Origin: Haloferax litoreum
GTDB lineage: Archaea; Halobacteriota; Halobacteria; Halobacteriales; Haloferacaceae
Length of the DNA: 64,000 bases
Direction of reading: 5' to 3'
Assembly (NCBI RefSeq): GCF_009674605.1
Contig: NZ_WKJO01000001.1
Span: 992,001 to 1,056,000 of the forward strand
The position numbers and the translations under genes are program-made. The notes beneath the pieces were generated by a model. That model was not told the origin of the DNA. It saw only the letters and a list, made by a program, of their open reading frames with translations, and made no database searches. The first letter of the stretch is position 1, and every line of letters begins with the position of its first letter. Shown piece by piece: positions 1-64,000 of this stretch.

Positions 1-86
1 CGGTTCACGTATTTCACTCATTCTTCAGCGTACTCGTTTTCGCTCGTGGACAGGGTCCGCCGAACCCTGAACTCGGAGCGCGCTAT

Positions 87-386
87 CTAGGACCCGTCAC
101 CACCACCACCACCGATTGTGCCGTGTTTCGCCTTCATCTCTCGCTCGCGCCGATTGCGACGTTTCTCCTCGTCTGCTTTCTGTGGGTCGCTGTCACGTTG
201 TCTTTCTTCTTGCCTCCGTGTCCGTCGCATCGCCCAACTCAGGACGAAGAGGGCCGTGACGAACGAGACGAGCGCGTGAATCGCGTAGGCCGTGCCACCG
301 AGTACGAGGAACGACACCGCGAGTACGGTACAGAGCCCGACAGCGTACCCAAACCTGTTGAGTTGTTTCGAGGAGCCGTCCGACAT
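87..386 (-). CDS. small membrane protein, unknown function
   Basis: About 99 residues beginning MSDGSSKQLNRFGY. Two hydrophobic segments (about residues 13-33 and 36-53) form a hairpin, followed by a highly charged Arg/Glu/Lys tail ending in a Gly-rich stretch, so the tail probably lies in the cytoplasm. I chose the ATG at 386 because a TATA-like AT-rich stretch (AATAAATATG on the plus strand, 410-419) sits just upstream. A longer in-frame start exists but begins inside that promoter-like DNA. It follows tssA on the same strand. I recognise no family. Confidence 0.6.
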   Translation of the reverse strand: MSDGSSKQLNRFGYAVGLCTVLAVSFLVLGGTAYAIHALVSFVTALFVLSWAMRRTRRQEERQRDSDPQKADEEKRRNRREREMKAKHGTIGGGGGDGS

Positions 387-512
387 AGCAAGAGCTGAAA
401 TCCCGGTGACAATAAATATGAACACCGTTTGACGGTGCCGCCGCTTCGACCGACGCGACTACAGGCTGCGATTCACACCACTGAAAGAGAAGAGTCCGAA
501 CCGCGAAACCGC

Positions 513-1373
513 TTAGTTACCCTTCTCGACCGGAGCACCCACGAGGTTGCCCCACTCGGTCCACGACCCGTCGTAGTTGGTGACGTTATCGTAGCCGAGC
601 AGTTCGTGGAGCGCGAACCACGCGATGGACGAGCGCTCGCCGATGCGGCAGTAGGCGATGGTCGATTCGTCGCCTTCGATGCCTTCGGCGGCGTAGAGTT
701 CGCGGAGTTCGTCGGCGGACTTGAAGGTGCCGTCGTCGGTGACCGTCGCGGCCCACGAGATGTTGCTGGCACCGGGGACGTGGCCGCCGCGCTGGGCGGT
801 CTCCTGGAGTCCCGGGGGCGCGAGAATCTCGCCGGAGAACTCTTCGGGCGAGCGAACGTCGACGAGGGGCAGGCCCTTGTCGACGGCCTTCTCCACGTCG
901 TCGCGGTACGCGCGGATGTCCTCGAAGGGACCTTTGGCGGTGTACGTCTGCTCCGAGAAGGACGGGACTTCGTCGGTGACCGGATAGTCGTTGTCGACCC
1001 AGTAGTCGCGCCCGCCGTTCATCAGGCGCACGTCCTCGTGGCCGTAGTACTTGAACTGCCAGTAGGTGTAGGCGGCGAACCAGTTCGAGTTGTCACCGTA
1101 GAGGACGACAGTCGAGTCCTCGGAGATGCCGTGGGAACCGAGGAGGTCCGCGAAGTCTTCCTTCGTCAGGACGTCGCGCGTCGTCTGGTCCTGCAGTTGG
1201 GACTCCCAGTTGAAGCCAATCGCACCGGGGGCGTGGCTCTCGTCGTACGCCTCGGTGTCGACGTCGACTTCGACGAGGCGATACGCCGGGTCGTCGCTCT
1301 GGAACTCGTCGAGGTGGGACTCCACCCAGTCCGCAGAGACGAGGACGTCCTTCGCGTAATCGGAGTTGGACAT
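513..1373 (-). CDS. tssA: thiosulfate sulfurtransferase, two rhodanese domains
   Basis: About 286 residues with tandem rhodanese domains; the N-terminal domain is catalytically inactive and the C-terminal one carries the active-site loop CRIGERS (Cys at about residue 242). The family transfers sulfane sulfur from thiosulfate to acceptors such as cyanide or thiols. CRIGERS resembles the CRxGx(R/T) loop of classical thiosulfate sulfurtransferases. Start MSNSDYAKDV was chosen because it matches the family N-terminus; upstream in-frame codons run into the divergent promoter. It is divergent from a second rhodanese gene at 1626. The symbol follows my memory of H. volcanii naming. Confidence 0.9.
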   Translation of the reverse strand: MSNSDYAKDVLVSADWVESHLDEFQSDDPAYRLVEVDVDTEAYDESHAPGAIGFNWESQLQDQTTRDVLTKEDFADLLGSHGISEDSTVVLYGDNSNWFAAYTYWQFKYYGHEDVRLMNGGRDYWVDNDYPVTDEVPSFSEQTYTAKGPFEDIRAYRDDVEKAVDKGLPLVDVRSPEEFSGEILAPPGLQETAQRGGHVPGASNISWAATVTDDGTFKSADELRELYAAEGIEGDESTIAYCRIGERSSIAWFALHELLGYDNVTNYDGSWTEWGNLVGAPVEKGN

Positions 1374-1625
1374 TGCGATACATGATACGACAGCAACGGG
1401 CATAACTCTCACAGCGACGGCATGTACGGCCTCACCCCGGGTGATGCGGAAAATGTTGCCCACACATCGCAGTGCCGGCACCCGATTATCGGACGAAATT
1501 CGACTGATTCACCCGGTTTTCGGTGGCGATTTCGCCGATGCGGTAAGAACGTCCGGTATTCCGGACACGTGGCGAGGGGTGCAACGAGCCACGGACCTAA
1601 ATCCGCAGGCCGAGTAGGTATCTGC

Positions 1626-2402
1626 ATGGTAGACGTGGTCTCCGCAGACTGGCTTTCGGAGCACCTCGAGGACGTTCGCGTCGTCGACGTGCGCGATGGG
1701 TGGGAGTTCGACGGTATCGGTCACCTCCCGAACGCCGTCTCGATTCCGTTCGACGAGTTCCGCAACACCGAGGGCGACGTGGGGATGCTCCCCGGCAGCG
1801 ACGTGTGGAGCGAGTTGTTGTCGAACGCGGGCATCTCGGCTGACGACGACATCGTCGCCTACGACGACACCCACGGCGTCTTCGCGGCCAGATTCCTCGT
1901 GACGGCGCTGTTGTACGGTCACGAGTCGGCGAGGCTTCACCTCCTCGACGGGGATTTCAGCGCGTGGAACCGCGGGCACGAGACGACGACGGACGCATCC
2001 GACGTGCCGGCCGCGACCTACGAGGTGTCCGACTCGTCGGCGTCACCGTTGGTCGATTTCGAGACGGTCGAAGCCGCACTGGACGACTCGGAGACAGTCA
2101 TCGTCGATACCCGCGACGCCGCGGAGTTCGAGGAAGGCCACCTTCCCGGCGCGGTCAACCTCGATTGGCGCGAACTCGTGGACGACGAGACGCGGGGGTT
2201 GAAGTCCCGAGACGAACTCGACGCCATCCTCGAACCGGCGGGAATCACGCCGGACCGCCGAATCGTCCTCTACTGCAACACGGCACGCCGAATCAGCCAC
2301 ACCTACGTCGTCCTCTCGCACCTCGGCTACGAGCACGTCGAATTCTACGAAGGGAGCCTCATGGAGTGGGAAGCGCGCGACGGTGCGCTCGTCGAAGGGT
2401 AG
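1626..2402 (+). CDS. tssB: rhodanese-family sulfurtransferase, two domains
   Basis: About 258 residues, again two rhodanese domains. The C-terminal domain has the putative catalytic loop CNTARR (Cys about residue 217), unlike the CRIGER loop of the divergent neighbour, so the substrate may differ. The ATG at 1626 gives the start MVDVVSADWLSEHL, which aligns with the N-terminus of the neighbour (VSADWVESHLDE), so the pair look like paralogues. The 252-bp divergent intergene must hold both promoters. Family call is firm; acceptor unknown. Confidence 0.88.
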   Translation: MVDVVSADWLSEHLEDVRVVDVRDGWEFDGIGHLPNAVSIPFDEFRNTEGDVGMLPGSDVWSELLSNAGISADDDIVAYDDTHGVFAARFLVTALLYGHESARLHLLDGDFSAWNRGHETTTDASDVPAATYEVSDSSASPLVDFETVEAALDDSETVIVDTRDAAEFEEGHLPGAVNLDWRELVDDETRGLKSRDELDAILEPAGITPDRRIVLYCNTARRISHTYVVLSHLGYEHVEFYEGSLMEWEARDGALVEG

Positions 2403-2444
2403 TCACGGAAGGTCGCCGCCGGCCAACCGAACACACAGTCTGCG

Positions 2445-3551
2445 TCACGGTGGAACCCCAGTCGCTTCGTCCGAGTCCGCGTCAGACCCAGAACCGGGGT
2501 CAGTCGCCGAGTCAGAAGCGTCAGGCTCGACTGTTGCCTCTGTCGCATCTTCGGGTGCGCGTCCGTTTTCGACGTCCAGTTCGTCACCCAACAGCGACAC
2601 CGACTCCGCGAGGAGTGCGACGACGAGTGGTCCAGCGATGATACCGACGGGACCGAGGCTGAGGAGACCACCGACGAACCCGACGAAGTAGAGACTTCCC
2701 GGCAGGTCCGCCGTCTCTCTGGCGAGACGTGGACGAATGAGAATATCTGGAAGCCACGCGATGGCGAACCCACCGACGACGCCGACGAGGATGGCGGCGA
2801 GGAAGTCGCCCACGGCGGCGTGATACAGCGCCATCAGCGCGAGGAGGAAACTCGGGCCGACGATGGGGATGAACTGGAGGATGGCGGCCACCGTCGCGAG
2901 CGTGATGACGAAGTCGTACCCGAGTATCGAGAACACCGCGAACGCGATGAAGAACGTCCCGACGGCAGTCGCCGCCTGCAAGACGTAGATTGCGAAGAGC
3001 GTCTCTCGAGCGCGCGTGTTGAGCGAGGTAGCCACGTCGTGGTACTCTACGGGGACCAACGCGAGGAGCGTCTGTCCGACCGAGTCGCCGCCGAGGACCA
3101 GCGAGAACACCAAGAACCCGAACAGGGTGAGTTTGATGAGGACGACGGGTGCCGCCGTGGCGACAGACCGGCCGATGGACCGAATCAGCGAGAAGAGGAC
3201 CGTGAGAGCCTCGTCGAGCGTCACCTCGTAGGCCATCCCGAGAACCTCGAACGAGAGTGACTCCGGCAAGAGCGACGCGAGTACGAAGAGGTCGTTCAGT
3301 CGGAGAAAGAAGATGACGAACAGCGGTGCCAGAACGACGGACGCACCGATGGCGGCGACGACTGTCGCGATAGCACTCGCTCCCCACCGAGACACGCCAC
3401 GAACTTCCAGACGGCGTCTGAGCGGGATGAGGAGGTACGCGACGGTGATGGCGAAGAATACCGTCGCCAGTACGTCGAGGAGGATAAACGCCGCGAGCAG
3501 CGAGAAGAGCGCGAGGACACCGCCGAGGACGTACAGGCGCGAATTACTCAC
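2445..3551 (-). CDS. AI-2E/PerM family transporter (UPF0118)
   Basis: About 368 residues with the family pattern: an N-terminal pair of helices, a soluble middle segment (about residues 60-140), then four or five closely spaced C-terminal helices including PIVGPSFLLALMALYHA and the LLSLGPVGIIAGPLVV motif. Members export small molecules or act as Na+/H+ antiporters; the substrate here is unknown. I chose the GTG at 3551 (VSNSRLYVLGG) because the first helix starts right after it and upstream codons read as low-quality coding. The C-terminus is an acidic tail. It converges with tssB. Confidence 0.8.
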   Translation of the reverse strand: MSNSRLYVLGGVLALFSLLAAFILLDVLATVFFAITVAYLLIPLRRRLEVRGVSRWGASAIATVVAAIGASVVLAPLFVIFFLRLNDLFVLASLLPESLSFEVLGMAYEVTLDEALTVLFSLIRSIGRSVATAAPVVLIKLTLFGFLVFSLVLGGDSVGQTLLALVPVEYHDVATSLNTRARETLFAIYVLQAATAVGTFFIAFAVFSILGYDFVITLATVAAILQFIPIVGPSFLLALMALYHAAVGDFLAAILVGVVGGFAIAWLPDILIRPRLARETADLPGSLYFVGFVGGLLSLGPVGIIAGPLVVALLAESVSLLGDELDVENGRAPEDATEATVEPDASDSATDPGSGSDADSDEATGVPP

Positions 3552-3642
3552 TCGTAGTGATTCTCTCGCTGAGAGCAAAATCGTTCCGCCGACTGAGGGG
3601 TTCGGCGGTGGGGTCGACAGTCGAGGGCACACATCACGGACA

Positions 3643-3650
3643 TTAAATAT
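3643..3650 (+). promoter_or_regulatory. TATA box of the thiamine-type ABC operon
   Basis: TTAAATAT lies 23-30 bases before the ATG at 3673, the spacing expected of a haloarchaeal TATA element serving a leaderless or nearly leaderless transcript. Confidence 0.6.
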
Positions 3651-3672
3651 CACCGGGTACAACAACCGAGTA

Positions 3673-4806
3673 ATGAAACGACGAACCTTCCTCAAAACTG
3701 CCGGTGCGAGTGGGACGGCCGCACTCCTCGCCGGGTGTACGGGAACGTCGGGCGAGACCACGACGGCAGAATCGGGCGGCGGCGCGGAGACGACGACCAC
3801 GCAAGGGACGACAGTCGACGGCGGCGACCAGACGCTCAGCGTCGGAACCTACGCGTCGTTCGTCGACGCACCGAGTACGAGTCCCGGTGTCTGGCTGAAA
3901 GACGAGTTCGAGTCCGAGTTCGACGCCACACTGGAGTGGCAGACGCCCGACGCCGGCGTGAACCACTACATCGAGCGCTCACTCCGCGGTGTCGAGTCCG
4001 GGGCAGACCTCTACGTTGGCCTCGACGCGCAGATGCTCGTCCGTATCGACGATAAACTCGACGAGGCACTGTTCACCCCGGCCGAGGGTCTCTCACGCCT
4101 CGGTGACGTGAACGAAGAACTCGAATTCGACCCACAAGGCCGCGCGATTCCCTACGACACGGGGTACATCTCGCTCGTCTACGACGAGACGCAAGGCGAA
4201 GACGGACCCTTCACGGCCCCGGAGACGTTCGACGGTCTGCTCGAATCCGAGTACGCGGGCGCACTCCTCGCACAGAACCCGACGTCGTCGGCGACGGGAC
4301 AGGCGTTCTTGCTCCACACCATCGACGCGAAGGGTGAAGACGGCTACCTCGACTACTGGGCACAGTTGAAGGAGAACGACGTTCGCGTCCTCGGCAACTG
4401 GGCCGACTCGTACACCGCCTACTCCAACGGCGAAGCGCCGATGGTCGTCTCGTATTCGACCGACCAGGTGTACGCCAACCAATCCGGCGAAGACCTGGCG
4501 AAACACCAGATTCGCTTCCTGAACGACCAGGGCTACGCCAACCCGGAGGGGATGGCGGCGTTCGCCGATGCCACTGAACCCGACCTTGCCACCGAGTTCA
4601 TGGACTTCGTCCTGCGCCCCGAGGTGCAAGCCGAAATCGCCGTGCGCAACGTCCAGTTCCCGGCGACGACGAACGCCGAACTTCCCGAAGACTTCGCCCA
4701 GTACGCCCACGAACCCCCGGAGGCAGTCACGTTCGCGTACGACCGTCTCAAGGACAACCTGAGTGACTGGACCGACGCGTGGGCCCAGGAGTTCGCCAGC
4801 AAGTGA
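3673..4806 (+). CDS. ABC transporter substrate-binding lipoprotein, probably thiamine
   Basis: About 377 residues. The N-terminus MKRRTFLKTAGASG with a later LLAGC is a Tat signal plus lipobox, as in most haloarchaeal binding proteins; a Thr/Ser/Gly-rich linker follows. The body resembles the ThiB/TbpA thiamine-binding family (IPYDTGYISLVYDE; WADSYTAYSNGEAPMVVSYS). Extracytoplasmic, lipid-anchored, delivers ligand to the permease encoded 72 bp downstream. Substrate is from family resemblance; iron(III)-type binding proteins are the main alternative. Confidence 0.82.
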   Translation: MKRRTFLKTAGASGTAALLAGCTGTSGETTTAESGGGAETTTTQGTTVDGGDQTLSVGTYASFVDAPSTSPGVWLKDEFESEFDATLEWQTPDAGVNHYIERSLRGVESGADLYVGLDAQMLVRIDDKLDEALFTPAEGLSRLGDVNEELEFDPQGRAIPYDTGYISLVYDETQGEDGPFTAPETFDGLLESEYAGALLAQNPTSSATGQAFLLHTIDAKGEDGYLDYWAQLKENDVRVLGNWADSYTAYSNGEAPMVVSYSTDQVYANQSGEDLAKHQIRFLNDQGYANPEGMAAFADATEPDLATEFMDFVLRPEVQAEIAVRNVQFPATTNAELPEDFAQYAHEPPEAVTFAYDRLKDNLSDWTDAWAQEFASK

Positions 4807-4878
4807 GCCCACACCGTGGCCACCGAGAGACCCGAACCCTCACGTGAACACAGTGTCAGGGTTTCAGGGTGAGACGAC

Positions 4879-6621
4879 GTGAGTACCATCGACACGCTCA
4901 CTGACGCGACACGGACGCCGGTGCGGTGGGTCACCCGAGCCCTCGAACAGCGACTGCTCTCGCTCGTCGCAGTCGTCACCGCCGTCGTCCTCTTCGTCCT
5001 CTTTTACTACCCCGTCGCGACTGTCTTCGCCGACGCCGTCGTCGACGACGGCGCGTTCACGCTCGAACCTCTCACAGAGATTCTGACGAGTGAGTTCTAC
5101 CTCGTCGATATCATCTGGTTCACGGCGAAACAGGCGTTCTATTCGACCCTCGCCAGTCTCGCCCTCGGCCTCCCCGCGGCGTGGTTGTTCGCCCGCTTCG
5201 AGTTTCCCGGCCGGGAGACGCTTCGCTCGCTCACCATCCTCCCGTTCGTCATGCCCTCCATCATGGTCGCTATCGGGTTCGTGGCGACGTTCGGGCGCAA
5301 CGGGACGCTCAACCGTGCGCTCACGGCCGTCGGCCTTCCCCCGGTCGAACTGCTGTTCACGCTCGAAGCCATCATCATCGCGCACGCCTTCTACAACGCA
5401 CCACTCGTCGCTCGCGTCGTGACCGCCGCGTGGGAGAGCGTCGACGCCCGCGCCGTCGAGACTGCGCGCGCCCTCGGTGCGAATCCGAGACGTGCGTTCC
5501 GCGACGTGGTCCTCCCGCAACTCCTCCCGTCAGTCGGTATCGGCGCGACGCTGACGTTCATCTTCACCTTCGCGTCGTTCCCCATCGTCCTCGCCCTCGG
5601 CGGGTTCCAACTGGCGACCATCGAGGTGTTCGTCTTCGCGAAGGTTCGTGACCTCGCGTACGCCGAGGCAGCGAGTCTCGCCGTCATCGAGACGGTCATC
5701 TCGCTCACGCTGACGGCGGCGTACCTCAGTTACGAGGGGAGACAGCGCGCCGCGGGCGGGGCGGCGAATCCGCTTCCGCGGCAGTCAGTCGTTCCGACGA
5801 CGTGGTCACCGAAGTCCGCGCTTCAGACCGTCGGTATCGCCGCGTACACCGTCGTCGTCGGCCTCGTGTTCATCGTCCCCATCGCCAGCATGATTCTCGC
5901 GAGTGTCACCGGTGCCGACGGCGGACTCACCCTCGAACACTACGCCTTCCTCGCCGAACGGCAGGCGACGGGAGCGACGTATCAAGTCAAACCGCTGCCC
6001 GCAATCTGGAACTCGCTTCTCTTCGCCGCCGGGACACTCCTCGTCGCCGTTCCGATGGGTGTGACGATGGCCATCCTCACGACCCGGCGCTACCGTGGTC
6101 GGACGCTCATCGACGCCCTCGCGATGGCCCCCTTCGCCGTCTCGGGAATCGTCGTGGGCCTCGGCCTCTTACGTGGTCTGGTCTTCGGTGTCGACGTCTT
6201 CGGCACACGCATCCGCGTGACCGGTGCACTCGCCATCGTCGCCGCCCACGCAGTCAGCGCGTATCCGTTCGTCACGCGAAACGTCGCACCACTGTTCTCT
6301 CGCCTCGACGACCGACTCGTGGAGTCGGCGCGGAGTCTCGGGGCGACCCGAACGCGCGCCCTTTTCGACGTGGAACTGCCGCTCGTCTGGACTGGCGTCG
6401 TCGCGGGCGCGGCCTTCGCCGTCGCCATCAGCATCGGCGAGTTCGACTCCACGATTATCCTCGCAGAAGGCGCCGGTCGGTACACCATGCCCGTCGCTGT
6501 CGAGCGACTACTGGGTCGCCGACTCGGTCCCGCGACGGCGATGGGATGTGTCCTCCTCCTCGTCACGTCTGTGAGTTTCTTCGTCGTCGACCGGTTCGGC
6601 GGCCGGTGGGGTGAACTATGA
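4879..6621 (+). CDS. ABC transporter permease, fused two-module type (probably thiamine)
   Basis: About 580 residues, GTG start. Two homologous halves of about six helices each, both carrying an EAA-type loop that contacts the ATPase (half one about residues 190-215, SVDARAVETARALGANPRRAF; half two about 475-500, DDRLVESARSLGATRTRALF). This double-module layout is that of ThiP and FbpB. It forms the membrane channel with the lipoprotein at 3673 and ATPase at 6753, and its stop overlaps an upstream alternative ATG of the ATPase frame. Confidence 0.88.
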   Translation: MSTIDTLTDATRTPVRWVTRALEQRLLSLVAVVTAVVLFVLFYYPVATVFADAVVDDGAFTLEPLTEILTSEFYLVDIIWFTAKQAFYSTLASLALGLPAAWLFARFEFPGRETLRSLTILPFVMPSIMVAIGFVATFGRNGTLNRALTAVGLPPVELLFTLEAIIIAHAFYNAPLVARVVTAAWESVDARAVETARALGANPRRAFRDVVLPQLLPSVGIGATLTFIFTFASFPIVLALGGFQLATIEVFVFAKVRDLAYAEAASLAVIETVISLTLTAAYLSYEGRQRAAGGAANPLPRQSVVPTTWSPKSALQTVGIAAYTVVVGLVFIVPIASMILASVTGADGGLTLEHYAFLAERQATGATYQVKPLPAIWNSLLFAAGTLLVAVPMGVTMAILTTRRYRGRTLIDALAMAPFAVSGIVVGLGLLRGLVFGVDVFGTRIRVTGALAIVAAHAVSAYPFVTRNVAPLFSRLDDRLVESARSLGATRTRALFDVELPLVWTGVVAGAAFAVAISIGEFDSTIILAEGAGRYTMPVAVERLLGRRLGPATAMGCVLLLVTSVSFFVVDRFGGRWGEL

Positions 6622-6752
6622 GTGGCCAGCGAGATGGACCGGAGAAATCAGTCAGTGTGAAGCGGCCGAGCGGAGCGAAGCGACCACCCGAGGAGGCGGA
6701 GAGTTTTACCCGTCGCCAGAAGACTGAGAGACGTGACCCCGGAGGGCAACCT

Positions 6753-7802
6753 ATGAAACTCGAACTCGACAGCGTGTCGAAGCGCTACGGGACCGCGACG
6801 GCACTGGATTCGGTATCGCTCACCGTCGACGATGGCGAGTTCTTCACGCTCGTCGGCCCCTCCGGGTGCGGGAAGACGACGACGCTCCGGTGTATCGCCG
6901 GATTCGAGTCGCCGACTGAGGGCACGGTTCGCTTCGACGGCGAGTCGATGGACGGGGTTCCACCCGAAGCGAGGGGGGTCGGTGTCGTGTTCCAGAACTA
7001 CGCGCTGTTCCCGCACATGAGCGTCGGCGAGAACGTCGCCTACGGACTCAGGTTCGTGGACCCACCCGGTGGGGTCACCCGCGACGAACGCGTCGAAGAA
7101 CTCCTCAAACTCGTGGACCTCGCAGGGTTCGAGGACCGCGAACCCGACTCCCTCTCCGGCGGGCAACAACAACGTGTCGCCCTCGCGCGCGCCCTCGCAC
7201 CCGGTCCGGCCATCCTCCTCCTCGACGAACCCATGTCGGCGCTGGACGCCCGTCTACGTGAGCGACTCCGCCAACAGGTCAAGCGCATCCAGTCGGAACT
7301 CGGTGTCACGACAGTCTACGTCACCCACGACCAATCGGAAGCACTGGCAGTCTCTGACCGCGTCGCCGTCCTCAACCGCGGGCGCGTCGAGCAAGTCGGT
7401 GAACCCCGCGACGTGTACCATCGGCCTCGAACTGAGTTCGTCGCAGAGTTCGTCGGCGAGAACAACGTCCTCCACGGAGTCGTGGAGTCTCGACTGGAAG
7501 CAGAGGGGGTCGAAGTGGACGTGGATGGACACTCGTTCATCCTCGACGGCGTCGACAAATCGGCCGGTGAGTCACTCACGTTCTGTGTCCGCCCGGAGAA
7601 CCTTCGGGCCGGTACCGAGACGAACCAGATTCGTGGGACCATCACCGGCACGGAGTTCCAGGGTGCGACCACCCGTCTCGGACTCGACTGGAAGCAGACC
7701 GACGTGACCGTGGTCGTCGCGGACGACGGCGACACCACGTTCGAGGTCGGTCAAGAACTCGTCGTCGGGTTCGACCCCGACGCGGCACACGTCGTAGCGT
7801 GA
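6753..7802 (+). CDS. ABC transporter ATP-binding protein, probably thiamine
   Basis: About 349 residues. Walker A GPSGCGKTT (about 34-42), Q-loop, signature LSGGQQQ, Walker B ILLLDEP, D-loop SALDA, switch His in VTHDQ, then a C-terminal regulatory TOBE-like domain, as in PotA/FbpC/ThiQ importers. I start it at MKLELDSVSKRYG, preceded by the Shine-Dalgarno-like GGAGGG at 6741. An in-frame ATG at 6618 overlaps the permease stop (ATGA) but would add 45 basic, low-complexity residues before the domain. Confidence 0.88.
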   Translation: MKLELDSVSKRYGTATALDSVSLTVDDGEFFTLVGPSGCGKTTTLRCIAGFESPTEGTVRFDGESMDGVPPEARGVGVVFQNYALFPHMSVGENVAYGLRFVDPPGGVTRDERVEELLKLVDLAGFEDREPDSLSGGQQQRVALARALAPGPAILLLDEPMSALDARLRERLRQQVKRIQSELGVTTVYVTHDQSEALAVSDRVAVLNRGRVEQVGEPRDVYHRPRTEFVAEFVGENNVLHGVVESRLEAEGVEVDVDGHSFILDGVDKSAGESLTFCVRPENLRAGTETNQIRGTITGTEFQGATTRLGLDWKQTDVTVVVADDGDTTFEVGQELVVGFDPDAAHVVA

Positions 7803-7850
7803 AGCGTGTGCTCGAACGTCTTTTGTGCCCACTACCGCAGACGGCGGCCG

Positions 7851-8060
7851 TTAGTTGGCGAACGCCAGCAGGAGGAACCCGAACGCGAGAACGAAGAGGA
7901 AGACGCCCACAGCCTCGAACTGTCGTCGTCCTGTGGCCGTCAGTGTCGGGTCGTTCACCGTCTGTCTGCGTTTGAACGCGAGAGCACGCTCGGGAGACCG
8001 AATTAGCACGAGACCAGCCGTTGCGAACCCGAATGCGGCGAGAAGGGCAGTCGTGTTCAT
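7851..8060 (-). CDS. small two-helix membrane protein
   Basis: About 69 residues, MNTTALLAAFGFATAG. Two hydrophobic segments (about 3-19 and 50-68) flank a basic segment containing ERALAFKRRQT. Codon bias is typical of the genome. It lies downstream of the methyltransferase on the same strand, separated by about 40 bp, so possibly cotranscribed. Unknown function. Confidence 0.6.
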   Translation of the reverse strand: MNTTALLAAFGFATAGLVLIRSPERALAFKRRQTVNDPTLTATGRRQFEAVGVFLFVLAFGFLLLAFAN

Positions 8061-8101
8061 GTCGATTCCACGACGAGACTCGTCGCCCGTGTGTTTGAGT
8101 G

Positions 8102-8782
8102 TTAGGGTGCGACGCCGACGGTGAGCAGCGTTCCGAACGTTCGGTAGCGGTCCACCATGTCTTGGCGCGTCTCCCAACTGTCGGTTGGGAACTCGTCTGC
8201 GGACGGAATCTCGATATCCATGTCGGCGATAGAATCCTGTTCGGCGACGTAGAGACCCGCGTCACGGAACGCTTGCCGGTACTTCTCGTGGGACCACCGC
8301 GTCATCTCGATTGAGATGTTGTCCTGCCAGTGGTGGGAGTGGACGTTCTCTTCGTAATAGTTGACCGCGCAGTAGAAGGTGCCACCGGGCTTGAGGATGC
8401 GAGCGACCTCTTCGAGTGTGTGGTGCGGGTCGGGCGCGTAGTAGAACGCCTCCATCGACCAGACGTGGTCGACGCTGTCGTCGGCGAAGGGCAGGTCGTC
8501 GAAGTCGCCGACGAGGTACGTGATGTCCTCGGTGTCGGTGTACTCGCGGGCGTTCTGAACCATCTCCGGGGACCCGTCGAGGCCGACCCCACGACCGATG
8601 TGTTTCGTGTCGTAGAGTGCCCGAAGGGCGTACCCACTGCCGGTTCCGAGGTCGACGACGCTGTCGCCTTCTTCGACCGGCATCCGGGCGAGGGCGTGTT
8701 TCGCCGTGTGCCAGTGTCGGTCCTCCATCCCTTTGTCGCGGCCATCGGCCGCCCAGGCGTCGAATTCGTCGCGAACGCTCAT
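8102..8782 (-). CDS. class I SAM-dependent methyltransferase
   Basis: About 226 residues. Motif I VVDLGTGSGYALRAL (about 43-57) and following GVGLDGSPEMVQ bind S-adenosylmethionine; the family core continues through DFDDLPFADDSVDHVWSMEAFYYAPDPHHTLEEVARILKPGG, typical of UbiE/COQ5-like Methyltransf_11 enzymes. Substrate cannot be told. Start MSVRDEFDAWAAD at 8782 lies at the point where upstream codons become promoter DNA shared with the divergent gene at 8909. Confidence 0.85.
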   Translation of the reverse strand: MSVRDEFDAWAADGRDKGMEDRHWHTAKHALARMPVEEGDSVVDLGTGSGYALRALYDTKHIGRGVGLDGSPEMVQNAREYTDTEDITYLVGDFDDLPFADDSVDHVWSMEAFYYAPDPHHTLEEVARILKPGGTFYCAVNYYEENVHSHHWQDNISIEMTRWSHEKYRQAFRDAGLYVAEQDSIADMDIEIPSADEFPTDSWETRQDMVDRYRTFGTLLTVGVAP

Positions 8783-8908
8783 ATTCGCCCCACGGCGTGG
8801 GAGGACAAAATGGGTTCGAAGCACAGTCGGGTGAAAACGAGAGTGCAGTCGGAAGACGCACCCAGAGGAGGCACGCCATTTAATTACTGCCGTCGCTACG
8901 ACCGGAGT

Positions 8909-9367
8909 ATGGTCGGAGTACGCCGCCGATTTGCCCTCGCCGACACGGCACAGCAGGTCGTCGGAGGGTTCCTCCTCGCCGGACCGTTCGTCGTGACCGA
9001 GGAGGTGTGGGTGCTCGCGCGAGGGATGTCCCTCAGTCAAGCGATTCTCACGTTCGTCATCGTCCTCGCCGTCGGGTATGGGGCGCTCTACAAGGCAGAC
9101 GACCGGGACCCGGACAAAGAAAAAGAAGTCGGCGGCATCCCGGTTCGGTTCATCTCGCTCATCAGCGTCTCGTATCTCTCGGTGTTCATCCTCGCACTCG
9201 CATTCGACGCGCCGGGGACGTTCCTCTCCGACGTGTCGGGAACTGTCCTGTTCCACGCGTTCGGCTACGAACTCGACCTCGCCGTCCTCCGCATCACGCT
9301 CAAAGCGACGAGTGTCGGCGCGGTGTTCAGCGTCATCGGTGCAGCGACGGCCGACTCGCTGTACTGA
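8909..9367 (+). CDS. DUF2391-type integral membrane protein
   Basis: About 152 residues with roughly four transmembrane segments and a central polar stretch DDRDPDKEKEVGG. The N-terminal QQVVGGFLLAGPFVVTEEVW is what makes me assign it to the DUF2391 putative membrane family; that assignment is from memory. ATG at 8909, divergent from the methyltransferase with 126 bp between. Function unknown. Confidence 0.65.
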   Translation: MVGVRRRFALADTAQQVVGGFLLAGPFVVTEEVWVLARGMSLSQAILTFVIVLAVGYGALYKADDRDPDKEKEVGGIPVRFISLISVSYLSVFILALAFDAPGTFLSDVSGTVLFHAFGYELDLAVLRITLKATSVGAVFSVIGAATADSLY

Positions 9368-9482
9368 GCGTCTGTCTCGCCCGACCGTTCTACCGACGAG
9401 AACACCACGTGGCCGTGTGATTCTGCCCCGAGTGGGGCGCGATGGCATGAAGGATTAAGTTCGCTGAGTATCTGCTTTGGGT

Positions 9483-10061
9483 ATGGATTACGAGCTCGCC
9501 ATCGAAGAGACGCCCGAGACGATTTCGGGCGGGACAGGTATCTTGCTTCTTCACCCGAGTATCGGCGAGACTGACCGCATCGACACTGACTTCTTCAAAG
9601 TCGACACCGACAACTTCCTCGTCGTCTCGACGCGGACCACCGCACGAGAAGTCGAACAGAAGTTAGAGCACTACGAAGTCGACGAGTCCCGTGCGACCAT
9701 CCTCGACACGCTCTCTATCGAACGCGGGTACTCTCGACGAAGCGGTGAGAACATCTACTACGTCGCCGCCCCGGACGACTTAGACGCCATCGTAGAGAAG
9801 ACACGACAGTTCCTCGAACGCCACGACGGGAAACTCCGTCTGAGTGTCGATTCGGTGACCGAGATGGCTTACTACGCCGACGTGGACCGCGCGTTCGAGG
9901 CCACCAAGCGCATTCTGGCTCTTCTCGACGAATACGATGCAGTCGGTCTCTTCCACCTCTCGAAAGAGGTCCACGACGAGGAGACACTCCAGCGGTTCCG
10001 CGACCTGTTCGACGGTGTCGTCGACCTCCACGAAGACGGAACGGTCACGACCGAGTTCTAA
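9483..10061 (+). CDS. degenerate RecA-superfamily (KaiC/RAD55-like) protein, no P-loop
   Basis: About 192 residues. The pattern (GTGILLLHPSIGETDRIDTDFF, then NFLVVSTRTTAREVEQKL, ILDTLSIERGY, YYVAAPDDL, RLSVDSVTEMAYYADVDRAFE) follows the strand order of RAD55/KaiC-like ATPases, but the position of the Walker A reads LHPSIGETD with no GKT/S, so it should not hydrolyse ATP. Comparable P-loop-less paralogues are common in haloarchaea and of unknown role. ATG at 9483 preferred over TTG at 9477. Confidence 0.65.
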   Translation: MDYELAIEETPETISGGTGILLLHPSIGETDRIDTDFFKVDTDNFLVVSTRTTAREVEQKLEHYEVDESRATILDTLSIERGYSRRSGENIYYVAAPDDLDAIVEKTRQFLERHDGKLRLSVDSVTEMAYYADVDRAFEATKRILALLDEYDAVGLFHLSKEVHDEETLQRFRDLFDGVVDLHEDGTVTTEF

Positions 10062-10121
10062 CGCACAGACACCGGGACGACACTCTTTCAGCGGTGTGTA
10101 ACACAGCGTTCTGACCGAGTC

Positions 10122-10934
10122 TTAGTCGCTCGAATCGGGGTCGTCGCCAGTGTCGGCTAACTGTTCGAACGTCTTTTCGGCCCACCGGACCGCGTAGGTC
10201 GGCCCGTGGTCTACGTAGGCGGCCGTATCCAACGCTGCGAACGGCGCAGGAAGGTCGCGGCCGTGTTTGATAGCCGAACAGGCGAACTCGGTCGCCTCGG
10301 CGAACGACAGTCGGCCCGTGGCCACGAGTCGTGGGAGGTTCGCGAGTCTGTCGTCGAGTCGTTCACCCGCGTCGACCCACGCGTCGTACAGTCGGTCGTG
10401 ACGACCGTCCCACGAGGAGAACGCCTCGCGCGTGTGGAGGCCGACCCACCCCTCGTAGAGGGCGGCGGCGACCTGATACACGTCGTTCGGGCCGAGTGGC
10501 ACCGCGTCCGCGAGGTCACGATACTGCTCGCCGAAGAACGGCAGGAAGTGTTCGGGTACGTCGTCCGTCCCGGCCTGTACGAGTGCCTCGGCGATGAGGA
10601 AGTCCAGAAAGTCCTCCGGCGTCCCCTTCGCGCGGTACTTCACGAGGACGGTCGGTGGCGTGGTCTGTCGAGTCCACGTGACGGTTCCGTCGCCGGGCAT
10701 GCCGATAGTGAAGTCCGACGAGGCGTACCGTCGCAGGGCTTGCGGCGCATCTGCTGGTAGCCACTCTTGGGGGTACGCCGCCGGCGAGAGTGACTCGACG
10801 ACGAGGCCGAGATTCTCGGCGGCCTCCGGGGGGATAGTGTCGAAGTCCCCGGCCACGTCCACCACGAGTGCGTCTGGTGCGTACTCGTCGCGAATCGATT
10901 CGAGGTCCGACGGCAGCGTGCGCGTCTCGAACAT
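10122..10934 (-). CDS. haloarchaeal hypothetical protein
   Basis: About 270 residues, soluble and acidic, mostly helical in appearance in the C-terminal half (WVGLHTREAFSSWDGRHDRLYDAWVDAGERLDDRL). No catalytic motif seen. Its ATG lies 4 bases after the stop of a 28-residue membrane peptide, so the two are translationally linked. Converges with the RAD55-like gene. Confidence 0.7.
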   Translation of the reverse strand: MFETRTLPSDLESIRDEYAPDALVVDVAGDFDTIPPEAAENLGLVVESLSPAAYPQEWLPADAPQALRRYASSDFTIGMPGDGTVTWTRQTTPPTVLVKYRAKGTPEDFLDFLIAEALVQAGTDDVPEHFLPFFGEQYRDLADAVPLGPNDVYQVAAALYEGWVGLHTREAFSSWDGRHDRLYDAWVDAGERLDDRLANLPRLVATGRLSFAEATEFACSAIKHGRDLPAPFAALDTAAYVDHGPTYAVRWAEKTFEQLADTGDDPDSSD

Positions 10935-10938
10935 CTCC

Positions 10939-11025
10939 TCAGGCGAGGCTCATACCGACGAACACGACGGCCAGGAGGGCCGACACGCCGATGGTACCGA
11001 GCACGATTTTCGTCGCTTGGCTCAT
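10939..11025 (-). CDS. 28-residue single-helix membrane peptide
   Basis: MSQATKIVLGTIGVSALLAV followed by VFVGMSLA: one transmembrane helix and nothing else. Supported by good codon usage and by the 4-base gap to the 270-residue gene that follows it. I do not recognise it, but single-helix micro-proteins heading haloarchaeal operons are common. Confidence 0.6.
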   Translation of the reverse strand: MSQATKIVLGTIGVSALLAVVFVGMSLA

Positions 11026-11082
11026 AGTGGCACGGTTACTGCCCCCTGCGCTTAAACCCTTACAGTCTGTCGTCGGGCGAAT

Positions 11083-11102
11083 CTCCAGTCGAAACGAAGG
11101 GG
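11083..11102 (+). repeat. ORB-like element outside the origin
   Basis: Matches the best origin copy (24749-24768) at 16 of 20 positions, with the 12-base half GAAACGAAGGGG perfect. It lies in the intergene between the small membrane peptide and the 3' end of the ferredoxin gene, 12.6 kb from the origin core. Confidence 0.5.
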
Positions 11103-11176
11103 TTCGGGGACAGTCACCACGGACATCTCTCTCACAGTTCAGCGGTCTCACAAGAGAATGCGCCCGGCCGGCGTCG

Positions 11177-11422
11177 TCAGGGGACGAGTTGCTCGCCGTC
11201 GTCGTCGACGATGCGGATGGCTTCGACGGGACAGACGCGGGCGGCGAACTTCGCGTCGAACTCGGCGTCTTCGGGAATCTCGCGGACGAACACGCCGTCG
11301 TCGGTCTCTTCTGCGCCGTCGAGGTCGGCCTTCCCGTCGTCGAGGTTCTTCTGGAACGCGTCCCACTCGTCGACACACTGGAAGATACCGATGCAGGTGT
11401 CACGGTCGTACTCGACTCTCAT
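11177..11422 (-). CDS. 3Fe-4S-type ferredoxin
   Basis: About 81 residues, MRVEYDRDTCIGIFQC. Cysteines at about 10 and 16 (spacing CxxxxxC, the middle Cys of a usual CxxCxxC being replaced by Ile/Gly) and a third in VCPVEAIRI near residue 64 leave three ligands, which fits a 3Fe-4S cluster or a 4Fe-4S cluster with a non-Cys ligand. Single-cluster electron carrier of the Fer4_13-like kind. The redox partner is unknown; divergent from hel308. Confidence 0.85.
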   Translation of the reverse strand: MRVEYDRDTCIGIFQCVDEWDAFQKNLDDGKADLDGAEETDDGVFVREIPEDAEFDAKFAARVCPVEAIRIVDDDGEQLVP

Positions 11423-11467
11423 ATCGCCACCTTCCGCCGGGCCGTACATAGCCCTGCCGACCCGATG

Positions 11468-11475
11468 GCTTAAAC
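11468..11475 (+). promoter_or_regulatory. TATA-like box of hel308
   Basis: The sequence GCTTAAAC lies 26-33 bases upstream of the hel308 ATG in the short divergent intergene shared with the ferredoxin gene, consistent with a leaderless transcript. Confidence 0.45.
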
Positions 11476-11500
11476 CGAAGGACGGCCCAACTGGGATGCA

Positions 11501-13936
11501 ATGCGAACAGCGGACCTGACGGGCCTGCCAGCGGGTGTTTCCGAGGCCCTCCACGACGAGGGCATCGAGGAACTGTACCCGCCGCAGGCCGAGGCCGTCG
11601 AGGCCGGCCTGACCGACGGCGAGAGCCTCGTCGCCGCCGTCCCGACGGCGAGCGGAAAGACACTCATCGCCGAACTCGCGATGCTGTCGAGCGTCGCTCG
11701 CGGCGGGAAGGCACTCTACATCGTCCCGCTCAGAGCGCTCGCTTCGGAGAAGAAAGCCGAGTTCGAACGCTGGGAGGAGTACGGCATCGACGTGGGCGTC
11801 TCGACGGGGAACTACGAGTCCAGCGGCGAGTGGTTGTCGTCGCGCGATATCATCGTCGCCACCTCGGAGAAGGTGGACTCCCTCGTCCGCAACAACGCGG
11901 CGTGGATGGACCAGTTGACGTGCGTCGTCTCCGACGAAGTCCACCTCGTCAACGACCGAAACCGCGGGCCGACGCTCGAAGTGACGCTGGCGAAACTCCG
12001 CCGACTCAACCCGAGTCTACAGGTCGTCGCGCTCTCTGCCACCGTCGGCAACGCGGGCGAAGTCGCCGACTGGTTGGACGCCTCGCTCGTCCAGTCCGAC
12101 TGGCGACCAATCGACCTCAAGATGGGCGTCCACTACGGGAACGCCATCAACTTCGACGACGGGAGTCAGCGAGAGGTACCGGTCGGCCGCGGCGACAGAC
12201 AGACGCCTGCACTCGTCGCCGACGCCCTCGACGGCGACGACGCCGACGACCAGGGGTCGTCGCTCGTCTTCGTCAACTCGCGGCGAAACGCCGAGTCCGC
12301 GGCGCGGCGGATGGCCGACGTGACAGAACAGTACATTACGGGCGACGAACGAGGCGAACTCGCTGAACTCGCCGCCGAGATACGCGACATCTCGGACACC
12401 GAAACGTCGGAAGACCTCGCAACAGTGGTCGCCAAGGGTGCGGCGTTCCACCACGCTGGTCTCGCGTCTGAACACCGAACACTGGTCGAAGACGCGTTCC
12501 GCGACAGACTCATCAAGTGCATCTGCGCGACGCCGACACTCGCCGCTGGCGTCAACACTCCGAGTCGCCGCGTCGTCGTCCGCGACTGGCAACGCTACGA
12601 CGGCGACTACGGCGGCATGAAACCCCTCGACGTGCTCGAAGTCCATCAGATGATGGGCCGCGCCGGTCGCCCCGGACTCGACCCCTACGGCGAAGCAGTC
12701 CTCCTCGCCAGAGACGCCGACTCGCGGGACGAACTGTTCGAGCGATACATCTGGGCTGACGCGGAAGACGTGCACTCGAAACTCGCCGCCGAACCCGCCC
12801 TTCGGACGCACCTACTCGCGACCATCGCGTCCGGGTTCGCCCACACCCGCGAGGGACTCCTCGACTTCCTCGACCAGACGCTCTACGCGACGCAGACCGA
12901 CGACCCAGCGCGGTTAGAACAGGTGACAGACCGCGTCCTCGACTACCTCGAAATCAACGGATTCATCGAATTCGAAGACGAGACGATTCGGGCGACGCCG
13001 GTCGGCCACACTGTCTCGCGCCTCTACCTCGACCCGATGAGCGCCGCTGAGATTATCGACGGCCTCGAATGGGCGGCGAAGCACCGGTCCGAGAAGCTTC
13101 GCGCACTCGACGGCGAGACGAAGCCGGAATCAACGCGAGAATCCGACACGAGCGGCGGATTCCAGCGAGCGAGCGAGATGGTCACCGCCGGCGGAGACGG
13201 CGAGAACGGGTCGGACGACGAGTTCGAGTCTGACCGCACGTACCCGACGCCGCTCGGTCTCTACCACCTCGTCTGCCGGACACCGGACATGTACCAACTC
13301 TACCTGAAGTCCGGTGACCGAGAGACGTACACCGAACTGTGCTACGAGCGTGAACCCGAGTTCCTCGGCCGCGTCCCGTCGGAGTACGAGGACGTCGCCT
13401 TCGAAGACTGGCTTTCGGCGCTCAAGACGGCGCGACTCCTCGAAGACTGGGTCAGCGAGACCGACGAAGACAGAATCACGGAGCGCTACGGCGTCGGCCC
13501 CGGCGACATTCGTGGGAAAGTCGAGACGGCGGAGTGGTTGCTCGGTGCCGCTGAACGCCTCGCCAGCGAACTCGACCTCGACGCCGTCTACGCGGTTCGT
13601 GAGGCCAAGAAACGCGTCGAGTACGGTGTCCGCGAAGAACTGCTCGACCTCGCTGGGGTCCGCGGCGTCGGCCGAAAGCGTGCCCGGCGACTGTTCGAAG
13701 CAGGTGTCGAGACGCGTGCCGACCTCAGAGAGGCGGACAAGTCGCGCATCCTCGCCGCACTCCGCGGGCGACGAAAAACAGCCGAGAACATCCTCGAAGC
13801 GGCGGGTCGGAAGGACCCCTCGATGGACGACGTCGACGAGTCGGACGCGCCGGACGACGCCGTCCCCGACGACACTGGGTTCGAAACGGCGAAAGACCGG
13901 GCCGACCAACAGGCCAGTCTGGGTGATTTCGAATGA
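11501..13936 (+). CDS. hel308: ATP-dependent DNA helicase Hel308
   Basis: About 811 residues. Superfamily 2 helicase: N-terminal Q-motif region (LYPPQAEAV), Walker A PTASGKT (48-54), DEVH box (145-148), SAT motif, helicase-C motif VI ([12 protein letters not shown]), winged helix, ratchet domain, and a C-terminal helix-hairpin-helix ([23 protein letters not shown]). Hel308 unwinds lagging-strand and branched DNA at stalled forks with 3'-5' polarity. An acidic insert of about 40 residues ([17 protein letters not shown] region) separates winged helix from ratchet. Its stop overlaps cgi121 by 4 bp. Confidence 0.95.
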
Positions 13937-14427
13937 GAGTCCTCGAAGCAGAAGCGACCGTCTCGGACCTCGACGCGTTCATCGCCACGGTCGGCGAGAT
14001 ATCCGACGAGACGGGCGCGACGATTCAGGCGTTCGACGCTCGGTTCGTCGTCGGCCGCGGCCACCTCGAACGGGCGGTCGAACTCGCCGACCGCGCCATC
14101 GCCCGTGGGAACGAAATCGCACGGGACCGTGCCGTCGAGTTCATCCTCTACGCCAGCGGTCGCCGGCAAATCAACCGCGCGTTCGAGATGGGCGTCTCCG
14201 AGGGGACACACCCCGTCGTGATTGTCGTCGACGGCGGCGACGAGACGGACGCAGAGACGGCGCTCTTCGACCGTCTGGACCTCGAACGGATGGGGACGCT
14301 CGACGACTACGACCGAGAACTCGTCTGCGACTTCTTCGACATCGGCGACGCCGAACTCGCCGCCGCAGACGACGACATCCCAGCACTCGTCACCGAACGT
14401 GTTGCGCTCCTCACCGTGGACCGCTGA
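13933..14427 (+). CDS. cgi121: KEOPS complex subunit Cgi121
   Basis: About 164 residues; the sequence ([59 protein letters not shown]) is typical of archaeal Cgi121, the KEOPS subunit that recruits tRNA for N6-threonylcarbamoyladenosine at position 37. ATGA overlap with hel308, an arrangement widespread in euryarchaea and the reason for choosing this start. Cytoplasmic; partners Bud32/Kae1 are not in this window. Confidence 0.92.
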
Positions 14428-14516
14428 GGCGCTGGGAGAGGTCTTTTCGGATTAGAATCGACCGCAGTCGTGCGATTATTCCACACGAAATGAACCCCTT
14501 CAGATTCTGAAAGGTA

Positions 14517-14536
14517 CCCCTTTGTTTCAAGTGGAG
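14517..14536 (-). repeat. ORB-like element beside tRNA-Gln
   Basis: Matches origin ORB 24749-24768 at 17 of 20 positions on the minus strand. A degenerate partner in the opposite sense lies at 14479-14498: its first 14 bases match the origin copy at 24400-24419 (minus strand). Both are in the intergene after cgi121, about 9 kb from the origin core. Confidence 0.55.
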
Positions 14537-14583
14537 ACGAGGGGGCGACGGGTCGCCCTGTCAGGTGTAAAACACAGAGAAGT

Positions 14584-14655
14584 AGTCCCACCAGGATTCG
14601 AACCTGGGTCGTTGCCCCCAGAAGGCAACAGGATTGGCCACTACCCCATGGGACT
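14584..14655 (-). tRNA. tRNA-Gln (anticodon CTG)
   Basis: 72 nt. Acceptor AGTCCCA pairs with TGGGACT; T arm CCAGG-TTCGAAT-CCTGG is canonical; anticodon stem TTGCC/GGCAA encloses loop TTCTGGG, giving anticodon CTG. The 4-base variable loop and a 13-22 mismatch in the D arm fit glutamine/glutamate tRNAs. CCA is not encoded. Reading the loop as TCT or TTC breaks the anticodon stem. A box A-like AT stretch lies 25-35 bp upstream. Confidence 0.95.
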
Positions 14656-14679
14656 TCGCATCACTTCGTACTTCACGAG

Positions 14680-14690
14680 TATTTGTAAAC
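14680..14690 (-). promoter_or_regulatory. box A-like promoter of tRNA-Gln
   Basis: On the minus strand GTTTACAAATA lies about 25-35 bp upstream of the mature tRNA 5' end, the normal distance for an archaeal TATA element. Confidence 0.5.
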
Positions 14691-14787
14691 GTTGCGTGTC
14701 GGGGTTTCAGTGCCAATTGTTCGCACACGGTCGGATAGACGTGCATAAACCGCCACCTATTTGCCCTCGTTCTATCCATTGTCGTGT

Positions 14788-15360
14788 ATGTACGTCGGAC
14801 GATTCGTCGTCGTCGGTCCCGGAATCGGTGCCTACCGCGTCTCCTCTCGGTCCTTCCCGAATCGACAGGTCGTCGAACGGGACGGGACCCTGACCGTCGG
14901 GCCGACGCCCGACGCCCCGGAGACTGACAACCCCTACATCGCCTACAACTGTGTCCGCGAGGGCGGCGACTACGTCGTCGTCGGCAACGGGTCGCAGGTC
15001 GACCCCATCGCGGAGAAACTCGACATGGGCTACACGCCCCGTGACGCCCTCGCGGAGATTCTCCTCGCACTCGACTACGAGAAAGACGACTACAACACGC
15101 CGCGCATCGCCGGCGTCGTCGGCGCAGACGAAGCCTACATCGGCATCGTCCGCAAGGACGCCCTCGTCGTCGAGGAAGTCGACGAACCCACTCTCGTCGC
15201 AACCTACGAAGAAGACGACCCCCGAGCGTTCGACCTGACCGCAGAGAGTGCCGCGGACGCCGCCCGCGAACTCTACGACCACGAGTTCGAACACGCCGTC
15301 TGTGCCGCCGCGGCAACCGTCAGTGACTCGGTGGAAACCGCCTACTACAACGGCGAGTAA
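14788..15360 (+). CDS. purO: IMP cyclohydrolase, archaeal PurO type
   Basis: About 190 residues, [26 protein letters not shown], matching archaeal PurO, which closes FAICAR to IMP in the last step of purine synthesis. Family landmarks include [11 protein letters not shown] near the N-terminus, NPYIAYNC, and the [28 protein letters not shown] segment. Start is the first ATG of the conserved MYVGRF; length equals the family's. Cytoplasmic. No other pur gene is adjacent. Confidence 0.93.
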
Positions 15361-15429
15361 GAGAGACAGCCAACGACCGGCTTCCAGCCCGGCCACCAAC
15401 TTTTCACTCACGCGACCGTACTCTTAGCC

Positions 15430-16089
15430 ATGCGTCTGGGCGTCATTTCGGACGTGCACGGGAACCAGCCAGCACTCGACGCTGTTCTGTCGGACATGCC
15501 ACGCGTCGAGTACGTCGTCTGTGCCGGCGACGTGGTCGGATACAATCCGTGGCCCGACGAGTGTGTAACCGAACTCGCGGAGCGTTCGGTCCCGACCGTC
15601 TCGGGGAATCACGACCGAGCGGTGACCGCCGGGACCGGCTTTCGGTTCAACAGTCTCGCCGCCGCAGGCGTCGACTTCGCCCGGGACGAACTCTCCCCAG
15701 AGTCACTCGACTGGTTGACGTCGCTGCCGAAGACACGGACTGTCGCCGATGGGCACGTCAAACTCGTTCACGGCCACCCCGAGGACCCCGACCGCTACAC
15801 GTACCCTGACGATTTCTCGCCAAGTCTCCTCTCGGGTGAAGACCTCCTCGTCATGGGCCACACCCACGTCCAAGACCACGCCGTCTACGACGACGGTATC
15901 GTCCTCAACCCGGGGAGCGTCGGCCAACCTCGCGACGGCGACCCGCGGGCGGCCTACACCGTCGTCGACCTCGACGCGATGTCCGTGGACGAACACCGCG
16001 TCGGGTACGATGTCGACCGTGTGGCCGAACGCGTCACCGAGGTCGGCCTGCCGGAACGAATCGCCACTCGTCTCTACGAAGGGCGGTAG
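15430..16089 (+). CDS. metallophosphoesterase, YfcE/MJ0936 type
   Basis: About 219 residues with the calcineurin-like metal-binding motifs in order: SDVHGN (about 7-12), AGDVVGY (about 36-42), GNHDRA (about 59-64), HGHPED, and GHTHVQ. These coordinate two metals for hydrolysis of phosphodiester or phosphomonoester bonds. The substrate is unknown; relatives cut cyclic-nucleotide-like phosphodiesters in vitro. Follows purO by 69 bp on the same strand. Confidence 0.88.
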   Translation: MRLGVISDVHGNQPALDAVLSDMPRVEYVVCAGDVVGYNPWPDECVTELAERSVPTVSGNHDRAVTAGTGFRFNSLAAAGVDFARDELSPESLDWLTSLPKTRTVADGHVKLVHGHPEDPDRYTYPDDFSPSLLSGEDLLVMGHTHVQDHAVYDDGIVLNPGSVGQPRDGDPRAAYTVVDLDAMSVDEHRVGYDVDRVAERVTEVGLPERIATRLYEGR

Positions 16090-16122
16090 AGCGCAAAAGA
16101 AAGCGGACTGCCGTCTCTCGAC

Positions 16123-17469
16123 TCAGTTCGAGACGGGTTCGAGTCTCGCCGAGAAGTGCCGGAGTTCCTTCATCGGCGGTTCCTCGACGATTTCGAGGCC
16201 GCGGTACTCTTCGGCCGTCTCCATGACCGTCGCCGCCGTCTCGGCGATGTGTTCGAGGTGTTCGTAACTGTAGGTTCGCCGCGGAAGCGCCAGACGGACG
16301 AGGTCCGGGCGGTCGGTGCCGGGGAACGCGAACCCACCGAGTTCGACGCCGCGGACGCCGCCTTCACGGTAGAGCGCACAGACGAGTTCCTGCCCGGGGT
16401 ACTGGTCTTTCGGGATGTGCGGGAATATCTCGCCGGCGTCGAGGTAGACAGCGTGGCCACCCGTCGGAAGGTAGACAGGGACGCCTTCCTCGGAGAGCAA
16501 GTCGCCGAGTTCGGCCACTTGTTCGACTCGGTCGCTGACGTACGGCGGCGAGACTGCTTCGCGCAGGCCGACGGCCATCGCCTCGATGTCGCGACCCGAG
16601 AGACCACCGTAGGTGGGGAACCCTTCGAAGAGAATCGCGCGCTGTTTGGCGTGCTCGAAGGTGGTCTCGTCGCGCATCGCAGTGAACCCGCCGATGTTGA
16701 CGAGGGCGTCTTTCTTCCCGGACATGGTGATTGCGTCGGCGTGGGCGAACTGTTCGCGGGCGATTTCTGCGACCGACTGGTCTTCGTAGCCCGCTTCGTG
16801 TTCCTTGATGAAGTGGGCGTTCTCGGCGAACCGGCAGGCGTCGATGACGAACAGTGCATCGATGTCACGGGCGAACTCGGCGACGGCGCGGATGTTCGCC
16901 ATCGAGACGGGTTGGCCGGCGACGGAGTTGTTCGTAATCGTCTGGACGACGACCGGAATCGCGTCTTCGCCGACTTCCTCGACGAGGGCGTACCCCGCGT
17001 CGATGTCGAAGTTCCCCTTGAACTTCTCGTTCGAGTTGGGGTCACGGGCGGCAGGCGACGGGCAATCGACGGGTTCGGCACCCTGATTGACGACGTGTGC
17101 CCGCGTCGTGTCGAAGTGCGAGTTGTTCGGCACCACGTCGCCTTCTTCGAGAAGGACGCCGTAGAGGACGTTCTCGGCACCACGGCCCTGATGCGTCGGG
17201 ATGACGTACTCGAATCCCATCACGTCGCGGACGGACTCGGCGAGTCGGGCGAACGATTCGCTCCCGGCGTACGCTTCGTCGCCGCGAATCATGGCGGCCC
17301 ACTGCTCGGCCGACATGGTTCCCGTCCCAGAATCAGTGAGTAAGTCGATGTAGACGTCGCGAGCGTCGAGATTGAATACGTTGTACCCTGCCCGTTCGAG
17401 GGCGGCCTCTCGTTCCTCGCGAGAGGGAAGTTCGATGGGTTCGACCATCTTTGCTTTGTACGAGCGCAT
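16123..17469 (-). CDS. tnaA: tryptophanase / tyrosine phenol-lyase family, PLP-dependent
   Basis: About 448 residues. YIDLLTDSGTGTMSAEQWAAMIRGDEAYAGS near the N-terminus is diagnostic of the TnaA/Tpl beta-eliminating lyases; the PLP lysine lies in ITMSGKKDALVNIGG. TnaA yields indole, pyruvate and ammonia from tryptophan; Tpl does the same for tyrosine, and the sequence alone does not fully separate them. Start MRSYKAKMVEPIEL is chosen because it aligns with the RIRVIEPVK region of bacterial TnaA. About 0.27 kb separates it from the neighbouring lysC stop. Confidence 0.88.
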   Translation of the reverse strand: MRSYKAKMVEPIELPSREEREAALERAGYNVFNLDARDVYIDLLTDSGTGTMSAEQWAAMIRGDEAYAGSESFARLAESVRDVMGFEYVIPTHQGRGAENVLYGVLLEEGDVVPNNSHFDTTRAHVVNQGAEPVDCPSPAARDPNSNEKFKGNFDIDAGYALVEEVGEDAIPVVVQTITNNSVAGQPVSMANIRAVAEFARDIDALFVIDACRFAENAHFIKEHEAGYEDQSVAEIAREQFAHADAITMSGKKDALVNIGGFTAMRDETTFEHAKQRAILFEGFPTYGGLSGRDIEAMAVGLREAVSPPYVSDRVEQVAELGDLLSEEGVPVYLPTGGHAVYLDAGEIFPHIPKDQYPGQELVCALYREGGVRGVELGGFAFPGTDRPDLVRLALPRRTYSYEHLEHIAETAATVMETAEEYRGLEIVEEPPMKELRHFSARLEPVSN

Positions 17470-17742
17470 ACCCCGACACACGCCTGCGAATGTGAAGAAT
17501 CGTATAGGCGGAAAAGCGAGGGACGGAGCGCGTTTCTCGGCGTTCGTGGACGAGAGTGTACATCGGTGTGGGCGCCGCTGTGAGCGTCGTTTGCCACCCG
17601 GAGAATGCGCGCAAACACCCCCAACTATCACTCACTCCGTGGCCGCGTCGCTACGGTCGAACTGCCGCCAAACGGAACCCGGGAGGGAACCACGGGTCGA
17701 ACGTCCAGACGGACGCGCCGTGGACGGTACAGAACTGCTGCG

Positions 17743-18921
17743 TTAGAATTCCTGCTGGATGATTTTGAGTGTGTCTTCGCGGTCGTCCCACGCGACGAAG
17801 ACAGCGACGGACGTCGCAGACGTGATGACGTCGTGGATGTTGATGCCGGCGTCGGCAATCGGTTGGACGATGTCGAGGATGACACCCGGTCGGTTCGGCA
17901 GTTCGCCGCCCGTGACGCGGATGACGGCGATGTCGTCTTCGACGGTGACCGACGAGAGTGCGTCGTCGGAGACGACCCGGTCGTGCAGGACTGCCTCGGC
18001 CTGATTGGCGTCGTCTTCGAGGACGTAGAACGTGATGGAGTCCATCCCGGAGGCGACCGAATCGACGTTGATTTCCTCGTCGCGGAGGGCGACAGAGAGG
18101 TCTGCGAGGATTCCCGGCCGGTTGCGAATCGCCCGGCCCGCGACGGTGAGACACGCCAGCGGTTCTTCCTGCATGTCGATGAGGTTGTGGAACTCGCCTT
18201 CGATGAGCGTTCCGCCGGTGAGTAGGTCACCGTGTTGGTAGTGGACGACGCGAACGTCGAGTGCTTCGTCCTTGTAGGAGAGCGCAGAGGGTGCGACGAC
18301 TTCGGCACCGCGGAACGAGAGGTTCCGGAGTTCGTCGACGGTGATGCGGCCGACGTTCCGCGCGCCCTCGACGACGCGCGGGTCGCCGGTCATGACGCCT
18401 TCGACGTCGGTCACGATGACGACTTCGTCGGCGTCCATGTACTTCCCGAGCATGACGGCGGTGGTGTCGGACCCGCCACGACCGAGCGTCGTAATCTCGC
18501 CGGCGTGGTTCTGTGCGAGGAACCCCGTGATGACCGGGACGACGCCGTCTAACTCCTCGGCGAGTTTGGCGGCGCGTCGCTGGGTCTCTTCGACGTCGAC
18601 TTCGCCGAGGTCGTTCGTGATGACCGGCCAGTCGTCGGCACCGGGTTCGACGAACAGGGCGTCGACTCCACGGGAAGCGAGGGCCGCCTTCAGCATCCGA
18701 ACACTCGTCCGTTCGCCCATCGAGACGATTTCGGCCCGGTCCCTATCGTCTGCGTCGAACTGAATCTCGTCGAGCAAGTCGTCGGTCGTCGACCCCATCG
18801 CGGAGGCGACGACGGCGATTTCGTGGCCCTTCTCCACGGCCGCCGCGATGGAATCTGCGGCGCGGTTGATGCGGTCACCGCTCCCGAGCGAGGTGCCGCC
18901 GAACTTTGCGACTACGCGCAT
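17743..18921 (-). CDS. lysC: aspartate kinase
   Basis: About 392 residues. Amino-acid-kinase domain opening with VVAKFGGTSLGSGDRI, the phosphate-binding TTLGRGGSDTTAVML, and VVIVTDVEGVMTGDPR; two C-terminal ACT domains (about 250-390) for feedback control. Phosphorylates aspartate, the first step toward lysine, threonine, methionine and homoserine. The homoserine-to-methionine genes metX/metY are 24 kb away in this window. Monofunctional length, with no fused homoserine dehydrogenase. Confidence 0.95.
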   Translation of the reverse strand: MRVVAKFGGTSLGSGDRINRAADSIAAAVEKGHEIAVVASAMGSTTDDLLDEIQFDADDRDRAEIVSMGERTSVRMLKAALASRGVDALFVEPGADDWPVITNDLGEVDVEETQRRAAKLAEELDGVVPVITGFLAQNHAGEITTLGRGGSDTTAVMLGKYMDADEVVIVTDVEGVMTGDPRVVEGARNVGRITVDELRNLSFRGAEVVAPSALSYKDEALDVRVVHYQHGDLLTGGTLIEGEFHNLIDMQEEPLACLTVAGRAIRNRPGILADLSVALRDEEINVDSVASGMDSITFYVLEDDANQAEAVLHDRVVSDDALSSVTVEDDIAVIRVTGGELPNRPGVILDIVQPIADAGINIHDVITSATSVAVFVAWDDREDTLKIIQQEF

Positions 18922-19106
18922 CGTTCCTCCGAATCGTGGTGCTTCGACGCTTGGTGCTCAATCATGCGAGGGGCTAACGCGGGGGGACGTATAACTATGT
19001 CCTCTTTTTCAACCGTTGCCGACATCCCGAAATCCGGTGGCGAGAGGGCCCTTATCCACCGTCTCTCGGTACGGAGGTTTATGAACGAAGGAGCGGAACG
19101 TTCACT

Positions 19107-19535
19107 ATGGAAGTCAGAGACGCCGTCGACTCCGACGCCGAAGCGCTCGCCGCCGTCGCGAACGCGCCGAGCAGAGCGATGCGTCGGTTGATACGCGACC
19201 GAACCGTTCGGGTCGCCACGGAGGACGCCGGTTCCGACCCGAACGTGGACGCGCCGGCGGCAGTCGAACCGATTCTCGGGTTCGTCGGGTTCGACGTGCA
19301 AGAGGGCGTCGTCCACGTGACTCGCCTCGACGGTACGGAAGCGGCGGTGCGCCGCCTCCTCGAAGAACCACTCCGATTCGCGAGTGTAGAGGGCCTTCCG
19401 GTGGAAGTCCTCGTCGTCGAGTCCGAACCAGCGCTTCGCGACGCGGTGACGAACGCCGGATTCGAGCAAGTTGGCGACGGCCCACGGTTCGACGGCTATC
19501 CGACGGCCCGGTATCGGTACACCGAGACGGCGTAA
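19107..19535 (+). CDS. GNAT-like N-acetyltransferase
   Basis: About 142 residues, MEVRDAVDSDAEALAAVANAP at the N-terminus and EPALRDAVTNAGFEQVGDGPRF near the C-terminus resemble the first and last GNAT motifs. The acetyl-CoA pyrophosphate loop (Q/RxxGxG/A) is not clear, so activity is uncertain. Divergent from lysC, convergent with polD1. Confidence 0.65.
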   Translation: MEVRDAVDSDAEALAAVANAPSRAMRRLIRDRTVRVATEDAGSDPNVDAPAAVEPILGFVGFDVQEGVVHVTRLDGTEAAVRRLLEEPLRFASVEGLPVEVLVVESEPALRDAVTNAGFEQVGDGPRFDGYPTARYRYTETA

Positions 19536-19555
19536 TCGACCGTCGAAACCGAGCG

Positions 19556-19575
19556 TTCGAGTGGAAGCGAAGGGG
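19556..19575 (+). repeat. weak ORB-like sequence
   Basis: 15 of 20 matches to the origin ORB, the GCGAAGGGG end being best preserved. Lies in the 97-bp convergent intergene of the GNAT gene and polD1. Could be chance. Confidence 0.25.
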
Positions 19576-19632
19576 TCCAGTCGTCGGTGTCGGCGCACCT
19601 GTCGAACGCGGCTCCGACGAGAGAATCCAGAC

Positions 19633-21189
19633 TCAGGAGAACTTTCTGACCGTCATGTTCAGCGTGTCGAGGTCCACGATAGGCGCGTACCCCGAGTCGG
19701 GGTCGATGTTGACGGACTTCTGGAAGTCGGTCTGTGACTGCCAGCACCCGGAGTTGACCGCGAGGACGTTGTGGTACTTGCCCCACCCGAGTTTGTGGAC
19801 GTGGCCGGTGTGGAAGATGTCCGGCACCTGCTCCATGACGAGGTAGTCGAGTTCCTCGGGCGCGAGGCGCGTGTGGCCACCGAACTGCGGCGCGACGTGG
19901 CGCTTCTTCAGCAGTTGGTACATCGCCTTGTGGGGTTCGTCGTAACTCGCCTTCTCCGCGGGGAGTTCGGCGATAACCTCGTCCAGCGAGACGCCGTGGT
20001 ACATGAGGATGTTGACGCCTTCGAGCGTGACCATCGAGGGGTTGCTCGTGATTGTGGCGTCGTGCGCAGACATGATGTCGCGGAGTTCGTCGTCGAATCC
20101 GGGTTGCGGTTCCGCGAGGCGAACCGCGTCGTGGTTGCCGGGAATCATCACGATGTCGAGGTCACCGGGGACGGACTTGAGGTGCTCTGAGAACGCCTCG
20201 TACTGGTCGTAAATGTCGATGACGTCGAGTTCTTCGTCCTGATTCGGGTAGACACCCACTCCTTCGACCATGTCGCCGGCGATGAGGAGGTACTCGATGT
20301 TCGCCGCCTCTTCTGTGTGTAGCCAATCGGCGAACCGGTCCCACGCTTCCGCCATGAACTCCTGACTGCCGACGTGCACGTCGGAGATGAGCGCCGCCTG
20401 CACGTGGCGGTCCGCGGTGTTCGGCTTGTGACCACGGGGAACGTCCGGGAAGTGCATCGAGTCGACGAAGAGGATACCTGCGTCTCCAGAGAGCGTCCCC
20501 TGAACCGCGATGCACTCGTCCATGAGGAGTTCGTCGACGTACGCAGCGATGTCCTTGTCCTTCATCACGAGACACGGGAACGTCCCCGTCGTGTCTTCGA
20601 GTTCGACAATCCAGTGACCGCTCTTGGTCGAGCGAACGTCGTTGACGAGGCCGACGAGTTCTGCGTCCTCGCCGCCGGACATCTTGGAGATGGCCTTGGC
20701 CGGGCGGTGGTTGACGCGCCCGCGGAGCATCTTCGAGAGTTTCTCGTACCGGTCGCGGAACACCTTCACGAAGTCGTCGTACTCGCCGGTTCCAGTCGAC
20801 TGGCCGGTCATGTCGTTCGCAATTTCGAGTGACCGGAGCGCCGGGTCCGTGTTACGTCCGCTCCACGACCCCTTCGCTTCAGGTGGAGTTGTATCGCCGA
20901 CAGGTTCGGTCTCGTCGTTCGATGTTGCAGGGGAAACAGAGGGGTCTCTCTCGGGCGCACCGCTCGTAGGTGCGACCTCGGGCGGGTCCGCCTCGGGTGT
21001 AGACGCGAGCACCCCGCGGACGTGGTCGGCAGTGATTCGAAGCGCGTCGTCCGGGGCTGACTCGACGACTTGGGCGAGTGTCACGCCCGGGTCGTCCGAC
21101 CCAGCGATGAGCGTCACGGCCTCACGTTCTGCGTTGTAGCCGCGACTGACGAGTGCCCGGACGATGCGCGCCGGCGTCTCCAGTGGCAC
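19633..21189 (-). CDS. polD1: DNA polymerase D small subunit DP1 (proofreading exonuclease)
   Basis: About 518 residues from a GTG start (VPLETPARIVRALVSRGYNAE). N-terminal helical domain, a Pro/Thr/Ser-rich acidic linker (about 75-160), an OB-fold (VSTKSGHWIVELEDTTGTFPCLVM) and a calcineurin-like Mre11-type nuclease (ALISDVHVGS; LIAGDMVEG; IPGNHDAV; MYHGVSLDE; GHTRLAPE; HTGHVHKLG). It partners DP2, encoded elsewhere. The GTG start fits the conserved N-terminal helix and leaves 79 bp to the divergent signal peptidase. The linker contains an ORB-like sequence. Confidence 0.95.
   Translation of the reverse strand: MPLETPARIVRALVSRGYNAEREAVTLIAGSDDPGVTLAQVVESAPDDALRITADHVRGVLASTPEADPPEVAPTSGAPERDPSVSPATSNDETEPVGDTTPPEAKGSWSGRNTDPALRSLEIANDMTGQSTGTGEYDDFVKVFRDRYEKLSKMLRGRVNHRPAKAISKMSGGEDAELVGLVNDVRSTKSGHWIVELEDTTGTFPCLVMKDKDIAAYVDELLMDECIAVQGTLSGDAGILFVDSMHFPDVPRGHKPNTADRHVQAALISDVHVGSQEFMAEAWDRFADWLHTEEAANIEYLLIAGDMVEGVGVYPNQDEELDVIDIYDQYEAFSEHLKSVPGDLDIVMIPGNHDAVRLAEPQPGFDDELRDIMSAHDATITSNPSMVTLEGVNILMYHGVSLDEVIAELPAEKASYDEPHKAMYQLLKKRHVAPQFGGHTRLAPEELDYLVMEQVPDIFHTGHVHKLGWGKYHNVLAVNSGCWQSQTDFQKSVNIDPDSGYAPIVDLDTLNMTVRKFS
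20869..20888 (-). repeat. ORB-like element inside polD1
   Basis: 18 of 20 matches to the origin ORB at 24749-24768. It encodes PPEAKGSW in the disordered linker of DP1, where sequence is free to vary. About 3 kb from the nearest core ORB. Confidence 0.55.
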
Positions 21190-21268
21190 ACGGCGAAATC
21201 GGCGGAGCGGAGCAAAAAGGGTGCCGAAACCCAGAACGTTGAAACCCAGTCCGGGTAAATTGGGAGTG

Positions 21269-22081
21269 ATGAGTGCCGACGACGGTCCCCCGGTCCCCAA
21301 ATCTTCACGGGGTGGGTCCGACCCCGACGAAGGGTTGCTCAAGCGACTTCGAACGGCGGAAGACGGCCCACTCCTGTTCATCCGCGAAGCACTGATTAGT
21401 GCCTTCGCGGTGCTCGCTGTCGGCTTGTTCCTGTTCGCCGTCAGTGGTGTCTGGCCACCAATGGTCGCTGTCGAGAGCGGCAGCATGGAACCGCACATGC
21501 ACAAAGGTGACCTCGTGTTCATCACTGGACCGGAGCGATACGCGCCCGACGCGGCAGTCGAAGGCACGTCCGTCGTCACCGCCGAAGTCGGTGCCGACGT
21601 CGGCTATCGAACGTTCGGCGGCGACGGTAGCGTCATCGTCTACGACAATCCGGGCGTCGGGGGCCCACCCATCATCCACCGCTCGATGCTGTGGGTCGAA
21701 GAGGGTGAAAACTGGTACGACAGGGCCAACCCCGACCACATGTCGGCGAGCAACTGTCAGCAACTCACCCACTGTCCGGCACCCTACGACGGGTTCATCA
21801 CCAAAGGCGACAACAACGCGCGCTACGACCAGGTGAGCGGTATCAGCGAACCCGTCCGCCCCGAGTGGGTCCAGGGCGTCGCCCGCATCCGCATCCCGTT
21901 CCTCGGGTGGGTTCGCCTGACTCTCGCGAGCACCATGTCGACGGCGACACCGGTGACGCCAGTGACTGTCGAACAAGTACCTGCTTCAGTCGTGCAGGCA
22001 CCTGTTCCAGTCGAACAAGCACTCTCGGCCTCGATGGCCAACGACCCGGTCCACGTCGCCCAGTCGTCGCTGGCAGCGTGA
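21269..22081 (+). CDS. sec11: signal peptidase I, Sec11 type
   Basis: About 270 residues. One N-terminal membrane anchor (about 37-60), then catalytic Ser in VESGSMEPHM (Ser about 72), GDLVFI, the His-containing PPIIHRSM and the acidic box TKGDNN. Use of His instead of Lys as general base is the archaeal/ER Sec11 type. Removes Sec signal peptides on the outer face. A second hydrophobic stretch IRIPFLGWVRLTLAS is followed by a Val/Pro/Gln-rich tail built from a roughly 10-residue repeat (VEQVPAS, VEQALSA). Symbol at family level; H. volcanii has two Sec11 paralogues. Confidence 0.9.
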   Translation: MSADDGPPVPKSSRGGSDPDEGLLKRLRTAEDGPLLFIREALISAFAVLAVGLFLFAVSGVWPPMVAVESGSMEPHMHKGDLVFITGPERYAPDAAVEGTSVVTAEVGADVGYRTFGGDGSVIVYDNPGVGGPPIIHRSMLWVEEGENWYDRANPDHMSASNCQQLTHCPAPYDGFITKGDNNARYDQVSGISEPVRPEWVQGVARIRIPFLGWVRLTLASTMSTATPVTPVTVEQVPASVVQAPVPVEQALSASMANDPVHVAQSSLAA

Positions 22082-22132
22082 ACCGACCGAAAAATCGCTC
22101 TCCTCTCTGTGCAGTGTCGTCGTCGCTTCCGC

Positions 22133-23734
22133 TCAGTTATCGAACCGCGCCTGCACGAACGGTTGGGCGCTCTCGATGTCACCGAGACGCGAGTCCGTGA
22201 GTAAGACGGCTTCCGTCTCGTCGATGGGAACGGAGAGGCTGATTTCTTTCGTCCGACCGTAGCGTCCCTTCGAGACGACGACGGCGTTGACGATGCCGAG
22301 CATGTCGAGTTCCGAGATGAGGTCCGTGACGCGACGCTGCGTGAGCACGTCGGCGTCTATCTCCTCGCAGAGGCGCTTGTAGATGTTGAACACCTCGCCG
22401 GTGTTGATGTTGCGAACACCGTTCTTCTCGAGGAGGATGATAGCGAAGAGGACGATTTTCGACTGCGTGGGTAGCGTCCGGACGACTTCGACGACCCGGT
22501 CCAGTTCTATCTTGTCCTGCGCCTGCCGGACGTGTGCCTCTTCGACGGTGTCGGCCTGTCCGCGCTCGGCGAGTTCGCCCGCAGTACGGAGCAAGTCGAG
22601 GGCACGGCGGGCGTCACCGTGTTCCTGCGCGGCGAACGCGGCACACAGCGGGATGACGTCGTCGGTCAGCGCGCCGCCTTTGAACGCGACGTCGGCGCGG
22701 TGTTGGAGGATGTCTCGAAGTTGGTTGGCGTCGTACGGCGGGAAGACGATTTCTTCCTCGCCGAGACTCGATTTGACCCGCGGGTCGAGGAAGTCAGTGA
22801 ACTTCAGGTCGTTCGAGATACCCATGATAGAGATACGCGAGTTGTCGAGTTCGGAGTTCATCCGCGAGAGGTTGTAGAGCGTGTCGTCGCCGGATTTCTC
22901 GACGAGTTTGTCGATTTCGTCGAGCATGATGACGACCACGCGCTCTTTGTAATCGACGGCGTCGAAGAACGTCGTATACACTCGGTCGGTGGGCCATCCG
23001 GTCATCGGCACCGTCTCCATCTCGTCGGCGTCGTTCGAGAGTTCCTCGGCCCGTTCGTCTATCTCTGCAATCGAATCGTAGGGGGTGTCCGCGAGCGCGT
23101 TCGGGTCTTCTGTCGCCCGCGTGCGCATCTCGTCGAGACGGTCGAGTTCCGCCTCGATTCGTTCGAAGTTCTTCTCGATGAACTTGTTCGCGAGTTGGGC
23201 GAGGACACGATACTGCGTGTCCGTCACCTCGCAGTTGATGTACTCGACTTCACACGGCACGTCGTACTTCTGCGACGTCGATTCGAGTTCCTGACTCACG
23301 AACTTCGCGCTCGCAGTCTTTCCGGTCCCGGTCTTCCCGTAGATGAGAATGTTCGACGGCGTCTCCCCCCGTAGCGCAGAGACGAGAATCGTCGCCATCT
23401 GGTTGATTTGGTCGGTACGGTGGGGGAGTTCGTGCGGCGTGTACGACGGCCGAAGCACCTCCTTGTTCTCGAATATCGGTTCTCCGGCGAGAAGGTCGTC
23501 GAACAACCCTTTCGACTCGTCGTCGTCGTTCAACACAACCTTGTCGAGTCCGACGTCGGGGTCTTTGTGCTGGTCGACGTCGACGTCGTCCTCGTCTGGA
23601 ACGTCGGCATCGGGGCCGATGCTCGCCTGGATGTCGATATCCTCGGCGGATACGTCGGTCGGTTCTGCGTCCCGTGCAGAACTATCCGCTTCTTCTGCCC
23701 GGTGACCACCTTGTGAATTGTCGTCCTCACCCAT
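22133..23734 (-). CDS. orc1: origin recognition protein Orc1/Cdc6
   Basis: About 533 residues. A 90-residue acidic N-terminal extension, then the AAA+ domain with Walker A YGKTGTGKTAS (about 132-142), Walker B VVIMLDEIDKLV, sensor 1 ISIMGISNDL, arginine-rich sensor 2 (HGDARRALDLLR), and a C-terminal winged helix that reads ORB DNA. Binds origin boxes and loads MCM. It is transcribed away from the origin, and an ORB overlaps its promoter 8 bases before the ATG. Confidence 0.95.
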   Translation of the reverse strand: MGEDDNSQGGHRAEEADSSARDAEPTDVSAEDIDIQASIGPDADVPDEDDVDVDQHKDPDVGLDKVVLNDDDESKGLFDDLLAGEPIFENKEVLRPSYTPHELPHRTDQINQMATILVSALRGETPSNILIYGKTGTGKTASAKFVSQELESTSQKYDVPCEVEYINCEVTDTQYRVLAQLANKFIEKNFERIEAELDRLDEMRTRATEDPNALADTPYDSIAEIDERAEELSNDADEMETVPMTGWPTDRVYTTFFDAVDYKERVVVIMLDEIDKLVEKSGDDTLYNLSRMNSELDNSRISIMGISNDLKFTDFLDPRVKSSLGEEEIVFPPYDANQLRDILQHRADVAFKGGALTDDVIPLCAAFAAQEHGDARRALDLLRTAGELAERGQADTVEEAHVRQAQDKIELDRVVEVVRTLPTQSKIVLFAIILLEKNGVRNINTGEVFNIYKRLCEEIDADVLTQRRVTDLISELDMLGIVNAVVVSKGRYGRTKEISLSVPIDETEAVLLTDSRLGDIESAQPFVQARFDN

Positions 23735-23742
23735 CGTGAATA

Positions 23743-23762
23743 CCCCTTCGTTTCAATTGGAA
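23743..23762 (-). repeat. origin recognition box overlapping the orc1 promoter
   Basis: 18 of 20 matches to the ORB at 24749. It lies only 8 bases upstream of the orc1 ATG, where an initiation complex would have to sit, so bound Orc1 could repress its own gene. Confidence 0.8.
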
Positions 23763-24103
23763 TGGTCGCCCGAAACGGCCCTGAGAGAGCATGAAACCGG
23801 GGATGGCCGGTATCTGCTCGTGAAGCCACAGCAGGCGATTCCAGATGATGCAAAGGAACCAAACGAAGAGTTGGTACAAAAGTCTTACTTCTCCGACTTG
23901 TCGGCCACCCGAGCACCCAAAAATCGAGAGACAAGAAGGGTTTCGACAGGAGAGTTTCCGAGTCCGACCTCGCAGAAGACGGTTCTGTCCGTCGGAATCA
24001 CGTGACGACAGGTTCTGTTCGGGTCGACGTTCGATTCGGTTCGGGCCGACACTCGACGGAACGGCGGACTTACCACAGGCAGGTCACGTATTATCGGCAG
24101 TCA

Positions 24104-24154
24104 CTCCCACCTGTCGGTAGGTACTCTCACCAATCGGTAGGTGGTCACCACCGA
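24104..24154. repeat. 20-bp iteron-like pair with inverted half
   Basis: Two tandem 19-20-base units at 24104 and 24124 share CGGTAGGT and a leading CTC(C/T)CACC; the second is followed by ACCACCGAT (about 24147-24155), the inverted image of ATCGGTAGGT with one bulge. The core differs from the ORB, so a different protein or a hairpin is implied. Confidence 0.6.
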
Positions 24155-24399
24155 TGTCGACCGTCGCGTAGATGTCGAACGCGGTCTGGATGTCGGACGC
24201 ACTCGAAAGAGCCCCCACGAACCGATACTCATTCGCGAGTGCGCGAGGCGCAATTTCTCGACGGGAAGTGTCCCGAGACGTGTATGGAGTGACGTTTGGA
24301 CGAGTGAACAGGGGGGTGGCGTTCGCCCTCCGGCGGGTCAAGCGAGTCGACGAGTCGTTCGTATGGAGCGACTCCGACACGAAAAATCCCGCCCGGTGA

Positions 24400-24419
24400 C
24401 CCCTCCATTTCGTGTGGAA
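24400..24419 (-). repeat. origin recognition box, divergent copy
   Basis: 16 of 20 matches to the ORB at 24749. The variant core CCCCTCCATTTC is repeated at 24479-24490 as a shortened copy. Confidence 0.7.
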
Positions 24420-24478
24420 ACGGACAAGTCGCGCTATCGACAAAATCTGGGAGTAGCAGTGTTCTCGTTGGCGTTTAA

Positions 24479-24498
24479 CCCCTCCATTTCCCCTGCAA
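24479..24498 (-). repeat. half ORB
   Basis: Carries CCCCTCCATTTC identical to the neighbouring divergent box but lacks the GTGGAA half. It may be a mini-ORB or a decayed copy. Confidence 0.4.
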
Positions 24499-24553
24499 TT
24501 AAGTGTCGATTCTCCAGTTCGACGGGAAACCCCTGGGTCTCGCTTCCCCCACA

Positions 24554-24573
24554 CCCCTTCGTTTCGGGTGGAG
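24554..24573 (-). repeat. origin recognition box, left of the unwinding element
   Basis: 18 of 20 matches to the ORB at 24749 in opposite orientation. Preceded by a C-run that forms the G-string side of the box. It sits immediately left of the AT-rich unwinding region. Confidence 0.85.
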
Positions 24574-24607
24574 ACGAGAACAGGTAGGGTAGGGGGTTCG
24601 GCGGCTT

Positions 24608-24710
24608 CTAGAAGAGCATGCTTTTATTATACTGGACTGCGCACCATATCCGTAGTAGATAAAAATGCGTTATTATTAGGTGGGTACAGCCTAGAATTAA
24701 CAGTCGACCG
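24608..24710. other. AT-rich duplex unwinding element
   Basis: About 100 bp of high A+T (TTTTATTATACTGG, ATAAAAATGCGTTATTATTA, GAATTAACA) in an otherwise GC-rich chromosome, placed between two inverted ORBs. This is where the origin would first melt. Confidence 0.8.
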
Positions 24711-24748
24711 CCGTCTAGCGGTTCACCCACCCTCCCCCTCTCGTGCCG

Positions 24749-24768
24749 TTCCACCTGAAACGAAGGGG
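24749..24768 (+). repeat. origin recognition box, right of the unwinding element
   Basis: TTCCACCTGAAACGAAGGGG, followed by TGGGGGTG (G-string). Used here as the reference copy; it faces the box at 24554 across the AT-rich segment. Confidence 0.88.
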
Positions 24769-24967
24769 TGGGGGTGTTCCCCCCGGCCCGTTTCTCGTCC
24801 GTCGCCACTCACACTCGTCGAGTTCCGACTCGAGAACCCGTCAGGTCGTCGGTCTGGTTCACTGTTCGACGAAACAGGCTCACTTTCACGCCGTCGTGGG
24901 TTACACCCTCTCTTCGTGTCAGTCGACGTTCCAGCGAGACGACCTGCACGTGGACACGGCGTAGATG

Positions 24968-25033
24968 TACGCTTTACTGGTCCCACCCACGATAAACGTC
25001 TACGCTTTACTGGTCCCACCCACGATAAACGTC
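24968..25033. repeat. perfect 33-bp tandem duplication
   Basis: Unit 24968-25000 is repeated exactly at 25001-25033; it contains CTTTACTGGTCCCACCCACG and ends GATAAACGTC. A third partial copy, CGATAAACGTC, follows at about 25045-25055. Two identical copies imply a recent event or strong conservation. Confidence 0.9.
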
Positions 25034-25314
25034 TGCTACACGTCCGATAAACGTCCAATTATCAGCGTTCGTGTGTGCGCACGGGAACAAGAAGTATACC
25101 ATCTCCCGAATTACCGGTCTGCACACGAACACAGGGGTGAGACCGGTCGAATCGATGGGTTTCGGGAGGTTCGACCCGAAGAGACGGACACACTCGGTTC
25201 TGGTAATTGTATCTGAAACTTGACTAGTGTCTGACGTAGTGCTTAAGTGAGTCCGGTTGGGTGATACCTCCATACGCCCTCCACGACGCGTTCGGGAGGT
25301 GCGGGAGGCCCAGG

Positions 25315-25956
25315 ATGGGACTGCTCACAGATCTAAGAGACAGCATCTCACGAGTCGTCGACCGGCTCTTTTCGGAGAGCGAGCCGAAGCGGATCGGAAT
25401 TTATGGCCCGCCCAACGCCGGGAAGACGACTCTCGCAAATCGTATCGCCCGTGACTGGACCGGTGACGCAATCGGTCCCGAGAGCCACATCCCTCACGAG
25501 ACCCGTCGCGCCCGACGGAAGGAGAACGTGGAAATCGAACGGAACGGCAAGAAAGTCACCATCGACATCGTCGACACGCCGGGTGTCACGACGAAAGTCG
25601 ACTACAAGGAGTTCCTCGAACACGACATGGAGAAAGACGACGCAGTCCGTCGGTCCCGCGAGGCGACCGAAGGCGTCGCCGAGGCCATGCACTGGCTCCG
25701 CGAGGACGTCGATGGTGTCATCTACGTTCTCGACAGCACCAAAGACCCTATCTCACAGGTCAACACGATGCTCATCGGTATCATCGAGAGTCAGGACCTG
25801 CCGGTGCTCATCTTCGCGAACAAGATAGACCTCGAAGAGTCGAACGTCGAGCGCATCACCAACGCGTATCCGCAACACGAGACGGTCGAACTCTCGGCTC
25901 TCGAGGGAGAGAACATGGACGAAGTGTACGCAAAAATCGCGGAGTACTTCGCGTGA
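25315..25956 (+). CDS. oapA: Era-like GTP-binding protein, origin-associated OapA
   Basis: About 213 residues. Small GTPase motifs: G1 GPPNAGKT (31-38), G3 DTPG (87-90), G4 NKID (169-172), G5 SALEG. No KH domain, so it is not bacterial Era itself. The ATG at 25315 is preceded by GGGAGG-type Shine-Dalgarno sequences; a longer reading from 25261 enters the leader. First of three genes in one direction beside the origin (oapA 6 bp from oapB, then oapC), named from the H. volcanii work as I recall it. Molecular role unknown; a link to replication is inferred from position. Confidence 0.88.
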   Translation: MGLLTDLRDSISRVVDRLFSESEPKRIGIYGPPNAGKTTLANRIARDWTGDAIGPESHIPHETRRARRKENVEIERNGKKVTIDIVDTPGVTTKVDYKEFLEHDMEKDDAVRRSREATEGVAEAMHWLREDVDGVIYVLDSTKDPISQVNTMLIGIIESQDLPVLIFANKIDLEESNVERITNAYPQHETVELSALEGENMDEVYAKIAEYFA

Positions 25957-25962
25957 TTCACC

Positions 25963-26355
25963 ATGCCTGAAGCAACGGCCTCCGACAACGGCTCTGGTGG
26001 GGTCCAGATAGACCTCTTCAGTGGAAATCGGATGGCAAACCTCACGAGCATGGAGAAGATTCGTCTCATCCTCGACGGCGTTCGCGATGGCAACATCGTC
26101 ATCCTCGAAGAGGGTCTCTCGCCCGACGAAGAGTCGAAGCTCATCGAAGTGACGATGGCAGAGATTAGCCCCGACGAGTTCAACGGCATCGAAATCGAGA
26201 CGTATCCGCGCTCACAGACCGCAGACCAGAGTTTCCTCGACCGACTGATGGGTCGGCAATCGACGCAGAAACTCACGGTCATCGGTCCGGCGAACCAGAT
26301 TCAGACGCTCCACAAAGACGAGAATCTCATCAGCGCGCTCGTCTCACGAAAGTAG
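25963..26355 (+). CDS. oapB: DUF2073 family protein OapB
   Basis: About 130 residues; IDLFSGNRMANLTSMEKIRLILDGVRDGNIVILEEGLSPDEESKLIE is the DUF2073 signature as I know it, a family found next to the GTPase and zinc ribbon in many euryarchaea. Soluble alpha/beta protein without catalytic motifs. Starts 6 bases after oapA, so translation is probably coupled. Confidence 0.85.
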   Translation: MPEATASDNGSGGVQIDLFSGNRMANLTSMEKIRLILDGVRDGNIVILEEGLSPDEESKLIEVTMAEISPDEFNGIEIETYPRSQTADQSFLDRLMGRQSTQKLTVIGPANQIQTLHKDENLISALVSRK

Positions 26356-26404
26356 GGGGTTCGCAAACGACCAATCACGCGCCATCCGGCGCCCACATCT
26401 ACCA

Positions 26405-27409
26405 ATGCCACATCAATGCACGACGTGCGGTAAGGTGTTCCCCGACGGCTCGAAAGAGATGCTCTCGGGGTGCCCGAGCTGCGGCGGTAACAAATTTCAG
26501 TTCCAACCCGCGTCTAGCGCCGGCGGCACTTCCGCCGACGCCGCGGGGGGCAGTGACGACACTCGTTCGCAGCACGGCGCCGGAACGCGGGACTTGACGT
26601 CCTCTGCGGCCGACGCCGTCCGTGAACGAGCGACAGAGACAGACTCCCGTCCCGATACCGGTGACGAGGAAGTAACGGTCAGCGACTGGGTGAACTCCAA
26701 GCGAGAGTCTGGAGCACCGGCAGACGCCGCCAGACCTGATTCGTCGCGTGCGTCGTCGACTGACGCGTCGACCGGTCCCGCGAATGGTTCACCGAACGAA
26801 CCTGCGAGTGATTCACCGAGTGCACCATCTGGTGAGTCGAGTAGCGACGACGCGTCTCGCGGATGGGGCGAGTGGCCCACTGCGCCGAACAGTCCGTCAG
26901 AGACCGAACCCGAACCCCCTCGTGGCACCGCCGCACGCGAAGCGACGAGGTCGGAAACAGCAGGGTCGTCGGACCACGCGCCGCACATCCGCGCACGAGA
27001 GACGGACGAAGACACCTCTCAGAAGAGCGCTCGAAGCGACGTGGTCACGCCGGAGGAACTCGCTGCTGCCGGTGCGAACCACCGTGAGTCCACCGACCAA
27101 CCCGAACCCGGTGTCGCTGCGTCAGACCGTAACGAGACGCCAGACGAAGCGTCTGCACGACAGACTGCCCCGCCGGACGTCGACGGGACGACAATCGAAC
27201 CGTCGTCCGACGAGCGTCCTGACCTCGACCAACTCCGCGAGGAACTCAACGACCAGTTCGAGAGCATCAAGATTGTCAACCCCGGCCAGTACGAACTCAA
27301 CCTCATGGAACTCTACGACCGAGACGAGTACATCATCTCGCTCCGTGAGGATGGCCGGTACGTCATCGAAGTCCCCGACTCGTGGGGTCCTGGGTCGCGA
27401 GAAGACTAA
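26405..27409 (+). CDS. oapC: zinc-ribbon protein OapC with long acidic linker
   Basis: About 334 residues. N-terminal zinc ribbon (CTTCG near 5-9 and CPSCGG near 23-28), a linker of some 220 residues rich in Ser, Asp, Pro, Thr and Ala with no predicted structure, then a conserved C-terminal domain (LDQLREELNDQFESIKIVNPGQYELNLMELYDRDEYIISLREDGRYVIEVPDSW). The C-terminal block is what the family shares; the linker is lineage specific. Same transcription direction as oapAB, 49 bp downstream. Confidence 0.82.
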   Translation: MPHQCTTCGKVFPDGSKEMLSGCPSCGGNKFQFQPASSAGGTSADAAGGSDDTRSQHGAGTRDLTSSAADAVRERATETDSRPDTGDEEVTVSDWVNSKRESGAPADAARPDSSRASSTDASTGPANGSPNEPASDSPSAPSGESSSDDASRGWGEWPTAPNSPSETEPEPPRGTAAREATRSETAGSSDHAPHIRARETDEDTSQKSARSDVVTPEELAAAGANHRESTDQPEPGVAASDRNETPDEASARQTAPPDVDGTTIEPSSDERPDLDQLREELNDQFESIKIVNPGQYELNLMELYDRDEYIISLREDGRYVIEVPDSWGPGSRED

Positions 27410-27729
27410 CCTGTCACCTTCGCTTCTGGACTCGTCGACTTCGTCCGGATTGGCTGGTCTTCCAGACGAGTGGGCACAATCGTTATATACGATAGTTGAG
27501 ATTATATTCTCTTGGGGAACGCTATGTCCAACCCACGCACGAGTACAAGAGTCGCCGAATGGGCGGCGCTCGTTGGAGCGTCGCTTCCGGAACCGCGACC
27601 AGACGACCCCGACTTCGACGCTGCCGACAGCGCTCGGTGACGACCATCACCGACGCAGCGGACGGCAGTTCATTTCACTTTCACCGTGCTCTACGAACCC
27701 TTATCGGCGAGGGCACGTAATCCAAATCG
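27410..27729. other. 320-bp intergene between oapC and hef
   Basis: Contains an AT-rich promoter-like stretch (TTATATA at 27483-27489 and ATTATATTCT at 27501-27510) followed by a possible 38-codon gene. A second AT-poorer promoter for hef lies near 27700 (CCCTTATCGG). Confidence 0.5.
27524..27640 (+). CDS. possible 38-residue micro-protein
   Basis: Reads MSNPRTSTRVAEWAALVGAS then LPEPRPDDPDFDAADSAR. Acidic C-terminus and G/C-rich third positions fit the genome; a TATA-like TTATATA lies 35-41 bp upstream. No family recognised and no further support, so it may be chance. Confidence 0.45.
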   Translation: MSNPRTSTRVAEWAALVGASLPEPRPDDPDFDAADSAR

Positions 27730-30300
27730 ATGCCGGCCTCTGAGGACGTCGCGTACGTCGACCACCCGCTACTCGTCCCGTCGTTCATCGAGCGACGACT
27801 CTATCAGATTCGACTCGCAGGCGCTGCACGCGACGACCACACCCTCGTCTGTCTCCCGACCGGTCTCGGAAAGACGACGGTCAGTCTCCTCGTCACCGCC
27901 GAACGACTGTACGAAGTCGGTGGCACGTCGCTGTTTCTCGCCCCGACGAAACCGCTCGTCCAACAGCACGCAGACTTCTACCGTGAGGCCCTCACCATTC
28001 CCGACGACGAAATCGTGGTCTTCACCGGCGACGTTCGGCCCGATGACCGGGCCGAACTCTGGCAAGACGCCCAGATAGTCATCGCGACGCCGCAGGTCAT
28101 CGAAAACGACCTCATCGGGAACCGAATCTCGCTCAGTGACGTGACGCACCTCACGTTCGACGAGTGCCACCGCGCCAGCGGCGACTACGCGTACGTCTAC
28201 ATCGCAGAGCGCTACCACGCCGACGCCGAAAACCCGCTCGTCACGGGGATGAGTGCGTCACCCGGTGGCGACCAAGAGGCCATCCTCGAAGTGTGTGAGA
28301 ACCTCGGTATCGCCGACGTCGAGGTGATGACCGAAGGTGACGCCGACGTCGACGAGTACACGCACGACACCGACGTGGAGTGGAACCGCATCCAACTCCC
28401 CGACGAGATACTGGTGATTCGCGACGCGCTCAACGAGGTCATCACCGACCGACTGGAGAAACTCAAGCAGTTGGGCGTCGCGCGTTCGACTAACCCGGAC
28501 GTCTCACAGAAAGACCTCAACCGAATGCGGGCGGAACTCCAGCGCCTGATGAACGCCGACAAGTCTGAGGGCTACAAGGGGATGTCGACGCACGCGGAGG
28601 TGATGAAACTCCGGCGTGCGGTCGAACTCGTCGAGACGCAGTCCGTCGAGTCCGTCCGGCGCTACTTCGAACGCCAGCGAAACGCGGCCCGGTCGTCCGG
28701 GGCGTCGAAGGCGAGTCAGCGACTCGTCGCGGAACCCAAAGTTCGGGAAGCGATGCGAAAAGCGGAGTCGTTCGACGGACTCCACCCGAAGTTCAGGAAG
28801 ACGCGCATCCTCCTCGCCGAGACACTCGGTATCCACGACGGGGAACGCGTCATCGTGTTCACCGAGTCGCGCGACACCGCCGAGGCGTTGACCGAGTTCC
28901 TCTCTGAGAACTTCTCTGTCCGCCGATTCGTCGGACAAGGTGACCGCGAGGGGTCCGACGGAATGTCCCAGAAGGAACAACAGGAGACACTCGACAAGTT
29001 CCGGAGCGGCGAGTTCGAAGTCCTCGTCTCCACGTCCGTCGCAGAGGAGGGACTGGACGTGCCGGAAGTCGACTTGGTGCTCTTCTTCGAACCGGTGCCG
29101 ACGGCCATCCGGTCCATCCAGCGGAAAGGCCGAACTGGTCGGCAGGCAGACGGCCGCGTGGTCGTCCTCCTCGCCGAAGACACGCGCGACGAGGCGTACT
29201 TCTGGATATCGCGCCGACGCGAGAAGACGATGCAGAACGAACTGCGCGAACTCAAGGGTGCTGCGGCGGATATCGAGGCCGAACTCGACCACTCACAGCG
29301 TGACCTCGCGGCGTTCGCAGGAGGAGAATCCACCGGAAACGAAGGGGGTGACGCCACGACGAACGCAAAAGCGGAGAGTGAACCTGTCGACTCCTCACCC
29401 GATGAGGCTTCCGAAACTGTCGCTGCTGCGAGCGCGAAGAACGGACAGTCCGGCCTCGCCGACTTCGGTCCTTCAGACGAGCAGTTGGCACGGGCCGAAC
29501 CCAGCGACGAGTCCGACGAGCACCCCGACAACGCGGAGGCCACGGGAGACGAACCCACTGGCGACACTGACGACGTGAACGGCGACGCCGGCGACGACGA
29601 CTCGACAGTAGACGACCAGACGGGAACCATCGCGACGGCCGGGGCCGACGACGGCGTCGAAATCGTCGTCGACCAGCGCGAACTCGATTCGAACATCGCG
29701 CGCACCCTCTCGAAGCGAGAGGACTTGACGACGCGACTCGAAACGCTCGCCGTGGGCGACTACGTCCTCTCCGACCGCGTCGCAGTCGAGCGAAAGAGCG
29801 TCTCGGACTTCCTCGACACGCTCACGGGTGGCGACCGCTCACTATTCGAGCAAATCGCCGACCTGACGCGCCACTACGCCCGCCCGCTTCTCATCGTCGA
29901 GGGCCGGGGCCTCTACGAAGAACGGAACATCCACCCCGGAGCGATTCGCGGCGCACTCTCGTCTGTCGCCGTCGACTTCGGCGTGAGCGTCCTCTTCACC
30001 GAAGACGAAGACGACACCGCAGAGATGCTCGCGACCATCGCCACGCGCGAACAGACCGACCGAGAGCGGAACGTGAGCGTCCACGGCGGCAAGAGCGCGA
30101 AGACGCTCGACGAACAACAGGAGTACGTCGTCTCCGCCATCGCCGACATCGGTCCCGTCACCGCGCGAACGCTCCTCGAAGCGTTTGGGAGTGTGGAAGC
30201 GGTGATGACCGCGAACGAAGACGACTTGCAGGAAGTCCGTGGCGTCGGCGCAGTCACCGCCGAGCGAATCCGAGAAGTCATTGGGTCGGAGTATCGCTGA
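27730..30300 (+). CDS. hef: Hef helicase-nuclease (XPF/FANCM family)
   Basis: About 856 residues. SF2 helicase: Walker A PTGLGKTT (about 43-50), DECH box (144-147), motif VI (QRKGRTGRQ), with the Hef-specific helical insert between lobes. A 120-residue acidic linker follows, then the XPF nuclease (GDYVLSDRVAVERKSVSDFL, catalytic ERK near 687-689) and tandem HhH (IADIGPVTARTLLEAFGSVEAV; VRGVGAVTAERI). Acts on stalled forks. Both catalytic modules look intact. The linker carries an ORB-like sequence. Confidence 0.95.
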   Translation: MPASEDVAYVDHPLLVPSFIERRLYQIRLAGAARDDHTLVCLPTGLGKTTVSLLVTAERLYEVGGTSLFLAPTKPLVQQHADFYREALTIPDDEIVVFTGDVRPDDRAELWQDAQIVIATPQVIENDLIGNRISLSDVTHLTFDECHRASGDYAYVYIAERYHADAENPLVTGMSASPGGDQEAILEVCENLGIADVEVMTEGDADVDEYTHDTDVEWNRIQLPDEILVIRDALNEVITDRLEKLKQLGVARSTNPDVSQKDLNRMRAELQRLMNADKSEGYKGMSTHAEVMKLRRAVELVETQSVESVRRYFERQRNAARSSGASKASQRLVAEPKVREAMRKAESFDGLHPKFRKTRILLAETLGIHDGERVIVFTESRDTAEALTEFLSENFSVRRFVGQGDREGSDGMSQKEQQETLDKFRSGEFEVLVSTSVAEEGLDVPEVDLVLFFEPVPTAIRSIQRKGRTGRQADGRVVVLLAEDTRDEAYFWISRRREKTMQNELRELKGAAADIEAELDHSQRDLAAFAGGESTGNEGGDATTNAKAESEPVDSSPDEASETVAAASAKNGQSGLADFGPSDEQLARAEPSDESDEHPDNAEATGDEPTGDTDDVNGDAGDDDSTVDDQTGTIATAGADDGVEIVVDQRELDSNIARTLSKREDLTTRLETLAVGDYVLSDRVAVERKSVSDFLDTLTGGDRSLFEQIADLTRHYARPLLIVEGRGLYEERNIHPGAIRGALSSVAVDFGVSVLFTEDEDDTAEMLATIATREQTDRERNVSVHGGKSAKTLDEQQEYVVSAIADIGPVTARTLLEAFGSVEAVMTANEDDLQEVRGVGAVTAERIREVIGSEYR
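29328..29347 (+). repeat. ORB-like element inside hef
   Basis: 18 of 20 matches to the origin ORB plus one more G of the G-string. Located in the disordered linker between helicase and nuclease (ESTGNEGG), about 4.6 kb from the core on the oap side. Confidence 0.55.
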
Positions 30301-30410
30301 GACCGAAACGTCGCGCCGCCCCCGAAGACGACGATTCCTCCCGAGATTCGACACGAAACCTGTAGCGACAGTCGTCGATATTGGTCACTATTGTTGCAGC
30401 GGAAAAAACA

Positions 30411-30417
30411 TTATATG
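30411..30417 (+). promoter_or_regulatory. TATA box of the 74-residue gene
   Basis: TTATATG preceded by a GGAAAAAACA purine-rich BRE-like stretch, 27-33 bases before the ATG at 30444, fitting a leaderless mRNA. Confidence 0.6.
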
Positions 30418-30443
30418 GTCGGGGACCAAATTACTACTCGAAC

Positions 30444-30668
30444 ATGAGTAATTCTTCCTCGACTACCGACGCCCCGACCGGACAGCGCGCGTTCTACGGC
30501 GAACCACAGCACGAAGACAGCCACGTGAACGACCGCGACATCTTCTGTGCGGCCGAATCACGCGACGACGAACGCGGTCTGTACGCCCAGACTTCGCACT
30601 ACCTCGCTACGAACGACGAAGACTTCGCGCACACGACCGGAACGCAGCACACTGTTCGCGTCGCGTAA
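30444..30668 (+). CDS. small hydrophilic protein, unknown
   Basis: About 74 residues, no hydrophobic segment, Ser/Thr/Asp/His-rich, one Cys (DIFCAAESRDDERGLYAQTSHYLATNDEDFAHTTGTQH). Strong promoter immediately upstream and good codon bias make it a real gene. I do not recognise the family. Confidence 0.7.
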   Translation: MSNSSSTTDAPTGQRAFYGEPQHEDSHVNDRDIFCAAESRDDERGLYAQTSHYLATNDEDFAHTTGTQHTVRVA

Positions 30669-30770
30669 GCACCGCCCGTGAGTCGAGGAAGCGGCTTTTC
30701 GTGGAGACGTAGTCCGTACTGCGACGGTATCGGTACCCTCCGGTAGCCAGCGGTTCCGCACGGCGTTGGT

Positions 30771-31160
30771 TCAGGGAACCACGGTCATCGGGACGACTTC
30801 CGCTCGAAGCACAGTCTCTGCGGCGCTTCCGAAGACCGCTCGTTCGACGGGACCATCTTCGTGGTGACCCATCACGACGTGGTCGTATCCGTGTTTATCG
30901 ACGGTGTCGAGAATCTCTTCACCGACTCGGTCGGCGTTCCACACGTCGACGGTGATGGTGGTCAGTTCCGGTTCGTCCGGAATGTCTGCCGAGGCGAGTC
31001 GCTCACGGGCGTCGTCGAGGATGGCTTCAGTCGCGTCGGTCGCTTGGTTCGTGAAATGGACGACGTGGAGGGACCCACCCATTCCGACGGCCATGTCGAT
31101 TGCGAAGTCGAGGGCGCGTTTACTGGCGTCGGTGCCGTCGACGGGAATGAGAATTTGCAT
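30771..31160 (-). CDS. universal stress protein UspA family
   Basis: About 129 residues, single Usp domain: MQILIPVDGTDASKRALDFAI at the start, DHVVMGHHEDGPVERAVFGSAAETVLR at the end. The last part corresponds to the ATP-binding G-2x-G-9x-G(S/T) motif, here GHHEDGPVERAVFGSAAE, which differs from the strict G2xG9xGS form, so nucleotide binding is likely but not certain. Cytoplasmic. Confidence 0.88.
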   Translation of the reverse strand: MQILIPVDGTDASKRALDFAIDMAVGMGGSLHVVHFTNQATDATEAILDDARERLASADIPDEPELTTITVDVWNADRVGEEILDTVDKHGYDHVVMGHHEDGPVERAVFGSAAETVLRAEVVPMTVVP

Positions 31161-31214
31161 ACCGAGTGGAGGGACCGGGGAGGCGTAAGTTCTACTGACT
31201 CGCTGGCGTCCCGA

Positions 31215-31910
31215 CTAGCGGTCCAGTGCCGCGATTGCTTCGGCCGCTTCCCGTGCTGCTGCGAGGAATTCGCGCGCGCGACGTGGGTCGTCTGTCGACT
31301 CTGCTTGTTCTGCGGCCCACGTCAGCGTCCGAACGAGTGACTCGCGCGCAGTCGAAACACCGTCAGACTGTGTCTGACGAGCCGACGAACTTCGTTCGTC
31401 GACATCGCTGGACTGTGTTCGGCGGGCCGACGGACTCCGTTCGGTGGCGTCGACCGACTGTGTCTGGTGTGCGGTTCGGGTGGACGACGATGCGCGCCTC
31501 GTTGTCGACGACTGCGCGACATCACCAGTGGGTTGCGCGGCAGTTTCAGCGACGGACTGCGTCGCCGATGGTGTTCCTGTCGTCTCGGCGGACTCGTCTG
31601 TCCTCTGCTGGTCGGTCGCACCCTCGGCCGCCTGCGGAGTCGATTCCGCCTCAGCGACCGCTTCGGCGGCGTTCTCGGCATCCGCGTCGGCGCTGGCGGC
31701 GGCCTGCCCCTGGGTCTGGCAGGTCGGACAGAACTCCTGTCCGTCGTAGCGGAAGATGGGGTCGCCGCACTGGTCGCAGTGCTTGTTCGTCATCGTCGCG
31801 CCCTTGAGGAGCAACTCGCTCATCCGCTGTGTTGAGCGGCGTTTCTCCTCGTCGCGCTCGTACTTCTCTCGAAGTCGCTGACGTTCCGCCTCCTTGTCGA
31901 ACTCGCTCAT
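31215..31910 (-). CDS. zinc-ribbon protein of the SSSCA1/autoantigen p27 family with 15-residue repeats
   Basis: About 231 residues. N-terminal charged helix, then MSELLLKGATMTNKHCDQCGDPIFRYDGQEFCPTCQ: four Cys of a zinc ribbon and the LLLKGATM lead typical of the archaeal autoantigen-p27 family. A disordered Ala/Thr/Ser/Glu-rich region follows, with three 15-residue repeats (TQSVDATERSPSARR, TQSSDVDERSSSARQ, TQSDGVSTARESLVR) before a helical C-terminus. Start at 31910 (MSEFDKEAERQ). Function unknown. Confidence 0.82.
   Translation of the reverse strand: MSEFDKEAERQRLREKYERDEEKRRSTQRMSELLLKGATMTNKHCDQCGDPIFRYDGQEFCPTCQTQGQAAASADADAENAAEAVAEAESTPQAAEGATDQQRTDESAETTGTPSATQSVAETAAQPTGDVAQSSTTRRASSSTRTAHQTQSVDATERSPSARRTQSSDVDERSSSARQTQSDGVSTARESLVRTLTWAAEQAESTDDPRRAREFLAAAREAAEAIAALDR
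31366..31500. repeat. three tandem 45-bp coding repeats
   Basis: The motif GACTGTGT(C/T) recurs at exactly 31366, 31411 and 31456. Each unit contains a hairpin such as CGACGAAC-TTC-GTTCGTCG. A fourth, isolated copy lies in another zinc protein gene at 59210. Confidence 0.75.
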
Positions 31911-32062
31911 GTGGGTCTGGACGCCGCGTACGTCGAAAAACCCCACGGCGTAGACCGAGTGTGATGACCGATTCGACGACTGTCGAATTGTGAATCGACA
32001 GACAGTGGCACGGTGTTCGTTCCGAAACGTTTACTCGGAATCCACAGCGACGCTAATGTGGT

Positions 32063-32977
32063 ATGACGAAAGTTAGCGTGATTGGCGCGGCCGGTACGGT
32101 TGGCGCTGCGGCTGGATACAACCTCGCGCTTCGTGACGTCTGCGACGAACTCGTGTTCGTAGACATCCCGAAGATGGAAGATAAGACGGTCGGTCAGGCG
32201 GCCGACACGAACCACGGCATCGCGTACGACTCGAACACGGTCGTCACGCAGGGTGGCTACGAGGACACCGCTGGGTCCGACGTGGTCGTCATCACGGCAG
32301 GCATTCCGCGCCAGCCGGGACAGACCCGTATCGACCTCGCGGGCGACAACGCCCCCATCATGGACGACATCGGCTCCTCGCTCGCCGAGTACAACGACGA
32401 CTTCGTCTCCATCACGACGTCGAACCCCGTCGACCTGCTCAACCGTCACCTGTACGAGACGGGCGACCGTGACCGCCACAAAGTTATCGGCTTCGGCGGC
32501 CGCCTCGACTCCGCGCGCTTCCGCTACGTCCTGAGCCAGCGCTTCGACGCGCCGGTCAAGAACGTCGACGCGACCATCCTCGGCGAACACGGTGACGCGC
32601 AGGTTCCCGTCTTCTCGAAGGTCCGCGTCAACGGCAACGACCCAGCGTTCTCCGCCGACGAGAAAGACGAGATTCTCGGCGACCTCAAGGAGTCCGCCAT
32701 GGACGTCATCGAGCGCAAGGGTGCGACCCAGTGGGGTCCGGCGACGGGCGTCGCACACATGGTCGAAGCCGTCCTGCACGACACCGGCGAAGTGCTCCCC
32801 GGTTCGCTCGTCCTCGACGGCGAGTACGGCTACGAGGACACCGCCTTCGGCGTCCCCGTCAAACTCGGCTCCAACGGCATCGAGGAGGTCGTCGAGTGGG
32901 ACCTCGACGACTACGAGGCCGACCTGATGGACGACGCCGCCGAGAAACTCCGCGACCAGTACAACAAAATCGCGTAA
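32063..32977 (+). CDS. mdh: malate dehydrogenase
   Basis: About 304 residues, LDH-like haloarchaeal MDH. Dinucleotide fold [18 protein letters not shown] (about 7-24), [22 protein letters not shown], catalytic His in [12 protein letters not shown], and [15 protein letters not shown]. In the mobile loop after AGIP, the Arg residues RQPGQTR fit malate rather than lactate. Oxidises malate to oxaloacetate in the TCA cycle. A T-run follows the gene at 33004-33009 (terminator). Confidence 0.95.
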
Positions 32978-33003
32978 GTCGGCCGACTTCGCTCAGACAC
33001 GAC

Positions 33004-33009
33004 TTTTTT
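33004..33009 (+). terminator. T-rich terminator of mdh
   Basis: Six T residues about 27 bases after the mdh stop; archaeal RNA polymerase terminates at oligo-T without a hairpin. A pyrimidine-rich stretch (33045-33120) follows. Confidence 0.55.
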
Positions 33010-33176
33010 CGCGGGCGTCCGACCGCTCACCGCTTCGCTACCACATCGTCTCTCTCGCGTCCACCTCCCTCTCACGTTTGCCTGTCGCTCGTGTTCGTCT
33101 CTCTCGTGTCTGCCTGCCTCCCTCGAACACCGTCACTCGGGCTAACAGTTTTCTCACACTCACGCGAAATTCACGT

Positions 33177-34118
33177 ATGGACACACGTGGAGAGACACCG
33201 ACCGAGTTGGGTTCACGCCCGGCGTCGTTCGAATCGCGTCGCGTCCTCCTCTTCCTCCTCGTCGCCTTTGGACTCGCGGCGGCGACTGCGCTGGTCGTGT
33301 ACCTCACCGGCGGGTTGACCGACTCGCCGCAGATAGCCTTCGGCTTGCCACTCTGGCTTGTCCTCGTCAGCACGTTTTACATGTTCTCGCCGACCGTTGC
33401 GAACGTCGTCACTCGACTGGTGACCGACGAGGAGTGGGAAGACCTGCGCGTTCGACCCGCGTTCCGCTCGAACGCGCAGGTCTACCTCCTCGCGTGGCTC
33501 GCTCCGGGCCTGCTTACGGGGGTCGGGACGGTGTTGTTCTTCGTCGCCTTCCCTGCGTATTTCGACCCCAACGCGTCGGCGTTTCGTGACGTGTTGCCGG
33601 CCGGTGCACCGCTCGAACTCGTCTTCGTCGTACAGGTTCTTCAGGCACTCTTCCTCGGTGCGACACTCAACACACTGTTCGCCTTCGGAGAGGAACTCGG
33701 GTGGCGGGCGTACCTGCTCCAGAAACTCCTCCCGTTAGGACCGCGACGGGCCGTCCTCGCTCTCGGCGTCGTCTGGGGGGCGTGGCACTGGCCCCTCATC
33801 GCGATGGGGTACAACTACGGTGTCGATTACGTCGGCGCGCCGTGGACTGGCTTTCTGGCGATGGTCTGGATGACGACGGCGACGGGGACGTTCCTCGCGT
33901 GGGTCGCGCTTCGCGCCGACTCGGTCTGGCCCGCGGCCCTCGGTCACGGGATGATAAACGCCTTCGCAGGTATCGGATACATCTTCGCGACGTCCGGCGC
34001 ACCGTCGCTGCTCGGCCCGACTGTCGTCGGCGCTGTGGTCGTGATTCCGTGGACGCTCGTCGCCATCGTCCTCTTAGTTCGGTCGCCGGTGTTCGGAGCG
34101 TCGCCGCCACTCAGATAG
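33177..34118 (+). CDS. CPBP family intramembrane metalloprotease
   Basis: About 313 residues with seven or eight membrane helices. Abi/CPBP motifs: EELGWRAYLL (paired Glu and Arg), WGAWHWPLIAMGY (His), and GHGMINAFAG. These residues form the membrane zinc site in Rce1-like proteases. Natural substrate unknown; relatives process prenylated proteins or bacteriocins. ATG at 33177, MDTRGETPTELGS. Converges with uvrC with 1 base between stops. Confidence 0.88.
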   Translation: MDTRGETPTELGSRPASFESRRVLLFLLVAFGLAAATALVVYLTGGLTDSPQIAFGLPLWLVLVSTFYMFSPTVANVVTRLVTDEEWEDLRVRPAFRSNAQVYLLAWLAPGLLTGVGTVLFFVAFPAYFDPNASAFRDVLPAGAPLELVFVVQVLQALFLGATLNTLFAFGEELGWRAYLLQKLLPLGPRRAVLALGVVWGAWHWPLIAMGYNYGVDYVGAPWTGFLAMVWMTTATGTFLAWVALRADSVWPAALGHGMINAFAGIGYIFATSGAPSLLGPTVVGAVVVIPWTLVAIVLLVRSPVFGASPPLR

Positions 34119-34119
34119 G

Positions 34120-35859
34120 TCACAGTCGCCGCTTCAGTTCCTCTGCCGTTTTCGCCCCCACACCCGGCACGTCCGTCAGGTCGTCGAGCGTCGCTTCCCG
34201 GACACCCTCGACGCTTCCGAACCGCGTCAACAGCGCACGTCGCGTCTTCGGACCGATTCCCGGAACGTCGTCGAGGACCGTCTTCACCTCGTCGCGGAGC
34301 GTCTGGTGGTACTGAACCGCGAATCTGTGGGCCTCGTCGCGGACCCGCTGGAGGACGTGCAAGTGTGGCGCGTCGTCCGGCCAGTCGAAAGTTCGGTCGG
34401 GCGTGATGACCAGTTCGCGCTCTTTGGCGATGCCCACTGCGGGGACGTTCCACCCCGTCTCTTCGAGTGCGTCGAGGGCGGCGTTCAACTGTCCTTTCCC
34501 GCCGTCGATGAGGAGTAAATCGGGGTCCGGTCTGTCGTCCCGGCCTTCGAGTGCTCTGGTCGCCCGCCAGTGAATCAACTCGCGCATGTTCGCGTAGTCG
34601 TCGTTCCGTTCGGGGAGTCGGCGGCGGCGGTAGTCGGCCGTCTCGGCGCTGCCATCGACGAAGCACACGTCGCTCCCGACGACGGACTTCCCCTGTGCGT
34701 GACTCACGTCGAATCCTTCGATACGCGAGACGCGGCGCACGTCGAGAGTCAGTTCGCGGGCGAGCGTCGCGAGTCCGTCGTCGCGTCCGGCGCGTCTGCG
34801 GGCGTTCTTCAACGCGAGTTCGACGAGTTTCGCCTCACGCCCGGCACCGGGGACGCGGACGCTCACGCCCTCGGATTCGAGCCACGACACCACGTCCTCG
34901 TCGTCCGGATGTTCGGACAAGACGACTGCGTCGGGGAGTTCGCGCTCGGCGTAGAACTGCGCGAGGAAGGCCGAGAGGACGGCGGCGGTCCGGTCTTCGC
35001 CTTCTGGAGCGTCGAGGTGGTGGCGCGTTCTATCGACCAACTGGCCGCGCTCGGCGTGGAGACGGGCCACCGTCGCCGAGTCACCGCGGAGTGAGACGCC
35101 CAGTACGTCTATCGCTCGCTCGTCGGACTGTGACGAGACGGCGGCCTCACCCGCGCCGTGGAACGATTCGACCGCTTCGAGTCTGTCGCGGAGGTTGGCG
35201 GCGCGTTCGAACTCTTCGTCCTGTGCCGCGGCCTCCATCTCTCGGCGGAGCGGGTCGGCGAGGACGCCAGTTTCGCCTTCGAAAAACCGGACCGCCGACT
35301 CCACGTCCTCTCGATAGGCGTCTTCGGCTATCTCGCCGGTGCATGGGGCGGTACAGAGACCCATCTCGAAGTCGAGACACGGACGCGAGCGATTCGCGTA
35401 CTTGTGGTCCGAACACCCGCGGAGGCCGTACGTCTCGCGGATGGCCTTCACCACCGTCTCGACGCGGCCTTTGTCCGTGTACGGCCCGAACACGGTTGCG
35501 GAGTCCTCGGGGTCACGTGTCACTTCGATGCGCGGGACGGGGTGGTTCGTCAGTTGGACGAGTGGGTAGGACTTGTCGTCTTTCAGGCGGACGTTGTACC
35601 GTGGCTGGTGACGTTTGATGAGGTTGGCTTCGAGGAGAAGTGCCTGCGTCTCGGTGTCCGTGACGGCGAAGTCGATGCCCTCCGAACGAGCGACCATCCG
35701 CGAGATACGCTCTGACCGTGGGTCGGCGTACGACCGGACACGAGCGCGGATATCCACCGCTTTTCCCACGTAGAGCACCGTCTCACCGTCGAAGAACTGG
35801 TACACGCCGGGGTCGGACGGCAACTCGCCAGCCCGTTCTCTGACCGCACCTGCGTCCAT
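34120..35859 (-). CDS. uvrC: excinuclease ABC subunit C
   Basis: About 579 residues. GIY-YIG nuclease ([24 protein letters not shown]) for the 3' cut, the Cys cluster region [17 protein letters not shown], a UVR motif (about 195-230), an RNase H-like domain ([22 protein letters not shown]) for the 5' cut and a C-terminal double HhH ([39 protein letters not shown]). Acts with UvrA/UvrB in nucleotide excision repair, a bacterial pathway acquired by haloarchaea. Full length. Confidence 0.96.
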
Positions 35860-36086
35860 CTGGCAGTGGTTGCCCCGCGAACGGCTTGAGGCTGACGCGT
35901 CTTCGACGGAGTGAGTCGAACGGGGACATCGCGAACTGTGTGCGCGCCGCTGCGTTCGTCACCAGTGTCACCTCGTGTCTGATTCTCACCCCATCGATTC
36001 CATAGACGACACTTTTGCACAATAGTTATCGCCGATGATAATTGGCTCGAAACTTACTCGTGTGGGGGTCGGAAACGTGGGTTCAA

Positions 36087-37601
36087 ATGGCACTCGGAAT
36101 TATCAGCCGTCTTCGCTCGTGGTTCGGCAGTCAGACAGCGATACCTGACGGCGGAACCGCTGCAGTCGTCGACGCGCCCGACTTGAACGTCGACGACGAC
36201 GTCCTCCTCGACGGTGTCGGTCTGCCGGCGTTCGTCCTCGACGAAGAAGGCCGTGTCGCCGCGTGGAACTCTGGTGTCGAAGCACTCACCGGAACGACTG
36301 CGCACGCAGCACTCGGCCACCACAACGTGGGCGAACTGTTCTACGACGAATCTGCCGCGACAGTTCTCGCACAGACCGTCCTCAAACAGCCAAACAGTGC
36401 GGACGAAACAGAGGGCATCGAGTTAGACGACCCGGACCGACTCCTCTACGCCGAAGAAGAGACGTTCGCCGACGCGAACGGCGTCGATTGCCACGCCCGA
36501 CACACTGCGATGCCGTTGTACGAAGATGGCGAACTCGTGGGCGTCCTCCAGACCGTCCGAAACCGAACCGAGGAAGTCGAGCGCCACCGCGAAATCGCCA
36601 CACTCGTAGACGAAGTCGAACAGACGCTCACGGAGTTGAGTCAGGGGAACCTCGACGCTCGTGCGACCATCGACGACTCTGCTGTCGTCGACGACCAACT
36701 CCTCCTCGTCGTCGATTCGGTGAACGAGACGGCGCGGAACCTCTCTCAGTTGACCTCGAACGTCCAGGACGAGACGGAGACGGCGACGGCAGCGGTCACT
36801 CGTGCAGCGTCTGCCGCCGACGCTATCGTCGAGAACGTCGAGCAGCAACGCAACTTGCTCGACGAGGGGTCGACGCAGATGCAGCAGTTCAGCGCGACGA
36901 TGGAAGAGGTCGCCGCGACGGCCGACGAAGTCGACGCCGCGGCAGGTGAGGCCCGAGAAGCGGCCGCAGAGGGTCGCGAGGCGAACACTGAAGCGCGGTC
37001 GGCAACCGAGAGTGTCGTCACCATGAGCGACGAACTCGTCGACCGAGTGACCGAACTCGGCGACCGGATGGACGACATTGAGGCCGTCGTCGAAGTCATC
37101 TCCGAAGTCGCAGAGCAGACGAACCTGCTGGCGCTCAACGCCAACATCGAGGCTGCCCGCGCCGGCCAAGACGGCGACGGGTTCGCCGTCGTCGCAGAGG
37201 AAGTCAAGTCGCTCGCCGACGAGACGCGCCAGCACACCGAAGACATCACGGCACAAATCGAGAGCATCCAGTCTCGCACCGACGAGGCCGTCACCGCGGC
37301 GACCGAATCCAACGACCGAATCGAACACGCCGACGAGAGCATCACCGAGATGCTCGAAGCGTTCGAGGAGATTGCGTCGTCCATCGATGTGGCCGCCGAC
37401 GGCGTCGCCGAAGTGTCGCGAGCGACGGACGAACAGGCCGAAGCGGTCGAAGACCTCACTGCGACCATCGAGGACGTTCACGACCGAACCATCGAAACCG
37501 AGGGCGCAGTCGACAGCATCGTCACGGCAACCGACGAGAGCGCACAGGCGCTCACAGCGCTCTCGATGGAAGTCGAAGAACTGACCGGCGGCCGACCGTA
37601 A
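36087..37601 (+). CDS. soluble methyl-accepting transducer (Htr) with PAS domain
   Basis: About 504 residues with no membrane helix. A PAS domain ([29 protein letters not shown], about 42-170) precedes a short HAMP-like piece ([17 protein letters not shown]) and a long antiparallel coiled coil with the conserved hairpin tip [23 protein letters not shown]. Members relay signals to CheA/CheW. Being soluble, it should sense a cytoplasmic cue such as redox or a metabolite. An alternative start at 36042 adds 15 residues. A T-run follows the gene at 37632. Confidence 0.92.
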
Positions 37602-37631
37602 GCCGTCTCGAAATCGACGGACGAACTGCCG

Positions 37632-37637
37632 TTTTTT
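37632..37637. terminator. T-run between convergent genes
   Basis: Six T residues in the 38-base gap after the transducer gene, immediately before the stop of the convergent VIT-family gene. Confidence 0.45.
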
Positions 37638-37639
37638 GC

Positions 37640-38176
37640 TCAGGCGAATCCAGCGAGGAAGTTCCCGACTGCGTAGGCGACTGCCGCCGCGGCCATTCCG
37701 ACGACGAACATCTCTCCTCCGTTTGCGACCCACGACCGGTTCGTGACGAGACTTCGACTCGCACCGACGACGAAGAACGCCGTGCCGGTGACGACGAGAG
37801 AGATGGGAAACAGCGGTTCGAGACGGAAGACGTAGGGGAGAAGCGGCGTCCATCCGGCCACGATAAAGGCGAGGAACGTCGCAGCGGCGGTCTGTACGGG
37901 CGTCTTCCCGTCGGTTCGGACGTGACCGTCGCCTACCGCATCGTGGTAGTCTTCTTCCGACCGCTCGGAGAGGTAGTTACTCATCCCCATCGAGAACCCG
38001 TCGGCGAAGAGGTTCGCGAACCCGAGGACGATGACGATGCCCGGACTCAGCGCCGCGCCCGCGACGCCGGCGACGACGGCGAACGTCGTGACGATGCCGT
38101 CGTTCGCGCCGTAAATTATCTCGGGGAGGTAGCGCCCGGACGACTGTACGTCGTCGCCGAGCAACGTCTCGAGCAT
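37640..38176 (-). CDS. VIT1/CCC1-family membrane transporter
   Basis: About 178 residues. N-terminal [30 protein letters not shown] and [23 protein letters not shown] are hallmarks of the VIT1/CCC1 vacuolar iron/manganese transporter family, followed by three more helices. Probably exports Fe2+ or Mn2+. The metal-binding domain of plant VIT1 is absent. Start at 38176, [14 protein letters not shown]. Confidence 0.87.
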
Positions 38177-38313
38177 AGCGGAGACGTACGCTCGCTGGAG
38201 GCATAAACCGACGGGCAGAGTTGGAACTCCACGACACGAGTGTCTGGGTTTCGGGCGGGCGTTCGACGACTGGATGCGGCACGCGTAAGAGTCCCCCGGC
38301 CGAACCACGGCCC

Positions 38314-38589
38314 ATGAGCGACGACGACACTGCCCAACTCTGGTTGGTCGAGCGGTCCTACGACGACAGGGACCTCATCGTACTCATCTACGCGACGACC
38401 GACGGCGAGTACGAACTTCGCAAGGAACTCGCCGCGGCGGTGATGCATCAGCGGCGGATGGCCACGACGGCGGCAATCGAGGCACCGGTGGCGAATCTCG
38501 AGTCCGTCTCCGACGACGCCCTGCGTGAGCGATACGCCGCCGAGGCGACGAAGATGTCCGAGACGCACGACCCAGAGGACGAAGTCTGA
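38314..38589 (+). CDS. small acidic hypothetical protein
   Basis: About 91 residues, [20 protein letters not shown]. Beta-rich N-terminal half ([31 protein letters not shown]), helical C-terminal half ([13 protein letters not shown]). No motif recognised. ATG sits in a 137-bp divergent gap with the VIT gene. Confidence 0.68.
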
Positions 38590-38750
38590 GGTCGAATCTC
38601 GGTCGCACAGACTTCCGTGTCCCGCGCAGGCACTCGAACCGCCGTACAGGCTTTCGCGTCTCCGCACAACCCGTCTCGTCCTGCGAATCTGTTATCGGCC
38701 CTGATTCTTGCACCTAAAACCCTTTAACCCAGTACGACGCAGGCCCGTCC

Positions 38751-39719
38751 ATGGCCGCCATCGAACTGAACGGGGTGACGAAACGGTTCGAAGACGACCG
38801 TGGCGTACTCGGTACGCTCGGGCTTTCTTCCGACACCGACAGCGTGACCGCCGTCGAAGACCTCTCGTTCTCCGTCGAGGACGGAGAGGTGTTCGGGTTC
38901 CTCGGTCCCAACGGCGCCGGAAAGTCGACGACTATCAACATGCTCTTGGACTTCGTCCGTCCGACGAGTGGGTCCGTCCGCGTCCTCGGACACGACGCAC
39001 AGGCCGAGAGCGTCGCCGTCCGTCGCCGGACCGGTGTCCTCCCAGAAGGGTACGACGTGTACGACCGTCTCACGGGTCGTGAACACGTCGAATTTGCAAT
39101 CGAGTCGAAAGAAGCAGACGACGACCCGGACGAACTGCTCTCCCGTGTCGGACTCGACCCCGACGACGCTGAACGTCGCGCCGGTGGGTACTCGAAAGGG
39201 ATGGCTCAGCGTCTCGCACTCGCGATGGCACTCGCTGGGAGTCCAGACCTCCTCATCCTCGACGAACCGTCGTCGGGGCTAGACCCCGCAGGTGCGCGCG
39301 AGATGCGCGAAATCGTCCGCGCGGAGGCTGACCGTGGCGCGACGGTGTTCTTCTCCAGTCACGTGCTCGGACAGGTCGAAGCCGTGTGTGACCGCGTCGG
39401 CATCATGCGCGAGGGCGAACTCATCGCCGAAGACAGCATCGAGAGCCTCCGTGACCGACTGGAGGCCGAGGCGATTCTCCGCCTCGACGTCGAGGGCGAC
39501 GCCGACCTCTCGGCGGTTCGCGCCGTCGACGGCGTCTCGTCGGTCGAATCCACTGATGGCCGCCTCGTCGTCGCGTGTTCCGACGACGCGAAGACGCGGG
39601 TCATCGAGGCAGTCGAGTCTAACGGGTCGACGGTCGCCGACTTCGAGACGGACTCGGCGTCGCTGGAGGACATCTTCCTCGCGTACACCGAAGACGAGAA
39701 ACAGGAGGTCACGGCATGA
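38751..39719 (+). CDS. ABC-2-type transporter ATPase
   Basis: About 322 residues. Walker A GPNGAGKSTT, signature YSKGMAQRLALA, Walker B LLILDEP, D-loop SSGLDP, switch His in FFSSHVLGQVE. Fits the CcmA/NosF/DrrA class of exporters. Overlaps the permease gene by 4 bp. An N-terminal insert (VLGTLGLSSDTDSV) between strand 1 and Walker A is slightly unusual. Cargo unknown. Confidence 0.9.
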   Translation: MAAIELNGVTKRFEDDRGVLGTLGLSSDTDSVTAVEDLSFSVEDGEVFGFLGPNGAGKSTTINMLLDFVRPTSGSVRVLGHDAQAESVAVRRRTGVLPEGYDVYDRLTGREHVEFAIESKEADDDPDELLSRVGLDPDDAERRAGGYSKGMAQRLALAMALAGSPDLLILDEPSSGLDPAGAREMREIVRAEADRGATVFFSSHVLGQVEAVCDRVGIMREGELIAEDSIESLRDRLEAEAILRLDVEGDADLSAVRAVDGVSSVESTDGRLVVACSDDAKTRVIEAVESNGSTVADFETDSASLEDIFLAYTEDEKQEVTA

Positions 39720-40642
39720 CCCTCGAATCCGTCGCGCGCAAAGACTTCCGCGACGCCATCCGTTCGCGGTGGCTCTTGGGCCTCACGCTGTTCTTCAGCC
39801 TCATCATCGGCGGGTCGACGGCGCTGTTCTACGGCGTCCTGCTGAAGGGTGCGGGCGCGAACTCGGAGACGTTGTTCGGACTGACGACTGCGCCGGGCGG
39901 TCTGTTTAGCTTCTCGTACGCGGGCATGCTCGGGTTCATCCTCGCGCTCATCGCACTCGTCACCGCTCACGGGTCGCTCATCGACGAACGCGAGTCCGGG
40001 ACGATGAAACTCCTGCTCTCGCTGCCGAACTCCCGACGCGACGTGGTGTTCGGGAAACTCGTCGGCCGGACGCTCGTGGTCCTCGTCTCGATGCTCGCCG
40101 GGTTCGTCATCGCGCTGTTCGCGATGCTCTTTACCGGCGGACAGGTGATGTTCGCCTCCTACGCGGGTCAGGTCGCCCTCTCGGGACTGTTGGCGACAGC
40201 GTTCGTCTCCATCGGCGTCTGGCTCTCGGCCACGTCCGAGTCGCAACGGCAGGCCCTCTTCAGCACCATCGGCCTGTACTTCATCTTCGCCGTTCTCTGG
40301 TCGACGGTGGCTACGGGCGTGCCGCGGGTTCTCAACTGGGCCATCGAGCAACTCCCGGGCATCGAACCGATGGCAGGCGAACAAGTTGCGCTCATGCGGA
40401 TGTTCATCAAGTACCTGAATCCGCTTCGCGCCTACGAGACGCTCGTGGCGCAACTGTACGGTCCGGCCCCCGCGGCCCGTCTGTTCAAGGCGGGACTCGG
40501 CGAGTCACTGGTCCTCCAACCCATCTTCCAGGAGTCGATTCCGTTCTACCTCACCGGGCCGTTCATCCTCGTCATCCTCCTCGGGTGGATTGTCATCCCG
40601 CCACTCCTCGGCTACTGGACGTTCACGCGCGTCGACCTCTGA
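39716..40642 (+). CDS. ABC-2-type transporter permease
   Basis: About 308 residues, six helices: an N-terminal helix after RKDFRDAIRSRWLLGLTLFFSL, a large loop, then five helices. The motif LIDERESGTMKLLLSLPNSRRDVVFGKLVGR is typical of NosY/ABC-2 permeases. It pairs with the preceding ATPase by ATGA coupling. NosY-type partners help mature copper enzymes, but no nos gene is nearby. Confidence 0.88.
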   Translation: MTLESVARKDFRDAIRSRWLLGLTLFFSLIIGGSTALFYGVLLKGAGANSETLFGLTTAPGGLFSFSYAGMLGFILALIALVTAHGSLIDERESGTMKLLLSLPNSRRDVVFGKLVGRTLVVLVSMLAGFVIALFAMLFTGGQVMFASYAGQVALSGLLATAFVSIGVWLSATSESQRQALFSTIGLYFIFAVLWSTVATGVPRVLNWAIEQLPGIEPMAGEQVALMRMFIKYLNPLRAYETLVAQLYGPAPAARLFKAGLGESLVLQPIFQESIPFYLTGPFILVILLGWIVIPPLLGYWTFTRVDL

Positions 40643-40690
40643 GGACGTAGATTCTGCGTACCGGCCCGCCTCGTGGCGGTCCGTCACTTC

Positions 40691-42856
<2,166 letters not shown>

Positions 42857-43050
42857 TCAGGCGAAGAGATGCGCCACACCGAGTGCGGTCATGAAGATAC
42901 TGCCGAACCGGGAGAGCGTCACGTTCCACTCGGCACGTCACTCCCCTCGATTCGGCTGTACGCCGGTCTCTTCGGCCAGTCTCACCCACCGTGGGCAACG
43001 CTTGCCGTAACTAGTGGTTATTCTTCGCTCCAGAAATATGCACCTCATAC

Positions 43051-44376
43051 ATGACCCGAGGTTTCCGCACTCGCGGCCTCCACGCCGGACAGGACCCCGA
43101 CCCGGCCACAGGGGCCCGTGCCCCACCACTCTATCAGACCACGTCGTACGTCTTCGACGACGCGGACCACGCCGCTGACCTCTACGCCCTCGAATCGGAC
43201 GGCGACGTGTACTCGCGCATCTCGAACCCGACGACTCGTATCCTCGAACGCCGACTCGCCGCCCTCGAAGCGGGCGTCGACGCGGTGGTCACCTCCTCGG
43301 GAATGGCCGCCCTCGACGCCATCACCACCGTCCTCGCCGCCGCCGGCGACAACGTCGTCCTCTCTGAGGACATGTACGGCGGCACGTCGTCGTACTTCTC
43401 GAAGACGGCGACTCGCAGAGGAATCGAACCACGAACTGTCGAGACGTTGGACGTGGATGCCTACGCCGACGCCATCGACGACGACACCGCGTTCGTCCAC
43501 GTCGAGACGGTAGCGAACCCCTCTCTGAAGACGCCGGATTTCGAGGCCATCGCCGACGTGGCCCACGACAACCGTGTCCCACTCGTCGTGGACAACACGT
43601 TCGCGACACCGGCGCTCTGTCGGCCCATCGAACACGGCGCAGACATCGTCTGGGAGTCCACGACGAAGTGGATTCACGGGTCGGGAACCACCGTCGGCGG
43701 CGTCGTCGTTGACGGTGGCACCTTTCCGTGGAACGCCACGGACTACGACGAACTCTCCGGCGAGAACCCGGCGTTCGGTGTCGACTTCGTCGAGCGATTC
43801 GGCGAACGCGCGTTCTCACAGGTCGTCCGGCACCGTGCCGTCAGAAGCACCGGCAGTTGCCAGTCGCCCTTCGACGCGTGGCAGACCATACAGGGCCTCG
43901 AAACACTCGCACTCCGGATGCGCGCGCACTGCGAGAACGCCCGACAGGTCGCCGAACACCTCCGCGACCACGAGGCCGTCTCGTGGGTGTCGTACCCCGG
44001 ATTCGAGGACCACGAGACGCACGAACTCGCCTCGCGGTATCTGGAAGGAGGGTACGCCGGGATGGTCACCTTCGGCCTTGACGGTGCGGACGACGAGGAA
44101 TCCTACGAGGCGGCAAAGACCGTCTGCGAGTCGGTCGAACTCGTGAGTTTCCTCGCCAACATCGGCGACGCGAAGTCGCTTCTCATCCACCCGGCGTCGA
44201 CGACCCACGCCCAACTCTCGCTCCACGAACAGCGTGCGGCGGGTGTCGAACCCGACATGCTCCGCCTCTCGGTCGGTATCGAAGATGCCGCGGATATCGT
44301 CGCCGACATCGACCAGGCCATCGAACAGGCGTTTGCAGCACGACCCGTCGCTGCGACTGGTGAGGTGGAATTATGA
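43051..44376 (+). CDS. metY: O-acetylhomoserine sulfhydrylase, first copy
   Basis: About 441 residues, Cys/Met-metabolism PLP family. [32 protein letters not shown] start, [10 protein letters not shown], and PLP lysine in STTKWIHG. Converts O-acetylhomoserine plus sulfide to homocysteine; cystathionine gamma-synthase is the closest alternative. Overlaps metX by 4 bp, so sulfhydrylase and acetyltransferase are coupled. Close relative at 45763. Confidence 0.9.
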
Positions 44377-45620
44377 GTCGCACGCGAACCGCTCCGGGCC
44401 GACGAGTCGAATCGGACGTCGTCGACGTGGGCGAGTTCCAGTTCGAGTCGGGCGAAATCATCCCCAACTTGCACGTCGCGTACGAGGCCTACGGCGAGTT
44501 CACCGGCGATAATGCAATCGTCGTCTGTCACGCTCTCACTGGAAGCCAACACGTCGCTAGCCTCGGGAGTGGGTCCAGTGTCTCGGGACAGGCCCGCGCG
44601 TGGTGGTCCGATATCGTCGGACCGGGCAAAGCAATCGACACGAACGAGTACTACGTCGTCTGTGTGAACGTTCCGGGGTCCTGTTACGGGACCAGTGGTC
44701 CCGCGAGTGAGGGACCGGACGGTGAACCGTGGGGGACCGACTTCCCGCCGGTCACCGTCTCTGACTGGACGCGCGCACAGCGTCTGCTCCTCGACCACCT
44801 CGGAATTGGCCGACTCCACGCCGTCGTCGGCGGGTCCGTCGGCGGAATGAACGCGCTGGACTGGGCCGTCCAGTACCCCGACGACGTGGACCGCCTCGTC
44901 GTCGTCGCGGCGGCGGCGCGACTCGACCCACAGTGTCTCGGCCTCGACGCCGTCGCGCGTCGTGCCATCACGACCGACCCGAACTGGAACGGCGGCGACT
45001 ACTACGGCGACGACCATCCCGACCCCGAGCAGGGACTCGGATTGGCCCGGCAAATCGGCCACCTGATGTACCTCTCGAAAGACTCGATGGACAGAAAGTT
45101 CGGTCGGCGTTCCGCTGGTCGCGGTGGCCGTGGGGACACGTACCCTGCCGACCCGGCGGCGGCGTTCTTCCCCTACCGCGAAGTCGAGTCGTACCTCGAC
45201 TATCAAGCAGAGAAGTTCGCCGAACGGTTCGACGCGAACTCGTATCTGTACCTCACACGCGCCATGGACGACTTCGACCTCTCGGAGGGGTACGAGTCCG
45301 ACGCTGCTGCACTCGCCGCGTTCGAGGGTGAGGCACTCCTCATCTCCTTCACTGGCGACTGGCACTTCACGACCGAACAGTCGGAGTCGCTGGCGGAGGC
45401 CTTCCGCCGGAGCGACGCCCCGGTCGCACACCACGTCGTCGAGTCCGACCACGGCCACGACGCCTTCCTCGTCGAACCCGAGAAGGTCGGCCCACCACTC
45501 GGTGACTTCCTCACAGAGGGTGTCGCTGGCCGGGCCGTGACCGACACCGTCGCCGACGGCGGCGAACCGGAGTCGGAGAAGGACTTCGCACCGGTTCACT
45601 CGTCGCTGTTCAGTCGGTAG
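44373..45620 (+). CDS. metX: homoserine O-acetyltransferase
   Basis: About 415 residues, alpha/beta hydrolase. Nucleophile Ser about 155 in [14 protein letters not shown], the acyltransferase [11 protein letters not shown] loop, and the catalytic Asp and His in the C-terminal [10 protein letters not shown] and ESDHGHDAF. Makes O-acetylhomoserine for the flanking MetY enzymes. Confidence 0.92.
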
Positions 45621-45762
45621 GCGGACCACAGTTCGGTCCTCGCTTTGGCCCCCACCGCGTGTTTCGCCGGCACGACCAGCGCCGCGTGCAGTCGCGTCGC
45701 AGACACCGGCGGGAATTGCGCGCGTCACCCTGTTTTAGCCCCGTCAGACCGAGTCTCGAATC

Positions 45763-47055
45763 ATGAGTGACGACAAGCCGGGATTCCACACCCGGAGCCT
45801 TCACGCAGGACAGGACCCGGACGACGCGACCGGTGCCCGCGCCCCACCATTGTACCAGACTACCTCGTACGTCTTCGAGGACGCCGCGGACGCCGCCGCG
45901 CAATTCGCCCTCGAAAAGCCCGGGCACATCTACTCGCGCCTGATGAACCCGACGGTCGGGATGCTCCAAGAGCGTCTCGCCTCGCTCGAAAGCGGCGTCG
46001 GTGCCGTCGCCACCTCCTCGGGAATGGCCGCGTTCGACCTGTTGAACTTCCTCCTCGCGTCCGCCGGCGACAACATCGTCTCCGCCTCGTCGCTCTACGG
46101 CGGGACCTACACCTACCTCACGCACTCTGTCGAGCGCCGCGGGGTCACGACCCGCTTCGTCGACACGCTCGACGTCGACGCCTACGAAGAGGCAATCGAC
46201 GACGACACCGCGTTCGTCCATCTCGAAACCATCGGCAACCCTGCGCTCGTGACGCCCGACATCGAGGCCATCGCCGAGGTTGCGCACGACCACGGGACGC
46301 CGCTCGTCGTGGATAACACGTTCGCCACGCCGTACCTCTGCAATCCCATCGAACACGGTGCCGACCTCGTCTGGCAGTCCACGACGAAGTGGATTCACGG
46401 CGCTGGCACGACCATCGGCGGCATCCTCGTCGACGGCGGGAACTTCCCGTGGAGCGAGTACGCCGACGACTATCCCGAGATTGCCAAGCCGAATCCGGCG
46501 TACCACGGCGTCAACTTCGACGAGACGTTCGGCCCGGCCGGGTTCACCTACGCCGCCATCGCCCGCGGTCTGCGTGACCTCGGTAACTCCCAGTCACCGT
46601 TCGACGCGTGGCAGACGCTCGAAAAACTCGAATCGCTCCCGCTTCGGATGCGCGCACACTGCGAGAACGCGCAGGCCGTCGCGGAGTTCTTAGACGACCA
46701 CGAGAAGGTGTCGTGGGTGAACTACCCCGGCCTCGAATCCCACGAGACCCACGAGGAAGCCTCGAAGTATCTCGACGGTGGATACGGCGGCATGATTACG
46801 TTCGGACTCGCAGACGGCTACGAGGCGGCGAAGGGTACCGTCAACGGCGTCGAACTCGCGTCGCTCCTCGCCAACGTCGGCGACGCGAAGACGCTCGTCA
46901 TCCACCCGGCGTCGACGACGCACCAGCAACTCACAGAAGAAGAACAGGCCGCCGCGGGCGTCACACCGGACATGGTCCGTCTCTCGGTCGGTATCGAAGA
47001 CGTAGACGACATCATCGCCGACCTCGACCAGGCGATTCGCTCGGCGTCGGTCTGA
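45763..47055 (+). CDS. metY: O-acetylhomoserine sulfhydrylase, second copy
   Basis: About 430 residues, same family and architecture as the gene at 43051 ([46 protein letters not shown]). It keeps the long GGNFPWSEYADDYPEIAKPNPAYHGVNF insertion of true O-acetylhomoserine sulfhydrylases, which the first copy has in shorter form, so this is the better candidate for sulfide-using MetY and the first for a cystathionine-type role. Own promoter region of 142 bp after metX. Confidence 0.9.
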   Translation: MSDDKPGFHTRSLHAGQDPDDATGARAPPLYQTTSYVFEDAADAAAQFALEKPGHIYSRLMNPTVGMLQERLASLESGVGAVATSSGMAAFDLLNFLLASAGDNIVSASSLYGGTYTYLTHSVERRGVTTRFVDTLDVDAYEEAIDDDTAFVHLETIGNPALVTPDIEAIAEVAHDHGTPLVVDNTFATPYLCNPIEHGADLVWQSTTKWIHGAGTTIGGILVDGGNFPWSEYADDYPEIAKPNPAYHGVNFDETFGPAGFTYAAIARGLRDLGNSQSPFDAWQTLEKLESLPLRMRAHCENAQAVAEFLDDHEKVSWVNYPGLESHETHEEASKYLDGGYGGMITFGLADGYEAAKGTVNGVELASLLANVGDAKTLVIHPASTTHQQLTEEEQAAAGVTPDMVRLSVGIEDVDDIIADLDQAIRSASV

Positions 47056-47144
47056 AACGCTCCCTTCACGGGTCGCCTTCGCACAGGTGAGGAATCGACC
47101 GTTCGACCATCGCTCCTTTTGCAGATGAGTGGGAATGGGAGTGC

Positions 47145-48305
47145 GTGGTAGAATCACTCCTGTTCGTCGGACTCCTGGTGGCAGTGTTCGTCGGGTTCAA
47201 CATCGGTGGGTCGTCCACGGGGGTCGCGTTCGGGCCGGCAGTCGGGAGCGACGTGCTCGGCAAACTCGCTGCCGCGGCGTTGATGACCGGGTTCGCGCTC
47301 CTCGGTGGGTGGACTATCGGACGGGAAGTCGTCGCCAAGATGGGCGGCGAAATCGTCCCGCAGAGTGAGTTCACTCTCGCCGCGAGTGTCGCCGTCCTCT
47401 TCTTCGTCGGGTTGGCGCTCTTGGTCTCCAACACGTTCGGGGTCCCTGCATCCACGTCGATGACTGCGGTCGGCGCAATCGCCGGCCTCGGCCTCGCCCG
47501 CGGGTCGCTCAACTCCGACGTGATGCTCGAAATCATCTCGTGGTGGATTGTCGCGCCGGTCATCGCGTTCTGGATTTGTGCCGTCATCGGTCGGTACATC
47601 TACCCGTATCTCGACGCGTGGCTCAAACTCGACCAGAGTCCGGGCGCCCTCGTCGAACTCGACCGAAACGGCACCATCCCGCGCCCTCGCCTCGGGCCGA
47701 ATACGACCTTCCGCGAGTTCGGGAGTACGATTCTCGTCGTCGTCGTCGCCTGTTACATGGCGTTCTCCGCGGGGGCGTCGAACGTCGCCAACGCCGTCGC
47801 ACCGCTCGTCGGCAACGGTGCAATCGGCATGAACGCCGGTATCCTGCTCGCGTCCGGTGCGATTGGACTCGGCGCGTTCACCATCGCCCGCCGGACCCTC
47901 GACACCGTCGGAAACGACCTCACCGACCTCCCGATTCTCGCGGCACTCATCGTCGAGGCAGTGAGCGCGTCGCTCATCTCGTTCCTCTCGGCAATCGGCA
48001 TCCCGGCGAGTCTGGCAGTCAGTGCGACGATGTGCATCGTCGGCCTCGGGTGGGGGCGTGCGACCCGGACCGTCAAACTCGGCGAGGCGCTCAGCGGCCG
48101 AGAATCGGTGCAAGTGTCGGTCAACGCCCTCGCCGCCGACCGTGAGGACGAAGTCCCGAAGATGGGCGAAGAAGCGCCCGACGAACTCTCTGCCCACGAC
48201 CTGTTCGACCCCGGCACGACTGGGCGTGTCATCTTCTTCTGGATGCTTACGCCGTCGCTGTCGGCCATCGCCTCGTACGCGCTGTTCTCGTCGAGCGTCT
48301 TTTAA
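47145..48305 (+). CDS. Pit-family inorganic phosphate transporter
   Basis: About 386 residues with about ten helices in two inverted halves, each with the family signature: FVGFNIGGSSTGVAFGPAVG near the N-terminus and AFSAGASNVANAVAPLVGNG after the middle. Low-affinity phosphate:H+ or Na+ symport. GTG start. The Asn-rich GANN form of PitA is here GFNIGG/GASNVAN, as in archaeal members. Confidence 0.88.
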   Translation: MVESLLFVGLLVAVFVGFNIGGSSTGVAFGPAVGSDVLGKLAAAALMTGFALLGGWTIGREVVAKMGGEIVPQSEFTLAASVAVLFFVGLALLVSNTFGVPASTSMTAVGAIAGLGLARGSLNSDVMLEIISWWIVAPVIAFWICAVIGRYIYPYLDAWLKLDQSPGALVELDRNGTIPRPRLGPNTTFREFGSTILVVVVACYMAFSAGASNVANAVAPLVGNGAIGMNAGILLASGAIGLGAFTIARRTLDTVGNDLTDLPILAALIVEAVSASLISFLSAIGIPASLAVSATMCIVGLGWGRATRTVKLGEALSGRESVQVSVNALAADREDEVPKMGEEAPDELSAHDLFDPGTTGRVIFFWMLTPSLSAIASYALFSSSVF

Positions 48306-48428
48306 GAAGAGAATCCTCCGTTCGGGTGACGTCTCTCTTCGGTCTACTGTGACTGAGGCCATCACGCCGGCCAGTTTCGCCGCACGGAACAGCAAAGTCT
48401 AATGGTGTGGCCTCCGAACCGCTTGTTG

Positions 48429-48818
48429 ATGCCCACGGTAACCTACCTCAACTACGAAACTCTCGACGACCAGGGCTGGGACCTCGACGACGAGGACCTC
48501 TTCGAGAAAGCGGCTGACGCCGGTCTCGACGCCGAAAACTACGGTGAGCTCGAAGTCAACCAGGGCGAGTACATCCTCGAAGCCGCAGAGGCGCAGGGCT
48601 ACGACTGGCCCTTCAGCTGCCGCGCAGGTGCCTGTGCGAACTGTGCCGCCATCGTCAAGGAAGGCGACATCGAGATGGACATGCAGCAGATCCTCTCCGA
48701 CGAGGAAGTCAACGACAAGAACGTCCGTCTGACCTGCATCGGTTCGCCCACGGCTGACGAGGTCAAGATCGTCTACAACGCGAAGCACCTCGACTACCTG
48801 CAGAACCGCGTCATCTAA
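48429..48818 (+). CDS. fdx: 2Fe-2S ferredoxin, halobacterial plant type
   Basis: About 129 residues. [28 protein letters not shown] includes the acidic insert near the N-terminus unique to halophilic ferredoxins. Cluster ligands CRAGACANC (three Cys) and the fourth in RLTCIGSP. Carries electrons for pyruvate and 2-oxoglutarate:ferredoxin oxidoreductases. The final 17 bases of the gene recur at 50223-50239. An ATG at 48402 would add nine residues absent from the mature protein family. Confidence 0.96.
48802..48818 (+). repeat. direct repeat, copy 1 (candidate attL)
   Basis: Last 17 bases of fdx, encoding NRVI and the stop. Confidence 0.65.
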
Positions 48819-49172
48819 ATTCTGCTGTCAGTACACTATACGTACAACAGCAGTAACTTGGAGACGCACAAAACACCCAAAACATCCATTCTTTAGCAGA
48901 AGAACGCTTGAACTACTTGTATAGCCATTTGCTCGAACTGCCGAGTGATAATTACTGACTCGAAACGTCACACGGACCTGTAAACTGGTGTCTGTTCGTG
49001 TTGCACCACGAAATCAGTCTATACAAGTACTAGAAAACCAGCTCTGTGGAATTCCTCTGTGATTGACGGGTGTGGCGTGCAACATACAGAGGATGAGTTC
49101 AGCACAGCACCAGCGCTATTGTCCCGACTTGACAATGAAAAACACTATGCTAAATGTCACTCATTTTTGATT
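48819..49172. other. 354-bp AT-rich stretch after fdx
   Basis: Holds a hairpin right after the fdx stop (CTGCTGT at 48822-48828 with ACAGCAG at 48847-48853) and an 11-base perfect inverted repeat, TACTTGTATAG at 48914-48924 and its complement at 49019-49029, enclosing about 116 bp. I see no gene. The inverted repeat resembles the ends of a small non-autonomous element, but no target-site duplication is evident. Confidence 0.5.
48914..49029. repeat. 11-bp inverted repeat enclosing 116 bp (MITE candidate)
   Basis: TACTTGTATAG at both ends in inverted orientation, perfect. The interior has no open frame. The flanks do not show a clear direct duplication, so a transposition origin is unproven. 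Confidence 0.4.
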
Positions 49173-49337
49173 ATGCCTACAACTGGGTTCGTTTTCTGGA
49201 TACCCATTGCGTTCGTACTTATCGTCGTTGCTTCGTTTGTTGGGACAATACTCGCCCTGCAAGTCTACCATGGTGATAGAACGGTAAACCTCCCTTTTTC
49301 AGATTTTATTAAGAGATTCAGTAACGATAGGAGATAA
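49173..49337 (+). CDS. small single-helix membrane protein in AT-rich DNA
   Basis: About 54 residues, MPTTGFVFWIPIAFVLIVVA, a single membrane helix, then a basic tail (DFIKRFSNDRR). Base composition and codon use (TTT, ATT, AGA) differ sharply from the chromosome, in keeping with foreign origin. A GTG at 49059 would add 38 residues. Unknown family; may not be expressed. Confidence 0.4.
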   Translation: MPTTGFVFWIPIAFVLIVVASFVGTILALQVYHGDRTVNLPFSDFIKRFSNDRR

Positions 49338-49553
49338 TAACACTCTCCTACGGGGAATTTGGGGCTTGATGTGTATACCTCTCCGTTATCTCTTGAAAGA
49401 AGCCCTCGCCTGACCGACTCGCGCCCTGTATTCAGCACGAACTCTGTAACCCGCCATCAGATGATGGTTTCAACAGAGCTATTATGTCGTATCCTCCTGA
49501 GAGTCCGAAAAGAACCAGCCTCGGCTCCCCCACATCGCATTCGTTGACCTCCT
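49338..49553. other. 216 bp without recognisable gene
   Basis: Intermediate GC, open frames without family resemblance or promoter; probably the decayed part of the inserted segment. Confidence 0.4.
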
Positions 49554-49907
49554 TCAGTTGAGTCCGAGGCTCAGTTTCAGTGCGTCGTCTACCTGCGTCA
49601 TCGTTCCTGCATCCAGATTCCCGACGACCGAGTGAATCCGCTTCTCGATGGAGACGACCCGAATCTGGTCCAGACGAACCGACGAGTCCTTCTCGAACGG
49701 CGAGTCGTCCGCTTCGACCAGCACCTCGAATGGGTAGCCTCGGTACGTGCCAGTTGCGGGTGCCACGATGGTCGTACTCGAATTCGCGTTCCCGACGTCG
49801 TTCTGGACGACGACCGCTGGGCGGGTCTTCTTCATTTCGTGACCCTCAGCAGGGTCGAGTCGGACGATGACGACGTCGCCGCGTTTCACTTCTGTCTTCT
49901 CACTCAT
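49554..49907 (-). CDS. PemK/MazF-family toxin
   Basis: About 117 residues. VKRGDVVIVRLDPAEGHEMKKTRPAVVVQNDVGN is the PemK/MazF core: RGD start, the active-site Arg-Pro and the following strand; TTIVAPATGT continues the SH3-like barrel. These are ribosome-independent mRNA endoribonucleases. The start overlaps the antitoxin stop by 4 bp (ATGA). Both lie inside the 17-bp repeats. Confidence 0.9.
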   Translation of the reverse strand: MSEKTEVKRGDVVIVRLDPAEGHEMKKTRPAVVVQNDVGNANSSTTIVAPATGTYRGYPFEVLVEADDSPFEKDSSVRLDQIRVVSIEKRIHSVVGNLDAGTMTQVDDALKLSLGLN

Positions 49908-50140
49908 TCATCCAGCCCGTTCCACGCCTCGTCCGACGTGTCGTCCCACGTTTCGGCCAACGATTCCGCACTTTCGGATGCTTCCCGATAGGCGGCGGCG
50001 AGTTCGTCTTCGTCGGGCTGGTCGTTTTCGACTTCCACCACGGCAACGGTCACGCGCTTGTTCGCGTATTCCGTTCCGAGATAGATTCGACCTCGGTCGT
50101 CGGTGTCGTTAGTTCGCAGGTCTCGGGCGTCTACTTTCAT
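49904..50140 (-). CDS. AbrB-type antitoxin of the PemK pair
   Basis: About 78 residues: N-terminal swapped-hairpin AbrB/SpoVT-like fold (KVDARDLRTNDTDDRGRIYLGTEYANKRVTVAVVE) for dimerisation and DNA binding, then an acidic C-terminal tail (ESAESLAETWDDTSDEAWNGLDE) of the kind that occupies the toxin's RNA site. ATG at 50140 chosen; a GTG at 50152 lies inside the operator. Expected to repress its own operon. Confidence 0.8.
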   Translation of the reverse strand: MKVDARDLRTNDTDDRGRIYLGTEYANKRVTVAVVEVENDQPDEDELAAAYREASESAESLAETWDDTSDEAWNGLDE

Positions 50141-50144
50141 TGTG

Positions 50145-50193
50145 TTACCCACTATGACCCACTGTCGAATAACTCTTACCCACTATTGCCCAC
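50145..50193 (-). promoter_or_regulatory. two phased 18-bp operator repeats of the toxin-antitoxin operon
   Basis: GTGGGNNATAGTGGGTAA (minus strand) occurs at 50145-50162 and 50176-50193, 31 bp apart (three helical turns), right upstream of the antitoxin ATG. Within each unit GTGGG occurs twice. The likely ligand is the AbrB-type antitoxin. Confidence 0.65.
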
Positions 50194-50222
50194 AAATACG
50201 GCGAGTGAGACAACTGCCGAAA

Positions 50223-50239
50223 GAACCGCGTCATCTAAG
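50223..50239 (+). repeat. direct repeat, copy 2 (candidate attR)
   Basis: Identical 17 bases to the fdx end; here they do not continue a gene. Confidence 0.65.
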
Positions 50240-50340
50240 ACGCCAACTCAGCACTTTCTTTCGGTAGTCGGTCGGTGAGCGACTGCACCGTCTGTCGAAC
50301 CGCCGACAGGCATTTGTCACCTTGTACGGTGCGTCTGCAT

Positions 50341-51297
50341 GTGTCGCCGTTCACCGACGCCCTCCCCGACGAACTCGATTTCTCGCTTCCATCCGAACCG
50401 GCCGAACTTGGACGCCTGAGTACCTTCCTCGTCTGCGTCTCGCTCACGACTGCCGGTGCGTACTGGCTCTCACTCCGTCTGCGTGGTGTGCCCGTCTTCG
50501 ACCTGCTCTCGTCGCCGGGCATCGCAGGACTCGCGCTCCCGACGCTCGTGTACGCGAGATATGCGGATCTCGACCTTCCACTGCGCGTCGACGCGTCGCT
50601 GACGCGGGTTCGGCTGGAAACTGTCGGAACCGCTCTTTCGCCCGTCTTCGCGCCCATCCTCGCCCTCGTCGCCGTGACTGTCGCGACTCCGCTCGTCTTT
50701 GGCACGTCGTTCGCGGCGCTCGTCGGGTCGACGTTTCACCCGAAGGCGTCGGTGTTGGCCACTGCCTCGTGGTGGGTCGAACCGACGTTTCTCGCCGGGG
50801 CTGGTTATGGCGTGTTGACCGCGCTGGTGTTCGAACACCTGCGAACACGGATGTCGCTCTCGTCGCGCGGGGCCGTCCTCTCTGCGGCGGCACTGGGAAC
50901 GTACTTCCACGGTGGACTTCGAAGCGCCGCGCTCACGCTCGTCTCGTTCCCCAAACAGTGGCGACTCGGCCTCTTCGCCATCCTCCTCGTCGCCACCGTC
51001 GCCGGTGGCATCACCGTCGGATTCGTCTACTGGAGTGCCGTCGAACGTTCGATTCGGGTGGTCTACCGCCCCGTCTTCGTGCCTGTCTTTGCGCTCGGGG
51101 TGGTCTCTCTCGTCGCGTTCGTGACGCTGTTTGCCGAGATTCCCGGTGGGTTCGAACACGCACTGTGGGGACTCGCGTTCGGGTGTGCCGCGCACGGATA
51201 CGCCCGAACCGGGTCGGTGTGGGTTCCAGTCGTCACGATGTCGCTGTTCGGTCTCGCCGTTCGTCTCGTCGGGTTCGTCGAACTCGCCGTCTTCTAA
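50341..51297 (+). CDS. polytopic membrane protein, unknown
   Basis: About 318 residues, about eight membrane helices (LGRLSTFLVCVSLTTAGAYWL; SPGIAGLALPTLVYARYADL; VFAPILALVAVTVATPLVF; and others to the C-terminus), no recognised motif. GTG at 50341 (VSPFTDALPDEL) is used because it begins the soluble lead to helix 1; a GTG/ATG-type start at 50275 is possible. Sits just before pibD on the same strand. Confidence 0.7.
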   Translation: MSPFTDALPDELDFSLPSEPAELGRLSTFLVCVSLTTAGAYWLSLRLRGVPVFDLLSSPGIAGLALPTLVYARYADLDLPLRVDASLTRVRLETVGTALSPVFAPILALVAVTVATPLVFGTSFAALVGSTFHPKASVLATASWWVEPTFLAGAGYGVLTALVFEHLRTRMSLSSRGAVLSAAALGTYFHGGLRSAALTLVSFPKQWRLGLFAILLVATVAGGITVGFVYWSAVERSIRVVYRPVFVPVFALGVVSLVAFVTLFAEIPGGFEHALWGLAFGCAAHGYARTGSVWVPVVTMSLFGLAVRLVGFVELAVF

Positions 51298-51399
51298 CCT
51301 CGTCCGGTTGGGTCGGTTCCACCCCTGCACACCAGACTCCCAGTTTCACGACTGAGAACCTTCCCGAACACCTAACTCCCCTGCCCCCAGTCTGCCGGT

Positions 51400-52425
51400 A
51401 TGTTCGGTATCGGCACGCTCCCCGACCTCTTGCGACTGGTCGTCGTGCCCGTCCTCGCGTGGACCGCGTGGCGGGACATCCGCACGCGACGCGTCCCGAA
51501 CGTCGTCTGGTACCCACTGGCGGCGCTCGGACTCGTCTTGCTCGTGTGGGAGACTCTCGGCCACCTCCCGGTCGAGACGGTGTTCGACCGCCTCTACCTC
51601 ATCCGGGTCGGCGTGAGCGTCTTCTTCGTCGTCCCGCTCTCGTACATGTTCTGGCGACTCGGCGGATTCGGTGGTGCCGACGCCAAGGCACTCATGGTCT
51701 TCGCCATCCTGTTGCCGACGTTCCCGAGTTACACGCTCGGCGAGCTCGTCTTGCCCCTCGAACAGACGACCCTCGGCGTCTTCTCGATGACTATCCTCAC
51801 GAACACTGTCATCGTCGGCCTCGCGTATCCCATCCTACTCGCGGCCCGTAACCTCGCGGCCGGTGAGTTCGAGTTCCCACTCTCGTTCGTCGGCCGGCGC
51901 GTCTCCGTTCCGTCGCTCGCAGACACCCACGGCCGCCTGTTCGAATCGCCGGACGGCGTCACGCGAAGCGGTCTAGACCTCGACGCGCTTCGGATGTACC
52001 TGCGCTGGCGCGGCCTGTCGCTCGCTGACCTCAGAGCGGCACCCGAGACGCTCCGTGACCCGGAGACTATCGGTGAGACGTTCGAGCCGACCGACGGCGC
52101 GGTCCACCGGCAAGTCAGCACCGACGGTGGGTCCGCGGCGAACGCAACCCGTGACGAGGACCACGAGTCTGCCCGGGATGCTGCCCAAGACACCGACTTC
52201 GAGGACCCGTGGGGTGCAGCCGCGTTCCTCGACTCTATCGAGGGGTCGGCCTACGGGACGACACCGGAGAAACTTCGCGGTGGTCTCGAACTCGTGACGT
52301 CCCGCGAGTCCGTCTGGATTTCGCCGGGCATCCCGTTCATCGTCCCGATGTTCGTCGGTCTGGTCGTGGCGTTCGTCTACGGGGACATCCTCTTCGGCGT
52401 CCTCGGTGCACTCGGCATCGCCTGA
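51400..52425 (+). CDS. pibD: prepilin peptidase PibD
   Basis: About 341 residues. The A24 aspartic protease core has Asp in [12 protein letters not shown] (near 27) and GGADAKAL (near 93), the DIxTxxxPN and GxGD-like pair, in a six-helix membrane domain. Cleaves type IV pilin and archaellin signal peptides on the cytoplasmic side. A 130-residue soluble insert (about 150-300, rich in Asp/Glu) precedes the last helices and is larger than in methanogens. Confidence 0.88.
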
Positions 52426-52523
52426 CCGATGGGGGCCAAAAGTCACTCGGCGTCACGCGACGGCGACCCGACGGCGTCCGACGACGCACAAGAGATAACC
52501 CCCGTGACCCCGTGGCCGGAACC

Positions 52524-52892
52524 ATGACGGTCGATGTCGACTTCGGCGAGGACGGACTCGTCCCCGCCGTGGCGCAGGACGCTGACTCCGGCGAGGTACT
52601 CATGCTGGCGTACGTCTCGCCGGAAGCCCTCGAACAGACGTTAGAGACGGGCCGGGCACACTACTATTCGCGCAGTCGCGACGAACTCTGGGAGAAGGGC
52701 GCATCGAGCGGTCACACACAGGACGTACAGGAGGTTCGGGTCGACTGCGACGCCGACACGCTTCTCTACGTGGTCGACCAGAACGTCGGCGCGTGTCACA
52801 CCGGCCACCGGTCGTGTTTCTACCGGACCATCGACGGCGAGAACGTCGGCGAACGCGTCTTCGACCCCGACGCCGTGTACGACGACGAGTAA
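52524..52892 (+). CDS. hisI: phosphoribosyl-AMP cyclohydrolase
   Basis: About 122 residues, stand-alone His[61 protein letters not shown], metal ligands in [12 protein letters not shown] and the Cys pair in [10 protein letters not shown]. Third step of histidine synthesis. No fused HisE. hisA and hisB are nearby but not in one operon. Confidence 0.94.
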
Positions 52893-52916
52893 CCGGATGA
52901 CGAATCGACAGCAGGG

Positions 52917-53162
52917 ATGGTAAACGAAATCACCGTCGTGTCGGCCGCCGTCGGACTCGGGTGTTTCGCACTCGGGTGCCGAATCCTCAAGAGCGCCGCC
53001 GCCGCCCGGCGCGTGGCCCGGTCGGACGACCCCGAGTTCGTCCTCGACCCGACACGGGAGGACCCACCGGACGACGAAATCGACAGCGATGACCTCGAAC
53101 GTGGGTTCATGTTGCTCGTCTTCGGGTCACTGGCGCTCGTCTTCGCGGCGATTAGTCTGTGA
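52917..53162 (+). CDS. small two-helix membrane protein
   Basis: About 81 residues: helix 1 (EITVVSAAVGLGCFALGCRIL), charged middle (DDPEFVLDPTREDPPDDEIDSDD), helix 2 (GFMLLVFGSLALVFAAISL). Follows hisI by 24 bp. Unknown. Confidence 0.65.
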   Translation: MVNEITVVSAAVGLGCFALGCRILKSAAAARRVARSDDPEFVLDPTREDPPDDEIDSDDLERGFMLLVFGSLALVFAAISL

Positions 53163-53174
53163 GGCCCGTGGTCG

Positions 53175-53771
53175 TTATCTCGGGAGCGTCCGCTTCATGA
53201 GGACTACAGCGTAGGTTTCCTCCCAGAAGCTGGTCTCGATTCGGTCGGTGGTCTCGAACCCTTTCGAGCGGTAGAACTGTCGTGCCCGCCGATTCTCCGC
53301 GAACGCTTCGAGGACGAGGTGCTCGAACTGTGTGGGGATGGCCGATGTAACTGCGTCGAGCAGTTCTGTCCCGACACCGCGACCCCACCACGAGGGGTCG
53401 ACATAGAGGACCCACAACCCTGCGTCGTCGTCGCCGACGAACGATTTGGCTTCGTCACCCCAGCGTGTCGCGGCGAACCCGACGACGGTGGCACCGTCGT
53501 CTGCCGCTGTACCGTCGTCTGCCGCAGTTGCATCCCCGTCGTCGTCGTCGACAGCGACGACGTACCGACCCGACTCTGTCTCGTTGAGCGTGGTTGCGTA
53601 CTCGAACTGCTCGCGGAGTCGCTTTTCGTCGGGTTCGGCTTCCGGGTCTGGAAGGTGGTCTTCCGGGAGGATGTGGTCGTACGCTTCCGCCCAGCATCGA
53701 GCGTCCACACGACGAACACCGCGCATCTCGCCGACGGACTGAGGAGGCCTGATAGTGATGTCGCTGTCCAC
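53175..53771 (-). CDS. GNAT family N-acetyltransferase
   Basis: About 198 residues. Motif A LWVLYVDPSWWGRGVGTELLDAV with R/QxxGxG/A and motif B LVLEAFAENRRARQFYRSKGF are clear. Low-complexity DDDDGDATAADDGTAADDG (about 75-95) lies between strands 3 and 4. Substrate unknown. Converges with the small membrane gene. Confidence 0.88.
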   Translation of the reverse strand: MDSDITIRPPQSVGEMRGVRRVDARCWAEAYDHILPEDHLPDPEAEPDEKRLREQFEYATTLNETESGRYVVAVDDDDGDATAADDGTAADDGATVVGFAATRWGDEAKSFVGDDDAGLWVLYVDPSWWGRGVGTELLDAVTSAIPTQFEHLVLEAFAENRRARQFYRSKGFETTDRIETSFWEETYAVVLMKRTLPR

Positions 53772-53810
53772 GTGTTCGACTCTCGACCACTCGTAAAAAT
53801 GGTTTCTCGG

Positions 53811-55175
53811 CTACAACTCGTCCAGCGCGGAACGGAGCGCGTCGGCCGCGCCCTCGGCGAGTTCGGTCGCTCGTTCCTCGCTTCGGCCTTCAGCGTAGAT
53901 GCGAACTTTGGGTTCGGTCCCCGACGGGCGAACGAGCACCCACGCGTCGCCGTAGTCGAGGCGGTAGCCATCGGTCGTATTCGGCGTGGCGTCGGCGGCA
54001 GTGGCGTACTCGTCGGCGGCGTTGAGCATCGCTGTCAACTCCGCTTCCTCGGTGTACTCGATGTTGATGCGGACGTTGAAGTAGTCTTGATACGGGGCGA
54101 CAATCTCGCTCGCCGGGCGCTCTGCGACGAGTTCGAGGAACTTCGCCGCGATGTACGCACCGTCGCGGACGAGACGGTAGTTCGGGAAGAAGACGCCCCC
54201 GTTCCCCTCGCCGGCGACGGGGACGTTCGTGCCGGCGCGCCAGAGGTCGCGGATGCGCGTGATGAGGTTCGTCGCGCCGATGGGCGTGAGTTCGAGGTCG
54301 GCACCGACCTCCTCGCACACGTCGACGAGTCGCTGGGAGACGTTTACCGCGGAGACGGTTGCGTCGCCGGGTTCGAGGAAGGCGGCAGCGAGTGCGGCGA
54401 GCGACGCTTCGCCGGAGATGGATTCACCGTGCTCGTCGACGAAGACGGCCCGGTCGGCGTCGCCGTCGTGGGCGATACCGAGGTCGGCATCCGTCGCGCG
54501 GACGAGTCGTTCGAGGTCTCTGAGGTTCTCTGGGACGGGTTCGGACTCTCGGCCGGGGAAGTGGCCGTCCGGTTGGGCGTTGACTGTGCGGACCTCACAG
54601 CCGAGTTCGCGGAGGAAGTCGGGCGTGACGAGTGACCCAGCACCGTGTCCGGGGTCGAGTGCGACGGTGAGATTCGCCTCGGCGATGGCCTCGCGGTCCA
54701 CGTTGGCGAGGAGTTCCTCGCGGTAGTCGTCGTTCGCGGTGTCTACCGACCGACACGTCCCGACCTCGTCCCACGCGGCGACGTCGAACTCCTCGGTGAG
54801 GATGTGGTCTTCGATGCGCTCTAACTCGTCGACGGAGAGTTCGACACCGTCTTCGCCGACGAGTTTGACGCCATTGAACTCCGGTGGATTGTGAGAGGCC
54901 GTGATGACGACGCCCGGAATCGACTGGGCTTCACAGTACCGGACGGCGGCGGGCGTTGGCACGACACCCAGGTCGTCTACGTCGACGCCGACGCTCGCGA
55001 GGCCGGACGTGGCGGCGTTGACGAACATCTCTCCTGTGGTTCGAGTGTCGCGTGCGATGGCGACGCGGTCGGCGGTCCAGACCGTGCCGGCGGCCTTGGC
55101 GACGCGGAGGACGAACTCCGGTGTGAGGCTCTCACCAACCACACCGCGCGTCCCGCTGGAACCGAAGAGTTTCAT
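53811..55175 (-). CDS. glmM: phosphoglucosamine mutase / phosphohexomutase
   Basis: About 454 residues. N-terminus MKLFGSSGTRGVVGESLTPEF, phosphoserine loop ITASHNPPEFNGVKL, metal loop IAHDGDADRAVFVDE, sugar loop GEGNGGVFFP and phosphate loop RPSGTEPKVRIYAE: the alpha-phosphohexomutase set in order. Archaeal members of this length are annotated GlmM; activity on glucose or mannose phosphates is the alternative. Confidence 0.88.
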   Translation of the reverse strand: MKLFGSSGTRGVVGESLTPEFVLRVAKAAGTVWTADRVAIARDTRTTGEMFVNAATSGLASVGVDVDDLGVVPTPAAVRYCEAQSIPGVVITASHNPPEFNGVKLVGEDGVELSVDELERIEDHILTEEFDVAAWDEVGTCRSVDTANDDYREELLANVDREAIAEANLTVALDPGHGAGSLVTPDFLRELGCEVRTVNAQPDGHFPGRESEPVPENLRDLERLVRATDADLGIAHDGDADRAVFVDEHGESISGEASLAALAAAFLEPGDATVSAVNVSQRLVDVCEEVGADLELTPIGATNLITRIRDLWRAGTNVPVAGEGNGGVFFPNYRLVRDGAYIAAKFLELVAERPASEIVAPYQDYFNVRINIEYTEEAELTAMLNAADEYATAADATPNTTDGYRLDYGDAWVLVRPSGTEPKVRIYAEGRSEERATELAEGAADALRSALDEL

Positions 55176-55301
55176 TGGGTATGTCTGTATCACGCCACGA
55201 CAAAGCCGTTCCGAACTGTTGCTTCACGACTTACACAATGTCTCGTCTGCGACGTCACCGGATTCGGTGCGTTTAGGCACGTCGCTCGCTCACGATGCTG
55301 T

Positions 55302-56018
55302 ATGTTCCCGGAGTTCGAAGTCGTCCCCGCTGTCGACATGCAAGACGGTGAAGTCGTCCAACTCGTCCAGGGCAAACGCGGCACCGAAAAGACGTACGGC
55401 GACCCGGTTCAGGCCGCCCGTCGCTGGGTCGACGCCGGCGCGAAGACACTCCACCTCGTGGACCTCGACGGTGCCTTCGAGGGCGAGCGAAAGAACGCTC
55501 CGGCGGTCGATTCTGTCCTCGACGCGGTAGACGTCCCCGTCCAACTCGGCGGTGGGATTCGAACCGCCGACGACGCCCGCACTCTCCTCGACAGGGGTGT
55601 CGACCGCGTCATCCTCGGAACGGCGGCAGTCGAGAACCCCGACATCGTCTCGGAACTCGCCAGTGACTACCCCGACGGTGTGATGGTCAGCCTCGACGCG
55701 AAGGACGGCGAAGTCGTCGTCTCCGGGTGGACCGAAGGGACCGGTCTCGACCCCGCAGAGGCCGCCGCCCGCTACGAAGAACTCGGCGCGGCAGCAATCT
55801 TGTTCACCGACGTGGACGTGGAGGGACAACTCGAAGGTGTCCACCTCGAAACGACTTCGAGAGTCGTCGACGCGGTGGATATTCCGGTCGTCGCGTCCGG
55901 CGGTGTCGCCTCGCTCGACGACATCTCCGAACTCCGTGACGTTGGTGCCGCCGCCGCCGTCGTCGGGACGGCACTCTACGAAGGTCGCTTCACACTCGAA
56001 GAAGCGATGGACGCGTAA
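55302..56018 (+). CDS. hisA: phosphoribosylformimino-AICAR isomerase
   Basis: About 238 residues, (beta/alpha)8 barrel: VVPAVDMQDGEVVQLVQGKRG with the catalytic Asp, PVQLGGGIRTADDARTLLDRGVDRVILGTAAVENP, and the second catalytic Asp in LFTDVDVEGQLEG. Fourth step of histidine synthesis. Own promoter region, divergent from glmM. Confidence 0.95.
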   Translation: MFPEFEVVPAVDMQDGEVVQLVQGKRGTEKTYGDPVQAARRWVDAGAKTLHLVDLDGAFEGERKNAPAVDSVLDAVDVPVQLGGGIRTADDARTLLDRGVDRVILGTAAVENPDIVSELASDYPDGVMVSLDAKDGEVVVSGWTEGTGLDPAEAAARYEELGAAAILFTDVDVEGQLEGVHLETTSRVVDAVDIPVVASGGVASLDDISELRDVGAAAAVVGTALYEGRFTLEEAMDA

Positions 56019-56036
56019 CCCACGCTCTCTCCGGAC

Positions 56037-56393
56037 TCAGAGGCGAACGTAGCGCCCGACGACCGCAGCGACACTGTCGACGACGCCGTAGACGCCGACG
56101 GCGACGAACAGTACCCCGATGAGCGCGGTTTCGGGGCGCGGTGTCGCGAGAAATGGGCCACCGAGGACGAGCATGCTGAGCGTCACGACGTCTCGTTTCG
56201 GGTTCAGTTCGAGTCTGTTCGTGGCCGACACGCTGGGTCGTGCGGCGCGCTGTGTTCTCTCTGGCGTACCGTTTGCAGGTCGTGGTCGGTCTGTTCGTGC
56301 CGTGTTCGCCGTTCGCCCCTCGTCTGCTCGTTCGTCCCTCGATTCGTCTCTGCGAGTGTTCGCTGACAGACCACCGTCTACCGTGTGGGACAT
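56037..56393 (-). CDS. small membrane protein with long basic/acidic N-terminus
   Basis: About 118 residues. Roughly 60 hydrophilic residues rich in Arg, Thr and Asp, then two helices (DVVTLSMLVLGGPFLAT and TALIGVLFVAVGVYGVVDSVAAVV). Starts 15 bases after the stop of a 52-residue membrane gene. The true start may be a later codon near the first helix. Confidence 0.55.
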   Translation of the reverse strand: MSHTVDGGLSANTRRDESRDERADEGRTANTARTDRPRPANGTPERTQRAARPSVSATNRLELNPKRDVVTLSMLVLGGPFLATPRPETALIGVLFVAVGVYGVVDSVAAVVGRYVRL

Positions 56394-56408
56394 TCTGTCT
56401 CCCCCTCG

Positions 56409-56567
56409 TCAGCGATTGTTCTGTGTCCCATCGGCGAGTACCGTCGCGCCAACTGCCAGTGCGACGAGTGCGAGTCCGAGGCCAACGGCTATCTCTGACC
56501 GTGCTGTCAGCAGGAGTCCCCCGACGCAGATGGTGTATCCGGCCACCAGCGCTCCCTTGCGATGCAT
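56409..56567 (-). CDS. 52-residue two-helix membrane protein
   Basis: Begins MHRKGALVAGYTICVGGLLL, then TARSEIAVGLGLALVALAVG and a short polar end. Two closely spaced helices. The layout resembles the second half of the gene downstream. Good codon bias; probably one operon. Confidence 0.55.
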   Translation of the reverse strand: MHRKGALVAGYTICVGGLLLTARSEIAVGLGLALVALAVGATVLADGTQNNR

Positions 56568-56620
56568 GTCCCTCTCTACGCGTCCAAAGATATGAATTTC
56601 AGGCAGACGAGCGTCTGACG

Positions 56621-56640
56621 TTCGACTCGAAACGAGGGGG
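56621..56640 (+). repeat. distant ORB-like sequence
   Basis: 16 of 20 matches to the origin ORB with GAAACGA intact; 32 kb from the core, in an intergene. Could be chance at this score. Confidence 0.35.
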
Positions 56641-56889
56641 TCCGCGAATCACCGTCGATACTGAGTCTCTTGCTCTCCTTAGCTATCGGGAATCGTTGGT
56701 CGGACTTGCGTCGCCGACGGCAGTCACTCACACCACGCCCGGTGCCGGCATACCACGAGGATGTTTGTTCACCAAATGGTGTCCATTCGGTTACGCAACG
56801 AGTCGTGAGTGGTCGTCGACCACCGAGTAACGAGTTCCTTTCAGAAAAACCGCTGTACTGCGACACTGTCGGCGTGTACTATTTGTCAG

Positions 56890-56929
56890 TTCCTAACGAT
56901 GAATGTCGGTGTTACAGACACGTTAGGAA
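56890..56929. promoter_or_regulatory. inverted-repeat operator candidate
   Basis: Perfect 9-base arms TTCCTAACG and CGTTAGGAA, 22 bases apart, about 31 bp centre to centre. A further half-site CTAAC lies at about 56943. Lies 80-120 bp before the winged-helix gene, whose product may be the ligand. Confidence 0.5.
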
Positions 56930-56954
56930 GTCTATCAGGGGACTAACTAAGATA

Positions 56955-57014
56955 ATGTCTCTTCTTCAACACGTACGGAACGCACACGAGGAACGACCAA
57001 TGGAGGAACTATGA
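56955..57014 (+). CDS. 19-residue upstream ORF overlapping the regulator start
   Basis: MSLLQHVRNAHEERPMEEL, stop TGA overlapping the ATG at 57011 (ATGA). The internal GGAGGA at about 57002 is the ribosome binding site for the next gene. Possibly a translated leader coupling to the regulator. Confidence 0.4.
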   Translation: MSLLQHVRNAHEERPMEEL

Positions 57015-57637
57015 GCGGGTCGACACCCAGAGAACAGAACGCCCCTCTCGGAGTCGCGACGTCGATAGAATCGGTCGACGATTCGGTTGACCCACCGACC
57101 AGAGACGATGTCTTCGAGGCACTGAGCAACCGCCGACGCCGATACGCCTTGCACCACCTCAAACGCATCGACGACGACGGCGAACCGGTCGAACTCTCGG
57201 AGATTTCGAGGCAGGTGGCAGCGTGGGAACTTGGAACCGACCCACGGGAACTGTCGTACGACGACCGAAAGAACGTCCACACGTCACTGTATCAGTTTCA
57301 CGCGCCGAAGATGGACGAACTGGGACTCGTTCAGTACGACCAACGTGGTGGAACGGTCGAACTCACCGAGTATGGCAGGGAGATAGACGTCTACCTCGAA
57401 ACGGTCTCCGAAGAGCAAATTTCGTGGAGCGTCTACTTCTTCTTACTCTCTGCTGGAATGATTGTGCTCGTCGGTGCTGCGTGGGCCGACCTCTTTCCCT
57501 TCTCGACGATTCCCGGCATCGCGTGGGCCGAAGTGGTCGCATCACTCTTCTTGTTCTCTTCGGCCGCCTTCGTCTACCACAGTCGGTACTCGATGCGCGT
57601 CGGGAACGACGGTCCACCGCCGGAGGTGGGAGAATGA
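57011..57637 (+). CDS. winged-helix regulator with C-terminal membrane anchor (DUF7344-like)
   Basis: About 208 residues. DDVFEALSNRRRRYALHHLKRIDDDGEPVELSEISRQVAAWELGTD begins an ArsR-like/DUF7344 winged helix common in haloarchaea; KNVHTSLYQFHAPKMDELGLVQYDQRGGTVELTEYGREI completes the wing. Two helices (SVYFFLLSAGMIVLVGAAWA; AEVVASLFLFSSAAFVYHS) tether it to the membrane. Preceded by GGAGGA. Probably regulates neighbouring small genes. Confidence 0.8.
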   Translation: MSGSTPREQNAPLGVATSIESVDDSVDPPTRDDVFEALSNRRRRYALHHLKRIDDDGEPVELSEISRQVAAWELGTDPRELSYDDRKNVHTSLYQFHAPKMDELGLVQYDQRGGTVELTEYGREIDVYLETVSEEQISWSVYFFLLSAGMIVLVGAAWADLFPFSTIPGIAWAEVVASLFLFSSAAFVYHSRYSMRVGNDGPPPEVGE

Positions 57638-57777
57638 CACGACAGAGAGGCGTGGTCGCCACCCTGTCGCACACCATCCACACTGCAAGCGTGTGCTCGT
57701 CGGGCGACACACCGACTGCAACGACTCCCAGCGTGACCGACGAGATTCGTGTCTCTCGACTGGCGAGGCGGTGGTGA
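57634..57777 (+). CDS. possible 47-residue protein
   Basis: Begins MTRQRGVVATLSHTIHTASV and overlaps the regulator stop by 4 bases. Codon bias is only fair and no domain is seen; supported mainly by the ATGA overlap and by a following small gene. Confidence 0.3.
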   Translation: MTRQRGVVATLSHTIHTASVCSSGDTPTATTPSVTDEIRVSRLARRW

Positions 57778-57951
57778 ATGGGTTTCTTCGACCGTGTACC
57801 GGGCATGGTCTCAGGTGCCCCTCGGCGAAACGTCCTCGTCTTCTTGTTGTACCTCTTGTTTCTCTTCTTCTCTGTGAGTCTCTTTTTCATGGAACGAACC
57901 GCCGCCATCGTCGTGCTTTCGTCACGTCCGCCTCGGTGGTGGACGGTGTGA
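57778..57951 (+). CDS. 57-residue single-helix membrane protein
   Basis: Begins MGFFDRVPGMVSGAPRRNVL, then one strong helix (VLVFLLYLLFLFFSVSLFF) and a short tail. Starts at the end of the preceding frame. Likely part of the regulator operon; unknown role. Confidence 0.5.
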   Translation: MGFFDRVPGMVSGAPRRNVLVFLLYLLFLFFSVSLFFMERTAAIVVLSSRPPRWWTV

Positions 57952-57986
57952 CGCTGACGCGGTCGGCCTCTGCCGCCGACGCGAAT

Positions 57987-57994
57987 TCATATAT
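57987..57994 (+). promoter_or_regulatory. TATA box of hisB
   Basis: TCATATAT, 24-31 bases before the hisB ATG, giving a leaderless transcript. The preceding GCGAAT stretch may be the BRE. Confidence 0.65.
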
Positions 57995-58017
57995 GTTCGG
58001 CCTCCCTCGAACGCGAC

Positions 58018-58611
58018 ATGAGCGACGCCGACCGAACCGCGGCCGTCTCCCGCGAGACATCCGAGACGACCATCGACGTGACACTCGCCGTCGACGGCGA
58101 CGGCGACACCGTCGTCGAAACCGGCATCGGGTTCTTCGACCACATGCTGGAGGCCTTCGCCAAACACGGCCTGTTCGACCTGACCGTCCAGTGCGACGGT
58201 GACCTGCACATCGACGACCACCACACCGTCGAGGACGTGGCTATCGTCCTCGGCGAGGCGTTCACGGAGGCACTCGGTGACAAGCGTGGTATCGTCCGGT
58301 ACGCCGACCGGAAGGTCCCACTCGACGAGGCAGTCGCGTCCGTCGTCGTGGACGTGTCCGGTCGCCCGTTCTTCGAGTTCTCCGGCGATTTCTCGCAACC
58401 GTCCGTCGGAGAGTTCACGAGCGTCATGGCAGAGCACTTCGCCATGTCGCTGGCGATGAACGCCGGACTCACGCTCCACGCCGGTGTCGACGGCGACAAC
58501 GCCCACCACGAGGTCGAAGCGTTGTTCAAAGCGCTCGCACGCGCCCTCGACGACGCGACCCGGGTCGACCCGCGTCGCTCTGACACGCCGAGCACGAAAG
58601 GGAAACTGTAG
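58018..58611 (+). CDS. hisB: imidazoleglycerol-phosphate dehydratase
   Basis: About 197 residues, monofunctional His[38 protein letters not shown] (His pair for Mn), and [18 protein letters not shown] are diagnostic. Sixth step of histidine synthesis. Third his gene in this region. Confidence 0.96.
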
Positions 58612-58617
58612 CGCGTC

Positions 58618-59427
58618 TCAGGGTTTTCGGAGCGTTCCGCCGTCGTCGACGAGGAGTCCGCGTTCGACCGCGTAGTCGAAGATATCGGCGACTTCGTCGT
58701 CGTCGAGGTCGTACGCGTTCGACGCCAGCGATTCCACGTCGGCGCGTTCGACGGGGAACTCGCGGTTCTGGAGGATACGAACGACTTTTCTGAACTGTGG
58801 CGGCTCAGCCGGTGTGTCGTCGGCGGTTGCGCCGTCACCATCCGCGCTGTCTTCTGGTTCGTCACTCGCCACGTCGTCTACGGGTTCGTCGCTGGAAGCG
58901 TCGTCTCCCGTCTCGTCTTCGGCACCGGCGTCGCCCTCGGCGTCGACTGAGTCGTCTCCGTCAGTCTCGTCGTTGGGACTCGATTCGCTCTCGTCTGTCT
59001 GCACCGAGTCAGCGTCGAGTGGGTCTGCGGCGGCAGTCTCTGCCGAGTCCGGTGAGTCGTGGTCGGCTGGTTCGGGTGGTGACGGTGCCGGGTCGACGGC
59101 GTCGACGTCGACTGTCGCCGCGTCGCCAGCCGATTCAGAACCACCTGCTTGCGGAGTCGCAGACGCCCCCGTCTCGGCGGATGCGTCGTCGGGAACCTCC
59201 ACGTCGCCGGACTGTGTCCGGCGGCCCGACGAGCCTTGCTCGTCGACGTCTGCATCGACGCCCAGTCGCGTCAGGAGTGGTTCGACGACGTCCGTCAGCG
59301 TCTCTTCACAGTGTTCACAGAGGACGACCCGTCGTTGGTCGTCCGCGGGCGTGAGTTCCGGCGGGAGTACCTCGTAGACGCCGGCGGCGTCGGCACCGCA
59401 GAAGTCGCACGTGCGTAGTTGGCGCAT
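58618..59427 (-). CDS. zinc-finger protein with acidic linker and C-terminal helical domain
   Basis: About 269 residues. N-terminal Cys4 (CDFCGAD and CEHCEE) close to the start; about 150 residues of Asp/Glu/Ser/Ala linker; conserved C-terminal module PPQFRKVVRILQNREFPVERADVESLASNAYDLDDDEVADIFDYAVERGLL, wHTH-like in outline. The linker contains SSGRRTQSGDVEV, akin to the 15-residue repeat of the protein at 31215. Ends 6 bases from hisB. Unknown role. Confidence 0.72.
   Translation of the reverse strand: MRQLRTCDFCGADAAGVYEVLPPELTPADDQRRVVLCEHCEETLTDVVEPLLTRLGVDADVDEQGSSGRRTQSGDVEVPDDASAETGASATPQAGGSESAGDAATVDVDAVDPAPSPPEPADHDSPDSAETAAADPLDADSVQTDESESSPNDETDGDDSVDAEGDAGAEDETGDDASSDEPVDDVASDEPEDSADGDGATADDTPAEPPQFRKVVRILQNREFPVERADVESLASNAYDLDDDEVADIFDYAVERGLLVDDGGTLRKP
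59210..59254. repeat. single copy of the 45-bp coding repeat
   Basis: GACTGTGTCCGGCGGCCCGA followed by a CGACGAGC-CTT-GCTCGTCG hairpin, the same pattern as the three copies at 31366-31500. Confidence 0.55.
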
Positions 59428-59565
59428 GCACGAGGCGTCTTCCCCGCGACGGTTAAACCCTCTTGCCGACGCGGGTAACGACCACGTCGGACCGTGCCGA
59501 CCACGGTCCAGTCGTGCGTTCGACATACCACTTAATGTGACTGCCCGCAAACTGCGGGACGACGA

Positions 59566-60069
59566 ATGTTCGACGAGATTATGGAGAAGTTCGAAGGCAG
59601 TCCGAGCCAACAGGCTGTCATTCGACTGCTCTTAGAACGCGGCTTCTCCGTGAACGACGAGGGACGGGTCGTTTCGGGCGGTATCGAGATTCCAAACACT
59701 GGCATCGCCCGTGAGGCCGGTGTCGACCGGCGCGTGGTGGACTCGACGACAGACGCCATCCTCGCGGACGAAGAACTCCGGCGCATCTTCCAGAACATCT
59801 CGGCGATTCCGAGTCTGATGGACCTCGCACCGGTCCTCGACCTCTCCGTGCTCACCGTCGAGGTTGCGAACGCCGACGAACCGGGAATCGTCGCTGCCGT
59901 CACCTCGAAACTCGCCGACGCCGGCATCTCTATCCGCCAGACGATTAGCGAGGACCCGGAGTTCACCGACGACCCGAAACTCTACGTCATCACGGACGAA
60001 CCCGTCCCCGGCGACCTACTCAACGACCTCTCAAACCTCGGGTTCGTCCGGCGCATCACCATCGCCTGA
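59566..60069 (+). CDS. ACT-domain amino acid-responsive regulator
   Basis: About 167 residues. N-terminal helix-turn-helix (PSQQAVIRLLLERGFSVNDEGRVVSGGIEIPNTGIAREAGVDRRVVDST) and C-terminal ACT domain (LSVLTVEVANADEPGIVAAVTSKLADAGISIRQTI). Matches the euryarchaeal COG2150 type, thought to sense amino acids. A 9-bp triplicate CGCCTGTT(T/A) follows the gene at 60071. Confidence 0.85.
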   Translation: MFDEIMEKFEGSPSQQAVIRLLLERGFSVNDEGRVVSGGIEIPNTGIAREAGVDRRVVDSTTDAILADEELRRIFQNISAIPSLMDLAPVLDLSVLTVEVANADEPGIVAAVTSKLADAGISIRQTISEDPEFTDDPKLYVITDEPVPGDLLNDLSNLGFVRRITIA

Positions 60070-60070
60070 A

Positions 60071-60097
60071 CGCCTGTTTCGCCTGTTTCGCCTGTTA
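60071..60097. repeat. three tandem 9-bp repeats
   Basis: CGCCTGTTT, CGCCTGTTT, CGCCTGTTA immediately after the ACT gene stop; may serve as a T-rich terminator or reflect slippage. Confidence 0.6.
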
Positions 60098-60131
60098 GTT
60101 CGTTGTAGTTTCTGTCAACCCGGCAATAAGA

Positions 60132-60139
60132 TTCATATG
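60132..60139 (+). promoter_or_regulatory. TATA box of the zinc micro-protein
   Basis: TTCATATG, 23-30 bases before the ATG at 60162. Confidence 0.55.
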
Positions 60140-60161
60140 TGATTTCGAGCTATCTAGTCAC

Positions 60162-60278
60162 ATGTCTCACGTCCGCAACTGTATGTGCTGTGGTGCGCAG
60201 ATTTCGGAGACACGCCACCTCTGCGGGGTCTGTATCCAAAACGGGTGTACGTCGTACGCGAACGCCTGCGGGCAGTGA
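60162..60278 (+). CDS. 38-residue zinc-finger micro-protein
   Basis: MSHVRNCMCCGAQISETRHL then CGVCIQNGCTSYANACGQ. Cys positions 7, 9, 10, 21, 24, 29 and 36 include two CxxC-type knuckles (C-MC-C, C-GV-C), enough for one zinc site. Leaderless promoter upstream. Such tiny CPxCG-like proteins are numerous in Haloferax; no role known for this one. Confidence 0.72.
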   Translation: MSHVRNCMCCGAQISETRHLCGVCIQNGCTSYANACGQ

Positions 60279-60360
60279 CCTGACGGCCGGGCCGTTCTGA
60301 CGACCGGACAACTCCGCCCGGTGGGAATCCTTTTGCATGCCGCGACTCCAACTCGGAGTC

Positions 60361-60993
60361 ATGACTGACGCCTACCGTACTGTCGCGGACCGGGCCGAAG
60401 CACGGTTCGAGGTCAGTGGTTCTGAGTTCATCGGCTACATCTCGCCGGCAGAGACGGTTGCAGAAGCGGAGGCGTTCATCGACGAAATCGAAGAGCGACA
60501 CCCGGATGCGACGCACAACGTGCCCGCGTATCGCGTGCCAGCAGGTGAGGCGTCGTCTGCCGTTCCCGGCGGGGGGAACGTCATGCTCCGCGAGTACCAG
60601 AGCGACGACGGTGAACCGACCGGTTCGTCGGGGAAACCCGCGCTCAACGTCCTCGTCCAACAGGACGTACGCAACGTCGTCGCCGTCGTGACGCGGTACT
60701 ACGGCGGGACGAACCTCGGTGTCGGTGGCCTTGCTCGGGCGTACTCTCGTGCCGTCAAAGAGGCCCTCGACGCGGCCGGTATCGTCGAAGAGATACCGCA
60801 CGAACGGTTCACTGCCACGGTCGATTACGACGACTCCGGGGACGTTCGCGGCATCCTCGAATCGACCGGCGTCGAGTTCGAGGCCGATTACGACCAGCGC
60901 GTCTCCTTTTCAGTTCGCGTCCCCATCGACGACGCCGACGCACTCCGCGATAGACTCCGGAGTGCGACGAGTGGTCGTGTCGAGATAGAGTAG
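60361..60993 (+). CDS. IMPACT/YigZ family protein (UPF0029)
   Basis: About 210 residues. FEVSGSEFIGYISPAETVAEAEAFIDEIEERHPDATHNVPAYRV and SDDGEPTGSSGKPALNVL, VVTRYYGGTNLGVGGLARAYSRAV are the UPF0029 core; a C-terminal ferredoxin-like domain (RFTATVDYDDSGDVRGIL) follows as in YigZ. Related to the eukaryotic IMPACT translational regulator; bacterial activity unclear. ATG at 60361, two lead codons excluded. Confidence 0.88.
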   Translation: MTDAYRTVADRAEARFEVSGSEFIGYISPAETVAEAEAFIDEIEERHPDATHNVPAYRVPAGEASSAVPGGGNVMLREYQSDDGEPTGSSGKPALNVLVQQDVRNVVAVVTRYYGGTNLGVGGLARAYSRAVKEALDAAGIVEEIPHERFTATVDYDDSGDVRGILESTGVEFEADYDQRVSFSVRVPIDDADALRDRLRSATSGRVEIE

Positions 60994-61044
60994 AATGAGT
61001 AACGACCGTGAGACGAACGAAGACCGAACGGCGAACCGACTGTC

Positions 61045-63885
61045 TTAGTCGGTCGGTTCGGGTGACCCTGCTGGGGCCTCTCGCTTCCCCTGTTCTGCTT
61101 CGCGGCGGTTCTTCAGCGCGAGTGCGCCGAAGATAATCCCACCGACGCCGCGCATCGCCAGGTCGACAGTGACCGTCGTGGGGACAGTCCCGACGAGTCC
61201 GAGTGCGCCGCCGAGGTCGAACACCGCATTCAGTAGCAACATCGGTGCCATCAGCAGGAACGCCGCGACGGCGAAGAGGCCGCGTTCGACGCGAGTCACG
61301 CGACTGTAGAAGTATCCGATAACCGTCGCACCTAACGCGATGACGCCGATGAAGACGCCGAGGACAGGAATGACGACTTCGGGGATGAAGAACCCGAGGT
61401 CGGCGATATCCGCACCGGTGATGACTGCGGCTTGTTCACCGCGTCCGCGGAGTAGCAGGATACCCGGCGTGAGCGCGAACGCGAACGGGACGACTGCCTT
61501 GTTGAGTGACAGCGAGAACGCCTTGACCCCGGTCTGGAACGGGTCCGACCGGGCGATACCAGACGCGGCATACGCTGCCACTGCGACCGGTGGTGTGATG
61601 TCTGCAATCACCCCGAAGTAGAGGATGAACAGGTGTGCCGCCAGAAGCGGGATGTCCGACGACTGCGCGATGGCCGGTCCGAGGAGGGAGACGAGGATAA
61701 TGTACGTCACCGTCGTCGGCATCCCCATCCCGAGGATGATGGACGCGATAGCCGTAAAGAGCAGGAGCAGGACGATAGACCCGCCCGCGACCGCTTTGAT
61801 GAGCGCCGTCAGGTTCGGTCCGAGACCCGTCGCGCTGACGACGCCGGGGATGATACCCGCGGCGGCGACGGCGACGACGACTTCCGTCGAGGTCCGCGCA
61901 CCGGAGTCCATCGACTTGCCGATGAACGTCACGTAGCGGAACGCGTTGACGTCCGATAGCGACGGCCGAGAGACTGCGTTTGCGATTCGGTCGGACGCCT
62001 CGTCGACCGCGTCGTCGAATTCGAGGAGCGGTGAGTCGAGTGCCGGCCGAGCGAGCATCACGACGAGACTCACAAAGATGGCGAGGATGCCGAGTTCGCC
62101 GGCGGCAGCGAGGACGGCATCGACGATGCCGAGGGCCTCACCACTGCCGCCAGTGAGTGCGTCGATGATGCCGACACCGGCCGTGGCGTACGCGGCGATT
62201 TGTGCGACGAAGAGGGTCACAATCCCACCGATGAGCGGGATGCGAGTCCGCTCGTTGTACGCTGCGACCACCGAGAGGAGCGCCATGATGGCGATGAGCG
62301 TGAACCACGCGGACCGCGCGACGGTCAGGCGCTCGACGAGGAGGTAGTACAGCAACAGGAGAATCGGGATGAGGTAGAACCACCCGCGTGCGAGGTGGAA
62401 GCGAAGGTCGACGACCTCAGAGCGGTCGAGGCCGCCGATGTTGGCCCGAGTCGCTTCGAGGTGGACCATGACCCACACACCGAAGAAGAACACCACGGCG
62501 GGAATCGCCGCCGCGATGATGATGTCCGAGAACGGGACGCCGATGAACTCAATCATCAGGAACGCTGCTGCGCCCATGACTGGCGGGAGAATCTGCCCGC
62601 CAGAGGACGCAGACGCTTCGACGGCACCCGCGAACTCAGAGCGGTAGCCAGAGCGCTTCATCAACGGGATGGTGAAGGCACCGGTCGTCACGGTGTTCGC
62701 AATCGAGGACCCGGAGATGGTCCCCATGAACCCGGACGCGAGGATGGACGCCTTCGCTGGGCCCCCCTTTCGGGTCCCCGTCGCGGCGTACGCGAGGTCG
62801 ATGAACCACTGGCCTGCGCCGGACATCTCCAGGAACGCTCCGAACAGGATGAAGATGTAGATGAACTGCACGGAGACGGTGACCGGGATGCCGAACACAC
62901 CGTTTTCGGTGTTGTACCAGAGGTTCTGGATGATGTTCGCCCACGTCCCTTCCGGGATGGAGAGGACGCCGATGAGTGGCGTCGTCGGCGAGATGAGGAA
63001 CCCGTACTTCGCGTAGACGATGAACGAGGCGACGATGAGCGTCAGGTAGAACCCGAGCGAGCGTCGCGTCGCTTCGAGCACCAAGAGGACGCCGACGACG
63101 CCGAGGAAGAACGGGTACGACACGCCGGCGAGTGGGATTCCGACGGCGCTGATAATCTCGGCGACGAAGCCGAGTGGTCCGAGGTACTCTGCGACAGTCC
63201 GGCCCGCGTTGAGGCCGAAGATACGGAGTTGCTGAATCTCGGACCACTCCATGACCATGTAGATGGCCGTCGCGGCGGCGAGGACGATGAAGAGCAGGTC
63301 CACGGGCGTCACGCGTTCACGGTCCGGGTCGACGGCGAGCCAGCGGACGAACCGCCGGACACCGGCAGCGGCGCGAGTGACGGGGCTGTCTTCACCGAGG
63401 CTCGATGCGAGCGATGGTACGACGCGCCCGAGACGCGTCGCGACGGCACCGTGTCCGGTCGTCGGCGGGAAGAGGATGAACGCCAAGATGAGCGCGAAGG
63501 CGACGTGAATCGAGTTCACCTGCAGGAGTTGCAGTGACCCGAGCGAAACCTCGCCGACGAGAGGCAGTGTCGCCGAGAAGTCGAATCCACGGGCCGCCAG
63601 CCACACTTGGAACACCGAGAAGGTGATGGCGATGAAGGAGGTGACGATTGCGGCCCATCCGGTAATGGTTCGCTTGCGGTCGATGCCCTCCAGCATCTCC
63701 TGAGCCTCTTCTTCGGATATCTCTTCGTCTGTCTCGGTCCCCTCACTGTCGTTCGGCGCCTCACCACCGTCGGTTCGAACCGGTGGCACGTCGCCGTCGT
63801 GTCCTCCCGTGCGGTCGGACCGAGGGGCATCATTGCTGTCGTTGGGGTCGTCGGTTCGACCCTCGTCGTGTGTTCTGTTCGTCAT
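61045..63885 (-). CDS. TRAP transporter fused permease (DctQM, TAXI type)
   Basis: About 946 residues: acidic tail (about 1-70), a DctQ-like small-permease region (about 70-230) fused to a DctM-like large permease of about 14 helices with SGSSIANTVTTGAFTIPLMKRSGY and GMGMPTTVTYIILVSLLGPA. Uses Na+ gradients with a binding protein. The fused form normally pairs with TAXI receptors; the next gene upstream (63889) encodes a DUF1850 protein typical of such clusters. Substrate unknown. Confidence 0.9.
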   Translation of the reverse strand: MTNRTHDEGRTDDPNDSNDAPRSDRTGGHDGDVPPVRTDGGEAPNDSEGTETDEEISEEEAQEMLEGIDRKRTITGWAAIVTSFIAITFSVFQVWLAARGFDFSATLPLVGEVSLGSLQLLQVNSIHVAFALILAFILFPPTTGHGAVATRLGRVVPSLASSLGEDSPVTRAAAGVRRFVRWLAVDPDRERVTPVDLLFIVLAAATAIYMVMEWSEIQQLRIFGLNAGRTVAEYLGPLGFVAEIISAVGIPLAGVSYPFFLGVVGVLLVLEATRRSLGFYLTLIVASFIVYAKYGFLISPTTPLIGVLSIPEGTWANIIQNLWYNTENGVFGIPVTVSVQFIYIFILFGAFLEMSGAGQWFIDLAYAATGTRKGGPAKASILASGFMGTISGSSIANTVTTGAFTIPLMKRSGYRSEFAGAVEASASSGGQILPPVMGAAAFLMIEFIGVPFSDIIIAAAIPAVVFFFGVWVMVHLEATRANIGGLDRSEVVDLRFHLARGWFYLIPILLLLYYLLVERLTVARSAWFTLIAIMALLSVVAAYNERTRIPLIGGIVTLFVAQIAAYATAGVGIIDALTGGSGEALGIVDAVLAAAGELGILAIFVSLVVMLARPALDSPLLEFDDAVDEASDRIANAVSRPSLSDVNAFRYVTFIGKSMDSGARTSTEVVVAVAAAGIIPGVVSATGLGPNLTALIKAVAGGSIVLLLLFTAIASIILGMGMPTTVTYIILVSLLGPAIAQSSDIPLLAAHLFILYFGVIADITPPVAVAAYAASGIARSDPFQTGVKAFSLSLNKAVVPFAFALTPGILLLRGRGEQAAVITGADIADLGFFIPEVVIPVLGVFIGVIALGATVIGYFYSRVTRVERGLFAVAAFLLMAPMLLLNAVFDLGGALGLVGTVPTTVTVDLAMRGVGGIIFGALALKNRREAEQGKREAPAGSPEPTD

Positions 63886-63888
63886 TGG

Positions 63889-64000
63889 TCAGTGGAGGGC
63901 GGCATCGAGGACCGACTGGTTCGTGACGTGAAGGCGAACTGAGCGCGCATCGGAGAGCTCGACGAGGTCGTACGTCTCGTCTCCGACGTGGAGTTTGTGA
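63889..64000 (-). CDS. partial: C-terminus of DUF1850-type protein
   Basis: Only the last 36 or so codons lie in the window (KLHVGDETYDLVELSDARSV then RLHVTNQSVLDAALH and stop), ending 3 bases before the TRAP permease ATG. Small proteins of this type accompany fused TRAP permeases; the assignment rests on position and the beta-rich end and is tentative. Confidence 0.5.
   Translation of the reverse strand, partial: HKLHVGDETYDLVELSDARSVRLHVTNQSVLDAALH

Follow-up and report, generated by a model that had tools for sequence, protein, structure and literature searches.

Conserved ORBs without an extended G-string are scattered over tens of kilobases around oriC1 in haloarchaea

Dispersed ORBs around oriC1

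The chromosomal region around oriC1 in Haloferax carries, outside the origin core, a halo of about eight ORBs that occur singly or in pairs between about -26 and +33 kb relative to the origin. It is very probable that these ORBs form a genuine set maintained by selection. One reading, to which we assign a probability of about 0.55, is that haloarchaea possess a selected oriC1 domain of tens of kilobases containing isolated canonical ORBs that lack the extended G-string, so that the same Orc1 would both fire the origin and mark or meter the domain, with some of the ORBs lying inside coding linkers of the replication genes hef and polD1. On this reading, the same organization probably exists in other Halobacteriota. 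The motif, its clustering, its conservation, and a two-tier difference in the G-string are directly observed and are described below.

The window analyzed here is the whole 64,000-nucleotide stretch of a Haloferax chromosome (G000:C1:992001-1056000), and all genome statistics derive from pattern searches. With up to 3 mismatches allowed, TTCCANNNGAAACGAAGGGG matches the window 14 times, whereas 0.12 matches are expected, and none of 100 shuffles reached 14. Across the 3.56-Mb genome, 12 of the 13 matches with at most 2 mismatches are concentrated in a 59-kb stretch around oriC1 (C1:989607-1048640), with reversed-pattern controls giving 0 to 2 matches genome-wide. When the exact oriC1 ORB was used as the pattern at up to 3 mismatches, all 8 matches in the genome lay inside 32 kb. 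The excess over expectation and the genome-wide clustering together rule out a chance origin of the matches.

oriC1 is located between a GTPase gene and the Cdc6/Orc1 initiator gene orc1 (22133-23734, minus strand; Pfam Cdc6_C, Cdc6_lid, and AAA), and the window also holds polD1 (19633-21579, minus strand) and oapC (near 26405-27409, plus strand). The right core ORB, TTCCACCTGAAACGAAGGGG (24749-24768, plus strand), is directly followed by the extended G-string TGGGGGTG and is invariant at its scored positions in 10 Haloferax species, and the left core ORB, CTCCACCCGAAACGAAGGGG (24554-24573, minus strand), is followed by TGTGGGGG. On its orc1 side, the origin has two weaker ORBs (24400-24419 and 24479-24498, both minus strand), which are present in most Haloferax species. 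A further ORB, TTCCAATTGAAACGAAGGGG (23743-23762, minus strand), lies just upstream of the orc1 start codon and has no mismatch to TTCCANNNGAAACGAAGGGG; it is conserved in 10 Haloferax species, has equivalents in many haloarchaea and methanogens, and is a possible autoregulatory site. Just past oriC1, at about 24965-25033, a stretch of roughly 35 bp, tacgctttactggtcccacccacgataaacgtc, is duplicated in tandem.

The halo sites occur in genes, in gaps between convergent genes, and in intergenic regions alike, and on both strands. For orthologous sites in up to 10 Haloferax species, motif identity was 0.89 to 1.00, compared to 0.39 to 0.85 for the 30-bp flanks. Four noncoding sites, each retained in 9 Haloferax species, are as well conserved as the copy in hef described below. 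The ORB TTCGAGTGGAAGCGAAGGGG in the gap between two convergent genes (19556-19575, plus strand) has a motif identity of 0.97 against 0.43 and 0.52 in its flanks, and an intergenic ORB at 14517-14536 (minus strand), which forms a dyad with an overlapping weaker one at 14526-14545 (plus strand), shows 0.96 against 0.65 and 0.79. The intergenic ORB CTCCAGTCGAAACGAAGGGG (11083-11102, plus strand) shows 0.97 against 0.73 on either side, and the outer intergenic ORB TTCGACTCGAAACGAGGGGG (56621-56640, plus strand), found at +33 to +42 kb, shows 0.94 against 0.40 and 0.59.

One match was excluded from the halo. Read in frame, the match at 6958-6977 specifies PPEARGVG of an ABC transporter ATPase, and other genera carry the identical DNA string, so we interpret this match as a coincidence of coding. 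It remains counted in the genome-wide density figures given below. Two simple origins of the set were also ruled out, namely, spread by copying of oriC ORBs, as the flanks have nothing in common with oriC or with each other, and oriented Chi- or KOPS-like sites, as sites on either side of the origin occur on both strands and are restricted to the origin region.

The site in the hef linker

The helicase-nuclease gene hef (27730-30300, plus strand; Pfam DEAD, Helicase_C, ERCC4, and HHH) hosts a halo ORB, ATCCACCGGAAACGAAGGGG, in its linker at 29328-29347 (plus strand). The original prediction of an ORB-like element here was borne out, as the site is identical at 18 of 20 positions to the perfect oriC1 ORB at 24749-24768 (plus strand), with the half said to be intact, GAAACGAAGGGG, present unchanged and a single mismatch out of 17 to TTCCANNNGAAACGAAGGGG. 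The site was also thought to retain its G-string, which is correct only for the canonical GGGG; the extended haloarchaeal G-string TGGGGGTG is missing, with GTGACG instead. The site thus has the TTCCA...GAAAC core followed by GGGG of a canonical archaeal ORB, with variants among the 10 species, and the linkage to its cognate orc1 and oriC1, lying 4 to 6 kb from orc1 in Haloferax, but lacks the extended haloarchaeal G-string that follows GGGG in origin ORBs. Nor is it part of an origin-type inverted pair flanking an AT-rich element beside orc1, being a single ORB in a linker.

The linker, described earlier as nonconserved, proved hypervariable, and the site lies in frame within G-E-S-T-G-N-E-G-G. 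The cross-species comparison that had been proposed for this site shows its 20 bp kept in 10 Haloferax species while the surrounding linker is rich in indels and substitutions, so that the site clearly withstands the refutation by sequence that had been set for it; at the same linker position in these species, motif identity is 0.90 against 0.49 and 0.59 for the flanks. The codons TCC ACC GGA ... GGG are invariant across the 10 species despite the linker indels, so that in a synonymous-codon test 4 of 4 columns were invariant against a base rate of 23%. Taken alone, this test is only suggestive, because a longer codon-invariant run, of five columns, exists elsewhere in hef. Outside the site, at 29446-29469, the Hef linker contains QSGLADFG, which resembles a PCNA-interaction (PIP) box and is kept in most of the aligned Haloferax species.

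The hef ORB is confined to Haloferax, where hef is ∼5 kb from orc1. In the other genera, hef is separated from orc1 by 14 kb to about 1 Mb and contains neither the ORB nor the peptide. The tie between the ORB and a short hef-orc1 distance points to selection by proximity to the origin and not by the Hef protein. The polD1 and hef copies do straddle the origin as first proposed, at about -3.8 and +4.7 kb, respectively, but the two sites singled out belong to a larger set.

An inverted ORB pair within polD1

The polD1 linker carries two halo ORBs as an inverted pair, the left member at 20869-20888 (minus strand) and, 56 bp from it, a weaker right member at 20925-20944 (plus strand) with 3 mismatches. 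In the genome of this Haloferax, the pair is partially degenerate. This arrangement recurs across the haloarchaeal class, usually 56 bp apart and with a spacing that is always in frame. The pair encodes DPSVSTG ... PVETKGS within otherwise unalignable sequence, using codons that are rare in reference genes (GTT, 8%; CCA, 7%; ACT, 10%). Judged from the sequence, the pair is strong evidence for selection on DNA within a gene, and it is arguably a stronger case than the hef site.

The extended G-string distinguishes two tiers of ORBs

At 25 named haloarchaeal loci, where the core pair was chosen by mismatches alone, the extended G-string was present in 49 of 50 origin-core ORBs and in none of the 59 other, halo ORBs. 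In Haloarcula hispanica, oriC1 no longer functions when the extended G-string is mutated (PMC3936714). Halo ORBs, the hef site included, are without it and are therefore predicted to bind Orc1 yet not to form origins. The difference provides a sequence rule by which origin and non-origin ORBs can be told apart, and origin prediction should benefit from it as well.

Distribution in haloarchaea and in the phylum

With orc1 positions mapped independently of the ORB matches, the matches were found to gather around orc1 in 12 Haloferax genomes, in 14 other genera of the family, and in a class-wide sample. Outside the origin core, the matches in 10 Haloferax genomes numbered 59 at no more than 50 kb from orc1 and 19 in the remainder, a 118-fold difference in density, and 28 other haloarchaeal genomes had 71 and 43, respectively, a 53-fold difference. 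These values are conservative, since contig breaks in draft assemblies place some true neighbors in the "elsewhere" class; related genomes in the counts are not independent. Density was ∼235 per Mb at 2.6 to 5 kb from orc1, 0 to 13 at 40 to 50 kb, and 2.6 per Mb at 50 to 100 kb, with a background of ∼0.5 per Mb elsewhere in the genome. Two sampled genera (G021 and G081) had no noncore site within 50 kb at the stringency used. The size of the halo differs between genera, and the positions of its sites turn over from one genus to another while the array persists.

Of 18 genomes from other classes of the phylum in which orc1 had been mapped, at least 11 had ORB-like sites a few to tens of kilobases away from it. 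This survey used a looser ORB pattern and was tallied by eye, and there were fewer sites per genome. Individual nonhaloarchaeal members of the phylum with ORB-like sites near orc1, sparser than in haloarchaea, include G120, G124, G129, G132, G134, and G137. Separately, a TTGCAGGCGAAAYGAAGGGG-like site occurs at a distance from oriC1 in several Haloferax species (G099:C54:228544, G076:C19:151877, G097:C45:215324, G103:C2:1123413, and G100:C1:449167), the distance being about 190 kb in G100.

Possible roles of the halo

How the halo would act is a matter of inference, and the sequence data are unable to decide between the proposal that follows and its rivals. We tentatively propose, with somewhat less than even confidence, that the halo is a local titration sink or antenna for Orc1 that limits initiation; Orc1 binding, titration, and the effect on initiation are all inferred, without binding data. 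Orc1, produced from the gene adjoining oriC1, would bind the halo boxes as well as the origin. Lacking both the extended G-string and an unwinding element, the halo boxes would not support initiation, but they may retain Orc1 near the origin. They would also be the first sequences copied upon origin firing, and we suggest that their doubling would therefore lower free Orc1 at the daughter origins and limit reinitiation. The proximity of the sites to the origin, the turnover of positions with the array kept, the non-origin type of the sites, and the ORB at the orc1 start fit such a role. Of the features of a known titration locus, extra initiator boxes outside the origin are present, whereas a dense local cluster is not, the sites being 2 to 13 kb apart or paired. 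Against a sink or antenna, Orc1 binding and genetic data are lacking, a set of about eight sites is small relative to an unknown Orc1 copy number, the halo varies in size, and titration needs no strict proximity to the origin, the E. coli datA locus being distant. Because H. volcanii tolerates the deletion of orc1 in the laboratory (PMC2841640), any role of the halo is not essential there.

Isolated sites 2 to 13 kb apart on both strands, a steep fall beyond about 45 kb, indifference to genes, convergent gaps, and intergenic regions, and an array that is kept while its positions change between genera would also be expected if Orc1 on dispersed ORBs bridged or condensed the oriC1 region as an origin-domain or segregation mark, in the manner of parS/ParB/SMC. 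We regard this as rather unlikely, as a segregation role of Orc1 is not known and no contact-map or binding data exist.

The polD1 pair faces outward like the oriC1 core and is found class-wide, which would suit an auxiliary role in initiation or helicase loading, whereby halo ORBs, especially this pair, recruit MCM and thereby create backup origins or a wide zone of initiation. Such a role seems quite improbable, since halo ORBs mostly occur alone, with no unwinding element identified next to them, and none of the 59 carries the extended G-string that is essential at oriC1 in H. hispanica. Equally doubtful is that the sites constitute an Orc1 regulon, acting as operators for orc1 itself and the neighboring replication genes. 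The widely conserved ORB that immediately precedes the orc1 start codon and a conserved TTAAAC-like stretch preceding the 11083 site speak for operators, but promoters are not located where several of the sites are, inside hef or polD1 or, for the 19556 site, between the ends of convergent genes; a promoter-only role of the halo was set aside because sites are also within genes and convergent gaps.

Haloarchaea have many Orc paralogues, 16 in H. volcanii (PMC2841640), and one of these, or another DNA-binding protein, might recognize the halo sites instead of Orc1. We consider this very unlikely given that the motif is the oriC1 ORB itself, clustered at orc1 and oriC1, and that linkage specificity has been reported for Orc families and their ORBs (PMC3528665). 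Coincidence or protein-coding constraint, by which the hef match would be a chance match or a conserved peptide, was already disfavored and is barely tenable: Haloferax does conserve the peptide STGN(E/G)G, hef has its second codon-invariant run, and the 6958 match is truly coding, but 14 matches against 0.12 expected, their genome-wide clustering, the absence of the peptide from other genera, and the equal conservation of noncoding halo sites stand against it.

Relation to known systems and significance

The halo sites resemble haloarchaeal oriC1-family ORBs in having TTCCANNNGAAACGAAGGGG with GGGG and linkage to orc1 but differ in being kilobases away from the origin, alone or paired, and in lacking both an unwinding element and the extended haloarchaeal G-string. 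A precedent for extra ORBs outside an origin is oriC2D of Haloarcula hispanica, where 11 ORBs downstream of cdc6E repress oriC2, likely by initiator titration (PMC3936714). oriC2D is, however, a dense cluster in one 722-bp intergenic region serving Cdc6E and oriC2, whereas the halo sites extend over tens of kilobases, partly within genes, and belong to the universal oriC1 and Orc1.

In bacteria, a review (PMC5295017, citing Okumura 2012) states that removing all six DnaA-box clusters outside the Bacillus subtilis origin leads to early initiation, and the primary paper that it cites terms these clusters oriC-proximal. The likeness lies in initiator boxes outside the origin; the boxes bind bacterial DnaA, form clusters rather than single sites, and are not homologous to the halo. 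E. coli datA is likewise an initiator-binding locus that restrains initiation, but it is a single distant locus with a specialized DnaA-inactivating role and is not homologous either. Bacterial parS sites form a similar scatter of isolated short sites over tens of kilobases around oriC, within and between genes, but involve ParB and another sequence, and evidence for segregation is absent for the halo.

Papers on haloarchaeal origins, including PMC3936714, describe ORBs at origins and beside cdc6 genes, oriC2D among them. In the open literature, outside which several key papers lie, we found no description of ORBs dispersed over tens of kilobases around oriC1 or within hef or polD1.

To our knowledge, what limits initiation at oriC1 in archaea is poorly understood, and little is known of how archaeal origin domains are organized. 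The conserved scatter of ORBs around oriC1 suggests a hidden layer of control over the start of DNA replication. The halo also offers, in the absence of binding data, a case of regulatory DNA maintained in the disordered linkers of replication proteins. As the sites are conserved and discrete, several of them can be recoded silently, and the genus is genetically tractable, questions of initiation control and of the origin domain become directly testable.
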